Source of the DNA: Xanthobacteraceae bacterium | GTDB taxonomy: Bacteria; Pseudomonadota; Alphaproteobacteria; Rhizobiales; Xanthobacteraceae | Length of the DNA stretch: 64,000 nucleotides | Reading direction: 5' to 3' | Assembly (NCBI GenBank): GCA_024508855.1 | Contig: JANINJ010000026.1 | Location: 186,001-250,000 of the forward strand | Shown: positions 1 to 64,000 of the stretch, piece after piece | How the letters are laid out: each line of letters begins with the position of its first letter | Position numbering within the stretch: position 1 is the stretch's first letter | Notes under the pieces: generated by a model | What the model was told of the DNA's origin: nothing | The model's database searches: none | The model's input: the letters and a program-made list of their open reading frames with translations, nothing else | Position numbers and translations under genes: made by a program

Positions 1-1122
1 TTTGCGGTTCCTGACTTTGCCTTCCGCAGCGCGTTGGATCGCGTTCGCAACTCGGTGGTCAACGCCGACGAGCCGGAAAAGAACGGCGGCCGCGACCTGG
101 CTTATGGGCTGTACGTGCTGGCCAAGAATGGCACCGCGCCCGTCGGCGATCTGCGTTATCTCGCCGACACCAAGATCAGTAATCTCGCCACGCCGATCGC
201 CAAGGCACAATTGGCCGCGGCGTTGGCATTGGTGGGCGATCGTACGCGTGCCGAGCGGGTCTACGCGGCCGCCGTCGAAAGCCTCAATCCGAAGCCGGTG
301 CTGGAGTTCGGCCGTACCGATTACGGTTCGGCGCTGCGCGATGCTGCCGCGCTGGTTTCGCTCGCCAGTGAAGGCAATGCGCCGCGTGCGACGCTGACAC
401 AGGCTGTTCAGCGGGTTGAATCGGCGAGGGGGCTGACGCCCTATACGTCGACGCAGGAGAACGCGTGGCTTGTGCTGGCATCGCGGGCTTTGGCGAAGGA
501 GGCGAACACCATCTCGCTCGATATCGACGGCAGTCCGGTGAAGACGGCGCTGTACCGGAACTACAAGGCGGCGGAACTGACCGGCAAGCCGATCAAGATC
601 ACCAACACCGGCGAGACGCCGATGCAGGCGGTGATCTCGGTTTCCGGCGCGCCCATCACGCCGGAACCGGCGGCATCGAACGGGTTCAAGATCGAGCGGA
701 ACTATTTCGCGCTCGACGGCACATCGGCCGATCCCGCGAAAGCCAGGCAGAACGACCGCTTCGCCGTCGTGCTGAAAGTCACCGAGGCCAAGCCGGAGTA
801 CGGCCACATTATGGTGGTCGACTATCTTCCGGCAGGCTTTGAGATCGACAATCCGCATCTGGTCTCGTCCGGCGATACTGGTACGCTGGACTGGATCGAG
901 GACGGTAAAGATCCTGCGCATACCGAGTTCCGCGACGATCGCTTCAGTGCCGCGATCGATCGTGCCAGCAACGACAAGGCGGTGTTCACGGTGGCTTACG
1001 TCGTCCGCGCGGTGTCTCCCGGCAAATACGTGCTGCCGCAGGCCTATGTCGAGGATATGTATAATCCCTCGCGCTATGGCCGCACGGGAACGGGAGCAGT
1101 CGAGGTGCGTTCGGCAAAATGA
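1..1122 (+). CDS. alpha-2-macroglobulin family protein, C-terminal part (5' end outside window)
   Basis: The reading frame is open from base 1 with no start codon, so only about the last 373 residues are visible. The visible part has the alpha-helical TED-like stretch (repeated Ala/Leu-rich helices, residues about 20-160) followed by a beta-rich receptor-binding-like end with the phrases VVDYLPAGFEIDNP and QAYVEDMYNPSRYGRT, which are typical of the bacterial YfhM-type alpha-2-macroglobulins. In this family the protein is a periplasmic, often lipid-anchored protease trap. The stop overlaps the pbpC start (ATGA), matching the common A2M-pbpC pairing, where a trap protein and a peptidoglycan synthase are thought to act together in envelope defence or repair. 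The thioester region, if present, lies upstream of the window. Confidence 0.85.
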   Translation, partial: FAVPDFAFRSALDRVRNSVVNADEPEKNGGRDLAYGLYVLAKNGTAPVGDLRYLADTKISNLATPIAKAQLAAALALVGDRTRAERVYAAAVESLNPKPVLEFGRTDYGSALRDAAALVSLASEGNAPRATLTQAVQRVESARGLTPYTSTQENAWLVLASRALAKEANTISLDIDGSPVKTALYRNYKAAELTGKPIKITNTGETPMQAVISVSGAPITPEPAASNGFKIERNYFALDGTSADPAKARQNDRFAVVLKVTEAKPEYGHIMVVDYLPAGFEIDNPHLVSSGDTGTLDWIEDGKDPAHTEFRDDRFSAAIDRASNDKAVFTVAYVVRAVSPGKYVLPQAYVEDMYNPSRYGRTGTGAVEVRSAK

Positions 1123-3245
1123 CGACCACGGTTGCATTATCACCGCCAGTCCGATCCGGGCGCCTCTGGCGCGGGATCAAATGGGCGACCGTGCTGGTGC
1201 TGGCGTCGTGTCTGGTCGTGGCGGCTGCAATCGGTGCCTGGACGATTTCGCTCGGGCCGCTCTCGCTCAAGGAAGCGAGACAAGTCTCCACTACGGTCGT
1301 TGACCGGAACGGCAAGCTGCTGCGCGCCTATGCGATGAGCAACGGCCGCTGGCGCTTGCCGGTCGATGCCAGGACCGACGTCGATCCCGGTTATGTCGAC
1401 CTGTTGCTTGCTTATGAAGACCAGCGCTTCCGGTCGCATATCGGCGTCGATCCGTGGGCGCTGGGCCGCGCGGCATTCCAGTTGGTGACGCGGGGACACA
1501 TCGTTTCCGGCGGCTCGACGATCACCATGCAGTTGGCGCGGTTGATCGAGCCGCGCCGTCGCCGCTCGTTCTACGCCAAGCTGCATCAGGTCGTGCGCGC
1601 GCTGGAGATCGAGCGACGGCTCGACAAGGATCAGATCCTCAATCTGTATCTGGCGTTGGCACCGTATGGCGGCAACCTGGAAGGCATTCGCGCGGCATCG
1701 ATCGCCTATTTCGGCAAGGAGCCGAAACGTCTCTCGCTGGCGGAAGAGGCACTGCTGGTCGCCTTGCCGCAGTCCCCGGAGACGCGACGGCTGGACCGGC
1801 ATCCCGCGGCGGCGCAGGCGGCGCGTGACCGCGTGCTGGATCGCATGGTCGAAGAGGGCAAGGTGTCGGCGGAAGACGCTGCGCAGGCGAAATCCGTTGC
1901 GGTGCCTCGGATGCGCAAGCACATGCCGATCCTGGCGCCGCATTCCGCGGATCGCGCTACGGCTACGGTCAAGGACGCAACGACGATCCGGCTGACATTG
2001 GATGGCAGCCTGCAACGCACGCTGGAAACGCTGGCGAAGGATCGCGCAGTTGCGTTGGGTCCTGATATTTCCGTGGCAATCGTTGCCGTCGACAATCAGA
2101 GCGGCGATGTCCTGGCGCGTGTCGGGTCGCCCGATTATTTCGACGATCGTCGCGCCGGGCAGGTCGACATGACCCGCGCCATCCGTTCGCCGGGCTCGAC
2201 TCTGAAGCCATTCATCTATGGTCTCGCCTTCGAAGATGGCTTTGTACATCCGGAAAGTCTGATCGATGATCGGCCGATCCGGTTCGGCAGTTACGCCCCT
2301 GAAAACTTCGACATGACATTTCAGGGCACCGTGTCGGTGCGTCATGCTTTGCAACTGTCGTTGAACGTGCCCGCGGTTGCGTTGCTCGACCGCGTCGGCG
2401 CAAGCCGGCTGTCGTCGCGATTGAGGCAGGCGGGAGCCGATCTGGTGTTGCCGACGAACGAAGTGCCTGGGCTTGCCATGGGACTGGGCGGCATCGGCAT
2501 CACCTTGCAGGACCTCGTTCAACTCTACGCAGGCCTCCCGAGGCTGGGCAGCACCGTGCCGTTGCGGGAGATCGTGCAGGCGGGTGAGAGCCCGCGTGAG
2601 CCTCTGCGGTTGCTGGATCGGGTTGCTGCCTGGCAGGTCGGGAACGTACTGATGGGAACACCGCCGCCCGAAAATGCAGTCCGCAACCGGATCGCGTTCA
2701 AGACAGGCACCAGTTACGGCTATCGCGATGCCTGGTCGGTCGGTTTCGACGGCCGCATGACGGTCGGGGTCTGGGTGGGCCGTCCGGACGGTGCGCCGGT
2801 TCCCGGACTGGTCGGCCGGGCCGCGGCGGCGCCGATCCTGTTCGATGCCTTTGCCCGTTCCGGCAAGCTTCCGGCGCCGCTGCCCAAGCCACCGCCGGGG
2901 ACCCTGATCGCGGCAAACGCCAAGTTGCCGTTACCGCTGCGCCGATTCCGGCAGGCCGGTGAACTCGTCCAGACGAGCAGGGATCGCCCGCTCCATATTC
3001 AATTTCCGCTGAACGGCTCGCGGATCGACGCCAGCACGACCGACCCAGCGCAGCGGTATTCGGCAGTCCCGGTCAAGGTAGCGGGAGGGGTGCTGCCGAT
3101 GACGGTGCTGGTCAACGGGGTGTCCGCGGGCGACTTCGATAGCCGGCGGCAGCGGCTGGTCGATCCGCCGGGGCCGGGCTTTGTGCGTCTCACCGTAATG
3201 GACGCGACTGGCGCGGCGGACACAGTTGTCGTCCGAATTCAATAA
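1119..3245 (+). CDS. pbpC: penicillin-binding protein 1C (transglycosylase/transpeptidase)
   Basis: 708 residues, slightly shorter than E. coli PBP1C. There is an N-terminal membrane anchor (about residues 18-42). The GT51 transglycosylase domain carries the catalytic Glu motif EDQRFRSHIGVDPWALGRA and GGSTITMQLARL. The transpeptidase domain carries SxxK as SPGSTLKPF, the SLN motif and KTGTS in FKTGTSYGYRDAWSVG. A C-terminal BiPBP_C-like beta domain ends the protein. All catalytic residues are present, so it should polymerise and possibly cross-link peptidoglycan in the periplasm. It is translationally coupled to the upstream alpha-2-macroglobulin gene through an ATGA overlap. Confidence 0.95.
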   Translation: MTTTVALSPPVRSGRLWRGIKWATVLVLASCLVVAAAIGAWTISLGPLSLKEARQVSTTVVDRNGKLLRAYAMSNGRWRLPVDARTDVDPGYVDLLLAYEDQRFRSHIGVDPWALGRAAFQLVTRGHIVSGGSTITMQLARLIEPRRRRSFYAKLHQVVRALEIERRLDKDQILNLYLALAPYGGNLEGIRAASIAYFGKEPKRLSLAEEALLVALPQSPETRRLDRHPAAAQAARDRVLDRMVEEGKVSAEDAAQAKSVAVPRMRKHMPILAPHSADRATATVKDATTIRLTLDGSLQRTLETLAKDRAVALGPDISVAIVAVDNQSGDVLARVGSPDYFDDRRAGQVDMTRAIRSPGSTLKPFIYGLAFEDGFVHPESLIDDRPIRFGSYAPENFDMTFQGTVSVRHALQLSLNVPAVALLDRVGASRLSSRLRQAGADLVLPTNEVPGLAMGLGGIGITLQDLVQLYAGLPRLGSTVPLREIVQAGESPREPLRLLDRVAAWQVGNVLMGTPPPENAVRNRIAFKTGTSYGYRDAWSVGFDGRMTVGVWVGRPDGAPVPGLVGRAAAAPILFDAFARSGKLPAPLPKPPPGTLIAANAKLPLPLRRFRQAGELVQTSRDRPLHIQFPLNGSRIDASTTDPAQRYSAVPVKVAGGVLPMTVLVNGVSAGDFDSRRQRLVDPPGPGFVRLTVMDATGAADTVVVRIQ

Positions 3246-3262
3246 GGCGTCGCTAACTGGTT

Positions 3263-5041
3263 GTGGCACCGTTGGTTTCATCGTATGCGGAACCAATGGC
3301 CGAAAGCAGCTACCAATCCAGATTTGGCGCGCCCCGGGAACCCAAAAACCGGGTCAATCCCGGCCGCGGACTTGTGACCGTGATCGATTTCGTCACGGTT
3401 AGCGATGTACGGGCGATCGCATTTCTGATTCTGTGCGGACTGCTGATGTTCTTGCCGGGATTCTTCAACATCCCGCCGATCGACCGTGACGAAGCACGAT
3501 TTGCCCAGGCCACCAAGCAGATGGTGGAGACCGGCGATTTCGTCGACATCCGATTCCAGAACGAGGTCCGTTATAAGAAGCCCGTCGGCATCTACTGGCT
3601 GCAGGCGGCGAGTGTCGAAGCCGCGTCGTCGCTCGGCCTGCCGCGCGCGCAGGTGCGGATCTGGCTCTACCGGATGCCGTCGCTGCTCGGAGCTATCGGC
3701 GCGGTGTTGCTGACATATTGGACGGCGCTGGCGTTCGTCACACGGCGAGGGGCCGTGCTGGCCGCGCTGCTGATGTGCGGCTGCGTCCTGCTGAATGTCG
3801 AAGCGCGACTGGCGAAGACCGACGCCATGCTGCTGTTCACGGTGGTTGCGGCGATGGGCGCCATGGCACGGGTCTACCTGTCATGGCAGCGCGGCGAAGA
3901 TCCGGCCCGGCCACCTTGGACATGGCCGATTATTTTCTGGACGGCGCTGGCTGGCGGCGTGTTGCTCAAGGGACCGCTGATCTTCCTGTTCGTCATCCTG
4001 ACCATCGGGACGCTGGCGATCCTGGATCGCTCGGCCGACTGGTTGTGGCGGCTGCGGCCAGCATGGGGACTGATCTGGCTGCTGGTGCTGGTGCTGCCGT
4101 GGTTCGTTGCCATTTTCTGGCGCGCCGGCGACACCTTCTTCACCGACTCGGTCGGTGGCGACATGCTGAGCAAGCTTGCGGGCGGGCAGGAGTCTCACGG
4201 CGCACCGCCGGGCACTTACTTCGTGCTGTTCTGGATCACGTTCTGGCCGGGTGCGCCGCTGGCCGGCATGGCTGCGCCTGCGATCTGGCGCGCGCGGCGC
4301 GAGCCGGGCGCGCAGTATCTGCTGGCCTGGCTGATCCCGTCATGGATCGTGTTCGAACTCGTCATCACCAAGTTGCCGCACTACGTGCTGCCGTTGTATC
4401 CGGCGATTGCGATCCTGATCGCCGGTACACTCGAGCGGCGGATGCTGTCGCGCTCATGGGTAATCAAGGGGGCGGCGTGGTGGTTTGCGATCCCCGCGAT
4501 TACGTCGGTGATCGCCGTCGTGGCGGCGATCACGCTGACCCGGCAGCCCGTGTTTCTCGCTTGGCCGTTCGTCGCGGTGTCGCTGATCCTAGGTTTATTC
4601 GCGTGGTGGCTGTACGATGACTATCGCGCGGAGCGGTCGCTGCTGAATGCCGTTGGTGCCTCGCTGTTCCTGAGTTTCGCCATCTACGGCATCATCATGC
4701 CTGCACTGACGCCGCTTTTCCCCAGCGCCGAAATCGCAAGGGCGTTGCGTAATGTGGTGTGCGTCGGGCCGAAAGCGGCTGCGGCAGGTTTTCAAGAACC
4801 CAGCCTTGTCTTCATGACCGGCACGTCGACGCAATTGACCGACGGTTCGGGCGCTGCTGATTTTCTCAATCAAGGCAGCTGTCGATTTGCGCTGGTGGAA
4901 TCACGGTCGGAGCGGGCGTTCGCGCAGCGCGCCGAAGCGCTCGGTCTGCGTTACAACGTCTTCAGGCGGATCGAAGGCTATAACTACTCGCAAGGCAAAA
5001 CGATTTCCGTTGCGATCTTCCGATCGGAAGGCACGGAATAG
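3263..5041 (+). CDS. GT-C family glycosyltransferase (ArnT/PMT-like), probable lipid A/LPS sugar transferase
   Basis: 592 residues from a GTG start, or 581 from an in-frame ATG at 3296. It is a multi-spanning integral membrane protein with many hydrophobic segments. The first periplasmic loop has the family signature DRDEARFAQATKQMVETGDF followed by RYKKPVGIYWLQA, as in PMT_2/ArnT enzymes that take a sugar from a polyprenyl-phosphate carrier. It is followed at 1-2 bases by a PAP2 phosphatase gene, then a polyprenyl-sugar synthase-like gene and a LAB_N gene. From context I infer that it adds a sugar (galacturonate, mannose or similar) to lipid A or the core. The exact sugar cannot be read from the sequence. 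Confidence 0.85.
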   Translation: MAPLVSSYAEPMAESSYQSRFGAPREPKNRVNPGRGLVTVIDFVTVSDVRAIAFLILCGLLMFLPGFFNIPPIDRDEARFAQATKQMVETGDFVDIRFQNEVRYKKPVGIYWLQAASVEAASSLGLPRAQVRIWLYRMPSLLGAIGAVLLTYWTALAFVTRRGAVLAALLMCGCVLLNVEARLAKTDAMLLFTVVAAMGAMARVYLSWQRGEDPARPPWTWPIIFWTALAGGVLLKGPLIFLFVILTIGTLAILDRSADWLWRLRPAWGLIWLLVLVLPWFVAIFWRAGDTFFTDSVGGDMLSKLAGGQESHGAPPGTYFVLFWITFWPGAPLAGMAAPAIWRARREPGAQYLLAWLIPSWIVFELVITKLPHYVLPLYPAIAILIAGTLERRMLSRSWVIKGAAWWFAIPAITSVIAVVAAITLTRQPVFLAWPFVAVSLILGLFAWWLYDDYRAERSLLNAVGASLFLSFAIYGIIMPALTPLFPSAEIARALRNVVCVGPKAAAAGFQEPSLVFMTGTSTQLTDGSGAADFLNQGSCRFALVESRSERAFAQRAEALGLRYNVFRRIEGYNYSQGKTISVAIFRSEGTE

Positions 5042-5042
5042 G

Positions 5043-5915
5043 ATGCCTTCCAAATCCGGCATCGACGAGGCTTCGGGCTATTTCGTCAACGTCATGCTGG
5101 TGATCTGGCTATCCGTCGTTCGCATTCTGCGTTCGCCCTCGCATTCCCGCCGTGCGGATGCGGCACGGCGGCTCTCGCGGCGATTGCTGTTGCTGACCAT
5201 GATCGTTGCGCTTTTGATCATCGCTCTGATGTTCGTGGTCGATGCCCCGGAGATCAGGTTGATGCCGCCGCGCGGCACGGCCAGCCTGTGGCCCGTCAAG
5301 ATCATCACCGACTTCGGAAAATCGACCTACGTGCTGTGGTTTCTGGCGGCAATATTGTTGCTGGTCGCTGTCACTATTCCAATCGTGCACGCAAGAGCCC
5401 GGACGGTAATGATCGGACTGGGAACCCACTTCCAATACATCTTCCTTTCCGTCGCCATTGCGGTTCTTGTGGGCGAGGTCGTGAAAGGCATCGTCGGACG
5501 CGGGCGGCCGTTTGTCGGCGGCCACGCAAATCCGTTCAACTATTCGCATTTCTCATGGAACGAGGCCTATGCGAGTTTCCCGTCCGGTCATGCCATCACC
5601 AGTTTCGCATTGGCTTATGCGGTTTCGTCGGTGTGGCCCCGGCTGCGGCTGGTGATGTTCGTCTACGCGACGGTTATTATCGCAAGTCGCCTGGTTCTCC
5701 TGGCTCATCATCCCAGCGACGTGGTTGGTGGCGCGCTGCTGGGCGTACTGGTGGCCATGATCGTGCGGCAATGGTTCGCCGCACGCCGCCTCGGCTTCAC
5801 CATTCAGCAGAATGGCGAAATCGTGCCGCTGGGCGGGGTCGGCATCTCCGACCTTAAAAGGGTTGCCCGGGGCGCCGTTGCCCCATATGAAGCGGGCTCC
5901 CCAGACCGGCGTTGA
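5043..5915 (+). CDS. PAP2-family membrane phosphatase (LpxE-like or undecaprenyl-PP phosphatase)
   Basis: 290 residues from the ATG two bases after the upstream stop. The three-part PAP2 phosphatase signature is complete: KGIVGRGRP, then FPSGHA, then SRLVLLAHHPSDVVGG. There are about six hydrophobic segments. Enzymes of this fold remove phosphates from lipid A (LpxE), undecaprenyl-PP or PGP. In Rhizobium, lpxE sits beside galacturonosyl transferase genes (rgt), which is the arrangement here, so a lipid A phosphatase is the favoured inference. A general lipid phosphatase remains possible. Confidence 0.85.
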   Translation: MPSKSGIDEASGYFVNVMLVIWLSVVRILRSPSHSRRADAARRLSRRLLLLTMIVALLIIALMFVVDAPEIRLMPPRGTASLWPVKIITDFGKSTYVLWFLAAILLLVAVTIPIVHARARTVMIGLGTHFQYIFLSVAIAVLVGEVVKGIVGRGRPFVGGHANPFNYSHFSWNEAYASFPSGHAITSFALAYAVSSVWPRLRLVMFVYATVIIASRLVLLAHHPSDVVGGALLGVLVAMIVRQWFAARRLGFTIQQNGEIVPLGGVGISDLKRVARGAVAPYEAGSPDRR

Positions 5916-5949
5916 AGCGCGGTTTGCCGTTTATCGACCACCCGGAACA

Positions 5950-6714
5950 ATGAGCGGTTCCTTGCCGTCACCCGAAACCGATCCCGTCGAAATTTCCATC
6001 GTTGTGCCGGTCCGCAACGAGGCGGGAAATATTGCGCCGCTGATCGCCGAGATCGTTGCGGCGCTGGGTGAGCGCTGGCGCTACGAAATCATCTACGTCA
6101 ATGACGGCTCCACCGACGCAACCGACGAGCAACTGGCAACGCTGATGAGGCAGCGCCCAAATCTGAGGCACATCCGGCACGCGGAATCCCGCGGACAGTC
6201 GGCCGCGGTGCGAACCGGAGTCCGAGCGGCGCGCGGCGGCATTGCGGCGACGCTGGACGGGGACGGCCAGAACAATCCGGCGTTCCTGCCTGATCTGATC
6301 CTGGCCATCGAGAATGGCGGAGCGCGCGTCGGACTTGCGGCCGGCCAGCGCGTGGGACGCAAGGACACCGGCTTCAAGCGGATGCAGTCGCGGATTGCCA
6401 ACGGAATCCGCAACGGCATTCTCCGCGACGGGACACGCGACACCGGTTGTGGCCTCAAGGCATTCCGGCGCGACGTATTCCTTACGCTGCCGTATTTCGA
6501 TGGACTGCATCGTTTCCTGCCTGCTCTGGTGCGCCGGGAAGGTCACGACATTGCCTATATCGATGTGATCGATCGGCCGCGGCGGTCCGGCGTTTCGAAC
6601 TACGGCTTCTTCGATCGCTTATGGATCGGGATCATGGATCTCGCCGGGGTGTGGTGGCTGATCCGTCGCAAGAAGCCCACACCGGTCGCAACCGAGGTTT
6701 TGGTCGATGGTTAG
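5950..6714 (+). CDS. GT2 glycosyltransferase, polyprenyl-phosphate sugar synthase type (DPM1/RgtE-like)
   Basis: About 254 residues from the ATG at 5950. The frame is open further upstream, into the end of the PAP2 gene, with another ATG at 5887, so the start is uncertain. The GT-A fold begins at ISIVVPVRNEAGNI, with the nucleotide-sugar motif YVNDGSTDAT and the acidic motif LDGDGQNNP. One hydrophobic stretch lies near the C-terminus (LWIGIMDLAGVWWLI). Such enzymes load a sugar on a polyprenyl phosphate in the inner membrane, which supplies GT-C transferases like the one at 3263. The gene overlaps the next one by 8 bases. Confidence 0.85.
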   Translation: MSGSLPSPETDPVEISIVVPVRNEAGNIAPLIAEIVAALGERWRYEIIYVNDGSTDATDEQLATLMRQRPNLRHIRHAESRGQSAAVRTGVRAARGGIAATLDGDGQNNPAFLPDLILAIENGGARVGLAAGQRVGRKDTGFKRMQSRIANGIRNGILRDGTRDTGCGLKAFRRDVFLTLPYFDGLHRFLPALVRREGHDIAYIDVIDRPRRSGVSNYGFFDRLWIGIMDLAGVWWLIRRKKPTPVATEVLVDG

Positions 6715-7042
6715 TACGCTGAGCGCCATCAATGCCTATCTACACGACGTCTTCGTCATCAAGTTCGATGGCTGGGTGGTTCTTGGATTCGTCGCGCAGG
6801 CGTTTTTCACCATGCGCTTCGTCGTGCAATGGATTGCCTCGGAGCGGGCGCGCCAAAGCGTGATGCCGGTCGCGTTCTGGTTTTTTTCGATCGGCGGCGG
6901 CGTGTTGCTGTTGATCTACGCGCTCTATCGCCGCGATCCGGTTTTCATCGCCGGGCAGGCATTCGGCCTCGTCGTCTATATCCGCAATCTCTATTTCATC
7001 ATCGTCAACGGCCGACAGGCTTCGACGGCCGGCCCGGACTAG
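6707..7042 (+). CDS. small LAB_N (lipid A biosynthesis N-terminal domain) membrane protein
   Basis: 111 residues with about three membrane segments and the LAB_N pattern FFTMRFVVQWIASERARQSVMP followed by FWFFSIGGGVLLLIYALYRRDPVFI and a conserved YIRNLYFI near the end (motif split here only for reading). This family contains small membrane partners of polyprenyl-sugar enzymes, such as RgtF in Rhizobium. It overlaps the GT2 gene by 8 bases, so the two are probably translated together and may form a membrane complex. Its biochemical role is not settled. Confidence 0.8.
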   Translation: MVSTLSAINAYLHDVFVIKFDGWVVLGFVAQAFFTMRFVVQWIASERARQSVMPVAFWFFSIGGGVLLLIYALYRRDPVFIAGQAFGLVVYIRNLYFIIVNGRQASTAGPD

Positions 7043-7049
7043 GTCCTAG
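7039..7049. repeat. short palindrome holding both converging stop codons
   Basis: CTAGG-T-CCTAG lies at the tail-to-tail junction of the LAB_N gene (stop TAG at 7040-7042) and the Na/Pi transporter gene (stop on the minus strand at 7046-7048). Too short to call a terminator. Confidence 0.5.
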
Positions 7050-8740
7050 CGTGCCGACGGATGTGCATTCGGCGGTGGGTCGATAACGACCGCCTGGTCG
7101 GTGGTGTGTGCATCCTCGAGCTGGCCCGCAGCATCGAGCACAGGGTAGGCGACCGAGCAGATGTGCGAGTGAATGCGCTTGAGATCGCGCAGCACATCGA
7201 GGTGTAGCGAGGTGGTCTCGATCGTTTCCGGACGGCCTTCGCGAAGGCGATCTAGATGCCGTTCGGTGGCGGCCAGTTCTGCGTTACGCAGCGCGGCCTT
7301 CTCGGCGAGCAGCTTCTGCGCCTCATTGACGTCGCCGGACATGAACACGCCGAAAGCGATCCGTAGGGATTCCAGCGTTCGCCGGTGAAAGTCCAAAAGT
7401 TCGGCAGCACCTTCCGGCGAGAACTGGAAGCGGCGCTTGATCTTCTTGGTGGCGAGTTCGCTCAGGTTCTTGTCGACGATGTCGCCGATATGTTCGAGAT
7501 TGATCGCGAAGGAGATGATCTCCATTGCCCGATGGCCTTCGCGTTCGTCGAGGCTGCCGCGCGTGAGCTTCGTCACGTACAGCTTGATGGCTTCATCGAG
7601 GCCGTCGACGCTGTTGTCCATCCGCGTCACCTGATCGACCAGCGCGCGGTCGTTGGTCATGATGGCGGTCATCACTTCCCGCAGCATCGATTCAACCATG
7701 TCCCCCATGCGCAGGGTTTCGCGCGCTGCGTCGGCAAGCGCCAACGACGGCGTTTCCAGTGCGCTCTCGTCCAGGTAGCGCGGCCGTGCGGGGTCGACGG
7801 CCTGTTGGCGCTCGGGCAGCAGTCGGATCAGGAACGCGGCTACGCCATTGAGGAGTCCGATCGAAAGGGCTGCGGTCGCGAGATTGAACGCAATGTGGAA
7901 TCCGGCCGTCATCTTCGCGAGGTCGGGCTGCCAGCTCTGGAACAAGTCTGCGATGGGCCCGAGGAAGGGGGCAACCAGCAGCACGCCGACGACGCGATTC
8001 AACAGATTACCCACCGGCAAGCGATAGTTGGCCGGGTTATCGCGCTTCGCGCCCTCGAATACGGGATTGATGGCGCTGCCCAGATTGGCGCCGAGCACCA
8101 AGGCCAGCGCCGCAAACGGCGTCACGAAATGCGCATAGGCCAGCGACATAATCAGCAGGACGGTCGCGACGCTGGAATGCACGGCCCAGGTGACGAGTGC
8201 GCCGATCAGGATGCAGAGTACGGGATCGCCGGTGATTGCATTCATGAAGACGCGCATGCCGGGAGCATTCTCGGCAGGGGCCAGCGTGCCGAGCAGGATA
8301 TGCAATGCCAGCAGCATCAGGCCGAGACCGATGGCCACGCGGCCGATATCCTTGACGCGAGTGCGCGGCCCGGTGCGGAAGGCCACCAGCCCGATGATGA
8401 ACAGCGCAGGAGCCGCCGCCGAGATATTGAACGAAAGCACTTGAACGATCAGCGTGGTGCCGACATTCGCCCCGAGCATGATTGCAAGTGCCGGTACCAG
8501 CCCCACCAGACCTTCCGCGGCGAATGAGCTGGTGATCAGCCCGGTTGCGGTGCTGCTCTGGAGCAGGGCGGTAAGGCCCAGCCCCGCGGCGAATGCGGCG
8601 AGCCGATTGCCCAGCGCCTTGGCCATCAGCAGACGAAGGTTCGGACCGAAGGCACGCAGAATGCCGCTCTGGACCATGTGAAGGCCCCAAAGCAGCAGCG
8701 CTACGCCACCCATCAGGTCAAGAAGAACGATCGATCCCAT
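7046..8740 (-). CDS. Na/Pi cotransporter family protein (NptA/YjbB type)
   Basis: 564 residues. The N-terminal half has two Na_Pi_cotrans repeats with the glutamine-serine motif GLTALLQSSTATG and a second VTWAVHSSVATVLL. The C-terminal half (about residues 340-540) is a soluble PhoU-like helical bundle (AINLEHIGDIVDKNLSELA). Family members move inorganic phosphate with sodium across the inner membrane, and the bacterial YjbB type is linked to phosphate export. It converges with the envelope cluster with only three bases between the two coding regions. No Pho box was recognised in the 148 bases separating it from metC. Confidence 0.9.
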   Translation of the reverse strand: MGSIVLLDLMGGVALLLWGLHMVQSGILRAFGPNLRLLMAKALGNRLAAFAAGLGLTALLQSSTATGLITSSFAAEGLVGLVPALAIMLGANVGTTLIVQVLSFNISAAAPALFIIGLVAFRTGPRTRVKDIGRVAIGLGLMLLALHILLGTLAPAENAPGMRVFMNAITGDPVLCILIGALVTWAVHSSVATVLLIMSLAYAHFVTPFAALALVLGANLGSAINPVFEGAKRDNPANYRLPVGNLLNRVVGVLLVAPFLGPIADLFQSWQPDLAKMTAGFHIAFNLATAALSIGLLNGVAAFLIRLLPERQQAVDPARPRYLDESALETPSLALADAARETLRMGDMVESMLREVMTAIMTNDRALVDQVTRMDNSVDGLDEAIKLYVTKLTRGSLDEREGHRAMEIISFAINLEHIGDIVDKNLSELATKKIKRRFQFSPEGAAELLDFHRRTLESLRIAFGVFMSGDVNEAQKLLAEKAALRNAELAATERHLDRLREGRPETIETTSLHLDVLRDLKRIHSHICSVAYPVLDAAGQLEDAHTTDQAVVIDPPPNAHPSAR

Positions 8741-8888
8741 ACCTGCTCGTGATCCATTCGAGTCAAACAGTCAGGCTACTGCCAAACGGTCGGGGATCAA
8801 CTCATATATTTACGGAACCATGCGACTGCCATGATTCCGGAAGGCTATTTCAGGCAACACCCACAGGGCAGTGGAAATCTTCGCGACC

Positions 8889-10079
8889 TCACGACGCGGC
8901 GTTGAACGCATCGAAGCCGCGAGACAGATCGGCTTTCAGGTCGTCGAGATTTTCGAGCCCGATATGCAGTCGCAAGGTCGGCCCGCCGGGGGCCCATTTG
9001 GTTGCCGTCCGGTAGTCGCTGCAGTCGAACGGGATGACAAGGCTTTCGAAGCCGCCCCACGAATAACCCATGCCGAAGAGCTGAACCGTATCGAGCAGAG
9101 CGTCGACTGCCTTCTGCGGAGCCGGCTTCAGGACAATGCTGAACAGTCCGGAAGCCCCCGTGAAGTCGCGTTTCCAGATTGCGTGACCGGGATGGCTTTC
9201 CAGCGCTGGGTGCAGAACCTTCGTGACTTCCGGCCGCTTCGCCAGCCAGTGAGCCATGTCGAGCGCTGCACGCTGATGGTGCGCGAGCCTCACCGCAAGA
9301 GTACGGACGCCGCGCAGTGCCAGGAACACGTCGTCGGGACCGGCGCAAACGCCGAGCAGGCGAATGGCATCACTCACCAGCGGCCACGCTTTGGCGTTGG
9401 CTGAAATCGTTCCGAACATGATGTCGGAGTGCCCGCCGATATATTTGGTCGCAGCCTGGATGCTGATGTCCACACCCTGTTCGAGCGAGCGATGAAATAG
9501 CGGCGTCGCCCAGGTATTGTCATCCAGCACAATCGCGCCGCGCTCGTGTGCGACCTTGGCGATCGCGGGAATATCCGGCATCTCGAACGACTGTGATCCC
9601 GGAGCTTCGACCAGAACCGCCTTGGTGTTGGGCTTGAAATGCGCGCCAATACCATCGCCGATCAGCGGATCGAAGAAGGTTGTCTCGACGCCATAGCGCG
9701 AAAGGAAGCCGTTGCAGAAATTGCGCGTCGGCCGATAGGCATTGTCACAAACCAGCAGGTGGTCGCCGGACTTCAGCACGGCGAGAAGTGCGGTCGTAAT
9801 CGCTGCAACGCCGGAAGGCGCAAGACCGACACCGGCGCAGGCCGGTCCCTCCAGCGCCTGCAAAGCTTCCTGCAGGGCTTTCGTCGTCGGCGTGCCGTGG
9901 CGGCCATATTGGAATTCGCCGCGATGTTCGTGCAGATCTTCGGCGGTCGGATAGAGCACGGTCGAGCCGCGGACTACCGGCGGATTGACGAAGCCCTTCT
10001 GCGCCGCAGTGTCGCGGCCCGAAGTCACCAGCGAGGTTTCGATGCCGCCCGGTTGGGTTGATTCAGTGGTGGGTTTCAT
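8889..10079 (-). CDS. metC: cystathionine beta-lyase (PLP-dependent Cys/Met metabolism enzyme)
   Basis: 396 residues from the ATG at 10079. The frame is open further upstream but those residues do not look like the family. Key features are the PLP lysine in DISIQAATKYIGGHSDIM, the LLVCDNAYRPTRNFC segment and the substrate-binding FSIVL region near the end. The enzyme cleaves cystathionine to homocysteine in methionine synthesis. Other Cys/Met lyases share the fold, but the sequence follows the alphaproteobacterial MetC type. It is divergent from aapJ, sharing a 310-base upstream region. Confidence 0.88.
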   Translation of the reverse strand: MKPTTESTQPGGIETSLVTSGRDTAAQKGFVNPPVVRGSTVLYPTAEDLHEHRGEFQYGRHGTPTTKALQEALQALEGPACAGVGLAPSGVAAITTALLAVLKSGDHLLVCDNAYRPTRNFCNGFLSRYGVETTFFDPLIGDGIGAHFKPNTKAVLVEAPGSQSFEMPDIPAIAKVAHERGAIVLDDNTWATPLFHRSLEQGVDISIQAATKYIGGHSDIMFGTISANAKAWPLVSDAIRLLGVCAGPDDVFLALRGVRTLAVRLAHHQRAALDMAHWLAKRPEVTKVLHPALESHPGHAIWKRDFTGASGLFSIVLKPAPQKAVDALLDTVQLFGMGYSWGGFESLVIPFDCSDYRTATKWAPGGPTLRLHIGLENLDDLKADLSRGFDAFNAAS

Positions 10080-10203
10080 GCACGTATCGCCGACCTGAAG
10101 ACGTTTTGCCGCGGCCCATTTTGCGAATCGCCACGCAGGGCAGGCTGGTGCGTTGGGACTAACATTGGCTAATAACAGGACACACGAGATCGCCGTCAAC
10201 CCC

Positions 10204-10232
10204 TTGACCGTGCCGCTCAGTCGTTCTGTGAT
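10204..10232 (+). promoter_or_regulatory. candidate sigma-70-type promoter for aapJ
   Basis: TTGACC, 17 bases, then TGTGAT. The -35 box is good but the -10 box is weak. It lies about 160 bases upstream of the aapJ start, leaving a leader that contains the inverted repeat at 10248-10266. Confidence 0.35.
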
Positions 10233-10247
10233 GCAATAAGGTGAACT

Positions 10248-10266
10248 AATCGCCGCTTTGGCGATT
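10248..10266 (+). repeat. inverted repeat in aapJ leader
   Basis: AATCGCC and GGCGATT are perfect arms separated by GCTTT. It could be a regulator binding site or an RNA hairpin in the aapJ leader. Confidence 0.6.
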
Positions 10267-10389
10267 GTATTGCGGGGAAGTTTGCATTCGCCGGCTAGTT
10301 TCTGGATACAAGTCGCTCGCTGAACGGTCGTCCAACGGCATCGATCTGGGCGCATAAGGCCAATACGCTATCCTTGGAAAGGCAATACC

Positions 10390-11406
10390 ATGAAACGTAC
10401 ATTTTTCGTTGCTGCAGCCGTCCTTGCCGCAAGCCTTTCCGGCCAGTCCGCATTCGCGCAGACGCTCAAGACGGTGAAGGATCGTGGTGTTCTGTCGTGC
10501 GGCGTCAGCCAGGGACTGCCGGGTTTCTCCGCACCGGACGACAAGGGTAACTGGACCGGGCTGGATGTCGACGTCTGCCGCGCGATTGCTGCGGTCGTGT
10601 TCAACGATCCGACCAAGGTGAAATTCGTTCCGCTGTCCGCCAAGGATCGCTTCACCGCGCTTCAGTCCGGCGAGATCGATGTGCTGTCGCGCAATACGAC
10701 CTGGACGGTGTCTCGCGACACCTCGCTGGGTGTGAACTTTACTGGCATCACGTATTTCGACGGGCAGGGATTCCTGGTGAAGAAGGCGCTCAAGGTCAAT
10801 TCGGCGCTGGAGCTGAATGGCGCATCGATCTGCGTTCAGACCGGCACGACGAACGAGCAGAACGTTGCTGACTATTTCAAGAGCAACAATATGAAATACG
10901 AGATCATTGCCTTCGGTACCGCCGACGAAACCGTCAAGGCCTATGAATCCGGACGTTGCGACGTCTTCACCTCGGATATTTCCCAGCTTTATGCCGAGCG
11001 TCTCAAGCTCAGCAATCCGGCCGATCACGTCGTGCTGCCGGAAGTCATCTCGAAGGAGCCGCTCGGGCCGCTGGTTCGCCACGGCGACGACCAGTGGTTC
11101 GACATCGTCAAGTGGACGCTGTTTGCGATGATCAATGCCGAAGAGCTGGGCGTGACCCAGAAGAACGTCGACGAAATGGCCAAATCGACGAAGCCCGAGA
11201 TGAAGCGCGTGTTCGGCACCGACGGCAATCTCGGCGAGCAACTCGGTCTCACCAAGGATTGGGTCATCCGGATCGTCAAGGCCGTCGGCAATTATGGCGA
11301 GGCGTTCGACCGAAACGTCGGCGCCGGCTCCAAGCTGGGTATCGCCCGTGGCCTCAACCAGCTCTGGAACAAGGGCGGAATCCAGTACGCGCCGCCGATC
11401 CGCTGA
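10390..11406 (+). CDS. aapJ: general L-amino acid ABC transporter, periplasmic binding protein
   Basis: 338 residues with a clear Sec signal peptide ending in SGQSAFA-QT. The SBP_bac_3 fold is visible: LKTVKDRGVLSCGV, GLDVDVCRAIAAVVF, RFTALQSGEIDVLSRNTTWT and the CVQTGTT motif. AapJ captures a wide range of L-amino acids and delivers them to AapQM. It is the first gene of aapJQMP. A GGAAAGG ribosome binding site sits about seven bases before the ATG. Confidence 0.95.
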   Translation: MKRTFFVAAAVLAASLSGQSAFAQTLKTVKDRGVLSCGVSQGLPGFSAPDDKGNWTGLDVDVCRAIAAVVFNDPTKVKFVPLSAKDRFTALQSGEIDVLSRNTTWTVSRDTSLGVNFTGITYFDGQGFLVKKALKVNSALELNGASICVQTGTTNEQNVADYFKSNNMKYEIIAFGTADETVKAYESGRCDVFTSDISQLYAERLKLSNPADHVVLPEVISKEPLGPLVRHGDDQWFDIVKWTLFAMINAEELGVTQKNVDEMAKSTKPEMKRVFGTDGNLGEQLGLTKDWVIRIVKAVGNYGEAFDRNVGAGSKLGIARGLNQLWNKGGIQYAPPIR

Positions 11407-11418
11407 TCGGCGCGCGGA

Positions 11419-12630
11419 ATGTCCATGACGACCGACGGGCGCAAACCTCCATCGCAGTTTGTCTTCAAGCTTCGCCGTGCGCTCGGCGGACAGGCGGGGT
11501 GGGCAGGGTTTGTTTTCCAGATCGTCTTCGTCGCGGCGCTGATCTGGATCGGCTACGAGATTTTCGCCAATGCGCGGGCCAACCTGCAGGCGCAGCGGAT
11601 CGCGTCGGGATTCGGTTTCCTCTGGCAGACGGCGGGCTTCGGCGTCAGCCAGACTCTGATCCCGTATGCCGAGACCGATACCTATGCCCGCGTCTTTCTG
11701 GTTGGCCTGCTCAACACCTTGCTGGTCTCGATCATTGGCATCGTGCTCGCCAGCATCATCGGATTCATCGTCGGGATCGGCCGGCTGTCGCCGAACTGGC
11801 TCGTAGCGCGAATTGCCGGTGGCTATGTCGAACTGGTTCGCAATCTGCCGCTCTTGTTCCAGATCCTGTTCTGGTATCTCGCGGTGCTCGGCGCATTGCC
11901 AGGGCCGCGGCAAAGTATCTCGCTGTTCGACGAGGTTTTCCTCAACAACCGCGGATTGGTGGTCCCGAAACCGCTGGCACAGAACGGCCTGACTGCATTT
12001 CTGATCGCGCTGCTTGCCGCCGTTCTTATCTCGACCGCATTGCGGGTCTATGCGCGCCGTGCGCTTTTTCAGCGTGGTCAGGTCGTAACGATCTGGCCCT
12101 ATGTCATCGCGCTGCTGATAGGACTGCCGCTGACCGCAGCGCTGGTGTTCGGTGCACCGCTGATGTTGGAAATTCCGCGACTGAAGGGATTCAACTTTTC
12201 CGGCGGGCTGCGGGTCGTGCCCGAATTTGTGGCGCTGACGTTGGCGCTTTCGACCTATACCGGCGCCTTTATCGCGGAAAACGTCCGGGCGGGCATCCAG
12301 TCGGTACACAAGGGGCAAAGGGAGGCGGGCGCGTCGTTGGGACTCTCGCATGGCGCGACACTGCGATTGATCGTGGTGCCGCAGGCGATGCGGGTGATCC
12401 TGCCGCCGCTTACCAACCAATATCTCAATCTGACCAAGAACTCCTCGCTCGCAGTTGCGATTGGTTATCCCGATCTGTTCTCGGTGTTCGCAGGAACGAC
12501 CATGAGCCAGACCGGGCAGGCGATCGAAATCATCGCGATCACCATGGGCGTGTATCTGTTGATCTCGCTGGTGACGAGCGCCGTCATGAGTTTCTACGGA
12601 TGGCGGTTGAACCGGAGTCTCGGGACATGA
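11419..12630 (+). CDS. aapQ: general L-amino acid ABC transporter, permease
   Basis: 403 residues, with ATG codons at 11419 and 11425 both possible starts. Several membrane segments; the BPD_transp_1 His/Glu/Gln permease domain includes LLNTLLVSIIGIVLASIIGF and the EAA loop REAGASLGLSHGATLRLIVVPQA, which docks on the AapP ATPase. Follows aapJ after 12 bases and overlaps aapM by an ATGA, so it is part of one operon. Confidence 0.95.
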   Translation: MSMTTDGRKPPSQFVFKLRRALGGQAGWAGFVFQIVFVAALIWIGYEIFANARANLQAQRIASGFGFLWQTAGFGVSQTLIPYAETDTYARVFLVGLLNTLLVSIIGIVLASIIGFIVGIGRLSPNWLVARIAGGYVELVRNLPLLFQILFWYLAVLGALPGPRQSISLFDEVFLNNRGLVVPKPLAQNGLTAFLIALLAAVLISTALRVYARRALFQRGQVVTIWPYVIALLIGLPLTAALVFGAPLMLEIPRLKGFNFSGGLRVVPEFVALTLALSTYTGAFIAENVRAGIQSVHKGQREAGASLGLSHGATLRLIVVPQAMRVILPPLTNQYLNLTKNSSLAVAIGYPDLFSVFAGTTMSQTGQAIEIIAITMGVYLLISLVTSAVMSFYGWRLNRSLGT

Positions 12631-14153
12631 GCGATTCCGCAGACCTCTTCGTTCGCGATGCGCTTGCGCCGGAACGGCGCGCACCCGTCTCCACCACGGG
12701 CATTGTTGGCTTCATCCGGACCAGACTGCTCAACACGCCGACCAACGCGCTGCTTTCCGCCATTTGCGTGCTGCTGCTGTGGTTCACGATCGTTCCGGCC
12801 GTGAGATTTCTGCTGATCGATGCAGTCTGGCAGGGCGATGACCGCGCGGCTTGTCTCGCGGAGAATACTGGTCACGCGGTCGGCGCTTGCTGGCCTTTCG
12901 TGCAGGCCAAGCTGAGCCAGTTCATCTACGGCTTCTATCCGGAACCGGAGCGGTGGCGAGTCAATCTGACCTTCGTACTGGCAGCAATTCTGTTGCTGCC
13001 GCTGTTGATCCCGAAGGTACCTGCAAAGGTGCCGAATGCATTCCTGATGTTCGTTGCGTTTCCTTTCGTCGCGTTCTTCCTGCTCTATGGCGGCGGGTTG
13101 AACGGTTTCGCGGTAGGGTGGGTCGCAGATACTCTGTCTAACCTTATTGTCAGTATCGGGGACGCGGGCGCGAAGCTGACGAGTCTCGGTCTTACCGCGC
13201 ATTATCCCGTTGTCGCATGGTTGTTGCGGCGGCTCGGCGATGTTGTCGTGATTTTGGGAACGGCAGCGCTTTACATCGTTTTTCCGCTCGAATGGCTCAA
13301 ACAGCAAATCCAGGCATCCGGCCAGCCGGTATGGGCGGACCTCGCTGCGACCGCGTTGATCGTTTCGCTCATATTGTTCGTTCTGAATGGAGCGTTCCGT
13401 AACGGCTGGCGGGCACTGCTGACCAGCCTCGTGGTGTTCGCAGGCATTGGCATCGTCATCGCGGTAATGCGTCTCGATCGTGGAGGCTTGCCGATCGTCG
13501 ATACGAGGTTGTGGGGCGGCCTTCTCGTTACGCTTGTCGTGTCGGTCACCGGCATCGTGGCTTCGATGCCGGTCGGCATCGCGCTGGCGTTGGGTCGACG
13601 TTCGACGATTCCGCTAGTTCGGATATTCTCGGTCGGATTCATCGAGTTCTGGCGCGGCGTGCCGCTTATCACCGTGCTGTTTTTTGCGACCTATATGCTG
13701 CCGTTGTTCCTGCCGGGCAACTTCACGGTCGACGGGCTGGTTCGCGTCCTGATCGGTATCGCGCTGTTCGCCGGCGCCTATAACGCCGAAGTCATTCGTG
13801 GCGGCTTGCAGGCGCTGCCGCGAGGACAGACCGAAGCTGCCAAGGCGCTTGGTTTATCGCACTGGAAAACGACCGGTCTGATCGTGCTGCCGCAGGCGTT
13901 GCGCCACGTCATTCCAGGCATCGTGAACAGCTTCATTGCGCTGTTCAAAGACACGTCGCTGGTGTCGATCGTGGCGCTGTTCGATCTCCTGGGCAGCCTG
14001 CGTGCCTCCTTTGCTGACCCAGCCTGGGCGACGCCGACGACCCTTTTCACCGGTTTTGCATTTGCCGGGATCATCTACTTCGTGTTCTGCTTTGCGATGT
14101 CGCGTTATTCTTTATTCGTCGAACGCCGCCTGAATGTTCATCAGCGAAGCTGA
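12627..14153 (+). CDS. aapM: general L-amino acid ABC transporter, permease (long form)
   Basis: 508 residues from the ATG that overlaps the aapQ stop. The same frame is open much further upstream through aapQ, but that part is not protein-like. The C-terminal half is a typical permease: [20 protein letters not shown], the [20 protein letters not shown] region and the EAA loop [20 protein letters not shown]. The first half holds extra hydrophobic segments (about residues 140-290), making it longer than the roughly 380-400 residues I recall for rhizobial AapM. No frameshift or stop interrupts it. Confidence 0.93.
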
Positions 14154-14164
14154 GTAAGATCACC

Positions 14165-14905
14165 ATGACAGCAAATCCGATCGTGACCGTCACCGGTCTG
14201 AACAAGTGGTATGGCGAGTTTCACGTGTTGCGCGATATCGATCTCGATGTCGGCCGCGGCGAGCGCATCGTCATCTGCGGTCCGTCAGGCTCGGGCAAGT
14301 CGACGTTGATCCGCTGCATGAATGCGCTGGAAGAATTTCAGGAAGGCAGGATCGTCGTCGACGGCATCGAGCTCGGTCCAAATCTTCGCCGTGTGGATGA
14401 GGTGCGCCGGGAAGTCGGCATGGTGTTCCAGAATTTCAACCTGTTTCCGCATCTGACGGTGCTTGAGAATTGCACCCTGGCGCCGATCTGGGTCCGGCAT
14501 ATTCCAAAAAGGGAAGCCGAGGCGGCAGCGATGAAATATCTGGAGCGCGTCCGCATTCCGGATAAGGCCAACAAGTATCCCGGGCAGATTTCCGGCGGTC
14601 AGCAGCAGCGTGTTGCCATCGCGCGCGCGCTGACGATGAACCCAAAGATCATGCTGTTCGACGAACCGACTTCTGCGCTGGATCCGGAGATGGTCAAGGA
14701 AGTGCTCGATACCATGGTCGATCTCGCAAAGGAGGGAATGACCATGCTGGTGGTCACCCACGAAATGGGATTCGCCAAGGAGGTCGCCGACCGCGTCGTA
14801 TTCATGGACGCCGGTCAGATCATCGAGGCGAACAAGCCGGCTGAATTCTTCGCTAATCCGCAGCACGCACGGACCAAGCTCTTCCTTAGCCAGATCCTGC
14901 GCTGA
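14165..14905 (+). CDS. aapP: general L-amino acid ABC transporter, ATP-binding subunit
   Basis: 246 residues, the usual length. Walker [11 protein letters not shown]-loop in [17 protein letters not shown], signature ISGGQQQR, Walker [15 protein letters not shown] and the H-loop VVTHEMGFA are all intact. It powers AapQM. Last gene of aapJQMP; it converges on cysK with only 15 bases between stops and no obvious terminator. Confidence 0.97.
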
Positions 14906-14920
14906 ACGAACGGCGGCGAC

Positions 14921-15961
14921 TTATACTTTTTCGAACGGAACCGAGAAATTTGTTCGTCGCTCCAACCATGCCGGGACAGGCAGGTTCTTCGAGCGCATGA
15001 ACTCAGGATTGAACAACTTTGATTGGTAGCGATTGCCGGAGTCGCACAGGATGGTCACGATGGTGTGGCCGGGCCCCATCTGCTTGGCGAGGCGGATCGC
15101 GCCGGCGACATTGATGCCGGTCGAGCCGCCGAGGCAGAGACCTTCGTGCTCGAGGAGATCGTAGATCACCGGCACGGCCTCTTCATCGGGAATGAGATAG
15201 GCTTCGTCGACCTTGGCGTTGGCGATGACGGGAGTTACACGTCCAAGCCCAATCCCCTCGGTGATCGAGCCGCCCGGCGTTGCCTTGGCTTCGCCATTCT
15301 TGAACAGTTCGTACATGGCTGCGCCGCGTGGGTCCGCGACGCCGATCACGATGTCTTTTTTCTTTTCCTGCAGGAAGGCGCTGGTGCCTGCCAGCGTGCC
15401 GCCGGTCCCGATCGAACAGATAAATCCGTCGACCTTGCCGCCGGTCTGCTCCCAGATTTCCGGCCCCGTGGAGACATAGTGCGCCTTGGGATTATCGAGG
15501 TTGTTCCACTGGTCGCCGAACAGCACGCCGTTCGGTTCGGATTTGCGCAGTTGCTCCGCGAGCCGTTCGGCGACGTGCTGATAGTTGTTGGGATTGCTGT
15601 AGGGCAGCGCGGGCACCTCGACCAGCTCCGCGCCGCACAGGCGAAGCATATCCTTCTTTTCCTGGCTCTGGGTTTCCGGAATGACGATGATGGTCCGATA
15701 GCCGCGCGCAGATGCGACGACAGCGAGTCCAATCCCGGTGTTACCCGCCGTACCCTCGACGACAAGACCGCCGGGTTTTAGGTCGCCACGCTTCTCCGCT
15801 TCGAGGATCATCTGCTTGCCGGCGCGGTCCTTTACCGACTGGCCAGGATTCATGAATTCGGCCTTGCCGAGAATGGTGCAGCCGGTCGCCTCGGACGCAT
15901 GCTTCAACTTGATCAGCGGCGTGTGGCCGATAGCTTCGACCACGTCTTGATTGATTTTCAT
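14921..15961 (-). CDS. cysK: cysteine synthase A (O-acetylserine sulfhydrylase)
   Basis: 346 residues, a little longer than the usual 310-325, with the extra part at the C-terminus. The PLP lysine is in MNPGQSVKDRAG, the substrate loop is EGTAGNTGIG, and the phosphate-binding glycine loop is SIGTGGTLAGT. It joins O-acetylserine and sulfide to make cysteine. Close paralogues such as cystathionine beta-synthase-like proteins share these motifs, so CysK versus a CysM-type enzyme is an inference. Transcribed in the same direction as cfa, 113 bases downstream of it. Confidence 0.85.
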   Translation of the reverse strand: MKINQDVVEAIGHTPLIKLKHASEATGCTILGKAEFMNPGQSVKDRAGKQMILEAEKRGDLKPGGLVVEGTAGNTGIGLAVVASARGYRTIIVIPETQSQEKKDMLRLCGAELVEVPALPYSNPNNYQHVAERLAEQLRKSEPNGVLFGDQWNNLDNPKAHYVSTGPEIWEQTGGKVDGFICSIGTGGTLAGTSAFLQEKKKDIVIGVADPRGAAMYELFKNGEAKATPGGSITEGIGLGRVTPVIANAKVDEAYLIPDEEAVPVIYDLLEHEGLCLGGSTGINVAGAIRLAKQMGPGHTIVTILCDSGNRYQSKLFNPEFMRSKNLPVPAWLERRTNFSVPFEKV

Positions 15962-16074
15962 GGGAAGGACGTTCTTGCCAGTAGGTTACGGAGCTTTCAT
16001 GGCAACGTAGTCCACCGGGCAGAGGCACACAAGGGAGCCATTTTGCTACGCAACGACGTTCGCGCACCGCTCGA

Positions 16075-17319
16075 TTATGAGGGCTTTGCAAGGATCACTT
16101 GTCGCACGTCGATATTGCCGGAGAGGAATCCCGCCTCGCAATACGCCAGGTAGTATTCCCAAAGGCGTTTGAAGCGATCGTCGAAGCCGAGCGGTTTGAG
16201 GTTGGGCCAAGCCGCACGGAAATTGTCTCTCCATATGGCGAGCGTCTTGGCATAATCTTGTCCGAATATCCGCTCCCGGATGACAGGTACGCCGAAACGG
16301 TCGCCCATCGACTTCAGGATGGAGGGCGAGGGCAGCATTCCACCGGGAAAGATATACCGCTGGATGAAATCGACTTCGCGGCGGTAGGTCTGGAAGAATT
16401 TGTCCTGGATCGTGATTGCCTGAATCCCTGCAAGGCCACCCGGCAGCAATCGATCGCGGATCTGCGAAAAATAATGCGGCCAGAATTGCTCGCCGACCGC
16501 TTCGATCATCTCGATCGATGCGATGCGATCGTATTGACCGCGTTCGTCACGATAGTCCTGAAACCTGATTTCGACCTGATCGCTCAGTCCGGCATCCTGA
16601 ATGCGTTTGCGGGCGAAATCGTGCTGCTCCTTGCTGATCGTAAGGCCCACGACATTGACGTTGTAGTTTTTCGCGGCGAATTCGGCGAAGCCGCCCCAGC
16701 CGCAACCGATCTCCAGCAACTTTTGCCCGGGCTGCAGATCGATGGCCTCCGCGAGCCGGCGAAATTTGTTGTGTTGGGCCGTCGTCAGATCGTGCGCGGG
16801 ATCTTCGTACAAGGCCGACGAATAGGTCATGCTCGAGTCGAGCCATGCCGAGTAGAATGCGTTGCCGATGTCGTAATGCGCATAGATGTTGCGGCGTGCC
16901 TGCCTCGGGGTGTTGCGGTTGAACCAGTGCCGCACAATCTGGACGAAGCGCATCACCGGATTGTCGCCGAGCATCGCCTTGATCAGGTCCTGGTTGACGC
17001 AGAAGAGATAAAGGAACTGAGTTAGATCGGGAGTATCCCACTCGCCGCGGAGATAAGCTTCGGCGACGCCGATATCGCCGCCATTCAAAAGCCGCGTCGC
17101 GAAACCGAAATTGTACAGCGTCATTGCGGCCGAAGGACCGGGCTCGATGCCACCGAGGCGAATCCGCCGTCCATCCGGCAATGTCACATCCAGCGTGCCG
17201 CGCCGTAATTTTGAGCCAAACCGAATTGCGAGCTGCGCTGCGCGCGGCAAATCCGGCAATTGCGTTTCCACATTTTCCGGAGTGACCCGGATCACGTCAG
17301 GCATGGGCAGACCTATCAT
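16075..17319 (-). CDS. cfa: cyclopropane-fatty-acyl-phospholipid synthase
   Basis: 414 residues (an alternative ATG five codons inside, at 17304). The N-terminal lipid-binding domain is followed by the SAM-methyltransferase core with LLEIGCGWGGFAEFAAKNY, VGLTISKEQHDFA, IASIEMIEAVG and the IQAITIQDKFF region typical of CfaS. The enzyme uses SAM to convert membrane cis-unsaturated acyl chains to cyclopropane rings, usually in stationary phase or acid stress. It is divergent from the RND efflux operon. Confidence 0.93.
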   Translation of the reverse strand: MIGLPMPDVIRVTPENVETQLPDLPRAAQLAIRFGSKLRRGTLDVTLPDGRRIRLGGIEPGPSAAMTLYNFGFATRLLNGGDIGVAEAYLRGEWDTPDLTQFLYLFCVNQDLIKAMLGDNPVMRFVQIVRHWFNRNTPRQARRNIYAHYDIGNAFYSAWLDSSMTYSSALYEDPAHDLTTAQHNKFRRLAEAIDLQPGQKLLEIGCGWGGFAEFAAKNYNVNVVGLTISKEQHDFARKRIQDAGLSDQVEIRFQDYRDERGQYDRIASIEMIEAVGEQFWPHYFSQIRDRLLPGGLAGIQAITIQDKFFQTYRREVDFIQRYIFPGGMLPSPSILKSMGDRFGVPVIRERIFGQDYAKTLAIWRDNFRAAWPNLKPLGFDDRFKRLWEYYLAYCEAGFLSGNIDVRQVILAKPS

Positions 17320-17407
17320 TGATGGCGGTCCTGCGTCCCAATGGCGCTTGATCGTGAACGCTGACTACAGTCACCGTCCTGTCGGACCGCTGCACTGTCC
17401 TCCTATG

Positions 17408-17432
17408 GCCTGGATTGGTGTCGCCCCCAGGC
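17408..17432. repeat. inverted repeat upstream of cfa
   Basis: Perfect 6-bp arms GCCTGG and CCAGGC around a 13-base loop. In the cfa direction it would form a leader hairpin about 90 bases before the start codon. Confidence 0.45.
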
Positions 17433-17525
17433 ATTACGGTAACACTATAAGCCGAGCTTTCTAGGATCGCCAAGCGGGCTTCTGTTCCAGCGGCGCCGCA
17501 TTTTGCCGACTGGCAGTATTAAATC

Positions 17526-17572
17526 TTGGTGAGCCGCGTCCGCGCTTGCCGGCGGGAGCCGTATTTCACCAA
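17526..17572. repeat. widely spaced inverted repeat upstream of RND operon
   Basis: Perfect 7-bp arms TTGGTGA and TCACCAA whose centres are about four helical turns apart (40 bases). Such an arrangement could be a paired operator for a dimeric regulator, but no regulator gene is adjacent. Confidence 0.4.
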
Positions 17573-17795
17573 TAAGTGCCGCGAGAATCACTAACGCAAC
17601 GGCAGATGGAGGCGTTTGAAGTAAGGCGTTGGAAAACCTTGAGGGGACTGTCCGCGGTTAGGGCCGGCAGCTAGAATAGCGGCCTTGATTCAGAAGAGGC
17701 CGAGCTTTGAACACGAGGGGAACAGACTTCCTTGAAACCATGCCCCGCGGTTTGACGGGTGGGATTCGCCGCAGGGCTGCGATCCAGGAGGGCAA

Positions 17796-19277
17796 GTGAG
17801 GGGCGGGGCGCCAGTTAGTCCAGGAAAGAAGCGTCGATTCGGTTCGTCGGACTCTCGTCCGGCGAGCGGGATCGGTGCGATGGCGCTTGCCGTCCTGTTG
17901 TCCGGTTGCATGCTGACCAAGGACCTGCCGGATCCTGCACTGGATATTCCGGGGAAGTATGCGGCGGCAAAAGGGACCGGACAGCAGGACCTTCCGAAGC
18001 TGGATTGGTGGCGCGGGTTTCGCTCTCGCGAATTGACCACGCTGATGGAGGAAGCACAGACCGTCAATCTGGACATCGCCGCGGCAACCTCGCGCATTCG
18101 CCAGGCGGATGCCTTGGCGCGCATCGCCGGAGCGGCGTTGCTTCCATCCCTGAGCGCCGGAGATCAAGCCACGCATTCGCGGATATCCGGGTCGAGTTCG
18201 AGCGGCCTGACCAACGGCGGCAGGGAAGTTACAAACTACTCATCGTCGCTGAGTGCGAGCTACGAAATCGATTTCTGGGGCAAGAATCGCGATGCTGCGC
18301 TTGCCGCCGAAGAGACCGCGACGGCGAACAGATTTGATCGCGATGTGGTCGCCCTGACGACGCTGACCAGCGTCGCCAATGCCTATTTCCAGGTGCTCAC
18401 TGCGCAGGATCGTATCCGGACCGCTGAGCGCAATATCGCCAGCGCCCGTCGTATTCTCGACGCCATCAAGGAGCGGTTGCGCGCGGGAACGGGGACCGAT
18501 CTCGATGTCGCGCAGCAGGAAACCGTGCTCGCCAATCAGCGGGCCGCCGTCCCGCCGCTGCGGCAGACCTTGGCGCAGAATATCAATGCGCTTGCGACGC
18601 TGGTGTCCCGTCCACCGGAAAGCCTGCATGTCACCGGCGGGTCGCTCGACCGGATTTCGTCACCCCGCGTGACGCCCGGATTGCCCTCGGAATTGTTGAC
18701 GCAACGCCCCGATATTCGCCGCCAGGAGGCGCAGCTTGCCTCAGCGACCGCGAACATCGGGAGCGCCCGGGCTCAATTCTTCCCGAGCATCCAGCTGACC
18801 GGGCAGGGCGGCTACCAAAGCGCGGCGCTCGTCTCGCTGTTTTCACCGCATGCTGCATTTTTCAGCCTGGCGGCCGGATTGACGCAGCCGATCTTCGATG
18901 GCGGTGCGATCCAGGGCAATTTCGACAACACCAAGGCCAAGCAGGACGAACTGCTGCAGACGTACCGGAAAACCGTGGTTTCCGCGTTCGCCGACGTGGA
19001 CAATGCGCTGGTGGCGATCAAGCAGACGAGCGAGCGCCTCCGCCTGCAGCGCGAGGTGGTCGCCACGTCCCGGCGCGCCTTTCAGCTCTCCGAGCAGCAA
19101 TTGCGGGCGGGAACCGCTGACATCGTGACTGTCCTCAACACGCAATTGACGCTATTTCAAGCTGAAGATTCGCTGTCGCAGGCCCAGCTTGCCCGCTTCC
19201 AGGCGATTGTCAGCCTTTACCAGGCGCTCGGTGGCGGCTGGGAGCCAAAAGCAGAAGGGCCGGTCAATGCTCTTTAA
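17796..19277 (+). CDS. RND efflux system outer-membrane lipoprotein (NodT/OprM family)
   Basis: 493 residues from a GTG start preceded by GGAGGG. A lipobox LSGC puts the lipidated Cys at about residue 38, after an unusually long basic N-region. Two OEP repeats follow, with the LDWWRGFRS start, LSASYEIDFWGKNRDAALAA, the AGTGTDLDVAQQETVLANQRA motif, LLTQRPDIRRQEAQLASATANIG and the C-terminal AGTADIVTVLNTQL. It forms the trimeric outer-membrane duct of the pump. Its end overlaps the adaptor gene start. Confidence 0.93.
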   Translation: MRGGAPVSPGKKRRFGSSDSRPASGIGAMALAVLLSGCMLTKDLPDPALDIPGKYAAAKGTGQQDLPKLDWWRGFRSRELTTLMEEAQTVNLDIAAATSRIRQADALARIAGAALLPSLSAGDQATHSRISGSSSSGLTNGGREVTNYSSSLSASYEIDFWGKNRDAALAAEETATANRFDRDVVALTTLTSVANAYFQVLTAQDRIRTAERNIASARRILDAIKERLRAGTGTDLDVAQQETVLANQRAAVPPLRQTLAQNINALATLVSRPPESLHVTGGSLDRISSPRVTPGLPSELLTQRPDIRRQEAQLASATANIGSARAQFFPSIQLTGQGGYQSAALVSLFSPHAAFFSLAAGLTQPIFDGGAIQGNFDNTKAKQDELLQTYRKTVVSAFADVDNALVAIKQTSERLRLQREVVATSRRAFQLSEQQLRAGTADIVTVLNTQLTLFQAEDSLSQAQLARFQAIVSLYQALGGGWEPKAEGPVNAL

Positions 19278-20637
19278 GCCGGATGCAAAACAGACGGCGA
19301 AGTCCGCGGGTGAGAAGGTTGAGGTTGTGGCGTCGCATGCCCGACGCCGGCTCGTATCCATCATCATCGTGCTCCTGATCCTCGGCGGTCTCGGCTACAT
19401 TGCCTGGAACTCGTATGCGCAAAAGCGGACGCAAAATCAGGTTCGGCCGGATCTGACCGTGCCTGTGCTGGCGGCAACGCCTCGCATTGAGGATGTCCCG
19501 GTCTATCTCGATGGGGTCGGCACGGTTCGGGCGTTGAATACGGTCACGGTGCGCGCGCAGGTCGACGGCAAGTTGATCGCCGTGAATTTTGTCGAGGGAC
19601 AGGACGTCAAAAAGGGCGATGTGCTCGCCGAAATCGATCCGGTCATCTATCAGGCACAACTCGATCAGGCGACCGCCAAGAAGGCGCAGGATGAGGCGCA
19701 ACTGGCCAACGCGCGCATCGATCTTACCCGCTATCAGCAACTGGCAACCTCTAATGCGGGATCGAAGCAACAGGCCGATACGCAGCGTGCGCTGGTCGCG
19801 CAACTCGAGGCGCAGGTACGATCCGATCAGGCCGCGATCGACAATGCACAGGCCACGCTCGGCTATACGAAGATCATCGCGCCGCTTGCCGGGCGGGCCG
19901 GGCTTCGTCAGATCGACCAGGGCAATATCATTCATGCCTCCGATACGACGGGCCTTGTGGTCATCACGCAGTTGCAGCCAATCGCCGTGCAATTCAGCCT
20001 GCCGCAACAACAGATCGTTCGCGTCAACGCTGCGATCGCCAAGGGGCCTCTTACGGTCGACGTGTTCGGCAATGACGGAAAAACGGTTGTCGATAGCGGT
20101 GCGTTGAAGGGCGTCGACAACCAGGTCGATCCGACGACAGGGACCGTGAAACTGAAAGCGGAGTTTCCCAATGCAACCTATCAGCTGTGGCCGGGACAGT
20201 TCGTCAGCGTCCGCCTGAAGGTGGAAACGCTGACGCAAGCTGTGGTCGTTCCCACCTCGGCCGTGCAGCGCGGCCCGGTCGGAACCTTCAGCTATGTGAT
20301 CGGCGACGGTGATATCGTTAAGGCCAAGCCGATTACGGTGACACAGCAGAACGAAACCGACGCGGTGATTTCCAAAGGGTTGTCGCCCTCCGATCGTGTC
20401 GTCACGACGGGATTCGCCAACTTGTCGGATGGAGCCAAGGTCCGGATCGGAAGGGCCGATCAGGCGCCGACCCTCGACCTTGCTCCCCGCAAGCGCGAGC
20501 GGCGGGGCGGCCGCGATCACGGCGGAAATGGAGAACGCCGGGCCAAACAAAAGAACGGCGAAGATCACCAGAAGGGCCAAGCCGCGCCGGCACAAGGCAG
20601 TCAGCAATCGGGTGACGGTGCCAAGGCGAAGCCGTGA
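19267..20637 (+). CDS. RND efflux periplasmic adaptor (MdtA-like) with long basic tail
   Basis: 456 residues from the ATG overlapping the upstream gene's end by 11 bases. One N-terminal membrane anchor (VSIIIVLLILGGLGYIAW) is followed by the barrel-sandwich hybrid, alpha-hairpin and beta-barrel domains (VRAQVDGKLIAVNFVEGQDV, GYTKIIAPLAGRAGLRQID, FPNATYQLWPGQFVSVRLKV). Residues about 406-456 form a low-complexity tail rich in Lys, Arg, Gly and Gln that is not part of the known adaptor fold. It links the outer-membrane duct to the two pumps encoded next. Confidence 0.93.
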   Translation: MLFKPDAKQTAKSAGEKVEVVASHARRRLVSIIIVLLILGGLGYIAWNSYAQKRTQNQVRPDLTVPVLAATPRIEDVPVYLDGVGTVRALNTVTVRAQVDGKLIAVNFVEGQDVKKGDVLAEIDPVIYQAQLDQATAKKAQDEAQLANARIDLTRYQQLATSNAGSKQQADTQRALVAQLEAQVRSDQAAIDNAQATLGYTKIIAPLAGRAGLRQIDQGNIIHASDTTGLVVITQLQPIAVQFSLPQQQIVRVNAAIAKGPLTVDVFGNDGKTVVDSGALKGVDNQVDPTTGTVKLKAEFPNATYQLWPGQFVSVRLKVETLTQAVVVPTSAVQRGPVGTFSYVIGDGDIVKAKPITVTQQNETDAVISKGLSPSDRVVTTGFANLSDGAKVRIGRADQAPTLDLAPRKRERRGGRDHGGNGERRAKQKNGEDHQKGQAAPAQGSQQSGDGAKAKP

Positions 20638-20687
20638 AGCGATACGGATCGCTTTGAAATTGGACCCGCAGCATTGAGCGTGCCGCC

Positions 20688-23600
20688 ATGAGCGTCTCGG
20701 AACCGTTTATCCGTCGTCCCATCGCAACGTCGCTGCTCGGCATTGCGTTGCTGATCGGCGGCGCGCTGGGCTATTGGGGATTGCCGGTTTCGGCACTGCC
20801 GCAGGTCGATTTCCCGACCGTGCAGGTGACGACGCAACTGCCGGGCGCTAGCCCCGACGTGGTCGCCGAACTGCTTACAGCTCCGCTGGAACGACAGCTT
20901 GGGCAAATTCCCTCGCTGACGTCGATGACGTCGACCAGTTCGTTCGGCGTCAGCCAGATATCGCTGCAGTTCGATCTCAATCGTGACATCGATGGCGCCA
21001 CGCAGGATGTGCAGGCTGCCATTAATGCCGCCGCGGGAATTTTGCCGAAGAACCTGCCGTATCCCCCCACATACGCGAAAGTGAATCCGGCCGACGCGCC
21101 TGTGATGACGCTGGCGCTGACGTCCGACACGATCTCGTTGCGGGCGATGAGCGACATTGCCGATACGTTGCTAGGGCAACGCCTCAGCCAGATTTCCGGT
21201 GTCGGGCGCGTTGCGATACTCGGCGGACTGAAACCAGCCGTGCGCGTTCAGGCCGACCTGTCCCGGCTCGCGGCCTATGGCATCGCCATGGAAGATTTGC
21301 GTGCGGCGATTGCCGGTGCGAATGTCTCGGGTCCCAAGGGATCGCTCGACGGCGCGCAGCAGGCCTATACCATCGCAGCCAACGACCAGATCGCTGCGGC
21401 AGAGGCCTACAAACCCATCATTATCGCGTACCGGAACGGTTCGCCCGTCACCATCGGCGATGTTGCCAAGATCGTCGACGGGTTAGAAAACGATCGCACC
21501 GGCGGATGGTATCAAGGCACGCCGGCGGTCATCATCGACATTCAGCGGCAACCCGGCGCCAATGTCATCGATGTTGTCAGCCAGATCAGAGCTCAAATTC
21601 CAAAGCTGCAACAGGCCATCCCGGCCGGGGTCAAGCTCACGGTCGTGAGCGACCGTACGGTGACGATCCGGGCATCGGTTCACGACGTGCAGTTCACGCT
21701 CATGTTGAGCGTCGTACTTGTGACGCTGGTGGTGCTGCTGTTCCTGCGATCGATGCGGGCAACGCTGATCGCGGGTGTCGCGCTGCCGCTGTCGCTGATC
21801 ACCAGCTTCGGGATCATGTATTTTGCCGGGTTCAGCCTGGATAATCTGTCGCTGATGGCTCTGACGATCGGCACTGGCTTCGTCGTCGACGACGCCATCG
21901 TCATGATCGAGAACATCGTCCGTCATATGGAGAACGGCGAAAGCGCGATGGAAGCGGCGCTGGCCGGCGCCCGCGAGATCGGATTCACCGTTATATCGCT
22001 GACCGTATCCCTGATCGCGGTGTTTATCCCCTTGCTGTTCATGTCGGGGCTGGTCGGGCGAATGTTCCGCGAGTTCGCGTTGACCTTGACGATCGCCGTG
22101 GTGACCTCGGCCGTCGTTTCGCTGACGCTGACGCCGATGATGTGCTCGCGGCTGCTGCGACATGCCGGCGAGGAGCGGATCATACCCGGGCTCGGGGCGA
22201 TCAGCCGCGGCATCGACCGGATGGTCGAAGCCTATCATCGGACGCTGTTATGGGTGCTGCGGCATCAGCGCGCGACGCTGGTTGTGACATTTCTGACGAT
22301 CGCAGCCACGCTGGTGCTCTATGTGGTAGCGCCGAAGGGTTTTCTTCCGCTGCAGGATACGTCGTCGATCACGGCCGTCACCGAGGCCGGTCCCGACGTG
22401 TCGTTTGCAGAGATGCAAAGCCGCCAAGCTGCGGCGGCCAGTGCAATCAAGGCCGATCCAGATGTCATAGGTGTCGTTTCGGTGATCGGCGCGGGCTCGG
22501 TGAACCCCACGACCAATGTCGGCCGACTGGTGATGACATTGAAGCCGCGCGGCGAACGGCGGGCCGGCGTATCGGAGGTGATCGAGCGTCTGAAGCAACG
22601 GGTGGCATCGATCCCCGGCATGACGGTGTATTTCCAGCCGGTGCAGGATATCCAGATCAGTACGCAAGCGAGCCGATCGCAGTACCAGTACACATTAACC
22701 GGAACAGACGCCGCCGAAGTCACGCGCTGGGCCAATGAGCTGGTATCGGAGCTACGGCATGATCCGTTGTTCCAGGACGTATCGTCCGAAGCGCAAGAAG
22801 GCGGATTGCGCGCCGCGCTCGATATCGACCGGCAGCGGGCAGGGCAGTTGGGTGTTTCCCTGCAGGCAGTCACCGACACACTGAACGACGCTTTTGCCCA
22901 ACGGCAGATATCAACGATCTACGGCCAGTCCAATCAGTACCGAGTCGTATTGGAGGCGTTGCCCGAATACCAAAGCGATCCCTCGGTCCTGTCGAAGCTG
23001 TACGTGCCCGGCGCCGGCGATGCGCAGGTGCCGATTTCTGCTGTGGCGACTCTCAAGCGAACGACAGCACCGCTCGCGATCTCGCACCAGGCACAATTTC
23101 CCGCCGTTTCCCTCAGCTTCAATCTGGCGCCCGGTGCAGCGCTGGGCGACGCGGTCGATGAGGTCAAGGTCATCGAGACCCGGATCGGGATGCCGAACAA
23201 CATCGTTGGCCTGTTCTCTGGCGATGCCGCCGAATTCTCGCGATCGCTTTCCGGGCAACCGTGGCTGATCCTCGCCGCCTTGATCACGATCTATATCGTG
23301 CTGGGTGTGCTCTATGAGAGCTACATCCATCCGATCACGATCCTGTCGACGCTGCCGTCCGCAGGCGTAGGAGCCATCCTGGCACTGATGTTATGTGGGC
23401 AGGATCTGTCCGTCATCGGTCTGATCGGCATCATCCTGCTGATGGGCATTGTGAAAAAGAACGCCATCATGATGATCGACTTCGCACTCGAAGCCGAGCG
23501 GCATCAGGGCATGACGTCCTACGATGCGATCGTGCAGGCCTGCCTGCTGCGTTTCCGGCCGATCATGATGACGACGCTCGCCGCACTGTTCGGCGCGCTG

Positions 23601-23816
23601 CCGCTGGCGCTGGAGAGCGGCACGGGAGCGGAGCTGCGGTTTCCGCTCGGCATTTCCATCATCGGCGGTCTGCTGCTGAGCCAGCTGCTTACCCTGTACA
23701 CGACGCCGGTGATCTATCTGGCCCTCGATCGGCTGAATCGACGGATTGAAAAGGCCGTGCCCCCGGTCGAACCGAAACTCCCGCCGGTCGCCGGTGCGAC
23801 GGAAGGGATGCAATAG
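20688..23816 (+). CDS. RND efflux pump, first permease (MdtB-like)
   Basis: 1042 residues, the family length. Starts FIRRPIATSLLGIALLIGG; the proton-relay Asp pair is in TIGTGFVVDDAIVMIENI; 12 membrane segments in two halves are visible, with the second-half motif GIILLMGIVKKNAIMMIDFA. It exports small molecules using the proton gradient. It is followed directly (no gap) by a second, different RND gene, as in mdtBC, where the two proteins form mixed trimers. Confidence 0.94.
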   Translation: MSVSEPFIRRPIATSLLGIALLIGGALGYWGLPVSALPQVDFPTVQVTTQLPGASPDVVAELLTAPLERQLGQIPSLTSMTSTSSFGVSQISLQFDLNRDIDGATQDVQAAINAAAGILPKNLPYPPTYAKVNPADAPVMTLALTSDTISLRAMSDIADTLLGQRLSQISGVGRVAILGGLKPAVRVQADLSRLAAYGIAMEDLRAAIAGANVSGPKGSLDGAQQAYTIAANDQIAAAEAYKPIIIAYRNGSPVTIGDVAKIVDGLENDRTGGWYQGTPAVIIDIQRQPGANVIDVVSQIRAQIPKLQQAIPAGVKLTVVSDRTVTIRASVHDVQFTLMLSVVLVTLVVLLFLRSMRATLIAGVALPLSLITSFGIMYFAGFSLDNLSLMALTIGTGFVVDDAIVMIENIVRHMENGESAMEAALAGAREIGFTVISLTVSLIAVFIPLLFMSGLVGRMFREFALTLTIAVVTSAVVSLTLTPMMCSRLLRHAGEERIIPGLGAISRGIDRMVEAYHRTLLWVLRHQRATLVVTFLTIAATLVLYVVAPKGFLPLQDTSSITAVTEAGPDVSFAEMQSRQAAAASAIKADPDVIGVVSVIGAGSVNPTTNVGRLVMTLKPRGERRAGVSEVIERLKQRVASIPGMTVYFQPVQDIQISTQASRSQYQYTLTGTDAAEVTRWANELVSELRHDPLFQDVSSEAQEGGLRAALDIDRQRAGQLGVSLQAVTDTLNDAFAQRQISTIYGQSNQYRVVLEALPEYQSDPSVLSKLYVPGAGDAQVPISAVATLKRTTAPLAISHQAQFPAVSLSFNLAPGAALGDAVDEVKVIETRIGMPNNIVGLFSGDAAEFSRSLSGQPWLILAALITIYIVLGVLYESYIHPITILSTLPSAGVGAILALMLCGQDLSVIGLIGIILLMGIVKKNAIMMIDFALEAERHQGMTSYDAIVQACLLRFRPIMMTTLAALFGALPLALESGTGAELRFPLGISIIGGLLLSQLLTLYTTPVIYLALDRLNRRIEKAVPPVEPKLPPVAGATEGMQ

Positions 23817-26800
23817 ATGGCGTCGCTGTCCGAGCCCTTCATCCGAAGACCGGTCGGCACAACGCTGCTTGCGATCGGGCTGTTTCTGCTGGGTGTGGTG
23901 GCATACGAATTCCTACCGGTTGCGTCTGTTCCCAACGTCGATTTTCCGATGATACGTGTGTCGGCGACGCGACCGGGCGCCGATCCGTCCGTGATGGCCT
24001 CGACCGTCGCGGCTCCGCTGGAACGGCGATTGGGTGAGATTGCCGGTATCGATCAGATCACTTCGACCAGTTCGCTCGGATCCACCAGCATTCAGCTCCA
24101 GTTCGCGATCGGGCGCGACATCGACCGCGCCGCCCGCGATGTGCAGGCGGCCATCAATGCGTCGCTCGCCGATCTGCCGACGGATTTGCCGACGCTGCCA
24201 CGCTTCCGCAAGGCAAACTCCGCCGCGGCGCCGGTCTTCATTCTGGCACTGACGTCGAAGACGATTTCGTCGAGTGCGATTTACGATGTGGCCGATACGG
24301 TCATCGCGCAACGTATTTCCCAAGTGCCGGGCGTAGGCGAAGTAACCGTCAGCGGGGCCGATCAGCCGGCGGTGCGGATCGAACTCAATCCCGTTGCGCT
24401 CTCCAATGCAGGGATCGCCACCGACGATGTCCGCACCGCAATCGTCAATGCCAATCCGCTGGGGCCGGTCGGGATTTTCAACGGAGGACGGCAAAGCGAA
24501 ACGCTTGCGATCAATCCGCAGATGCGCACCGCGGCGCAGTACCGCGATATCGTGATCAAAAGCGCCAACGGCAATTTTCTCAAGCTCGCAGATATTGCCA
24601 CGGTCAGAGACGCGACGCGCAACAGCCGCTCCATCGCCTGGTTCAACAAGCAGCCGGCGGTGCTGCTGCTGATCACCAAGCAGGGTGACGCCAACGTGAT
24701 CGACACCGTCGACCGGGTGAAGGCGCTGCTGCCGGAATTGAAGCAATGGATTCCAGCCGCCATTGAAATCTCAACGCTGACCGATCGCACCGGGACCATC
24801 CGGGCAAGCGTCGATGATATGGAATGGACGCTGGGCGCGACAGCGCTGCTCGTCATGCTGGTCGTGTTCGTCTTCTTGCGCCGGATAACGCCGACGATTG
24901 CCGCGGGCGTATCGGTACCGCTTGCATTGGCGGGCACCTGTGCCGGCATGTGGCTGGCCGGATTTTCGATCGACAACCTCTCGCTGATGGCACTGGCGAT
25001 CTCGGTCGGTTTCGTGGTCGACGATGCGATCGTGATGATCGAGAACATGTATCGCAATCTCGAACGCGGCCTGCCGCCGTATCAGGCTGCGCTCGACGGT
25101 GCGCGGCAGATCGGCTTTACGGTGCTGTCGATCAGCCTGTCGCTGATCGCGGCTTTTACGCCACTGATCTTCATGGATGGTATTGTCGGCCGGTTGCTGC
25201 GTGAATTTTCGCTCACGCTGACGTTCGCGATTGTCGCGTCGACGCTGGTGTCGCTGACCGTCACGCCGATGATCTGCGCGCATTACATCAAGGCGGCGGC
25301 ATCCGATAACGAGACGTGGTTCGATTCCATCGTCGAACGCTCGTTGGCGCGGATCGTCAGGTTCTACGAACGCACATTGCGGGTAGTGCTCGGATTTCCG
25401 ATCCTGGCGATGCTGGTGTTTCTCGCCACCATAGCGCTGACCGTGACCCTCTACATCAAGACCCCGAAGGGCTATTTTCCGTCCGACGATAGTGGCCTGA
25501 TCATCGGTTCGACACGTGCGTCGGCCGATGTGTCGTTCCAGTCGATGCGCGATCTCCAGCAGAGCGTTGCCGACATCGTCATGGCCGATGACGCGGTCGA
25601 AGGGATCGGTTCGATCGTCGGCGGGACGAACGGCACCGGAGGTCAGAACCGGGGAAGGATGTTCATCAGCCTGAAATCGCCGGAGCAGCGAGCCGGGCTG
25701 TCGACCCAACAATTCATCGATCGGATACGCCCCAAGTTGAGCGCCATCCCCGGAATCCGTCTCTTTCTGTTTGCCGCACAGGATATTCGCACTGGCGGAC
25801 GGCAAAGCGATTCCGATTACCAGTACACGCTAAGCAGCACCGATCTCGATCTGTTGCAGAAGTGGGCGCCGCTGGTGGCCAAGCGCATGGAAACGGTCGA
25901 GGGGATCACCGATGTATCCAGCGATCGCGATCCAGGCGGACTGCAACTGAATCTGACGATCGATCGCAAGACTGCGGCCAGCCTCGGCGTTCGGGTGCAG
26001 GACATCGACAACGCGCTCAACAATGCATTCTCGCAGCGGCAGATTTCGACTGTGTACACCCAGCGCAATCAGTATCAGGTCGTGCTGGAGATATCGCCGG
26101 ATTATCAGAACGACCCGTCTGACCTCGACCATATTTTTGTCGCAGGGGCCAACGGCGCGCAGGTGCCGCTATCCACTGTAGTGCATTACACGCGCGGATT
26201 GTCGCCGCTTGCAGTCTATCATTCGGGGTCGTTTCCCTCGACGACGGTCTCGTTCGGGCTGATGCCCAATGTGCCGCTGGAGGTTGCGACCGCAAATATT
26301 CAGCGTGCCGTGGCTGAGCTGCACATGCCGGAAGGCATCCGCGCCAGCTTCGAAGGTAACGCGGGAGATTTCCAAAAGACCACCGGCCGGCAACCCTTGC
26401 TGATTCTGGCGGCGTTGATTGCGATGTATATCGTCCTCGGCGTCCTCTACGAGAGTTTGCTGCATCCGCTGACGATCATATCGACATTGCCATCTGCGGG
26501 ATTGGGGGCCTTGCTCGCGTTGCAGGTAACCAACTCGCCGCTCACCATCATCGCGTTCGTCGGCATCATCCTGCTGATCGGAATCGTGAAAAAGAACGGC
26601 ATCATGATTGTCGATTTCGCGCTCGAGGCCGAGCGTCAGCGCGGTCTCTCATCGCGCGACGCGATTTTCGAGGCCTGCATCGCCCGGTTTCGGCCGATCC
26701 TGATGACGACGATGGCCGCGCTTTTCGCCGGACTGCCGTTGATCCTGGCGACCGGACCCGGCACCGAGTTGCGCCGCCCCTTGGGCATCACCATCATCGG

Positions 26801-26915
26801 CGGCCTGTTCGTGTCGCAGATCCTGACGCTGTACACGACGCCGGTGATCTATCTGCTGATCGATCGCCTGCACCGGCGCCGGGAGCCATTGCCAGCGGCC
26901 GCTCCGGCGGAATAG
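23817..26915 (+). CDS. RND efflux pump, second permease (MdtC-like)
   Basis: 1032 residues. It begins at the base after the upstream stop, so the two are translationally coupled. FIRRPVGTTLLAIGLFLLG at the start, the Asp pair in SVGFVVDDAIVMIENM and GIILLIGIVKKNGIMIVDFA in the second half show a full RND transporter. It is clearly related to but different from the preceding pump, which fits a heteromeric MdtB2C-type assembly rather than a recent duplication. Confidence 0.94.
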   Translation: MASLSEPFIRRPVGTTLLAIGLFLLGVVAYEFLPVASVPNVDFPMIRVSATRPGADPSVMASTVAAPLERRLGEIAGIDQITSTSSLGSTSIQLQFAIGRDIDRAARDVQAAINASLADLPTDLPTLPRFRKANSAAAPVFILALTSKTISSSAIYDVADTVIAQRISQVPGVGEVTVSGADQPAVRIELNPVALSNAGIATDDVRTAIVNANPLGPVGIFNGGRQSETLAINPQMRTAAQYRDIVIKSANGNFLKLADIATVRDATRNSRSIAWFNKQPAVLLLITKQGDANVIDTVDRVKALLPELKQWIPAAIEISTLTDRTGTIRASVDDMEWTLGATALLVMLVVFVFLRRITPTIAAGVSVPLALAGTCAGMWLAGFSIDNLSLMALAISVGFVVDDAIVMIENMYRNLERGLPPYQAALDGARQIGFTVLSISLSLIAAFTPLIFMDGIVGRLLREFSLTLTFAIVASTLVSLTVTPMICAHYIKAAASDNETWFDSIVERSLARIVRFYERTLRVVLGFPILAMLVFLATIALTVTLYIKTPKGYFPSDDSGLIIGSTRASADVSFQSMRDLQQSVADIVMADDAVEGIGSIVGGTNGTGGQNRGRMFISLKSPEQRAGLSTQQFIDRIRPKLSAIPGIRLFLFAAQDIRTGGRQSDSDYQYTLSSTDLDLLQKWAPLVAKRMETVEGITDVSSDRDPGGLQLNLTIDRKTAASLGVRVQDIDNALNNAFSQRQISTVYTQRNQYQVVLEISPDYQNDPSDLDHIFVAGANGAQVPLSTVVHYTRGLSPLAVYHSGSFPSTTVSFGLMPNVPLEVATANIQRAVAELHMPEGIRASFEGNAGDFQKTTGRQPLLILAALIAMYIVLGVLYESLLHPLTIISTLPSAGLGALLALQVTNSPLTIIAFVGIILLIGIVKKNGIMIVDFALEAERQRGLSSRDAIFEACIARFRPILMTTMAALFAGLPLILATGPGTELRRPLGITIIGGLFVSQILTLYTTPVIYLLIDRLHRRREPLPAAAPAE

Positions 26916-26972
26916 CGACCTGCACGCCCTGAGTATTGTTGCTGGCGCCAAGGGCGCGGCGTATAGCGAGGC

Positions 26973-27707
26973 ATGACAGAACATCATCAGTCGGCTGCCG
27001 ATGGGCAACCGGACGCGATTCCCGAATGTCCAAGATGCGGCAAGCCGGAACCACTGTGCGTATGCGACAGCGTGACGCCGATCAAAAGCCGGCTGTCGCT
27101 TCTGATCCTGCAGCATCCGCAGGAGCAGGACAGGGCGTTGGGGACCGCACGCCTGACGGCACTCCATTTCAAGGATGCCGTGCTCAAGGTCGGGTTGTCG
27201 TGGCCGAGCCTGTCCAAGGCACTCGGCCGGCCGGTTCACGATCCATCGCGTTGGGCGGTGCTTTATCTCGGCTCCGCCAAGGTTTCTGATCTTGAAACCG
27301 ACCGCGCCGTCGTGGCGCTGGATCGCAAAGGCGCCATGGAGGAGCACCAGCGGAGCATTCTGAGAGATATAGAGGGGATCGTCCTTCTCGACGGCACCTG
27401 GAGCCAGGCCAAGGCATTATGGTGGCGCAATGCCTGGATGCTGAAATGCCAGCGCGTCATTCTGGGGCCGCGGCAGCCTTCGCGTTACGGAAAGTTGCGG
27501 CGTGAACCGCGCCGCGATGGACTATCGACGATCGAAGCAGCAGGGATGTTGATGGCCGAGCTTGAGCAGCGGCCCGACATCGCGGCGACGCTGAATGCCA
27601 GCTTTGACGGGATGCTAGCGAAATACCGTCAGGCGCAGTCTGAATTCCCCGAATTGCGGGATCGTCCAAAGCCTCGCCGCGATTACCGGCGGCGGAAGAA
27701 GTCCTGA
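26973..27707 (+). CDS. DTW-domain protein, probable tRNA-uridine aminocarboxypropyltransferase
   Basis: 244 residues. A cysteine cluster (CPRCGKPEPLCVCD) near the N-terminus fits the metal site of the family, followed by LLILQHPQEQDRALGTARL and the family-naming motif in LLDGTWSQAKALWWRNAWM. The TapT type transfers the aminocarboxypropyl group of SAM to uridine 47 of tRNA (acp3U). It is placed 50 bases before a tRNA-Cys gene. A basic C-terminal tail is present. Confidence 0.88.
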   Translation: MTEHHQSAADGQPDAIPECPRCGKPEPLCVCDSVTPIKSRLSLLILQHPQEQDRALGTARLTALHFKDAVLKVGLSWPSLSKALGRPVHDPSRWAVLYLGSAKVSDLETDRAVVALDRKGAMEEHQRSILRDIEGIVLLDGTWSQAKALWWRNAWMLKCQRVILGPRQPSRYGKLRREPRRDGLSTIEAAGMLMAELEQRPDIAATLNASFDGMLAKYRQAQSEFPELRDRPKPRRDYRRRKKS

Positions 27708-27716
27708 GGGGCTCGG

Positions 27717-27743
27717 TTGCCTATCGCGCCGATGGCGTATATG
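27717..27743 (+). promoter_or_regulatory. candidate promoter of tRNA-Cys
   Basis: TTGCCT, 15 bases, TATATG; the -10 box ends 14 bases before the tRNA. The spacer is shorter than usual, so this is tentative. Confidence 0.3.
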
Positions 27744-27757
27744 AGAGCGCCCCAAGG

Positions 27758-27831
27758 GGCCACGTGGCGGAGTGGTTACGCAGCGGTCTGCAAAACCGTT
27801 TACACCAGTTCAATTCTGGTCGTGGCCTCCA
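27758..27831 (+). tRNA. tRNA-Cys (anticodon GCA)
   Basis: The cloverleaf reads cleanly: acceptor GGCCACG pairs with CGTGGCC, then discriminator T and an encoded CCA. The anticodon stem GCGGT/ACCGT holds loop CTGCAAA with GCA at 27790-27792. The T arm is CCAGT/TTCAATT/CTGG-like. Confidence 0.96.
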
Positions 27832-27931
27832 ATTTTCAATCAAATCCTGAAATCGACAGGCCGTTCGCTGGGTTCCCGCGCGATGGGAACAGCATGGCGT
27901 TTGCTCGACAGTGGCTGTGCCGGGGCAGCCT

Positions 27932-28111
27932 TCAGCAGGACGCGATCCATCCTTGAGGGAACGGGATGAAGGGCCACTCCAAACCATTGTCATTGGCGGC
28001 TTGGGGCACAGGATCAAGGCTTACTGAATAAGCCGAAGGATGCTCGTCAAAATCCATCGCCATCGATGTTCTGACATCATCCAGCAGTCGGTTGAATTCC
28101 ATCTCGGTCAT
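27932..28111 (-). CDS. small hypothetical protein, 59 residues
   Basis: I do not recognise a family. It starts MTEMEFNRLLDD, is acidic and ends with PQAANDN followed by an aromatic/proline-rich tail (GLEWPFIPFPQGW). The ATG at 28111 is preceded by GAGGA at five-base spacing, a good ribosome binding site. The PQAANDN phrase is common in small alphaproteobacterial proteins. It fills an otherwise empty 450-base stretch between the tRNA-Cys and the methyltransferase gene. A chance open frame cannot be excluded. Confidence 0.5.
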   Translation of the reverse strand: MTEMEFNRLLDDVRTSMAMDFDEHPSAYSVSLDPVPQAANDNGLEWPFIPFPQGWIASC

Positions 28112-28281
28112 GGCTGTCCTCGCGGTTGAGGCCACCATGACAAGGAGGTTTTGTTTCCCGATTGCAGAAACCGCTAAAATTGTATCGAACCGCCAAAAAA
28201 GCCGGCCGGATTGTCACAAGAATGCTCTCGGGTGACAAAGGAGCGGCGGCGCGGCGCATCGGTTCGAGCAATGAGGGTCCT

Positions 28282-29142
28282 ATGGAAATATCGAATAGCG
28301 ATAGCAAGAATGTCGATCAGATCGCCTATTGGAACGGGCCTGCCGGAGAGCGCTGGACCAAACAGCAACAGATGCAGGACGTGGTTTTCGCGCCCGTTTC
28401 AACGCTTCTGATCGATCGCGCCCGCCCCCGGCAGGGTGAACGAATAATTGACATCGGCTGTGGTTGTGGCGCGATAGCCATCGCGTTGGCCTCAATGGTG
28501 GGGGCTTCGGGGCAGGTACTGGGAGTTGACGTTTCCGAGCCGATGCTGGCGCGCGCGGCGCAACTGGCACCGGCCGGCTTGCCTCTCGAGTTCGCGCTTG
28601 CAGACGCGACGACTTATCCATTCGCGCCGGCGCAGGCCGATCTCCTCATCTCGCGCTTCGGCGTGATGTTCTTCGCCGATCCGGCGCCGTCGTTTGCCAA
28701 TATGCGCAAGGCGCTCCGCGAGGGTGGGCGCTTGACGTTCGTCTGCTGGCAGGAGCCGAAACTCAATACCTGGCTGATCGAGCCGATGAGAGCCGTCTAC
28801 CGGCATGTCCCGAAGCTGCCGCCGCTGGGCCCGGAGGATCCGGGGCCGTTTTCATTCGCGTCGCCGGAGCGCGTAAAACGTATTCTCGGACAAGCGGGTT
28901 TCGCCGACGTGAGTATGGAGCCGCATAGCCTCAAGCTGGATATTTCCGCGGGTGAGGGCATCGACGCGGCTGTCAGGTCGGCGGCGGAGATCGGTCCGGC
29001 CAATCTGGCGCTGGAAGGCCAGCCGGATGCGGTAAGGACCGCAGCGGTCGCATCGATCCGCGAATCTCTTCTGGCTCACGTGAAGGACAATGGCGTCTGG
29101 CTGGATGCGGCAGTCTGGATCGTGACGGCAACGGCGCCATAG
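28282..29142 (+). CDS. class I SAM-dependent methyltransferase
   Basis: 286 residues from the ATG at 28282 (GAGGGT just before it). The frame is open 120 bases upstream, but that part is basic and not conserved-looking. It begins with IAYWNGPAGERWTKQQ, the usual start of UbiE/COQ5-like and SAM methyltransferase_11 proteins, followed by the SAM loop IIDIGCGCGAIAIALASMV and the motif ISRFGVMFFADP. The substrate is unknown. Confidence 0.85.
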   Translation: MEISNSDSKNVDQIAYWNGPAGERWTKQQQMQDVVFAPVSTLLIDRARPRQGERIIDIGCGCGAIAIALASMVGASGQVLGVDVSEPMLARAAQLAPAGLPLEFALADATTYPFAPAQADLLISRFGVMFFADPAPSFANMRKALREGGRLTFVCWQEPKLNTWLIEPMRAVYRHVPKLPPLGPEDPGPFSFASPERVKRILGQAGFADVSMEPHSLKLDISAGEGIDAAVRSAAEIGPANLALEGQPDAVRTAAVASIRESLLAHVKDNGVWLDAAVWIVTATAP

Positions 29143-29194
29143 GCGAGGCGCGTCCGCTACGCAGAACCAGCAATGGAATGAGTTTGCTTAGAGT

Positions 29195-29269
29195 TGGCTC
29201 CCCGGGCCGGATTCGAACCAGCGACCAACCGGTTAACAGCCGGTTGCTCTACCACTGAGCTACCAGGGA
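29195..29269 (-). tRNA. tRNA-Asn (anticodon GTT)
   Basis: On the minus strand the acceptor TCCCTGG pairs with CCGGGGA, followed by discriminator G and an encoded CCA. The D arm has GTAGCTCAGTGGTAGAGC, the anticodon loop CTGTTAA carries GTT (complement of 29235-29237), and the T arm has GGTTCGAATCC. Confidence 0.96.
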
Positions 29270-29301
29270 ACAGTGCCGAAACACATCTTGCAGCCGGGAG
29301 C

Positions 29302-29329
29302 CGTATAACAAAGCCTCCGGAGCTTGCAA
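29302..29329 (-). promoter_or_regulatory. candidate promoter of tRNA-Asn
   Basis: On the minus strand: TTGCAA (29324-29329), 16 bases, TATACG (29302-29307), ending 32 bases before the tRNA 5' end. Confidence 0.45.
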
Positions 29330-29533
29330 AGCGGGAAATGCTCCAAAAAGGATATCATTGCCAACACATCGGGTAGTCGGCGCAGGCTTTCAAGAGGTTC
29401 AATGCTATTCGCGTGCTCCGGTGTGGGTTATCGGACACGACCCATGAGAAACCCTTGAAATTGCCTTGCATCGTCCGTGCGGCTGCCCTAGTTGCTCGAA
29501 GGGAACAACCCCGTCTTTTCGTGAGGATAACCG

Positions 29534-30199
29534 ATGTCCGACTTCGCGATCGCACGCCAGAACATGGTCGATTGTCAGGTTCGCCCCAGCGACGTAACCG
29601 ATAATCGAATCATCGATGCGATGCTGGCCATTCCGCGCGAAATTTTTGTCCCTGAGGACCGGCGCGCACTGGCATATCTCGATCTTGACCTCATAGTCAG
29701 TGCTCCAAATGCGCCCAAGCGCGTCCTGATCAAGCCGGCCGTTATCGCCAAGTTGCTGCAGGCTGCGGAAATAGGGGAGACCGACAGCGTCCTCGTGGTC
29801 GGCACTGCCTCGGGTTACACGGCAGCCATTGCCGCCAAGCTCGCGCAGCGGGTCATAGCCACCGATCCAGATGCCGCGCTGGTGGCAAGCGCGAACGCGG
29901 CATTTGCGCAGCTCGGCCTTGCGACCGCGACGGCGAAGCTGGCCAAGCCGGCCGACGGCGATGCCGGGGATGGTCCGTACGATGTCATCATCCTTGAAGG
30001 CGCGACCGCTATCGTTCCTGAAACGCTCTACCGTCAGCTCAAGGATGGCGGCCGACTGGCGGGGGTCTTCTCGGATGGCAGGGTGCAGAGAGCGACGATC
30101 ATTACGCGTTCGAGAGACGATTTTGGCAGCCGGATCCTGTTCGATGCCTCTGCGCCGGTTCTTCCCGGCCTTGAACGAACTCCAGAATTTGCCTTCTAA
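29534..30199 (+). CDS. PIMT-family methyltransferase-like protein
   Basis: 221 residues. It follows the protein-L-isoaspartate O-methyltransferase fold: RQNMVDCQVRPSDVTDNRII, IPREIFVPEDRRALAYLDLD and the SAM loop VLVVGTASGYTAAIAAKLA. The usual PIMT catalytic stretch (GQTIS with Ser/Thr) is replaced here by NAPKRVLIKP, so repair of isoaspartyl residues is doubtful. It lies immediately upstream of a tolC-type gene. GAGGATAACCG before the ATG gives the ribosome binding site. Confidence 0.8.
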   Translation: MSDFAIARQNMVDCQVRPSDVTDNRIIDAMLAIPREIFVPEDRRALAYLDLDLIVSAPNAPKRVLIKPAVIAKLLQAAEIGETDSVLVVGTASGYTAAIAAKLAQRVIATDPDAALVASANAAFAQLGLATATAKLAKPADGDAGDGPYDVIILEGATAIVPETLYRQLKDGGRLAGVFSDGRVQRATIITRSRDDFGSRILFDASAPVLPGLERTPEFAF

Positions 30200-30395
30200 T
30201 CACCGGTGCCTTGCTTTTAGGCATGTAACAAACTGTGGCTAGGATGTCCCAGCCTTCGAGTTTCGGTGAACAGTTACCCTCGCGGGGTTCCGTACAGCCG
30301 CAACGGCGAATATGATAGATCGCGGCGGGGGCTTGGCGAACTTTGATCGATTCGGTGTTCAGCTTGAGTCGGCGACGGGACGGTGGATTGTCTGG

Positions 30396-31787
30396 ATGGG
30401 TGGCGTGAAAGTAGTAACCGGAGCAGCACTTGCGGTGTTGATGTTGGCCGTTTCGGGGACGGCGCCCGCTCTCGCGGACACGATCGAGGCCGCGCTTGTG
30501 CGCGCCTATCAAAACAATCCGCAGCTCAATTCGCAGCGGGCGTCGGTACGCGTAACGGACGAAAACGTTCCCCAGGCTCTGTCGGGCTATCGCCCGAAGG
30601 TCTCGATTACGGCCAGCGCGGGATACCAATACTCCGACGTGACGGCCGTATCGGACGGACTGACTGGAGCCGCCCATGGCACCCAGGTGCCCCGTTCGGC
30701 TGGAATTACGGCCACCCAGACCCTGTATAATGGCCAGCAGACCGCCAACCGTACACGTGCGGCGGAAGGGCAGGTTTCGGCGGCGCGCGAGGGATTGCGC
30801 GTACTGGAACAGACCGTGCTCCTCGCCGCGGCGACGATCTACATGGATTACCTGCGCGACTCGGCGATCGTCGAAGTGCAGCGCAGCAACGTCCGCGTCC
30901 TTGAGCAGACCCTGAAGCAGACGCGGGACCGGTTTAATGTCGGTGAAGTAACCCGAACCGACGTGGCTCAGTCCGAAGCACAACTTGCGGCAGGCAAGTC
31001 GCAGCAGCTCGCGGCCGAATCGACCCTGACCTCCACTCGCTCGAATTTCCGTCGCATCATCGGCAACGAGCCGAGCGCGTTGGCGCCCGGTTCGCCGGTG
31101 GATCGCTATCTGCCCGGTACACTGGCCAGTGCAGTAAATCTCGGGCTGGTCGAAAATCCGAATGTGACCGCGTCGATGTTCGGTATCGACGTCAGCTACC
31201 TTCAGGTCAAGGTTGCGGAAGGCGCGCTGTTCCCGACGGTGTCGCTGCAGGTCGGCGCGCAGCAGGCCTACGAGCAGCAGATTTCGATCCCCAAACAGTT
31301 CGTCGCCTCGGCGATCGCCCAGGTTTCGGTGCCGATCTATCAAGGCGGCGCGGAGTATTCGCTGATCCGCCAGTCCAAGGAAACGCTGGCGCAACAACGT
31401 TTGGCCCTTGAGCAGGTCCGCGATCAGACCCGCGCAAGCGTGGTTCAGGCGTGGGGCCAGTTGATCGCGAGCAAGGCACAGGTTTCATCGGCACAGTCGC
31501 AGGTGCAGGCTTCTGAAATCGCTTTGAACGGTGTCCGGGAAGAGGCCAAGGCCGGTCAGCGAACCACGCTCGACGTCCTCAACGCGCAGCAGGCACTGGT
31601 CAACGCTCGCGTCGCGCTCGTCACTGCGCAGCATGACCGGGTGGTCGCGTCTTACTCTGTCCTGAGTTCGGTTGGACGGCTTTCGCCGCAAGTGCTTCGG
31701 TTGAAGACCTCGGTCTACGATCCGAGCGTCCACTATCACCAGGTGCGTGATAGCTGGTTCGGCGTTCGCACACCCGACGGGCGCTAA
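30396..31787 (+). CDS. tolC: TolC-family outer-membrane efflux/secretion channel
   Basis: 463 residues from the ATG at 30396, which gives a proper signal peptide (VVTGAALAVLMLAVSG...ALA-DT). The frame is open 84 bases further up. Two OEP repeats with long amphipathic helices: IEAALVRAYQNNPQLNSQRA, TATQTLYNGQQTANRTRAAE, RFNVGEVTRTDVAQSEAQLA and AKAGQRTTLDVLNAQQALV. TolC trimers serve type I secretion and several pumps. It has no lipobox, unlike the outer-membrane protein of the RND operon at 17796, so it is a separate channel. Confidence 0.9.
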   Translation: MGGVKVVTGAALAVLMLAVSGTAPALADTIEAALVRAYQNNPQLNSQRASVRVTDENVPQALSGYRPKVSITASAGYQYSDVTAVSDGLTGAAHGTQVPRSAGITATQTLYNGQQTANRTRAAEGQVSAAREGLRVLEQTVLLAAATIYMDYLRDSAIVEVQRSNVRVLEQTLKQTRDRFNVGEVTRTDVAQSEAQLAAGKSQQLAAESTLTSTRSNFRRIIGNEPSALAPGSPVDRYLPGTLASAVNLGLVENPNVTASMFGIDVSYLQVKVAEGALFPTVSLQVGAQQAYEQQISIPKQFVASAIAQVSVPIYQGGAEYSLIRQSKETLAQQRLALEQVRDQTRASVVQAWGQLIASKAQVSSAQSQVQASEIALNGVREEAKAGQRTTLDVLNAQQALVNARVALVTAQHDRVVASYSVLSSVGRLSPQVLRLKTSVYDPSVHYHQVRDSWFGVRTPDGR

Positions 31788-31812
31788 CTGACAGTTCACG
31801 TTCGATCGTGTC

Positions 31813-31840
31813 GCAAGGGGTTACATTTGTGGCCCCTTGC
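31813..31840 (+). terminator. stem-loop after tolC, probable terminator
   Basis: GCAAGGGG and CCCCTTGC are perfect 8-bp arms with a 12-base loop, 25 bases after the tolC stop. The following TTGCATTCATT is only moderately T-rich. Confidence 0.55.
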
Positions 31841-32013
31841 TTGCATTCATTCGTCGCAATGACATACCGTCGATGATGAGCGCGGGCCGATTCGCGTGCT
31901 GATCGCGATTCCCTGCTGCTGTGTGCGAGAGTATCGCCACAATGTCGGAACGCTTGATTTGGGGACAACGCGCGCGGGCCGGGTAAAGCTTCGGGCAAGA
32001 GAGTAAGCTGCTT

Positions 32014-32032
32014 TGCGTATCGCGTATACGCA
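32014..32032. repeat. inverted repeat upstream of popZ
   Basis: TGCGTAT and ATACGCA around CGCGT, containing the perfect palindrome GCGTATACGC (32022-32031) and a tandem GCGTAT. It ends about 40 bases before the popZ ATG, where an operator or the core promoter would be expected. Confidence 0.5.
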
Positions 32033-32073
32033 GCCTCGGTCACTGCGGAATTATTGACGATGTGGAGTCGGAC

Positions 32074-32781
32074 ATGAGCCAACCTGCAAAGGTCCAGGAA
32101 CCCTCCATGGAGGAAATTCTGGCGTCGATCCGACGCATCATCGCCGACGACGAGACGAAGCCCGCAACGGCTGGCGATAGCTCTGCAGCGGCGAAATCTT
32201 CACCGGGGCCGGCTGCTTCCAAGGGACCTTCGGCAGCGAGCAATCCGCCAGCGCCTCCGGCTCCGCCTGCATTCAAGCCGGCTGTCGCGGAGAAGAACAG
32301 TCAGGATGACATCGACGCGTTGCTGGCGGGCCTCGATTCCTCGACCACCGAAGCCGAGATACGGCCGTCAGCGCCTGCCAATGACGTGCTCGAATTGACC
32401 GATGATATGGCGTTGCCGGATCTTCCGGAAACGACCTTCCAAAAGGTCGAGCCGGAGAACGACATCGAGTTCACGGAAGTTGCTACTGAACGACGGCGTC
32501 CGTCCGAACCCGAGGAACCTCTCTCCGCTGAACCGGCACCCTATCGCGAACCGATGACATCGCCGTCGCCACAGATGCTGTCTCAATCCACCGTCTCGGC
32601 CGTCGAGTCGGCGTTCAACTCCCTTGCCAGCACGGTCCTGAGCAACAATGCCCGGACACTGGAAGATCTGGTGCGGGAAATGCTGCGGCCGATGCTCAAA
32701 TCCTGGCTCGACGACAATCTGCCGGGTCTCGTGGAGCGCATCGTGAAAGCCGAAATCGAGCGGGTTTCGCGGGGCCGCTGA
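32074..32781 (+). CDS. popZ: polar organizing protein PopZ (DUF2497)
   Basis: 235 residues from the ATG at 32074, which has GGAG upstream; a GTG at 32062 is less likely. The conserved N-terminal helix KVQEPSMEEILASIRRIIADD, a long Pro/Glu/Ala-rich disordered middle (about residues 30-165) and the conserved C-terminal helices (NSLASTVLSNNARTLEDLVR, EMLRPMLKSWLDDNLPGLVE, RIVKAEIERV) match PopZ. The protein forms a polar scaffold that anchors the ParB-bound chromosome origin and recruits cell-cycle regulators. It is placed before valS, a common order in this group. Confidence 0.9.
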   Translation: MSQPAKVQEPSMEEILASIRRIIADDETKPATAGDSSAAAKSSPGPAASKGPSAASNPPAPPAPPAFKPAVAEKNSQDDIDALLAGLDSSTTEAEIRPSAPANDVLELTDDMALPDLPETTFQKVEPENDIEFTEVATERRRPSEPEEPLSAEPAPYREPMTSPSPQMLSQSTVSAVESAFNSLASTVLSNNARTLEDLVREMLRPMLKSWLDDNLPGLVERIVKAEIERVSRGR

Positions 32782-32836
32782 TTGCCGCCGGGTTGCGTGC
32801 CAACTCCGGCTGGCTGTTTTCTCACGTTTCCGAATG

Positions 32837-32866
32837 TTGACTTGCGACCCGCTGGAAGCTTTCTAG
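32837..32866 (+). promoter_or_regulatory. candidate valS promoter
   Basis: TTGACT, 18 bases, TTCTAG. The -35 box is good and the -10 box poor. It lies about 120 bases before the valS ATG. Confidence 0.3.
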
Positions 32867-32983
32867 CGCACAGGTTTGCGCGTATTCTGCCGCATCTTCC
32901 ACAACATCAGGCCGATATACCCGAAAATGGGCCTGAGATTTCGCTGTTCTGACCCCTTTGCCGAGTGCTTGTGATCGTACCCC

Positions 32984-35845
32984 ATGATTGAAAAGACCTA
33001 TCAGCCCGCGGACATCGAAGGCCGCATTTCACAAGCTTGGGAAGCCACGCAAGCCTTCAAGGCCGGTCAACCGGACCGTCGGGACGCCGAACCCTTCACC
33101 ATCGTGATTCCGCCCCCGAATGTCACCGGTTCGCTGCACATGGGGCATGCCCTGAACAATACCCTGCAGGACATCCTGTGCCGGTTCGAACGGATGCGCG
33201 GGCGTGACGTGCTGTGGCAGCCGGGCACGGACCATGCCGGCATCGCCACGCAGATGGTGGTCGAGCGCCAGTTGATGGAGCGTCAGGAGCCCGGACGTCG
33301 CGATCTCGGCCGCGCCGCGTTTCTCGAACGCGTGTGGAAATGGAAGGCGGAAAGCGGCGGCGTCATCGTCAATCAGTTGAAGCGCCTCGGGGCGTCGTGC
33401 GACTGGTCGCGCGAACGCTTCACCATGGACGAGGGGTTGTCACGCGCGGTCGCCAAGGTGTTCGTGGAATTGCATCGCGACGGGATGATCTACAAGGACA
33501 AGCGGCTGGTCAATTGGGACCCGAAGCTGCTCACCGCGATCTCCGATCTCGAAGTGCAGCAGATCGAGGTCAAGGGAAGTCTCTGGCATTTGCGCTATCC
33601 GCTGGAAGGCAAAACCTTCAATCCCGAAGACTCGTCCACCTTCATCGTCGTGGCGACGACGCGTCCGGAAACCATGCTCGGAGATACGGCCGTCGCGGTG
33701 CATCCGGACGACGAGCGCTATCGCCATCTGATCGGCAAGAACGTCATCCTGCCGCTGGTCGGCCGGAAAATTCCGATCGTTGCGGACGAATACTCCGATC
33801 CGGAGAAGGGATCGGGCGCCGTCAAGATCACGCCGGCGCACGACTTCAACGACTTCGAGGTCGGCAAGCGCCACGACCTTGCGCAGATAAATGTTCTCGA
33901 TATCGAGGGGCGGATCGCGCTCACCGATAACGAAGCCTATTGGCGCGATCTGCCGGAGAACGCGTCGCCGCGAGCCGCCACGTTGCATGGCCTCGACCGC
34001 TTCGCAGCGCGCAAGCAGATCGTCGCATGGCTCGAGGAAGACGGCATACTCGAGAAGATCGAACCCAATACGCACATGGTGCCGCATGGCGATCGTTCAG
34101 GCGTCGTGATCGAGCCCTATCTTACGGACCAGTGGTACGTCGACGCCAAGACGATGGCGCGTCCAGCAATCGAGGCGGTGCGTAGCGGTGCGACGACCTT
34201 CGTGCCGAAGAACTGGGAAAAAACCTACTTCGAATGGATGGAGAACATCCAGCCGTGGTGCATCTCGCGCCAGCTCTGGTGGGGTCATCAGATTCCGGCG
34301 TGGTATGGCCCGGACGGCAAGGTGTTCGTGGCCGAAACCGAAGAAGAAGCGGTCGGCAACGCCCTTGGCTATTACGTCGAGCAGGAAGTCATTACGCCGG
34401 AGCAGGGTGCCGACATGGCGCGCGATCCGGCCAAGCGCGAAGGCTTTATCACCCGCGACGAGGATGTGCTCGACACCTGGTTCTCATCCGCTCTGTGGCC
34501 ATTCTCGACCTTGGGCTGGCCCGACGATTTGAAGGACGTCGAACACTACTATCCGACCAATGTGCTGGTGACGGGATTCGACATCATCTTCTTCTGGGTC
34601 GCCCGGATGATGATGATGGGCCTCCATTTCATGAAAGACGTGCCGTTCCCGACGGTCTACATCCACGCCCTCGTCCGTGACGAGAAGGGCGCGAAGATGT
34701 CGAAGTCCAAGGGCAACGTCATCGATCCGTTGCATCTGATCGACGACTACGGCGCGGATGCGTTACGCTTTACGTTGGCCGCGATGGCGGCGCAGGGGCG
34801 TGACATCAAGTTGTCCACGCAGCGCGTCGAGGGGTATCGCAACTTCGCGACCAAGCTGTGGAATGCCTGCCGTTTCGCGGAAATGAACGGCTGCGCACTG
34901 CCGCCGGGATTCGATCCGACCAAGGCGAAGGAGACGCTCAATCGTTGGATCGCGCATGAAACGATGCAGGCGGCGCGCGATGTGAGCGAGGCTATCGAGG
35001 CCTATCGCTTCAACGACGCCGCGGGCGTGATGTATCGTTTCGTCTGGAACGTGTTCTGCGACTGGTATCTCGAACTGGCCAAGCCGGTGATGATGGGACC
35101 GGACAGCCCTGCCAAGGCCGAAACGCAAGCCATGGTGGCGTGGGCACGTGACGAGATCCTCAAGCTTCTTCACCCCTTCATGCCCTTCATCACCGAGGAG
35201 CTTTGGGCGGTGACGTCAACGCGTGAGAAGATGCTGGTCGTGACCGAATGGCCGATCAAGCCACAGCCTCCCATGGTGGTCATTCCCACGTCGGGGGTGC
35301 CGGGTGATGTGGCCAGCGCCAGCGTGGTGATATCGGCTCCTCCGACGGAGACATTCAGCGATCCTGCCGCGGAAGCGGAAATCGGCTGGGTGGTAGACCT
35401 CATCACCGCCATTCGTTCGGTGCGTGCCGAGATGAATATCCCGCCCGCAACGCTCATGCCCCTGATGCTAGTGGATGCATCGGCGGATACGCAGCAGCGC
35501 GCTCAACGTTGGAGCGATGTGATCAAGCGTCTGGCGCGACTCGCCGATATTTCGTTTGTCGATGCAACGCCGGCCGGCGCCATGCAGCTCCTGGTGCGCG
35601 GCCAGATCGCCGCACTTCCGCTCAAAGGCGTCATCGACCTGTCGGCGGAGAAGGCCCGGCTCGACAAGGAAATGGTCAAAGCCGAGGCCGACATCAAACG
35701 CGTCGATGCCAAGCTGGCGAACGAAAAATTCGTCGCCAACGCGCCGGAGGAAATCGTCGAGGAAGAGAAAGAGAAGCGCGAGGAAGCACTCGCGCGCAAG
35801 GCGAAAATCCTTGAGGCACTGGAGCGGTTACGCAACGCATCTTGA
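32984..35845 (+). CDS. valS: valyl-tRNA synthetase
   Basis: 953 residues, the normal length. HIGH-type motif in [20 protein letters not shown] motif in [14 protein letters not shown], editing domain (CP1) in the middle with [15 protein letters not shown] and [10 protein letters not shown], and a C-terminal coiled-coil arm ([20 protein letters not shown]) typical of ValRS. It charges tRNA-Val and edits threonine in the cytoplasm. Complete and unbroken. Confidence 0.98.
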
Positions 35846-35875
35846 GCGCGGCGCAATTACGGGTGACGCGCAAAA

Positions 35876-36511
35876 TCAGCGAAGCTTGTCGTCAGGAAAC
35901 GCTTTGCTGAGAAAGCGCGAACCCTTGAGGCCATAACGCCACGGCAGTTCCACTGCCTTGGTGATGCCGATGCGGGGACCCGATGCGATTTCCGGTGCCT
36001 CACGACGTGCATGAATTTCGATCGGCGGAGCATCGAGCGCGAGGCCATTGTGCCGGTTGGTGATCGCCAGTGCGCCGGTGAGTTTTCCAGGGCCCGAACA
36101 CAAGGTCCGCTCGTCGTGCAATCCACGACGCCGACGCATGGCCGGGATACCGTGGGTCGGCTGCAGCGCGCGGATCAGCACTGCCGCCGCCGAGCCCTCC
36201 GGCTCGCAGACGAAATTGATGCACCAGTGAATGCCATAGGAGCGATAGACGTAAGCAACTCCCGGCGGACCGAACATCACCATCGTCCGCGGCGTCGGCC
36301 CTCGGTAGGAATGCGCCGCCGGCTCGCTCTGATGGTACGCCTCGACCTCGACAATGATGCCGCCGACGCCGTCGACCAGCATCGTAGCCCCGATCAATTC
36401 CGGTGCCACCTCGTGGACACTGCGCGCGAAAAAGCTGCGATTCAGCCGTTTGCCGAGTCGGGTAACGGAATTCACGGTGTCGCTGGCTGGAGGAGGGGTG
36501 TGTTTGGTCAT
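35876..36511 (-). CDS. 3-methyladenine DNA glycosylase (AAG/Mpg family)
   Basis: 211 residues. The methylpurine-DNA glycosylase fold is shown by [21 protein letters not shown] (catalytic Glu in VEVEAY), the [21 protein letters not shown] stretch with the intercalating region, and [10 protein letters not shown]. It removes alkylated purines in base-excision repair. It converges on valS and is divergent from lipA. Confidence 0.9.
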
Positions 36512-36643
36512 CGTGGGGACAATCGGCCGGATCGGAGAGCCGGTATGTCAGCGATATGCTATTGTCTGGAAAGGTGCAAATACGGGTGGGTTGCGGCTGC
36601 CCCTTCGACGGATTAGGTAAAGCCTTCGCAAATCGGACATGGC

Positions 36644-37603
36644 ATGGTCGTTCTCGTCGATACGGTTTCAGTCACCCAGGTGCGCCCGCGTCACCCTGAA
36701 AAGGTGAATCGGCCGGATGCGCTGTCGCCACCCAAGCCGGACTGGATCCGCGTCCGCGCGCCGAACACGCGCGGCTACGCCGATACCCGCAAGATCGTGA
36801 AGGAAAACGGCCTCGTCACCGTCTGCGAGGAAGCGGGCTGCCCGAATATCGGCGAGTGCTGGGACAAGAAGCACGCCACCTTCATGATCATGGGCGACAC
36901 CTGCACGCGGGCATGCGCGTTCTGCAACGTGAAGACCGGCATGCCGGGCGCGCTGGATGTTACCGAGCCGGAGCATGTGGCCGAAGCCACCTTCAAGCTG
37001 GGTCTCGCCCATATCGTCATCACCTCGGTCGACCGCGACGATCTGGCGGACGGCGGCGCCGAGCACTTCGCACGAACCATTCGAGCCATCCGGGCACGTT
37101 GCCCGACCACCACGATCGAAATTCTGACGCCGGATTTCCTGCGCAAGGATGGCGCGCTCGAAATCGTCGTTGCGGCCAAACCGGATGTTTTCAATCACAA
37201 CCTGGAAACAGTGCCGTCGCGTTATCTCTCGGTGCGGCCGGGCGCGCGCTACTTCCATTCGATCCGCGTGTTACAACGGGTCAAGGAAATCGATCCGACC
37301 ATCTTCACCAAATCTGGAATCATGGTTGGGCTCGGCGAAGAGCGGCACGAGGTATTGCAGGTGATGGACGACCTGCGCTCGGCCAATGTCGATTTCCTGA
37401 CCATTGGTCAGTATCTCCAGCCGACGCGGAAGCATCACGCTGTGATGCGCTACGTGACGCCGGATGAATTTCAGGGCTACGAAAAGGTTGCATACACCAA
37501 AGGTTTCCTGATGGTGTCCGCAAGCCCGCTGACGCGCTCGTCGCATCACGCAGGCGAGGATTTCGCCAAGTTGCAGGCCGCACGCGACGCGATGTTTCGT
37601 TGA
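36644..37603 (+). CDS. lipA: lipoyl synthase
   Basis: 319 residues. It carries both iron-sulfur cysteine sets: [13 protein letters not shown] for the auxiliary cluster and [10 protein letters not shown] for the radical-SAM cluster, followed by [19 protein letters not shown] and [11 protein letters not shown]. It inserts two sulfur atoms into the octanoyl group on lipoyl domains of 2-oxoacid dehydrogenases. The next gene (START protein) begins one base after its stop. Confidence 0.97.
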
Positions 37604-37604
37604 T

Positions 37605-38081
37605 ATGCCGCAATTCGCCAACAAGCGCCGGGTTCAGCACAGCGCCGCCGAGATGTTCGATCTTGTCGCGGACGTCGAGCGCTATCCAGAATTTGTGCCG
37701 CTCTGCGGCGCGCTTAAGATCCGTCAGCGTACGCAGAAGCCGGACGGTGTCGAAGTTATCGTCGCGGACATGACGGTCTCCTTCAAGCTGGTACGCGAAA
37801 CATTCACCAGCAAGGTGACGCTCGATCGTCCCAATCTGAAAATCCTGGTTGAGTATCTGCAAGGCCCGTTCAGCACTTTGCAGAACCGTTGGACGTTCGA
37901 GCCGAAGGCGGACAAAGCCTGCGACGTCGGGTTCTTCATCGCCTACGAATTCAAGAGCCGCATGCTCGCGATGCTGATGGGCTCCATGTTCGATACTGCC
38001 TTCCAGCGTTTCGCTGCCGCATTCGAGAAGCGGGCTGATGCCATCTATGGCAAGCCGCTGCGCTCAAGCGCAGTCTCTTAG
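37605..38081 (+). CDS. COQ10/RatA-type START-domain protein
   Basis: 158 residues. The polyketide cyclase/START fold begins KRRVQHSAAEMFDLVADVERYPEFVPLCGAL, characteristic of the COQ10/RatA family, and ends FQRFAAAFEKRADAIYG. In alphaproteobacteria it probably binds ubiquinone and aids respiration; the toxin label RatA comes from an E. coli relative and is not implied here. It is coupled to lipA. Confidence 0.88.
   Translation: MPQFANKRRVQHSAAEMFDLVADVERYPEFVPLCGALKIRQRTQKPDGVEVIVADMTVSFKLVRETFTSKVTLDRPNLKILVEYLQGPFSTLQNRWTFEPKADKACDVGFFIAYEFKSRMLAMLMGSMFDTAFQRFAAAFEKRADAIYGKPLRSSAVS
38058..38073 (+). terminator. hairpin at the end of the START-domain gene
   Basis: CTGCGC-TCAA-GCGCAG followed by TCTCTTAGG. 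The stem is within the last codons of the gene. Possible intrinsic terminator for lipA-COQ10; the stem is short. Confidence 0.4.
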
Positions 38082-38100
38082 GAATACGATCGAATTCGTT

Positions 38101-38703
38101 TTATGATCGGGGCGTGCGCCGGAGTTTGGAGGCGGTGCGCCGCGGCGTTCGGGCGTTGCTCGCCCGGATGCGTGTCGAGACCTGCCGCCGCACTTTGACC
38201 GGGGCCTGCGGTCCGCGGGCAAGCTCCATCAGCATCCGCAGGGCTTCGACCACGGAGCGCTGGCGTACGGTGCTACGGCCGAGTGCGCCGAACCGGCACT
38301 CGCGATGCACGAGCCTTCCGTCGCGCGCTGCGACGGCGAAGTGCACGAGGCCTACCGGTTTGCCGGGCGTGGCGCCGCCAGGTCCGGCAATGCCCGTGAT
38401 GGAAACGGCGAGATCGACACCGGCTCTCTCCAGCGCCCCAACCGCCATCGCCTGCGCGGTCTCCTTGCTGACCGCACCAAAGTTGGCCAGCGTCGCGGCC
38501 TTGACTCCAAGCATGCTGCGCTTGGCATCGTTGGAGTAGGTCACGAAGCCACGATCGATGACATCGGAAGAACCCGGAATATCGGTCAGCGCACCGGCGA
38601 CAAGGCCGCCGGTGCATGACTCCGCTGTCGCGATGGTCAGCTTGCGCATCCGGCAAAGATCGAGCAGCGAACGGGAGAGAGCTTTGGCGTCGCTGCCACT
38701 CAT
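38101..38703 (-). CDS. CinA C-terminal family protein (NMN deamidase PncC-like)
   Basis: 200 residues from the ATG at 38703, one base after the ispDF stop. Only the CinA C-terminal domain is present: LTIATAESCTGGLVAGALTDIPGSSDVI, ETAQAMAVGALERAGVDLAVSITGIAGPGG and KPVGLVHFAV. The N-terminal MoCF domain of full CinA is absent, as in stand-alone PncC, which deamidates nicotinamide mononucleotide. Residues about 160-200 are a very basic tail unlike the family. It probably shares a transcript with ispDF. Confidence 0.87.
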   Translation of the reverse strand: MSGSDAKALSRSLLDLCRMRKLTIATAESCTGGLVAGALTDIPGSSDVIDRGFVTYSNDAKRSMLGVKAATLANFGAVSKETAQAMAVGALERAGVDLAVSITGIAGPGGATPGKPVGLVHFAVAARDGRLVHRECRFGALGRSTVRQRSVVEALRMLMELARGPQAPVKVRRQVSTRIRASNARTPRRTASKLRRTPRS

Positions 38704-38704
38704 G

Positions 38705-39916
38705 TCAGTCGCTCCGTTTGCCGGCGCTCTGAACCTGCTCATCCCAGGGCAGGCGGACTGTCGCAGTTGCCATCGCCGCGATACCTTCTTCACGGCCAGT
38801 GAAGCCGAGGCGCTCGCTGGTGGTCGCCTTTACCGCTACGCGCGACAACGGCAGCCCGGTGATTTCGGCGACGCGCGCGCGCATCGTCTCGCGCAGCGGT
38901 CCGATCTTGGGACGCTCGCATATCAACGTGACATCGAGATGAGCGATTCGCCCGCCGCGCGCGGTAACGCGATCGACAGCATAGGCCAGAAAGCGGTCCG
39001 ATGCTGCGCCCTTCCATTGCGGATCGCTGGGCGGGAAGTGCGAACCGATATCGCCGTCGGCAAGCGCCCCGAGGATCGCATCCACCAGCGCATGCAGGCC
39101 GACGTCACCATCCGAATGCGCGAGGAATCCACGATTGTGCGGCACGCGGATGCCGCAGATCATGACATGGTCACCGTCGCCGAATGCATGGACGTCATAG
39201 CCGAGGCCAGTGCGCACATCGCCGAGCGCGGCGCCAAGCCGAGCTTCTTCACGGGCGAAATCTTCCGGGGTCGTGAGTTTCATATTGATAGGATCGCCTT
39301 CAAATGTCGCTACCGTCAATCCCGCCCATTCTGCGAGCGCAGCGTCGTCGGTGAAATCGTCGCGGTTTTCGCGCGCCGCGCGGCGATGCGCTTCGAGGAT
39401 GACGTCGAAGCGGAAAGCCTGCGGCGTCTGCGCGATGCGCAACTGCGCGCGGTCAGGGGTGGCCTCGACATGGCCGGCCTGACCGACCTGCTTGATGGTG
39501 TCGGTGACGGGAATGACCGGGACTGCGGCACCCGTCGCGGCTGCAGCATCGATCGCCCGCGCGATCAGGGCCTCGCTCGCAAACGGCCGGGCGGCATCAT
39601 GGATGAGCACGATGTCCGGAGCGAGACTCGCAAGCGCCTCAAGGCCGGCACGGACCGACGCCTGGCGGGTCGCGCCGCCGTTCACCGGACTCTGGTACCG
39701 CATCGCGCCGACCGCTTCATTGAAGATCGCGACATCGTCCGGATTAACGACGGGCTGCACAGCCGCGAGCATCGGGTGATCGCAAAACGGCTGCATCGCG
39801 CGCGAAATGACGGTCTGGCCGGCAATGGAACGGTATTGCTTCGGGCCGCCTGCGCCGGCGCGTAGTCCGCGTCCTGCAGCAACGATGATGGCGGCCGTTC
39901 GATTCGATTTGGGCAT
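38705..39916 (-). CDS. ispDF: bifunctional IspD/IspF isoprenoid enzyme
   Basis: 403 residues. The N-terminal IspD half starts [24 protein letters not shown] (CTP-binding loop) and holds [12 protein letters not shown]. The C-terminal IspF half has [20 protein letters not shown] and [19 protein letters not shown]. It performs two non-consecutive steps of the MEP pathway to isopentenyl diphosphate. The fusion is normal for alphaproteobacteria. It is divergent from dusB-ntrBC. Confidence 0.96.
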
Positions 39917-40060
39917 GGATTCAAAAAGCAGATCGGGAATTGGAGATTGAGCATGGCTGCTCGGCGCAGACAGCCACTTAGCACGGCAGCGAGCAAAACC
40001 AGCATTATTTCATGCACATGGGAGGTCTAAAGGCCGCATCGGGGAAATTGTGCATTGCAC

Positions 40061-40088
40061 TTGCAAGACTGCCTGTATTGGCTAAACT
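40061..40088 (+). promoter_or_regulatory. candidate promoter for dusB-ntrBC
   Basis: TTGCAA, 16 bases, TAAACT, about 85 bases before the dusB start. The same spacing and -35 box occur before tRNA-Asn. No sigma-54 GG-N10-GC element was recognised here. Confidence 0.35.
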
Positions 40089-40101
40089 GTAGGCATGAGA
40101 T

Positions 40102-40129
40102 ACATATGCCCAATAAATGAGCTATATGT
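40102..40129. repeat. AT-rich inverted repeat upstream of dusB
   Basis: Perfect arms ACATAT and ATATGT separated by 16 bases, lying between the candidate promoter and the dusB start. It could be an operator overlapping the 5' leader. Confidence 0.4.
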
Positions 40130-40174
40130 GAGTGAAGAGCCGAGTTGCGGTTCGAATGTCGGGTGAGAGCAATC

Positions 40175-41209
40175 GTGAACGCGCCAGAATCTGACCTTGC
40201 AAGCAGTCTCAGTGTTGGCGGGATCGAAATCGCCAATCGGGTGATGCTGGCGCCGATGTCCGGCATCACCGACGTACCGTTCCGGCGGCAGGTCGCCGAA
40301 CTGGGAGCAGGGCTGGTCGTCTCAGAAATGACCGCCAGTGACGATCTGGCGCAGGGCCGTCCGATGACCCTGCTTCGCGCCGAGGCGACCGGCGTGGGGC
40401 CGCATGTCGTGCAGTTGGCTGGCTGCGAAACGCGTTGGATGGTCGAGGGGGCGCGGATCGCCGAAGCCGCAGGCGCCGATATCATCGACATCAACATGGG
40501 TTGCCCAGCGCGTCACGTGACGGGTGGCCAGTCCGGTTCGGCGCTGATGCGCGATCTCGATCATGCGCTGACGCTGATTGAAGCCACGATCGGCGCGGTA
40601 CGCGTCCCGGTGACGCTGAAGATGCGGCTCGGTTGGGATCATCGCTCGATCAATGCGCCGGAACTGGCGCGCCGTGCGCAGGATGTCGGTGTGCAGTTGA
40701 TCGCCGTTCACGGCCGCACGCGCTGCCAGTTTTATAAAGGCGAGGCGGATTGGAGCGCGGTTCGTGCGGTACGGGACGCAATCACGATTCCTCTCGTCGT
40801 CAACGGCGACATCATGTCCTACGAGGATGCGCTTGATGCGCTCGACCAGTCTGGCGCTGATGCGGTGATGATCGGGCGCGGTGCCCAGGGCCAGCCCTGG
40901 TTGCCGGGCCAGATCGGCCGACGCCTCGCAAGCGGAATTGCAGAACGAGTACCGGAACTGTCGCAACAGTTTGATTATACACGCTCGCTGTATGACGAAG
41001 TCATTCGCCATTACGGTGTGCGCATCGGCTCCCGCCATGCGCGCAAACACCTCGGCTGGTCATTGGATTTCGCCGCAAAACACAGCGGCGCGCCACCGGT
41101 ATCGCTGAAAGAGTGGCGACAGAAAATTCTCACCAACGAAACTCCCGGCGATGTGCATCGACTCCTGAAAGATGCCTTCGACGATTTTTCCTGGAGCGCT
41201 GCCGCATGA
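40175..41209 (+). CDS. dusB: tRNA-dihydrouridine synthase (NifR3)
   Basis: About 344 residues from a GTG at 40175. A TTG at 40145 and a GTG at 40163 are in frame, and no ATG is available, so the start is uncertain. The FMN TIM-barrel opens [20 protein letters not shown], the catalytic Cys lies in [20 protein letters not shown], and [15 protein letters not shown] and [11 protein letters not shown] follow. It reduces uridines in the tRNA D-loop. In alphaproteobacteria this gene is the first of the ntr operon, and its stop overlaps the ntrB start by ATGA. Confidence 0.94.
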
Positions 41210-42390
41210 CGCTCGCCGCCCAACAGTATCCATCAGCAGCACTGGCCGGAAGCGAGGCCATTCTCAATGCGTTGCCCAACCCGGTCTTGCTGATTGCGCC
41301 GGATGGCAAGATCGCTGACGCTAATATCGCGGCAGAGTCCTTCTTCGAGATTTCGACGCAATTCCTGAAGCGTCAGTCGCTCAATGAACTGGTGCCGTTC
41401 GGCAGTCCGCTGCTGGCATTGATCGAACAGGTGCGGGGTACGGGATCGCCCGTCAACGAATACCGGGTCGATCTCGGCACGCCGCGCACCGGCGCCGATC
41501 GGCAGGTCGATCTGCACGTTGCGCCGTTGACCGAGCGTCCGGGTTACATCGTGGTGATGCTGCAGGCGCGCAGCATCGCCGACAAGATGGATCGCCAACT
41601 GACACATCGGAGCGCGGCGCGATCGGTGATCGCACTGGCGGCAATGCTGGCCCACGAAATCAAAAATCCACTGTCCGGCATTCGCGGTGCAGCGCAGTTG
41701 CTCGAACAGTCCGCGTCCATGGACGACCGCGTGTTGACGCAGTTGATCTGCAACGAAGCCGACCGGATCGTAACCCTCGTCGATCGGATGGAAGTATTCG
41801 GCGACGAACGTCCGGTCGCGCGCGGTGCCGTCAATATCCATTCGGTGCTCGATCACGTCAAACGACTGGCGCAGTCCGGATTCGCCCGCAATGCCAAATT
41901 CATTGAGGACTACGATCCATCGCTGCCTCCGGTGCTGGCCAATCAGGATCAACTGATCCAGGTGTTCCTGAATTTGGTGAAGAACGCCGCCGAAGCCACA
42001 AGCGACCTCGGCCGGGATGCTGAAATCCAGCTCACGACCGCGTTTCGTCCGGGAGTACGTCTATCGGTGCCGGGCAAGAAGACCCGCGTGTCGTTGCCGT
42101 TGGAGTTTTGCGTCAAGGATAATGGCTCCGGCGTTCCGGAAGATCTTCTGCCCAATCTGTTCGATCCGTTTGTCACCACCAAGCCGACAGGAAGCGGCCT
42201 TGGGCTGGCTTTGGTTGCCAAGATCGTTGGCGATCATGGCGGCATCATCGAATGCGAGTCACAGCCGCGCAAGACGACGTTCCGCGTCCTGCTGCCGATG
42301 TTCAACACCACGAAGAACTTCTCTGAAGCCACGGGTGACGATCCACGTGAGACGTCGGCCTTGTCTTCGTCAATCTCAAGTGAGGAATAG
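41206..42390 (+). CDS. ntrB: nitrogen regulation sensor histidine kinase NtrB
   Basis: 394 residues from the ATG overlapping the dusB stop. A PAS domain ([21 protein letters not shown]) is followed by the HisKA H-box [21 protein letters not shown] (phospho-His) and the ATPase N, G1 and G2 boxes ([39 protein letters not shown]). It has no membrane segments. It phosphorylates or dephosphorylates NtrC according to PII (GlnB) state. ntrC starts two bases later. Confidence 0.96.
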
Positions 42391-42392
42391 CG

Positions 42393-43835
42393 ATGCCAGC
42401 GAGCAGCATCCTTGTTGCGGACGACGATACCGCAATCCGAACGGTTCTTAATCAGGCGCTGTCACGGGCCGGTTATGAAGTCAGATTGACCGGCAACGCA
42501 GCGACGTTGTGGCGCTGGGTGAGCCAGGGCGAGGGCGATCTGGTGATCACCGATGTGGTGATGCCGGATGAAAATGCATTCGATCTTCTGCCGCGCATCA
42601 AGAAGCTGCGGCCGAACCTGCCGGTCGTCGTCATGAGCGCGCAGAATACATTCATGACCGCGATCCGTGCTTCGGAACGCGGAGCCTACGAATATCTGCC
42701 GAAGCCGTTCGACCTCAAGGAATTGATCGCCATCGTTGGAAGAGCGCTGTCCGAGCCTAAAGAGCGCGCGGCTAGTCAGAACGATGAATCGGAATTCGAT
42801 GCGATCCCGCTGGTCGGGCGATCGCCGGCGATGCAGGAAATCTACCGCGTACTGGCGCGGTTGATGCAGACCGACCTGACGGTGATGATTTCCGGAGAGT
42901 CCGGTACCGGCAAGGAACTGGTGGCGCGTGCGCTCCATGACTACGGCAAACGCCGCAACGGTCCGTTCGTTGCCGTGAACATGGCAGCGATTCCGCGAGA
43001 CCTTATCGAGTCGGAATTGTTCGGGCACGAGCGCGGTGCGTTCACGGGCGCCAATACACGCGCGTCGGGACGTTTCGAGCAGGCCGAAGGCGGCACGTTG
43101 TTTCTCGATGAGATCGGTGACATGCCGATGGAAGCGCAGACGCGCCTGTTGCGGGTGCTGCAGCAGGGCGAATACACCACCGTCGGCGGTCGCACCGCGA
43201 TCAAGACCGACGTGCGCATCGTTGCCGCCAGCAACAAGGATCTCCGCATCCTGATTCAGCAGGGCCTGTTCCGCGAAGACCTGTTCTTCCGCCTCAACGT
43301 GGTGCCATTGCGTCTTCCGCCGTTGCGCGAGCGTATCGAGGATTTGCCCGATCTGATCCGGCACTTCTTCGCACTGGCCGAAAAGGATGGCCTGCCGTCG
43401 AAAAAACTCGATGTGCTGGCGCTCGAACGGCTGAAGCAGCACCGATGGCCGGGAAACGTGCGTGAGCTGGAAAATCTCGCCCGCCGGTTGGCGGCGCTTT
43501 ATCCGCAGGATGTCATTACCGGCCCGGTCATCGATGGCGAACTCGCTTCCCCGGCTGTCATGTCCGGTGGCGCGGGGATACAGAGCGTCGAAAACCTTGG
43601 TGGTGCCGTGGAAGGGTATCTTGCCTCCCACTTTTCAAGCTTCCCGAACGGGGTCCCGCCGCCGGGTCTTTACCATCGGATTTTGAGGGAAATCGAATTG
43701 CCCCTGTTGACCGCTGCGCTGGCGGCCACCCGCGGTAACCAGATCAGGGCTGCCGATTTGCTTGGCCTCAACCGCAATACGCTGCGAAAGAAAATCCGCG
43801 ATCTCGATATCCAAGTCTATCGGAGCGGAGGATAG
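42393..43835 (+). CDS. ntrC: nitrogen regulation response regulator NtrC (sigma-54 activator)
   Basis: 480 residues. Receiver domain with phospho-acceptor Asp54 ([10 protein letters not shown]). AAA+ domain with Walker A GESGTGKE, the sigma-54-contacting GAFTGA loop at residues 215-220 and Walker B FLDEIGDM. Fis-type HTH at the end ([17 protein letters not shown]). It activates sigma-54 promoters such as glnA and amtB under nitrogen limitation. GAGGAA precedes the ATG. Confidence 0.97.
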
Positions 43836-43921
43836 AGGGCGACCGTGCCTCTCACGACCGCCTCGAACTATTCGTGGTAATACGTAGTTTGATTGTGGGG
43901 AACGCGGCCGGCTGCGCCGTG

Positions 43922-43936
43922 GAATTGTCGCAATTC
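43922..43936. repeat. perfect inverted repeat between ntrC and ntrY
   Basis: GAATTG-TCG-CAATTC, a 15-bp perfect palindrome with a 3-base centre, about 80 bases before ntrY. It is an operator-like site, possibly over an internal ntrYX promoter. Confidence 0.5.
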
Positions 43937-43972
43937 AGCAACATTGTTGTATGAATGCATCAGTTTGCCAGT

Positions 43973-44000
43973 CCCCGTAATTGGCGGGGCTTTCATTTTC
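43973..44000 (+). terminator. terminator-like hairpin between ntrC and ntrY
   Basis: CCCCG-TAATTGG-CGGGG followed by CTTTCATTTTC. The short GC-rich stem with a T-rich tail lies 14 bases before the ntrY ATG. It could end ntrBC transcripts or act as an attenuator for ntrYX. Confidence 0.5.
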
Positions 44001-44013
44001 AGCCATTTCCGCG

Positions 44014-46326
44014 ATGACCAGCGCAGATACGCCGGCTCCTTCGTTTGATCCGTCCGCTGCCGAGCAGAGCGGTTGGCCGCTCCGTCGCTTGCTGGCGCCG
44101 ATCGCGGTTGGCCTGGCGCTGCTTTCCGCCTTCCTGACCTTTGTCGTCCTGACCGGCCTGACGCCGATCGCGCCGACCAGCTCGGTCGTAGTTACTTTCC
44201 TCCTGATCAATACGGCAACGATCCTGTTGCTGGTGGCCATCATCGTCCGGGAGGTCTGGCAGGTCGTCCAGGCACGTCGTCGGGGCAGGGCGGCTGCCCG
44301 GCTGCACGTCCAGATCGTCGGCCTGTTCTCGATCATCGCGGTAATACCGGCGGTATTGGTATCCATCGTGGCGAACGTGACCATCGATCGCGGATTGGAC
44401 CGGCTGTTTTCCGGACCGACGCGGGAGGTGGTCCAGAACTCGTTGAATGTCGCAAATGCGTACATGCAGGAGCACGCGCAGCTCATCCGTGGCGATATCA
44501 TAGGAATGGCCAACGATATTGCGCATGCCCGTCCGCTGTTCGATCAGGATCGCCAGACCTTCCGGCAATTGCTGACCGAAAGCGCCGCCAAGCGAAATCT
44601 TCCCGGCGCCATGCTGATCGACAAGGACCGCAACGTCCTGGAATCCGCCCAGACTGGTATCCGTCAAGACTTCACGACACCGGCGCCGGACTTTCTCAAG
44701 GGAGTCAACGACACCGAGCCGCAGATCGCCGTCTTTACGGAGGCCAACTACGTCGCTGCGGTGATCCGGCTGCGCGCCTTTGACGATACATTTCTTTATG
44801 TGGCCCGGTTACTAGACCCGCGTGTGGTCGCACAACTTCGACAAACCCAGGCCAGCGTTGCCGAATACGCGAATATCGAAGCGAGCCGGCTGGGTATCCA
44901 GGTCGCCTTTGCCCTGATGTTCACGGTGATCGCTTTGACCGTGCTGATGTCGGCGGTGCTGATCGGGCTCAACTTCGCCAACTGGCTGGTGGCTCCGATC
45001 CGCCGCCTGATGGGCGCGGCAAATATGGTCTCGACCGGCGATCTCAACGTCCAGGTCCCGGTGTTGCGCTCCGAAGGTGACCTCGCGCAACTCGGCGAGA
45101 CATTCAACAAGATGACGCAGGAGTTGCGCACGCAACGCGACGAACTGGTCAGCGCCAGCGATGTGATCGACAGCCGCCGCCGCTTTATCGAGGCGGTGCT
45201 GTCGTCGGCCAGCGCCGGGATCGTCGGCGTCGATGGCGCGGGCAATATTGCCGTGCTCAACCGTTCGGCCGAAAAGCTGATCGGCCATTCGGAATCAGAG
45301 ACGCTCGGTCACCCGCTGACTGAGGTGATTCCCGAACTCGACGATATGATGAAAAAGGCCCGCGAAGGTGCGCAGCGCCTAGTGCAAGGGCAGGTGACGA
45401 TCACCAGGGAAGGGCGCGAACGCAACCTCTCGGTGCGTGTGAGCGCCGAGCACACCAGTCAAGCGCGCGACAGCTACATCATCACACTGGACGACATCAC
45501 CGAACTGGTTGCCGCGCAACGCACCTCGGCCTGGGCTGATGTTGCCCGCCGCATTGCCCACGAAATCAAGAACCCGCTGACGCCGATCCAGCTTTCCGCG
45601 GAGCGCATCCGTCGAAAGTTCGGCAAGGTGATCGTTCAGGACAAGAATGTCTTCGAACAATGCACCGACACCATCGTGCGGCAGGTCGACGATATTCGCC
45701 GCATGGTCGATGAATTCTCACGTTTCGCACGAATGCCAAAGCCCGTGATCGAGGGTGAGGACGTCGCCGACACGGTGCGGCAAGTCGTGTTCCTGATGCG
45801 CGTCGGCCATCCCGATATCGACATCGAGACCGATATCAAGGACGACCCGCTGAAGGCCCGTTTCGATCGGCGGCTGATTTCACAGGCGCTGACGAACATC
45901 ATCAAGAACGCGACGGAAGCGATCGAGGCCGTGCCGGCGGAATTCCTCACCAAGGGCCGCATCGAAGTCACGGCTGCACGCGAAAACGACGACATCGTCA
46001 TCGACATCGTCGACAATGGCATCGGCCTGCCCAATGTCAGCCGCGCACGGCTTCTCGAGCCTTACGTGACTACCCGCGAGAAGGGCACCGGCCTTGGCCT
46101 CGCCATCGTCGGGCGCGTGCTGGAAGACCATGGCGGCGGGATCGAGCTCAACGACGCGTCGGCGCTTCACCCGGGTGCACGCGGTGCATGGATGCGGTTG
46201 CGGTTCGCGGTCTCGGGACAGCCGAAGGATATCGAAACGGGCGAAGCCGGAAAAAAGACTGAACAAGAAGCCACCGGCGAGGCACTCAACAATGACAGCA
46301 AGACAGGCGTGATGCATGGCGAATGA
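44014..46326 (+). CDS. ntrY: nitrogen/redox sensor histidine kinase NtrY
   Basis: 770 residues from the ATG at 44014 (a TTG at 43981 is less likely). N-terminal membrane segments surround a periplasmic loop (about residues 20-310), followed by HAMP (NFANWLVAPIRRLMGAANMV), PAS (FIEAVLSSASAGIVGVDGAG), HisKA with [20 protein letters not shown], and HATPase boxes (NIIKNATEAI, DNGIGLPN, GTGLGLAIVGRVLEDHGGG). It is the membrane partner of NtrX and links nitrogen, redox and envelope signals. The ntrX start overlaps its end by 11 bases. Confidence 0.96.
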   Translation: MTSADTPAPSFDPSAAEQSGWPLRRLLAPIAVGLALLSAFLTFVVLTGLTPIAPTSSVVVTFLLINTATILLLVAIIVREVWQVVQARRRGRAAARLHVQIVGLFSIIAVIPAVLVSIVANVTIDRGLDRLFSGPTREVVQNSLNVANAYMQEHAQLIRGDIIGMANDIAHARPLFDQDRQTFRQLLTESAAKRNLPGAMLIDKDRNVLESAQTGIRQDFTTPAPDFLKGVNDTEPQIAVFTEANYVAAVIRLRAFDDTFLYVARLLDPRVVAQLRQTQASVAEYANIEASRLGIQVAFALMFTVIALTVLMSAVLIGLNFANWLVAPIRRLMGAANMVSTGDLNVQVPVLRSEGDLAQLGETFNKMTQELRTQRDELVSASDVIDSRRRFIEAVLSSASAGIVGVDGAGNIAVLNRSAEKLIGHSESETLGHPLTEVIPELDDMMKKAREGAQRLVQGQVTITREGRERNLSVRVSAEHTSQARDSYIITLDDITELVAAQRTSAWADVARRIAHEIKNPLTPIQLSAERIRRKFGKVIVQDKNVFEQCTDTIVRQVDDIRRMVDEFSRFARMPKPVIEGEDVADTVRQVVFLMRVGHPDIDIETDIKDDPLKARFDRRLISQALTNIIKNATEAIEAVPAEFLTKGRIEVTAARENDDIVIDIVDNGIGLPNVSRARLLEPYVTTREKGTGLGLAIVGRVLEDHGGGIELNDASALHPGARGAWMRLRFAVSGQPKDIETGEAGKKTEQEATGEALNNDSKTGVMHGE

Positions 46327-47686
46327 TATTCTGATTGTCGATGACGAGGCAGATATCCGCGACCTCGTCGCAGGCATCCTCGAAGACGAGGGGTTCACGA
46401 CGCGCACGGCGCGTGACAGCGATCAGGCGCTGGCGGAAATCTCCAACCGGCGGCCGAATCTTGTCTTCCTGGATATCTGGCTGCAGGGCAGCCGGCTCGA
46501 CGGCCTGCAATTGCTCGAGCACATCAAGCGCGATCACGCCGAGGTCCCGGTGGTTATGATCTCCGGCCACGGCAACATCGAGACTGCTGTCGCGGCGATC
46601 AAGCGCGGCGCTTATGATTTCATTGAAAAGCCATTCAAATCCGACCGGCTCATCCTGGTGGCGACGAGGGCGCTGGAAACTTCGCGGCTGAAGCGTGAGG
46701 TGCGGGAGCTCAAGCAGTTGGCTCCAGCCTCGAGCACGCTCGCCGGCCGGTCGGCCTGCATGAACCAGCTTCGCCAGACAATTGAGCGCGCGGCCAAGGC
46801 GAACAGCCGTATCATGATCGTCGGGCCGTCCGGATCGGGAAAGGAACTGGCGGCCCGCACGCTCCACGCCGCGTCGGCGCGCGCGGAAGGTCCGTTCGTC
46901 GTGATCAACGCGGCAGCAATCACGCCTGAGCGCATGGAAGAGGAGTTGTTCGGCATCGAGCAGTCGAACGGCGAACAGCCGCGCAAGGCCGGTGCGCTCG
47001 AAGAGGCGCACGGCGGTACGTTGTTTATCGACGAGATCGCCGACATGCCGCGCGAAACGCAGAACAAGATTCTGCGGGTGCTGGTCGAGCAGACGTTCCA
47101 GCGCACGGGAGGAAGCACCAAGGTTCACGTCGACGTCCGCATCGTTTCGTCGACGGCACGCAATCTGGAAGAAGAGATTGCGACCGGCCGTTTCCGCGAG
47201 GATCTGTATCATCGCCTTTCCGTGGTGCCGATCCGCGTACCGCCGCTGTCCGAACGGCGCGAGGACATTCCGGAACTGATCGACTACTTCATGGAACAGA
47301 TTTCGATGACGACCGGCCTGCCGAAGCGCAAGATCGGCGATGATGCCATGGCGGTCCTGCAGTCTCATGTCTGGCCGGGGAACGTCCGGCAACTGCGCAA
47401 CAACGTCGAGCGCGTCATGATCCTTGCCGGCGGCGGCCCCGAAGCCGTCATCACCGCGGATATGTTGCCGCAGGATGTCGGCTCGATGGTGCCGGCGATG
47501 CCGACCGGCAACAATGGCGAACACATCATGGGATTGCCACTGCGCGAAGCTCGCGAGGTCTTTGAGCGGGACTACCTGATCGCGCAGATCAGCCGGTTTT
47601 CCGGCAACATCTCACGCACCGCGGAGTTCGTCGGTATGGAGCGGTCGGCGCTGCATCGCAAACTCAAGGCACTCGGCGTCGGCTGA
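46316..47686 (+). CDS. ntrX: response regulator NtrX (lacks GAFTGA loop)
   Basis: 456 residues. Receiver with Asp53 (VFLDIWLQGSR), AAA+ domain with Walker A GPSGSGKE (about 170-177) and Walker B FIDEIADM, and a Fis-type HTH at the end (SRTAEFVGMERSALHRKL). Where NtrC has GAFTGA, NtrX reads GIEQSNGEQPRKAG, so it should not open sigma-54 promoters in the standard way. Alphaproteobacterial NtrX proteins are known to act at other promoters. It is cotranslated with NtrY. Confidence 0.95.
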   Translation: MANDILIVDDEADIRDLVAGILEDEGFTTRTARDSDQALAEISNRRPNLVFLDIWLQGSRLDGLQLLEHIKRDHAEVPVVMISGHGNIETAVAAIKRGAYDFIEKPFKSDRLILVATRALETSRLKREVRELKQLAPASSTLAGRSACMNQLRQTIERAAKANSRIMIVGPSGSGKELAARTLHAASARAEGPFVVINAAAITPERMEEELFGIEQSNGEQPRKAGALEEAHGGTLFIDEIADMPRETQNKILRVLVEQTFQRTGGSTKVHVDVRIVSSTARNLEEEIATGRFREDLYHRLSVVPIRVPPLSERREDIPELIDYFMEQISMTTGLPKRKIGDDAMAVLQSHVWPGNVRQLRNNVERVMILAGGGPEAVITADMLPQDVGSMVPAMPTGNNGEHIMGLPLREAREVFERDYLIAQISRFSGNISRTAEFVGMERSALHRKLKALGVG

Positions 47687-47713
47687 CGTCGACCACAGAT
47701 CACTGGAACAAGC

Positions 47714-48571
47714 ATGTCGCGCATCGCTTACGTCAACGGCTTCTACCGCAATATGCGCGACGCCTGCGTCAACATCGAAGACCGCGGCTATCAGTTCTCC
47801 GATGGGGTCTATGAGGTTTGTGAGATCCGTGATGGTCGTCTGGTCGACATGGCGCGCCACATGGCGCGGCTGCAACGTTCGTTGAGCGAATTGCGGATCG
47901 CGATGCCGATGCCGCTGACGTCGCTCGCTGTCGTGATGCATGAGGTCGTCCGGCGTAATCGTGTGCACTACGGCATCGTCTACCTGCAGATCACGCGCGG
48001 CGTTGCGCGGCGCGATCATGCGTTTCCGGCGAAGCCCGTTCAACCCAGCGTGGTCGTGACGGCGCGATCTCTGAACCTCGCTAAAAATCAGGATACCGCC
48101 GCCAAAGGGATCAAGGTCATCACCGTCCCGGAAAATCGCTGGCCGCGTGTCGACATCAAATCGGTTTCGTTGCTGCCCAATGTGCTTGCCAAGCAGGCGG
48201 CACGCGACGAGGGTGCCTACGAGGCCTGGTACGTCGACCCGGACGGGTACGTGACCGAAGGCGCCTCCAGCAATGCCTGGATCGTCACCGACCAAGGCAG
48301 CGTCGTCACCCGATCGGCCGAAAGCGGAATTCTGTCCGGCATCACCCGGGCGGTGCTGATGGACGTGCTGGCTGCCCTTCAGATCAAACTGGAGGAACGC
48401 CCGTTCACAGCGGCCGAGGCCCGGCAGGCCGCTGAGGCGTTCGTGACCTCCGCCTCGCAGATCGTCATGCCGGTGGTCGCCATCGACAACCAGCGGATCG
48501 GGAAAGGGGAGCCGGGGCCTATCTCCCTGCGTTTGCGGGAGGAATTCCACCGGTTTTCAGCTTTTTCATGA
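47714..48571 (+). CDS. dat: D-amino-acid transaminase (class IV aminotransferase)
   Basis: 285 residues. Opens RIAYVNGFYRNMRDACVNIEDRGYQF and continues DGVYEVCEIRDGRLVDM; the PLP lysine is in VDIKSVSLLPNVLAKQ, with VTEGASSNAWIV and SGITRAVLMDV later. The class IV fold includes D-Ala and branched-chain transaminases; the short motif set favours D-amino-acid aminotransferase, which makes D-Ala/D-Glu for peptidoglycan. It is followed by hfq, the usual order in this group. Confidence 0.85.
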   Translation: MSRIAYVNGFYRNMRDACVNIEDRGYQFSDGVYEVCEIRDGRLVDMARHMARLQRSLSELRIAMPMPLTSLAVVMHEVVRRNRVHYGIVYLQITRGVARRDHAFPAKPVQPSVVVTARSLNLAKNQDTAAKGIKVITVPENRWPRVDIKSVSLLPNVLAKQAARDEGAYEAWYVDPDGYVTEGASSNAWIVTDQGSVVTRSAESGILSGITRAVLMDVLAALQIKLEERPFTAAEARQAAEAFVTSASQIVMPVVAIDNQRIGKGEPGPISLRLREEFHRFSAFS

Positions 48572-48714
48572 TCTTTCGATGTCTTTGCCGCGGTTGGCCG
48601 CTTATCCATCTTGCCTAAAGGCGATAGCTGCCTTCTAATCGGGCGGCAGCGACCTCAGAGGGGGATCTCAGGGGAGAGCGGCACTGGACGGGGGCCCAGA
48701 CAACAAAAAGGGTG

Positions 48715-48749
48715 TCTCGTTCGGGATCAATAAAAAGAAGCAAACGAGA
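48715..48749 (+). promoter_or_regulatory. hfq leader inverted repeat around an A-rich loop
   Basis: TCTCGTT and AACGAGA are 7-bp arms separated by 21 bases that include ATAAAAAGAAGCAA. The structure ends 16 bases before the hfq ATG and the following bases are again A-rich (GAGAAAAAAACA). A-rich ARN repeats are what Hfq's distal face binds, so self-binding is plausible. Confidence 0.45.
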
Positions 48750-48765
48750 TTGCGAGAAAAAAACA

Positions 48766-49014
48766 ATGGCGGCAGACCGCGCACAAAACTTACAAGACAC
48801 CTTCCTCAATCACGTACGGAAAACCAAGACGCCGCTGACGATCTTTCTGGTGAACGGCGTCAAGCTGCAGGGTATCGTCACCTGGTTCGACAATTTCTGC
48901 CTGTTGCTTCGGCGCGATGGACATTCGCAGCTTGTCTACAAGCATGCGATTTCGACGATCATGCCGGGCGCACCGATCCAGTTGTTCGAAGGCGGCGAGG
49001 ATGCTCCGGCGTGA
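48766..49014 (+). CDS. hfq: RNA chaperone Hfq
   Basis: 82 residues from the ATG at 48766; an upstream in-frame GTG would add an unlikely basic stretch. The Sm fold is complete: [41 protein letters not shown] and the KH motif of Sm2 in [12 protein letters not shown]. The hexamer pairs sRNAs with mRNAs. The C-terminal tail is short, as in other alphaproteobacteria. hflX follows after 11 bases. Confidence 0.98.
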
Positions 49015-49025
49015 GAGCAGCCTGA

Positions 49026-50429
49026 TTGGAACCGTACAACCGTGACGGGCGCCGCGATCGGCCGCAGTCGATGCAGGGGACATCGACCGGTCAGGCAATC
49101 GTCATCGGGCCATATTTGCGGCTACGGCGCGGCGACCCAGACGCCGCGGCGGCATCTCATGTCGTGCGCGATTCCGAAGCACGGCTGGAAGAGATCGTCG
49201 GGCTCGCGCGCGCCATCGACCTGAGTGTTGTCGAGGCGGTGATCGCACCGATCAGTCAGATCAGGCCGGCAACCTATCTCGGCAAAGGCAAGGTTGAGGA
49301 AATCGTTGGCTTGATCGGCAGCCATGGCGTCGATCTGGCAATCCTGGACTGTGCACTATCGCCGATTCAGCAACGCAACCTGGAGAAGGCGTGGGGCATC
49401 AAGGTGCTCGACCGCACCGGGCTGATCCTGGAGATCTTTGGGCGTCGCGCCAAGACCAAGGAAGGTGCGCTGCAGGTCGAGCTTGCACACCTCAATTATC
49501 AGCGAAGCCGGCTGGTCCGCTCGTGGACCCATCTGGAACGCCAGCGCGGCGGTTTTGGCTTTCTCGGCGGTCCCGGTGAAACGCAGATCGAGGCGGATCG
49601 CCGGCTGATCGGCGATCGCATCACGCGGATCGAAAATGAACTCACGAAGGTGCAAGCCACCCGTCGGCTGCACCGCGCCGGCCGCCAACGAGTACCATAT
49701 CGCGTGGTCGCGCTGGTCGGGTACACCAATGCCGGAAAATCGACGCTGTTCAATCGACTGACGCGGGCTGATGTTCAGGCCGCGGACATGTTGTTTGCGA
49801 CGCTTGATCCGACCTTGCGCGCGCTCGCGCTGCCGCATGGCGGCAAGGCGATGCTGTCCGATACGGTCGGATTCATTTCGAACCTGCCAACACAGTTGGT
49901 GGCGGCCTTTCGTGCCACGCTGGAGGAGGTGATGGAGGCTGACGTCATTCTCCACGTTCGCGACATTTCCCATGAAGACGCCGAGGCTCAGGAGCGGGAT
50001 GTCGACATCGTGTTGCGGCAGCTTGGGATCGATCCGGATGCCGGCGCAAACGTTCTCGAGGTCTGGAATAAGATCGACCGCTTCACGCCTGAAGAACGCG
50101 AGAACCTTGTGAATATCGCCGCGCGGCGGCCACCCGAACGGCCGTGCTATCTGGTCTCGGCGGAAACCGGCGAGGGCATCAACACGCTGCTGATGGCTAT
50201 AGAGGATCGACTGGCCGAAAGCCGGGTAACGTTGACCCTCACCATCGACGCAGCCGACGGCGCCGGCATCAGCTGGTTGCATCGCAATGCAGAAATTCTC
50301 GCGAAGACGCTACGCGACGGCAAATTCGATATGACGGTTCGGGTGGACGAAACCAAGCGCGATATCGTGATCAACCGGTTTGGCGCGGCGCCCGCGGCTG
50401 TATCGCCAGATGAACCGGGCGGGGCATAA
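49026..50429 (+). CDS. hflX: ribosome-associated GTPase HflX
   Basis: 467 residues from a TTG at 49026; an ATG 15 codons inside (49071) is a possible start. N-terminal HflX domain with PATYLGKGKVEEIVGLI, the GTPase linker LERQRGGFGFLGGPGETQIE, and G motifs GYTNAGKST, DTVGF, NKID and SAETGEG. It rescues stalled ribosomes by splitting 70S particles. hfq-hflX is a conserved pair. Confidence 0.95.
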   Translation: MEPYNRDGRRDRPQSMQGTSTGQAIVIGPYLRLRRGDPDAAAASHVVRDSEARLEEIVGLARAIDLSVVEAVIAPISQIRPATYLGKGKVEEIVGLIGSHGVDLAILDCALSPIQQRNLEKAWGIKVLDRTGLILEIFGRRAKTKEGALQVELAHLNYQRSRLVRSWTHLERQRGGFGFLGGPGETQIEADRRLIGDRITRIENELTKVQATRRLHRAGRQRVPYRVVALVGYTNAGKSTLFNRLTRADVQAADMLFATLDPTLRALALPHGGKAMLSDTVGFISNLPTQLVAAFRATLEEVMEADVILHVRDISHEDAEAQERDVDIVLRQLGIDPDAGANVLEVWNKIDRFTPEERENLVNIAARRPPERPCYLVSAETGEGINTLLMAIEDRLAESRVTLTLTIDAADGAGISWLHRNAEILAKTLRDGKFDMTVRVDETKRDIVINRFGAAPAAVSPDEPGGA

Positions 50430-50510
50430 TCACCGCCATCGCTCGAAGCTAACGCCGCAACGCAGCTTTTCGCCTGAAGCACTTGACCCGATTTGGCAGG
50501 CGACTATTCC

Positions 50511-51986
50511 ATGCCTCCAACCAGAACCGCACCAACGTGGGAGAACCAGGTGGCCTATCAAGACACATTGTTGCTTATCAACGGCAAGTGGCGCGCCAGC
50601 AGCTCGGGCCGGACGATCCCGGTGCTCAATCCCGCGACCGAGGAAGTCATCGGCACAGTCGCCCACGCGGATCAGTCTGATCTCGATGAAGCGCTGGCAG
50701 CAGCAGCCCAGGGTTTCAAGGTCTGGCGCGCAATGTCTGCGCTCGACCGATCCAGGATCATGCGCAAGGCGGCGGACCTGATGCGGGAGCGCGCAGATTC
50801 CATTGCGACGCTGATGACGATGGAGCAGGGCAAGGTATTAGCCGAAGCCAAGATCGAAACGCTGGCCGCGGCCGATGTGATCGACTGGTTCGCAGAGGAA
50901 GCACGGCGCGCCTATGGACGGGTGATCCCCGCGCGCGGCCCGGGTATTTACCAGCTGGCGGTGAAGGAGCCAGTCGGTCCGGTTGCGGCCTTCACGCCAT
51001 GGAATTTCCCGATCAATCAAGTATGCCGCAAGCTGTCCGCAGCGCTCGGCGCAGGTTGCTCGATCATCGTCAAGGCACCCGAAGAAACGCCCGCGTCGCC
51101 AGCCGCATTGCTCAAGACTTTCGTCGATGCTGGTGTCCCGGCCGGTGTCGTCAACCTGGTGTTCGGCGTGCCCGCTGAGATTTCCGAATATCTCATCCCG
51201 CACCCGATCATTCGCAAGATTTCGTTCACGGGCTCCACCGTCGTGGGCAAGCAACTTGCTGCGCTCGCGGGTCAGCATATGAAGCGCGCGACGATGGAGC
51301 TGGGCGGTCATGCGCCGGCAATCGTGTTCAACGACGCCGACGTCGCCAGCGCGGCGAAGATCATCCTGGGTGCGAAATATCGCAACGCAGGCCAGGTCTG
51401 CATCGCACCGACCCGCCTTTTAGTGCAGGACAAGGTCTACAAGGATTTCGTCAACGAATTCGTGTCCGCTGCAAAGGCGATCAAGGTCGGCAATGGGCTC
51501 GATCCGGAGTCGAAGATGGGATCGCTGGCGAATGCGCGGCGTATTCCGGCCATCGAGGGCTTCGTTCAGGATGCCGTTGCGAAGGGGGCCAAGCTCGATG
51601 CCGGCGGCCATCGCATCGGCAACAAGGGCTACTTCTTCGAACCCACCGTGGTGAGCGACGTTCCGAAAGACGCACGTGCCATGAACGAAGAACCGTTCGG
51701 TCCGCTGGCACTGATTTCGCCATTCAACACCTTCGATGAGGTTGCCGAAGAAGCCAACCGCCTGCCATACGGCCTCGCGTCCTACGCCTTCACCAGTTCG
51801 ACCAAGACGGCAACGGCGATCGGCGCGGCAATCGAAAGCGGCATGGTTGCCATCAACAACGTCGGGCTCGGAATGCCGGAAAACCCGTTCGGCGGCGTCA
51901 AGGATTCCGGCTACGGGTCTGAGGGCGGCATCGAGGCCATGGAAGCCTATCTCAACACCAAGTTCATCTCGCAGACGGGCGTTTGA
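50511..51986 (+). CDS. NAD(P)-dependent aldehyde dehydrogenase, succinate-semialdehyde type
   Basis: 491 residues from the ATG at 50511; a GTG at 50550 is also possible. Glu active-site motif [13 protein letters not shown] and catalytic Cys motif [13 protein letters not shown] are intact, with [11 protein letters not shown]-like cofactor region ([16 protein letters not shown]) and [10 protein letters not shown]. It oxidises succinate semialdehyde or a related semialdehyde (for example 2-oxoglutarate semialdehyde). No GABA transaminase is nearby, so the substrate is an inference. Confidence 0.88.
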
Positions 51987-52023
51987 GAATTACGCGAAAT
52001 TCCAGACTCTCGCGATTGAAGTG

Positions 52024-52057
52024 AAGAGGTGGCGGATCGTTCAGTCCGCCGCCTCTT
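52024..52057. terminator. strong bidirectional terminator between aldehyde dehydrogenase and mazG
   Basis: A 13-bp stem with one T:G wobble (AAGAGGTGGCGGA against TCCGCCGCCTCTT) and an 8-base loop, followed by TGGTTTTGG on the plus strand. The converging mazG stop codon (52041-52043) is inside the loop. Confidence 0.7.
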
Positions 52058-52865
52058 TGGTTTTGGCCTCGTTCCACAGCGCATCCATCTCAGTGAGCGA
52101 TGCGTCCTCCAGAGAACGGCCCTTCGCAGACAGGGCTCGTTCGATGTAGGCGAAACGGCGTTCGAACTTTGCGTTGGTCCTGCGGAGCGCAAGCTCCGGA
52201 TCGGCGTGGACGTGACGCGCAAGGTTCACAAGTGCGAACATCAGGTCGCCAGTCTCGTCGGCGACTTCGCGCCGGTCGCCACGATCGAGGGCAGCTTCGA
52301 TCTCGTCGGCCTCTTCACGGATCTTGTCGAGAACCGCGCGAGGGTCGTTCCAGTCGAACCCAACGCTGGAGGCTTTTCGCTGCAGTTGCATCGCTTGCGC
52401 CAATGCCGGCTGACCGGCTTTGATGCTCGCGAGAAGCGAAGAGCGTTCGGCTACGGCCGCCGGATTGCGCGCGGCGCGTTCGGCCTTTTCTTCGGCCTTG
52501 ATCCGATCCCATGCGCCTTTCACATCCGATGATGTCAGGTTGCCATCCTTGTCCGCGAAGACGTGCGGATGGCGCCTGATCATCTTGCGCGTGATTGCCT
52601 CGACGACGTCACCGAATGCGAACGCGCCTTGTTCCTGGGCCATGCGCGCGTGGAACACGACTTGCAGCAGCAGATCGCCCAACTCGTCGCACAGATCCGG
52701 AAGATCGTTTCGCGCGATGGCGTCGGCTACCTCGTAAGCCTCCTCGACCGTATAAGGCGCGATGGTCGAAAAGTCCTGTTCGAGGTCCCATGGACAACCT
52801 GTCACGGGAGTACGTAGCTGGGCCATGATGTCGAGCAGGCGGGAGATATCGCGGGAAGGGGTCAT
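52041..52865 (-). CDS. mazG: nucleoside triphosphate pyrophosphohydrolase MazG
   Basis: 274 residues from the ATG at 52865. Two MazG helical domains: [20 protein letters not shown] followed by [18 protein letters not shown], and [20 protein letters not shown] followed by [19 protein letters not shown], giving the metal-binding acidic residues. It hydrolyses (d)NTPs to monophosphates as a house-cleaning enzyme. It is divergent from queC. Confidence 0.94.
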
Positions 52866-52989
52866 TGCACACCGGCGAATGGAGGATCGACATTCTATGC
52901 CGGAAGATGCCGGTCCAGCCCAGCAAAAATGCATCGTGTGCTTCCAGCCGCGTTTGGCGGTTACGGCCGGTGATGCTATGGGGCTGATT

Positions 52990-53715
52990 ATGAGCAGTGA
53001 TCTTGAGCAAGGCACCGCGCTGGTGTTGTTTTCAGGCGGGCAGGATTCCGCGACCTGTCTCGCGTGGGCGCTGTCGCGCTTCGCGCGCGTTGAAACGCTT
53101 GGCTTTCATTACGGGCAGCGGCACGTCATCGAACTCGATTGCCGCGATGCTTTGCTTGCTGGCATGAAACGCATCAGCGGCGAATGGGCCTCCCGTCTGG
53201 CGGATAATCACACGCTGGAGATTCCGACCCTCGGCACGATTTCGGAAACCGCGCTGACCCGCGATGTCGCGATCGAAATGGATGAGGGGGGCTTACCGAA
53301 CACATTCGTGCCGGGCCGCAATCTGGTGTTTCTCACCTTCGCGGCTGCACTGGCGTATCGGCGCGGTATCCGGCACATTGTCGGCGGCATGTGCGAGACC
53401 GATTACTCCGGTTACCCGGACTGCCGCGATGAGACGATCAAGGCGCTACAGACCGCGCTCAATCTCGGCATGGACCGGCAATTCGAGCTGCATACGCCGC
53501 TGATGTGGCTCGACAAGGCAGCGACATGGGCGCTGGCCGATGAGCTTGGTGGAGCAGCGCTGGTCGACCTGATCCGCGACCAATCGCACACCTGCTATCT
53601 CGGTGAGCGCGGAGAGCGGTACGACTGGGGCTATGGCTGCGGCAAATGCCCTGCGTGTCAACTGCGTGCCAAAGGCTGGCAGCAATATGCGGCTGCACGC
53701 GCACGTCAGTCGTGA
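52990..53715 (+). CDS. queC: 7-cyano-7-deazaguanine (preQ0) synthase
   Basis: 241 residues from the ATG at 52990 (another ATG at 52978). PP-loop [38 protein letters not shown] and the zinc-binding cysteines in [10 protein letters not shown] and [17 protein letters not shown]. It converts 7-carboxy-7-deazaguanine to the nitrile preQ0 on the way to queuosine. Its 3' end overlaps the converging nitrile hydratase accessory gene by 10 bases. Confidence 0.95.
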
Positions 53716-54089
53716 AAATCGTCCGCTCGAAGTTCGATTGGCCTGCCGTGCGGCGTGCGATCGGCCGCGTGATCCCAGGCGTCGCGATAGCGGCGAAGGT
53801 TGTGCGCTGACGTCACGCCTTTTTCGGCGACGAGATTTTCCAATGTTGCGAGCCAATGACGGTAATAGGTCTCGCCGGTGTCGGGGTCGCCTGCTGCCTG
53901 CGCGCGCTTGATTTCTGCCGCCAAAGCTGCTGCCCATTCGTTCCATGTGAACAGCCCGCGTTCGTGAAGGCTGAGCGCCATGGCAAATGCCTGCGCTTCC
54001 CAAGGTTCGCGGAAAACCGGCCCATCATCGTCGCGGGGAATGCTCGGGACGGCGCCGGTTGCGACCTGCGCCGCAGCAAGACTAGTCAT
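53706..54089 (-). CDS. nitrile hydratase accessory protein
   Basis: 127 residues. [35 protein letters not shown] is typical of the small beta-like activator of nitrile hydratase operons (it resembles the N-terminal half of the beta subunit). In Co-type systems such proteins deliver or swap the metal-loaded alpha subunit. It starts with an ATGA overlap after the beta gene. Other nitrile hydratase operons also use a P47K-type protein, and none is in this window. Confidence 0.85.
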
Positions 54090-54745
54090 GCCAACTCCAG
54101 ATATGGCTCAAACGCATCGATGGAAATCTTGACCGTGGGATCGGCATCGGCGCCCCACAGCTCCTTTCCGTCGAACACCACGGTGTAGAGCCATTGCGGG
54201 TTTTCTCCCGCTTCGTTTGCAGCCGTGTCCGGAAACACATGGCAACCGTGATCACGCTCGATCACGCCGAGATGGCCGCGTACATAGCGCGGCAAGCGCG
54301 TATGCGTGGCAGGATGAATGTTCTTGGCGCGCACACGATCGCCGGCCTTGAATTTCGCTGGCGCTGGAGCCGGGCGGCCGAATTTACCACGGACCATGAC
54401 GCGCTCGACATCGTCGATCTGAAAGCCGCCGTGCTTGAGCGGCTTAGATGGAGCTGATGCATGGCCGGCCTTTACTTCATCGGCCGTGATGTAACCCTTG
54501 GCGACCAGCATGTCTTCGAGGCCAAGCAGCCACTTTTTGTAGTACGAACTCGCCAGATAGACGTCCGGTGGCAATGCTTCGCGATAAAACCGCGACGTAT
54601 CGATGTTGAACGCGCCGGCCGCGCCCATCGCGCGGACCATCGCGAGCACCCGTGCTTCCCATTCGGTATGGAACATGGGCTCGTTCAACTCGGGCTCGAC
54701 CTTGCCGAACCCGTCCATGCCGCCCATGTCGTGCACGCCATTCAT
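54086..54745 (-). CDS. nthB: nitrile hydratase beta subunit
   Basis: 219 residues from the ATG at 54745. Opens [16 protein letters not shown], the standard beta-subunit start, with [21 protein letters not shown] and the C-terminal SH3-like barrel ([30 protein letters not shown]). The beta subunit closes the active site over the alpha-subunit metal centre. Overlaps both neighbours by ATGA, so alpha, beta and the accessory gene are one translational unit. Confidence 0.95.
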
Positions 54746-55383
54746 GACGGCGCTCCCGGCATCTTCGGAAAGCCGGTGCCGATCATCGAGTCGCGGGTGA
54801 CGAGTTCGGTGAGCTGTTGCTCGCTCCAGCCTTCGGTTCCGGGCGGTCGCATCGGCAATACGAGGAAGCGGGTCTCGGCCGTGGAATCCCATACGCGAAT
54901 TTCGACGTCGTTCGGCACGCTCACACCGAAATCCGTAAGCACACCGCGCGGGTCCTTCACGGCACGCGAGCGATAGGGCGCAGCCTTGTACCATACGGGC
55001 GGAAGCCCCAGCATTTCCCACGGATAGCAGGAGCACAGCGTGCAAACGACCATGTTATGGCGCTGCGGCGTATTCTCGATCACTACCAGATGATCGCCGA
55101 CGCGGCTGACATGACCGAGCGTCCCGACCGCTTTGGTCCCATCCTCCAGCAATGCCTTCTTGAAAGCCGGATCGGTCCAGGCCTTGGCGACGACGCGTGC
55201 ACCGTTATGTGGGCCTATCTTGGTTTCATAGGCCTGAATAATCGCATCCAGCGCAGCGGATTCGATGTAGCCCTTTTCGGCGAGAACCGTCTCGAGCGCG
55301 CGAACGCGAAGCTCGGTTTCGGACAATTCCGAATGATCGTGATCGTGGTGGTGATGGCCGTGATCGTCGTGATGTTCCGTCAT
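54742..55383 (-). CDS. nthA: nitrile hydratase alpha subunit, cobalt type
   Basis: 213 residues. The metal-binding claw [18 protein letters not shown] has Cys114, Cys117 and Cys119 and the Thr between the first two that marks cobalt enzymes (iron enzymes have Ser). The Cys residues become sulfinic/sulfenic in the mature enzyme. The N-terminus is very His/Asp-rich (residues 4-18), which could bind metal. It converts nitriles to amides. No amidase gene is adjacent. Confidence 0.96.
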
Positions 55384-55476
55384 TGTGTCAGAATACGCCC
55401 AAGATATTGAGCCTGTCGAGCATCAGACTCAGCTAGCATCTGACGCAACAATGACAACAACATCGCGGAGCAAACG

Positions 55477-56283
55477 ATGGCGGATTTCGTCAAGATCGAG
55501 AAAGGCCTCGGACCAGAGGGACGGATCGCCGTGGTCCATTTCGACCGCGGCGATGGCATCAACGCGCTGTCGCCCGACGCGCTGCGGCAACTCACCGACG
55601 CCGCGCGCAGCTTCGAGGACGATGCCAAAACCTCGGTCGTGATATTGGCCGGCAATGCCAAGGCCTTCAGCGCCGGTTTCGATCTGAAGGACCCCGAAGG
55701 CCGCAGCCGTGCGACCATGGACATCGGTTCGCTGCGTCGTCATCTGAAACTGGGGCCGCGATTGTCCCATGCCTGGCAGGAGATGGAGCAGATCGCCATC
55801 GGCGCCATCGAAGGCTTCTGCATCGGCGGCGGCGTGGCGCTTGCGGTAGCGCTGGATTTCCGGGTGATGGCGCGGGACGCACATATGCGGGTGCCGGAAA
55901 TAGGCCTCGGCATGAACATGAGCTGGCAGAGCGTGCCACGCATGCTGCATCTGATGGGACCCGCTCGGACCAAGCAGGCCGTCATTCTGGCCGACCAGCG
56001 GATCAGCGCCACCGAGGCGTATGATTGGGGGCTGGTGGAGGAACTGGCGGAACCGGGCAAGGCCTTCGAACGGGCCATGGTGCTGGCCGAGAAGGTTGCC
56101 CGGCAGCCGCCAATCTCGGTTGCCATGACCAAATTGACCGTCAATCGGCTGGCGCATGCGCTCGACGACCTTGCAAGCCATATGGACGTCGATCAGTTTG
56201 CCCTTGCGAGCCTGACCGAGGATCACAAGGAGGGCGTTGCGGCGTTCCTGGGCAGGCGCCCGCCGCGCTTCAAGGGCCGCTAA
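55477..56283 (+). CDS. crotonase (enoyl-CoA hydratase/isomerase) family protein
   Basis: 268 residues. Oxyanion-hole motifs AFSAGFDLKD and EGFCIGGGVALAVALDFRV are present. The second catalytic Glu is kept (RVPEIGLG, Glu141) but the first is Ala (position 121, in GGGVALA), so it may be an isomerase, hydrolase or other crotonase activity. It is divergent from the nitrile hydratase operon with 93 bases between starts. Otherwise unremarkable length. Confidence 0.85.
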   Translation: MADFVKIEKGLGPEGRIAVVHFDRGDGINALSPDALRQLTDAARSFEDDAKTSVVILAGNAKAFSAGFDLKDPEGRSRATMDIGSLRRHLKLGPRLSHAWQEMEQIAIGAIEGFCIGGGVALAVALDFRVMARDAHMRVPEIGLGMNMSWQSVPRMLHLMGPARTKQAVILADQRISATEAYDWGLVEELAEPGKAFERAMVLAEKVARQPPISVAMTKLTVNRLAHALDDLASHMDVDQFALASLTEDHKEGVAAFLGRRPPRFKGR

Positions 56284-56329
56284 CGGCCCGGGAGCAACCA
56301 AACCCTGCCTACTATCAGGAGGACCGGCC

Positions 56330-56572
56330 ATGATGGAGCTGAAGCCGAATTGTGAATGCTGCGATCGTGATCTGCCGCCGGACAGCCTCGATGCCCGGAT
56401 TTGTACGTTCGAGTGCACATTCTGCGCAGATTGCGCCGAATCCGTTTTCAGCGGGGCCTGCCCGAACTGCAAAGGCAACCTAGTCGGACGTCCGATTCGC
56501 CCGGCCGCGATGCTGGCAAAGTATCCTGCATCCACCGATCGTCATCTGCGTCAACAACCGTGCCCGGGATAA
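56330..56572 (+). CDS. DUF1272 zinc-ribbon-like small protein
   Basis: 80 residues, start ATG at 56330 behind a strong AGGAGG-type ribosome binding site. Eight cysteines in CECCDRDLPP, CTFECTFCADC and GACPNCKGNL form two likely zinc knuckles, matching the DUF1272 family of unknown function. It follows the crotonase gene by 46 bases, so it may be cotranscribed with it. Confidence 0.85.
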   Translation: MMELKPNCECCDRDLPPDSLDARICTFECTFCADCAESVFSGACPNCKGNLVGRPIRPAAMLAKYPASTDRHLRQQPCPG

Positions 56573-56587
56573 CGAAAAGTCCGGGCA
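56561..56587 (+). terminator. hairpin at the end of the DUF1272 gene
   Basis: TGCCCGG and CCGGGCA, perfect 7-bp arms with a 13-base loop that holds part of the stop codon. No T-tract follows. Confidence 0.45.
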
Positions 56588-56604
56588 ATGATTGTGCGTA
56601 AATG

Positions 56605-56640
56605 TTTAGCTTCTTCAAATATATGTCATGAAATGCTAAA
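56605..56640. repeat. AT-rich inverted repeat upstream of HesB/IscA gene
   Basis: TTTAGC and GCTAAA arms with a 24-base AT-rich centre, about 150 bases before the start codon. It sits in the most AT-rich stretch of this part of the window. Confidence 0.35.
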
Positions 56641-56792
56641 GAAACAGAGGAAATCGATCGGAACAGTATGAGCTGCGAACGGTTCTATCCGAATTCATTC
56701 GGCCGGACCTTCACACCAGGGATTTCGTTGTTATTTTAGGCGCATAGTAGTCGCGCGCCGATTTGTCGGAAGTCGCGAGGAGATCAGCCGCA

Positions 56793-57188
56793 ATGAACGC
56801 ACCCGCCGCCGTCAGCAAGCCCAAGCCGCGTCCCCGTCCGCAAGTCATGCGGTTGACGGAAGCAGCGGCGTCGCGGATCGAAGAACTGACCAAACGTGCG
56901 GATTCCGAGATCGTGGGACTGCGGGTCGGGATCAAGAATGGCGGCTGCGCAGGCCAGTCCTACACGGTCGAGTACGCCCATGACGTCCGGCCCACCGATG
57001 AAGTGGTCGAGGACAAGGGCGTGAAAATTCTGGTCGATCCCAAGGCGGTCCTGTTCCTGCTGGGAACCGAGATGGACTACAAGACGGACAAGATGTCCGC
57101 CCAGTTCGTCTTCAACAACCCGAATCAGGTTGGTGCCTGTGGCTGCGGCGAATCCGTTCAACTGACCCCGGCCAAGGTCGACGGGTAG
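56793..57188 (+). CDS. HesB/IscA-family iron-sulfur assembly protein
   Basis: 131 residues from the ATG at 56793 (GAGGAG just before); ORF is open 30 bases further up. The three cluster-binding cysteines are in NGGCAGQSY and GACGCGES, with MRLTEAAASRIEELTKRA and KAVLFLLGTEMDY. It carries Fe-S clusters to apo-proteins. No isc/suf genes are adjacent, so it works as a stand-alone carrier (ErpA/SufA-like). Confidence 0.92.
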   Translation: MNAPAAVSKPKPRPRPQVMRLTEAAASRIEELTKRADSEIVGLRVGIKNGGCAGQSYTVEYAHDVRPTDEVVEDKGVKILVDPKAVLFLLGTEMDYKTDKMSAQFVFNNPNQVGACGCGESVQLTPAKVDG

Positions 57189-57205
57189 CGCACCGGGCGT
57201 GGCCC

Positions 57206-57616
57206 ATGGACCGCGATTTCCTCATGGACCTGTTCGCGGACTTCGGACCGGTCGCCATCCGGAGGATGTTCAGCGGTTACGGTATCTCGGCCGACGGGAT
57301 CAATTTCGCTCTCGCATTGCGTAGCGGTCTCTATTTGCGAGCCGATGAGCGCACCATTCCGCGCTTCGAGGCCGAAGGATGCCAGCCGTTTCAATATACG
57401 ACGCGCAGCAAAACCATCATCGTCAAGTCTTACTGGCAACTGCCGGATCGATTGTTCGACGATACCGAAGAACTGAGCGTGTGGGCGAGGGACGCCCTCG
57501 CTGCAGCCAGACAGGCGGCGGCTTCGAAACGACCGCGCCGAACCGCTACGCGAAGCAAAGCCGTGAAAAAGAAAAGTAGCAAGCCTGCCAAGAAGGTACG
57601 GCGTTCGAAGAGTTGA
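57206..57616 (+). CDS. TfoX/Sxy N-terminal domain protein with basic tail
   Basis: 136 residues. The TfoX_N fold is shown by LFADFGPVAIRRMFSGYGIS, FALALRSGLYLRADE and KSYWQLPDRLFDD. The last 35 residues are Lys/Arg/Ser-rich (KRPRRTATRSKAVKKK and on), histone-tail-like. Full TfoX regulates competence, but this protein lacks the C-terminal domain, so that role is not implied. Follows the HesB gene by 17 bases. Confidence 0.82.
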   Translation: MDRDFLMDLFADFGPVAIRRMFSGYGISADGINFALALRSGLYLRADERTIPRFEAEGCQPFQYTTRSKTIIVKSYWQLPDRLFDDTEELSVWARDALAAARQAAASKRPRRTATRSKAVKKKSSKPAKKVRRSKS

Positions 57617-57625
57617 AATTGTCGG

Positions 57626-57647
57626 CTGGATTGGCGATCCAATTCAG
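57626..57647. terminator. hairpin between converging TfoX and GGDEF genes
   Basis: CTGGATTGG-CGAT-CCAATTCAG, a 9-bp stem with one G:T wobble and a tetraloop. It has no T-run on either strand but sits at a tail-to-tail junction. Confidence 0.45.
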
Positions 57648-57660
57648 GCTTGGCGCGACA

Positions 57661-58728
57661 TCAAGCAACCTGAATGCGGCCTTCGGCTGAGAACTCTGGA
57701 TCGGCCTCGCAAATGACGCGGTTACGGCCACTGCGTTTGGCTGCGTAGAGACAGGCGTCGGCGCGCTCGATCAGGGAATCTGTGCTGTCATCCGGCTGCA
57801 GCATGGATACTCCAACCGAAATGGTGACGCGGCCGAGGATTTCTCCGGTCGATTTCTTCTTCAACTCTTTCGACATCACCGCGCGACGAATGTTGTCGGC
57901 GACGGAAAGCGCCTGGCGGAGAGCCGTATTCGGCAGCACCACTGCAAACTCCTCGCCGCCATAGCGCGCGATGATATCCTTGCCTTTGATAGTCTGGCGT
58001 AGCGACATCGCCACCAGTCGCAGCACCTGGTCGCCGGTGAGGTGGCCGTAGTTGTCATTGAACGATTTGAAATGATCGATATCGAACATCAATAGCGAGA
58101 GCGGTTCGCCGCTTTGCTTGGCCTGTTTGACGGTCTCGATCACCGCACGGTCGAAATACTTGCGATTGCCGAGACCTGTCAGCGGATCTGTCATCGTCTC
58201 AGCGCGGATGGCCTCGAGATTGTGCTGCAGGTCGTTGATCTGCTGCTTCGATGCAGCGAGACGACTTTCCAAAGATTTGTTGGTCTGCTGCATCTCGTGC
58301 GTGGACCGCACCAGCATTTCGATGACGGATTTGATCTGCTCGCGGCTTGCAGCCTGCGTCAACCGTTGATTGGCATCCGCCAGGTGATTGCTGAAATTAG
58401 TGGTCAGCCCGAGTGCGTCAGTGATGACGTTCATGACGTCATCGATTTCGTGAATGATGCGCACGCCGACCTTGTCGATCCGATCCGTGGTTCGGGTCGG
58501 AGACAGGTAGGTCTGATAGATATGATCGAGGTCGGATTCGGTCAGCTTGCCTTGGCGAGCGAGGACTTCGTTGACGATCTTGTTGAGTGCGGGATTGGAG
58601 CCGGTCGCGTAGACGTACCAGATTTCGTAGTTACGCGGCACGGCTGTCAGACGCAGCGATTTAATCTGGCCGAGCGCAATCTCCGCGAACGCCATGGTGC
58701 GTTCATGCTCGTCGACGAATCCAGCCAC
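57661..58728 (-). CDS. GGDEF-domain protein (diguanylate cyclase)
   Basis: 355 residues from a GTG (an ATG is 11 codons inside). The N-terminal half (residues 1-170) has no family I recognise and ends in a coiled-coil-like segment (about 145-175). The GGDEF domain starts DPLTGLGNRKYFD (181) and has the active site RYGGEEF at 257-261, so cyclic-di-GMP synthesis is expected. The I-site position reads KGKD, not RxxD. It has no membrane segments or clear signal-input domain. Confidence 0.88.
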   Translation of the reverse strand: MAGFVDEHERTMAFAEIALGQIKSLRLTAVPRNYEIWYVYATGSNPALNKIVNEVLARQGKLTESDLDHIYQTYLSPTRTTDRIDKVGVRIIHEIDDVMNVITDALGLTTNFSNHLADANQRLTQAASREQIKSVIEMLVRSTHEMQQTNKSLESRLAASKQQINDLQHNLEAIRAETMTDPLTGLGNRKYFDRAVIETVKQAKQSGEPLSLLMFDIDHFKSFNDNYGHLTGDQVLRLVAMSLRQTIKGKDIIARYGGEEFAVVLPNTALRQALSVADNIRRAVMSKELKKKSTGEILGRVTISVGVSMLQPDDSTDSLIERADACLYAAKRSGRNRVICEADPEFSAEGRIQVA

Positions 58729-58844
58729 TCGTGTCGTCTCCGATAACAGGCCGTTCTGCCTGTTCCTCAGCCGCGGAAAAGCTAAAAGTATCCGCTAAAA
58801 CTAGAGGACGACAATGAACGACCCGTAAACGATCCGCCCGGTGG

Positions 58845-60266
58845 TCAGCCGCGGGCGCGGATCGGTCGGAGCAGGAAGGCCGGGAGGTGAGAGTGATCGG
58901 CGGCTTCGGAGATGGATTCGCGCTTCTGCTGCGGAGCAAGGGTGCGGCCGATCGAGGGAGTCTCTGACACGGCTGCCGCCACCGGATGGCGCGGGGAGCT
59001 TGAACGCCCCTCGCTTGGGCGGCCTTCACCCGACCGGCGCGAACGGCGTCGCGGCTTGCGGCCATCGCGTTCGCGATGCTCGGCAGGAGCCTCATGGCTT
59101 CGTTCCGCATCAACGGCGGTTTCGGCTGGCGAAACTGCGGAGGGCGAAAGTTCGGCATGGGGAATTGGTTGCCCGATCAATCGCTCGATCGCGGCGATCG
59201 ACTTGTGGTCTGCAGAGTTGACGATGGAAATCGCCGTTCCGCTACGGCCCGCGCGGCCGGTGCGGCCGATGCGGTGTACGTAGTCGTCTGGATGGTGGGG
59301 AACATCGAAATTGAAGACGTGGCTGACTTCGGGAATGTCGAGACCGCGGGCGGCGACGTCGGATGCGACCAGCAGCGGAAGTTCGCCTTTGCGGAATTGG
59401 TCCAGTGCCGCCATTCGCGCGGTCTGGTCCATGTCGCCGTGCAGGGCGGCGACGCTAAATCCATGCTTCTGAAGCGATCGGTGCAGAAGCGCGACCTCGC
59501 GCTTGCGGTTGCAGAAGATGATCGCGTTCTTGAGGTCCTTGGCGTCCCGAAGGAGGCGTCGCAACGTCTCGCGCTTTTCGTGTGGCTCGCGGCCGGTCGA
59601 TACCTGGGACTGGGTGACGGTGACCGCGGTCGATGCGGGCTTGGATACTTCGACCTTCTCGGGATTATGCAGGAAGGTTTCGGTGACCCGGCGGATTTCG
59701 TTCGGCATGGTCGCCGTGAAGAACAGCGTCTGCCGGGTGAAGGGGACCAGTTTGCAGATCCGCTCGATGTCCGGGATGAAGCCCATGTCGAGCATGCGGT
59801 CCGCTTCGTCGATCACCAGCAGTTCGACGCCGGTAAGGAGCAGGCCGCCGCGTTCGGTGTGGTCGAGTAGCCGGCCGGGCGTTGCGATCAGAACATCGAC
59901 GCCGCGCGTCAGCTTGAGGTCTTGGTCGCCGAACGATACGCCGCCGATCAACAGGGCGACATTCAGTTTCTGTCCGACACCGTATCGGTCGAAGTTCTCT
60001 TTGACCTGCGCGGCCAGTTCGCGCGTCGGTTCGAGGATCAGGGTGCGCGGCATGCGGGCACGGGCGCGACCCTTTTCCAGTATCGTGAGCATGGGAAGAA
60101 CAAACGCCGCGGTCTTGCCGGTGCCGGTCTGGGCAATGCCGAGGACATCGCGACGGGCCAGGACATGTGGGATGGCTTGTTCCTGAATGGGGGTGGGGGT
60201 GGTGTAGCCGGTGGCCGCCACGGCGGCGAGCACCTTGTCGGACAAGCCGAGTTGAGAAAAGGACAT
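58845..60266 (-). CDS. DEAD-box RNA helicase, RhlE-like
   Basis: 473 residues from the ATG at 60266. Q motif GYTTPTPIQEQAIP, Walker A AQTGTGKTAA, DEAD motif VIDEADRMLDMGF, TAT motif in FFTATMPNE, and HRIGRTGRAGRSG all present. The C-terminal 90 residues are basic and Ser/Pro/Arg-rich (GRKPRRRSRRSGEGRPSEGR), as in RhlE tails that bind RNA. It remodels structured RNA, for example in ribosome assembly or cold adaptation. Confidence 0.93.
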   Translation of the reverse strand: MSFSQLGLSDKVLAAVAATGYTTPTPIQEQAIPHVLARRDVLGIAQTGTGKTAAFVLPMLTILEKGRARARMPRTLILEPTRELAAQVKENFDRYGVGQKLNVALLIGGVSFGDQDLKLTRGVDVLIATPGRLLDHTERGGLLLTGVELLVIDEADRMLDMGFIPDIERICKLVPFTRQTLFFTATMPNEIRRVTETFLHNPEKVEVSKPASTAVTVTQSQVSTGREPHEKRETLRRLLRDAKDLKNAIIFCNRKREVALLHRSLQKHGFSVAALHGDMDQTARMAALDQFRKGELPLLVASDVAARGLDIPEVSHVFNFDVPHHPDDYVHRIGRTGRAGRSGTAISIVNSADHKSIAAIERLIGQPIPHAELSPSAVSPAETAVDAERSHEAPAEHRERDGRKPRRRSRRSGEGRPSEGRSSSPRHPVAAAVSETPSIGRTLAPQQKRESISEAADHSHLPAFLLRPIRARG

Positions 60267-60620
60267 TGAGCCTCTGGTCGAATCCGCCGTCGTGATTCGC
60301 GGAAATTGGCTATCGCATTCGACCCCGGAACGGCACGCATAATTGCACGGGGGATACCGGAACACGATCAAGCGGCTTACCAGGGCATCGCGTTTCGATT
60401 GCCGGGCCGCGTCGTGGCGGAAGATAGGGCCGAAATGGCCAAAGTCAATGGACCGGGCGGCTATTTGCGCTGAAAACCTTAATGTTTTCGCCGGAAAACG
60501 CGTTTTCCGGCGGGTAATGATGCCGGCGGAGGGCGCATCGTGAACCGCTATGTTAAAGTCGGACACTACGACAAGAGACCTGTGCGGCCGCATGTCCGCG
60601 AAACGACTCGGGACTATCTG
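60267..60620. promoter_or_regulatory. divergent intergenic region between helicase and caspase genes
   Basis: About 350 bases with no gene (270 if the GTG at 60540 is used). It holds the 24-bp palindrome at 60489-60512 with a second inverted repeat just upstream (60473-60489). Both divergent promoters should be here. Confidence 0.55.
60489..60512. repeat. 24-bp perfect palindrome
   Basis: Half-site CGCCGGAAAACG followed directly by its reverse complement. It contains GAAAAC and GTTTTC, which also occur as an adjacent pair (60473-60478 and 60484-60489), giving four half-sites in 35 bases. It is operator-like, or part of a dispersed palindromic repeat. Confidence 0.7.
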
Positions 60621-62129
60621 GTGAAAATTCTGCGCTCCATCGTTGCCGTAACGCTCCTTGGGCTTGCCGTTATCGCTGCAAATCCCGCCTGCGCCGCGAA
60701 GCGTGTCGCTCTGGTCGTCGGCAACAACGACTATCGCAACGTCCCGAAGCTGCAGAAAGCCGTCAACGACGCCCGCACCATGGCCGATACGCTGAAGCAA
60801 CTGGGCTTCAACGTGATGATCGCAGAAAACCAGACCCGGAAGGCCTTCAGCCAGACGCTGCTGGCGTTCGATACCGCAATCGAACCGGGCGACACCGCGT
60901 TCTTTTTTTACGCGGGACACGGCTTCGAAATCGCAGGCCAGAACTACCTGCTGCCGACCGACGTTCCGGCCGCCACCGAAGGGCAGGAGGATCTCGTTCG
61001 CGACGCCTCGATCCTCGCCGACCGTATCGTCGAGCGCCTGCAAAACCGCGGGGCGCGCAGTTCGATCATCGTTCTCGATGCCTGCCGCAACAATCCGTTC
61101 GAGCGGACCGGTACCCGCGCTGTCGCCGGCCGAGGCGGTCTTGCACCGATGAACAGTTTACCGGAAGGAGTCTTTTCGGTGTTTTCGGCCGGTCCGCGCC
61201 AGACCGCGCTCGATCGCCTATCCAACAACGACACCGATCCCAATTCCGTTTTCACTCGCGCCTTTGCCAAAGAGCTCCTGCAACCGGGCGAGAACCTGGT
61301 CCAGATCGCCCAGCGCACGCGGCGTGTCGTCAGCGAGATGGCCGAAACCGTAAAGCACCGGCAAGTACCGGTTTACTTCGACCAGATGGTCGACGATGTC
61401 TTCCTCAACGGCACGGCCGCACCTAAGCCGATTGCTCAGGCTAATCCAGTTGAAGGCAAGACACAGGTTGCAGCGCTGCCGCCGATTTCCAGTCCAGCCA
61501 TCGCGCCACCACAGCAACAGCAGGAGAGCCTCAACGCGCCGATCGCGATGTTCTCCCGTCACAACGGCGGATGGACCGTGGTGTTCTCGATTGCCGATGC
61601 CACGCTCGGAATTTCATGGCGGTTAGGCGACAGCGGTGCATTCAAGGAGACCGGTTTCCTCGATCTGCTCGACCCTCGCACCCGGAAACGGATTCCCAAT
61701 CCTTCGATCGAGCTGCCCGCCGACGCACCGGCCGGGACCATCATGGTCCGTTACGTCGATGCCAATGGCGAAATTCAGGGACCGTTTCCGATCAGGTTCG
61801 ATCCCGAAGCAGCGTTGATCAAGGATCAGCGCAAAATCCTGGACATGACCGCCACTAGCTGGTTGTCGTTCAGCGAGTTCAATGGACTACTGGTCTATTA
61901 CACTCACCTGATGTCCTATCGCTGCGCGATCCGCGACGTGCGCATCGGTATCGACAGTGCTGTGCCGGACAAGGCGCTGAAATTGCCGCCATGTAATCCC
62001 AAGGATCCGATCTCGATTCCGTCCGACGTCACGCCGTATGTAAAGCTGCCGCCAGCCACCAAATCGGTGTCGGTCGAATTGACCTATCGCGACGGCAGCG
62101 TGTCCGAGATCAAGACCTTCCGCAGGTGA
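60621..62129 (+). CDS. exported caspase-like (C14) protein
   Basis: 502 residues from the GTG at 60621, which starts a good signal peptide (ILRSIVAVTLLGLAVIAANPACA); a GTG at 60540 would add 27 residues. The caspase p20-like domain has catalytic His100 in FFFYAGHGFEIAGQNYLLP and Cys155 in IIVLDACRNNPF. Residues about 270-310 are a Pro/Gln-rich linker, and the C-terminal domain (about 315-502) is beta-rich and not recognised. In alphaproteobacteria such periplasmic caspase homologues are widespread, but their substrates are mostly unknown. Confidence 0.88.
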   Translation: MKILRSIVAVTLLGLAVIAANPACAAKRVALVVGNNDYRNVPKLQKAVNDARTMADTLKQLGFNVMIAENQTRKAFSQTLLAFDTAIEPGDTAFFFYAGHGFEIAGQNYLLPTDVPAATEGQEDLVRDASILADRIVERLQNRGARSSIIVLDACRNNPFERTGTRAVAGRGGLAPMNSLPEGVFSVFSAGPRQTALDRLSNNDTDPNSVFTRAFAKELLQPGENLVQIAQRTRRVVSEMAETVKHRQVPVYFDQMVDDVFLNGTAAPKPIAQANPVEGKTQVAALPPISSPAIAPPQQQQESLNAPIAMFSRHNGGWTVVFSIADATLGISWRLGDSGAFKETGFLDLLDPRTRKRIPNPSIELPADAPAGTIMVRYVDANGEIQGPFPIRFDPEAALIKDQRKILDMTATSWLSFSEFNGLLVYYTHLMSYRCAIRDVRIGIDSAVPDKALKLPPCNPKDPISIPSDVTPYVKLPPATKSVSVELTYRDGSVSEIKTFRR

Positions 62130-62135
62130 GGGGCA

Positions 62136-62909
62136 CTATCGATAGAACTCCGATGGCGGCATTCCGAAATGCCGCCGGAACATGGCGGTGAAGGCGCTTT
62201 GACTGGCGTAGCCGCAATCGAATGCGACGTCGATGATGCGGTCGCCGCCGGCGATCCGTTGCAGGGCACGTAGCAGACGGGCTTGCTGGCGCCATTGCGC
62301 GAAGCTCATGGCTGTTTCTTTTGCGAACAGCCGGTGCACGGTCTTGGCCGTCAGGCCGAGCCGCTTTCCCCATTGGGCGGCCGTAGAGGCGTCTGCAGGA
62401 TTGTCGATGAGTGCCTGGCAGATGATCTTGATGCGCGCCTCGTCCGGAATTGGCAGATGCAAGGGGAGGACATCCGACTCGTGCAGCTCGTCAAGCATGA
62501 GGCGCATCAGCCGGCCGTCCCGACCGTCCTCTTTGTAATCGAGCGGTATGCGTGCCGCCGCGACGATTAGCTCGCGAAGCAGCGGCGAGACGGCGATGAC
62601 GCAGTTCGTATCCGGAAGATGCGGCGCAACCGAAGGCTCGATGAACACGGTTCGTATCTTCACTTCACCGTGCATTCTCACTTCGTGTTCGATGTCCGGA
62701 AGGAGCCATATGGCCCGGTTGGGCGGCACGACCCATGACCCCACCTTGGAGTGGACGATCATGACGCCCTCGATCGCATAGAGAAGCTGGCCCCGTGGAT
62801 GAGCATGAAGGCCGGTCGAGGATCCGTCCGGATAATCCACCTCCATCGCGGCCATGGCGCGCGATGTGTCATGGAAATCCAGGTGGCGTTTCGTTCGCTC
62901 GTCCATCAT
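62136..62909 (-). CDS. AraC-family transcriptional regulator with cupin domain
   Basis: 257 residues. A cupin sensor (GSSTGLHAHPRGQLLYAIEGVM) is followed by the AraC double HTH (MSFAQWRQQARLLRALQRIA and FDCGYASQSAFTAMFRRHFG). It is divergent from an EamA transporter gene with 96 bases between, a standard arrangement in which the regulator controls the exporter. It converges on the caspase gene with only 6 bases between stops. The 96-base gap holds AAGCCGGCTT (62968-62977), a perfect palindrome. Confidence 0.92.
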   Translation of the reverse strand: MMDERTKRHLDFHDTSRAMAAMEVDYPDGSSTGLHAHPRGQLLYAIEGVMIVHSKVGSWVVPPNRAIWLLPDIEHEVRMHGEVKIRTVFIEPSVAPHLPDTNCVIAVSPLLRELIVAAARIPLDYKEDGRDGRLMRLMLDELHESDVLPLHLPIPDEARIKIICQALIDNPADASTAAQWGKRLGLTAKTVHRLFAKETAMSFAQWRQQARLLRALQRIAGGDRIIDVAFDCGYASQSAFTAMFRRHFGMPPSEFYR

Positions 62910-63005
62910 GTCTCAAACTCTCTAAGCTCGGTCATTCTAGAGCGATACGGACTTTTGGAACAGCGCTAAGCCGGCTTCACCACACGAAGTTCAAGGCTTG
63001 GCATC

Positions 63006-63914
63006 ATGAAAAACAAAACGGCATATCTCTATCCGTTCTTCGCCATCGTTCTCTGGGCCGGGAACGTCATCGTCTCGCGACTGTCGGCCCACACGATCGG
63101 GCCCGAGGCGATCACCTTTTACCGGCTTCTGCTCGCGGTCGCCTTGATGAGTGCGTTCGTCGCCAGGCCCGCATGGCGCAACCGCGCGGTGATCTGGTCT
63201 CATCTGGGCCAGTTCGCAATCCTTGGCTTTCTGGCCATGTGCCTGTTCCAGAGCCTGTCCTATCTCGCAGCCGAGAGTACGACGGCAACGAATATGGCGG
63301 TGTTTACCGCGCTGACACCGCTGCTGACGATGGCGCTTAGCGCTCTCATGCTCGGGGAGACACCAACGACCGGCATGGTCGGCGGCGGTGTCCTGTCGCT
63401 CATCGGGCTGATCTATCTGGTCAGCAGCGGCGATCCCGTTTCCCTGGCGCGAAATGGGGTGCACCTGGGCGATCCGCTCATGTTCATCGCGGCTCTGGTT
63501 TATGCTCTCTACGGCGTCCTGTTGAAGCGCTGGAATATTCCGGTCGTCGGCTGGCAGTCGACCTATATGCAAGCGCTCTTTGCATTGATGATCATGTTTC
63601 CGGCCTTTCTCGCTACCCCGGCGCACCTGCGCGCGCTCAACGCCGAAACTCTGCCGCTCATTGCCTATGCGGGCGGTCTGGCTTCGGTCGTGCTTCCGTT
63701 CCTGTGGGTTCGAGGGGTGGATATTCTCGGGCCGAACCGCTGTGCGCTGTTCATGAACTTGTTGCCCGTCCTTACGGCAGCCGGCGCAATCGTACTGCTA
63801 GGCGAGCCGGTGCGGCCCTATCACGTGATCGGCGGTGCGATGGCGCTTGCAGGCGTGGCCGTCGCAGAGATGTTCCGTCGGCCGCTGAGGAGGGCATCGA
63901 GGGTTGCCGGATGA
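63006..63914 (+). CDS. EamA/DMT-family transporter
   Basis: 302 residues with about ten membrane segments in two EamA repeats: YPFFAIVLWAGNVIVSRLSA, TEST-type AAESTTATNMAVFTALTPLLT (first repeat end) and NRCALFMNLLPVLTAAGAIVLLGEPV (second repeat). DMT transporters export amino acids or other metabolites. The substrate is unknown; the AraC neighbour probably senses it. Confidence 0.9.
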   Translation: MKNKTAYLYPFFAIVLWAGNVIVSRLSAHTIGPEAITFYRLLLAVALMSAFVARPAWRNRAVIWSHLGQFAILGFLAMCLFQSLSYLAAESTTATNMAVFTALTPLLTMALSALMLGETPTTGMVGGGVLSLIGLIYLVSSGDPVSLARNGVHLGDPLMFIAALVYALYGVLLKRWNIPVVGWQSTYMQALFALMIMFPAFLATPAHLRALNAETLPLIAYAGGLASVVLPFLWVRGVDILGPNRCALFMNLLPVLTAAGAIVLLGEPVRPYHVIGGAMALAGVAVAEMFRRPLRRASRVAG

Positions 63915-63949
63915 AACACCGATCGTATCGGCAGACGGAAATTCCTCTT

Positions 63950-64000
63950 GGACGATCCCAGTCAGCGATGGGTCGGATCGTCCCTCAGGACGATTTCTCC
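63950..64000 (+). terminator. two mutually exclusive hairpins after the EamA gene
   Basis: GGACGATCC (63950-63958) can pair with GGATCGTCC (63975-63983), or ATCGTCC (63977-63983) can pair with GGACGAT (63988-63994), which is followed by TTCTCC at the window edge. The second is terminator-like; only one of the two can form at a time. Confidence 0.5.

Follow-up and report, generated by a model that had tools for sequence, protein, structure and literature searches.

The region analysed lies in a window of 64,000 nucleotides (the whole stretch of DNA under study) from a Xanthobacteraceae bacterium. A gene for an rhlE-type DEAD-box RNA helicase is located on the minus strand and a gene for a Peptidase_C14 protein on the plus strand, confirming the divergent setting described in an earlier, sequence-only reading of this DNA. 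The region between them contains an inverted repeat, a 24-bp perfect palindrome and promoter-like sequences of both genes (Table 1, positions are those of the window).

Table 1. Genes and features of the rhlE-caspase region
Feature	Position	Strand	Remarks
rhlE-type DEAD-box RNA helicase gene	58845-60266	minus	473 aa; start codon ATG 60266-60264
rhlE leader RNA, structured, probably pseudoknotted	60262-60414	minus	runs into the rhlE start codon; match of model R1 at G000:C26:246262-246414, minus
Pseudoknot, 3' strand GACGGC	60286-60291	minus	followed after 10 nt by the Shine-Dalgarno-like AGAGGC (60275-60270)
Pseudoknot, 5' strand GCCGUU	60329-60334	minus	
Leader stem P2, 5' strand CCCCG	60348-60352	minus	partner CGGGG, 60327-60323
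Leader stem P1, 5' strand	60362-60371	minus	partner 60318-60310
rhlE promoter	60421-60448	minus	-35 TTGACT 60448-60443; -10 TATCTT 60426-60421
Inverted repeat GAAAAC-CTTAAT-GTTTTC	60472-60489	.	element recurring upstream of the rhlE promoter; candidate operator
24-bp perfect palindrome	60489-60512	.	found only in the source species
Degenerate promoter-like motif of the caspase gene, TGAACC-N16-ACACTAC	60541-60569	plus	form TGAACC-N16-CGACTAY
Caspase-like (Peptidase_C14) protein gene	60621-62129	plus	putative signal-peptide-like start; listed open reading frame opens at 60540

The palindrome, CGCCGGAAAACGCGTTTTCCGGCG, is perfect over 24 bp as the sequence-only reading had claimed; no other perfect palindrome in the window exceeds 14 bp. 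The second inverted repeat reported to adjoin it was also confirmed. The four GAAAAC/GTTTTC half-sites are all present, but the pairs are not built alike: the spacer between the half-sites is 6 bp in the repeat and 2 bp in the palindrome. The distance between the two centres is 20 bp, approximately two helical turns. The palindrome had been considered rare by chance. This held under a random model, which predicts 0.0067 such palindromes per 64 kb and 0.54 per genome of 5.16 Mb, but not against related DNA, since the 80 named loci (579,399 bases of related sequence) contained five perfect palindromes of at least 24 bp, against 0.0 predicted by a first-order Markov model. The rate calculated from the related loci, about 0.55 per 64 kb, rests on five events. 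One 24-bp palindrome per window is thus unremarkable for such a genome, though unlikely in random sequence. Two of the five palindromes in the relatives are of the Br-REP1 type (L073:2789, 30 bp, and L090:4495, 24 bp).

It had also been suggested that the palindrome might belong to a dispersed family of palindromic repeats, which was to be checked by counting copies in the genome and in relatives. No scattered copies were found. In the genome of origin (5,163,739 bases in 107 contigs) the core occurs once, and the dispersed-repeat interpretation was rejected. Allowing up to three mismatches, the 18-bp core matched its own site and one site with three mismatches; the reversed pattern, used as control, also matched two sites. 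The pattern CCGGAAAAN{0,16}TTTTCCGG (also written CCGGAAAA-N0-16-TTTTCCGG) gave a single match in this genome. REP-type repeats are present in many intergenic copies per genome, and membership in this class is ruled out by the copy number. A viral origin was not supported either: the exact 20-mer had no match in viral_contigs.

Among 391 genomes of the family, a set that includes only seven other genomes of the same genus, the exact 20-bp core was present in one, the source genome. The palindrome is absent from the corresponding place of the nearest relative (G040, taken to be locus L034), whose leader region and caspase gene are 85% and 83% identical, respectively. Preservation of the palindrome under changed letters was rejected by an inverted-repeat scan of 66 non-redundant loci with 30 shuffles each: the best stem beyond the upstream element was generally no stronger than in the shuffles (mean p 0.52). 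Stems with p ≤0.1 were detected in 14 of the 66 loci, the window included, about twice the 6.6 expected, and nine of these 14 loci carry a common TCATTT-type sequence distinct from the palindrome. Mean majority identity at the palindrome's place was 0.46 vs 0.42 in the far flank (50 non-redundant rows). No dyad conserved at the orthologous position was thus found in the relatives, and the proposal that the palindrome serves as an operator was not borne out, as it is conserved there neither in sequence nor as an inverted repeat. For the adjoining repeat the same proposal found some support, because this repeat recurs upstream of the rhlE promoter, although several relatives lack it or one of its arms.

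The predicted rhlE promoter scored 9/12 in a promoter scan and is visible as a block in the alignment of relatives. A text pattern applied to 110 loci identified a promoter in 79 and none in 31. The pattern includes the letters of the -35 and -10 hexamers, therefore their invariance is circular and was not used; the upstream element lies outside the pattern. In 50 of the 80 named loci rhlE is within the fetched flank. The element, AAAASCTTAATGTTTT, was recognized with at most four mismatches, counted over the whole motif, in 54 of 66 non-redundant loci, with both arms recognizable. In 52 of these 54 it is at offset 22-23, i.e. 23-24 bases beyond the -35 hexamer of rhlE, whereas shuffled sequences matched likewise in 0.27% of the cases. 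Where the repeat is recognizable, its distance from the rhlE promoter is thus largely kept (52/54); in the other 12 of the 66 loci it is lacking or reduced to one arm. These counts come from related genomes and do not represent independent events. Of 198 family genomes, 16 contain the exact element, each in a single copy; 13 of the 16 copies fall inside a match to the rhlE region or at most about 25 bp away from it, and the other three are in genomes outside that search. Mean majority identity was 0.77 at the element and 0.42-0.53 around it (0.53 in the spacer towards the -35 hexamer; 50 non-redundant rows). Some loci whose fetched flank has no caspase gene carry the element as well, among them L004, L009, L012 and L031.

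Conservation of the element is incomplete. In the source genus it was kept in L004 and lost in four of five relatives (L005-L008). L013-L015 and L019 have retained AAAACCTTAAT, or nearly so, and one arm is gone; because the missing part is the TTTT arm, dyad symmetry is not what is kept in these loci. The element is missing or degenerate in L018, L021, L030 and L032, and a japonicum-type clade has AAAAACCTGAGGTTTTT in its place. Symmetry in at least seven of eight pairs was found at a frequency of 0.167 vs 0.022 in shuffles, a modest excess, with 0.106 in the flank control. The losses of one arm argue against regarding the element as a strict dyad. As a general class, the dimer operators of divergent promoter regions are inverted repeats with a fixed distance to the promoter. 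The element resembles this class in its form and position, and differs from it in that one exact site per genome was found where there was any, and in that one arm is missing in some relatives. Its recurrence and position suggest that it is probably an element of the rhlE promoter and perhaps an operator. Binding of a protein, and activation by it, would be consistent with these features of the sequence. The element may instead be an A/T-tract feature of the promoter read directly by RNA polymerase.

A sequence resembling CCGTCATTTGGCNGTCAAAT was noticed approximately 15-40 bp beyond the element in L017, L022, L041, L054, L063, L065, L069, L072 and others. It carries direct GTCA repeats 11 bp apart and, in several loci, an inverted repeat as well, and we take it to resemble an OmpR/PhoB-type box.

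The conserved region extends from the promoter into the leader of rhlE. A 481-bp query had matches in 57 of 149 family genomes, and most of the matches listed span the region from the promoter to the start codon. Alignment A1 was built from 29 non-redundant sequences out of 63 short leaders, leaving out 15 long ones (78 leaders in total). By visual inspection of A1 a structure was drawn that comprises one pseudoknot and four nested helices; its pairs were then counted on the same alignment. In this structure 93.2% of 781 cells were paired, compared to 31-52% when the partners were slid. Double-sided changes were found in five of 27 pairs, a number reached by two of 500 shuffles, and the covariation score was reached by none of 500. 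Sliding by -3 gave six pairs with double changes, exceeding the five observed, yet only 34.7% of the cells paired in that register. Helix 4 was only 77% paired, and the P1 pairing of the window seems to be shifted by one register in A1. Kinship among the sequences inflates these pair counts.

The pseudoknot GCCGUU/AACGGC was parsed in 77 of 78 leaders by a pattern that contains its four invariant pairs, so that only the two variable pairs were tested. These were standard pairs in the 77 leaders. In all 11 leaders carrying the C, a C-G pair replaced U-A, and seven of these are long leaders outside A1. A competing pairing of GCCGCC with GGCGGU was not supported beyond shuffles (55/500). The single-sequence fold of the window leader was no more stable than shuffles (z 0.52). 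Automatic consensus folding found an ATCG...CGAT hairpin and the GCCGU/ACGGC helix, and did not find stems P1 and P2; the program draws no pseudoknots and must choose. Model R1, applied with strict filters, detected a single copy in each of 50 genomes among the 149 of the family (48 strong matches and two near the threshold), and in an order-wide sample it matched four of 150 genomes, all four within the Xanthobacteraceae. In each of the 30 matches fetched out of the 50, rhlE is found no more than about 160 nt downstream, for the most part directly. The Rfam search of the window region gave only a sub-threshold match to a fly RNA (21.6 bits, gathering threshold 58) located over the palindrome, and the same search with three relatives gave none. 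The leader thus shows conserved base pairs with compensatory changes and is located before the same gene, indicating that it is probably a structured, pseudoknotted RNA of about 150 nt.

On the other side of the region, the start of the caspase gene was reconsidered. Alignments with relatives begin at residues 20-54 of the longer reading, i.e. of the open reading frame from 60540, and the GTG at 60621, which would begin a signal-peptide-like sequence, is the more likely start. With a looser pattern allowing other spacings, 73 of the 80 named loci (L034-L113) showed a motif of the TGAACC-N16-CGACTAY type before the caspase gene. All 73 motifs have a length of 29, and shuffles matched in 0.19%. 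Loci that lack rhlE in the flank have the motif too. The strict form gave 12 matches in nine of ten genomes, seven of them just upstream of a caspase gene by coordinates; in the source genome and in G040 the sole exact copy lies elsewhere, and G043 has none. The only exact copy in the source genome is at 29373-29401 of the window, on the minus strand, and may be due to chance. The motif appears to resemble an ECF-sigma promoter.

On balance we lean, with slightly better than even confidence, towards a joint reading in which the repeat at 60472-60489 is a recurrent cis-element of rhlE and the palindrome a lineage-private, non-essential dyad. The element would most likely be the site of a DNA-binding protein acting on the rhlE promoter. 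Measured from the rhlE start that the -10 box predicts, its centre would be about 66 bp upstream, a position typical of activators, and for this reason a role as activator site would fit. The palindrome, unique and not conserved, would have arisen in the source lineage between the two divergent promoters, as long intergenic palindromes occasionally do in these genomes. It is most likely a private dyad without essential function and would do nothing important. The main conserved machinery would then belong to rhlE and comprise its promoter, the upstream element and the structured leader RNA. Confidence in the joint reading is lowered by the loss of the element within the source genus and of its TTTT arm in L013-L015 and L019. 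The operator idea of the sequence-only reading fits the repeat, which goes with rhlE, better than the palindrome. A dyad that stands out in one genome is not necessarily the functional site, and comparison favours its less striking neighbour.

Several other explanations of the palindrome were considered. It could be a recently gained second operator for the same dimeric regulator that would bind the recurrent element, two dimers then sitting two helical turns apart and coordinating rhlE with the caspase gene. The common half-sites, the 20 bp between the centres and the location between two divergent candidate promoters agree with this, and the common half-sites, together with the fact that a recently evolved operator may be functional though not conserved, caution against dismissing the palindrome. 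However, with spacers of 6 and 2 bp one dimer would not read both sites alike, no other searched genome has the palindrome, and an inverted repeat at this place is not general among relatives; we consider a second operator rather unlikely. Alternatively, the palindrome could be a transcribed hairpin, such as a terminator, or an element that stabilizes a transcript running across the region. Its RNA is predicted to fold into a hairpin, but it probably remains untranscribed because it lies upstream of both candidate promoters. In addition, a search of 60240-60720 for intrinsic terminators (a GC-rich stem followed by a T run) found none, and no hairpin is generally kept in the relatives, which makes this explanation highly improbable.

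A third alternative is that the palindrome is an isolated member, or a relative, of a family of repetitive extragenic palindromes such as Br-REP1 (consensus CCGGAATCTCGAGATTCCGG), which, according to the available part of the description by Hahn et al. 2016 (PMC5082802), occurs at about 200 sites in Bradyrhizobium japonicum USDA 110. As far as that part of the description goes, both are perfect intergenic palindromes of related bacteria with a 20-bp core and the ends CCGGAA...TTCCGG, and Br-REP1-type palindromes are present in the related loci L073 and L090. The similarity ends at the inner bases. Each arm agrees with the consensus in its outer six bases, and the inner eight differ, with AACGCGTT here and TCTCGAGA in Br-REP1 (PMC5082802, available part), so that the palindrome was not assigned to the family. 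Searching the source genome for CCGGAA-N8-TTCCGG with at most one mismatch gave 35 sites, compared to 15 in the reversed control, and there was no Br-REP1 copy among the 35. The core, moreover, is single-copy, unlike Br-REP1. Kinship with Br-REP1, largely refuted by the copy number, is very unlikely. The preferred reading of the palindrome is still that of a private dyad.

The leader RNA, single-copy before rhlE and without a match in Rfam, is the most interesting part of the region. According to the available part of PMC5472812, the 186-nt 5' UTR of Caulobacter crescentus rhlE has several predicted stem-loops and is needed for maximal expression; an rhlE mutant gives higher expression of the fusion, and there is evidence that RhlE affects the level of its own mRNA. 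By description the two leaders are alike, both being long and predicted to be structured; they differ in that model R1 with strict filters matched only genomes of the Xanthobacteraceae family in the order-wide sample (4/150). Since the Caulobacter leader is required for maximal expression (PMC5472812, available part), control of rhlE through its leader is plausible here by analogy. The leader offers a testable case, in Bradyrhizobium and relatives, of a DEAD-box RNA helicase gene possibly controlled via the structure of its own message. One could go further and propose a two-layer device peculiar to the Xanthobacteraceae. In such a device the single-copy protein-binding element would set transcription, RhlE would control its own synthesis by unwinding the leader pseudoknot, whose 3' strand lies just before the ribosome-binding site, and in the source species the palindrome, as a new operator, would tie the caspase gene to the same regulator. 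We regard this combination as a long shot. In the literature searched, which was mostly of the non-subscription kind, no published description of this rhlE leader was found; the main text of PMC4842269 names neither rhlE nor helicase.

In L009, L011, L018, L019, L020, L021, L030 and L031 a palindrome-like insertion of approximately 50-60 bp is present between the leader and the rhlE start. In most of these loci it is flanked on both sides by AGAGGC, the likely ribosome-binding site of rhlE, and we assume from its appearance that it is a RIME/REP-type element.
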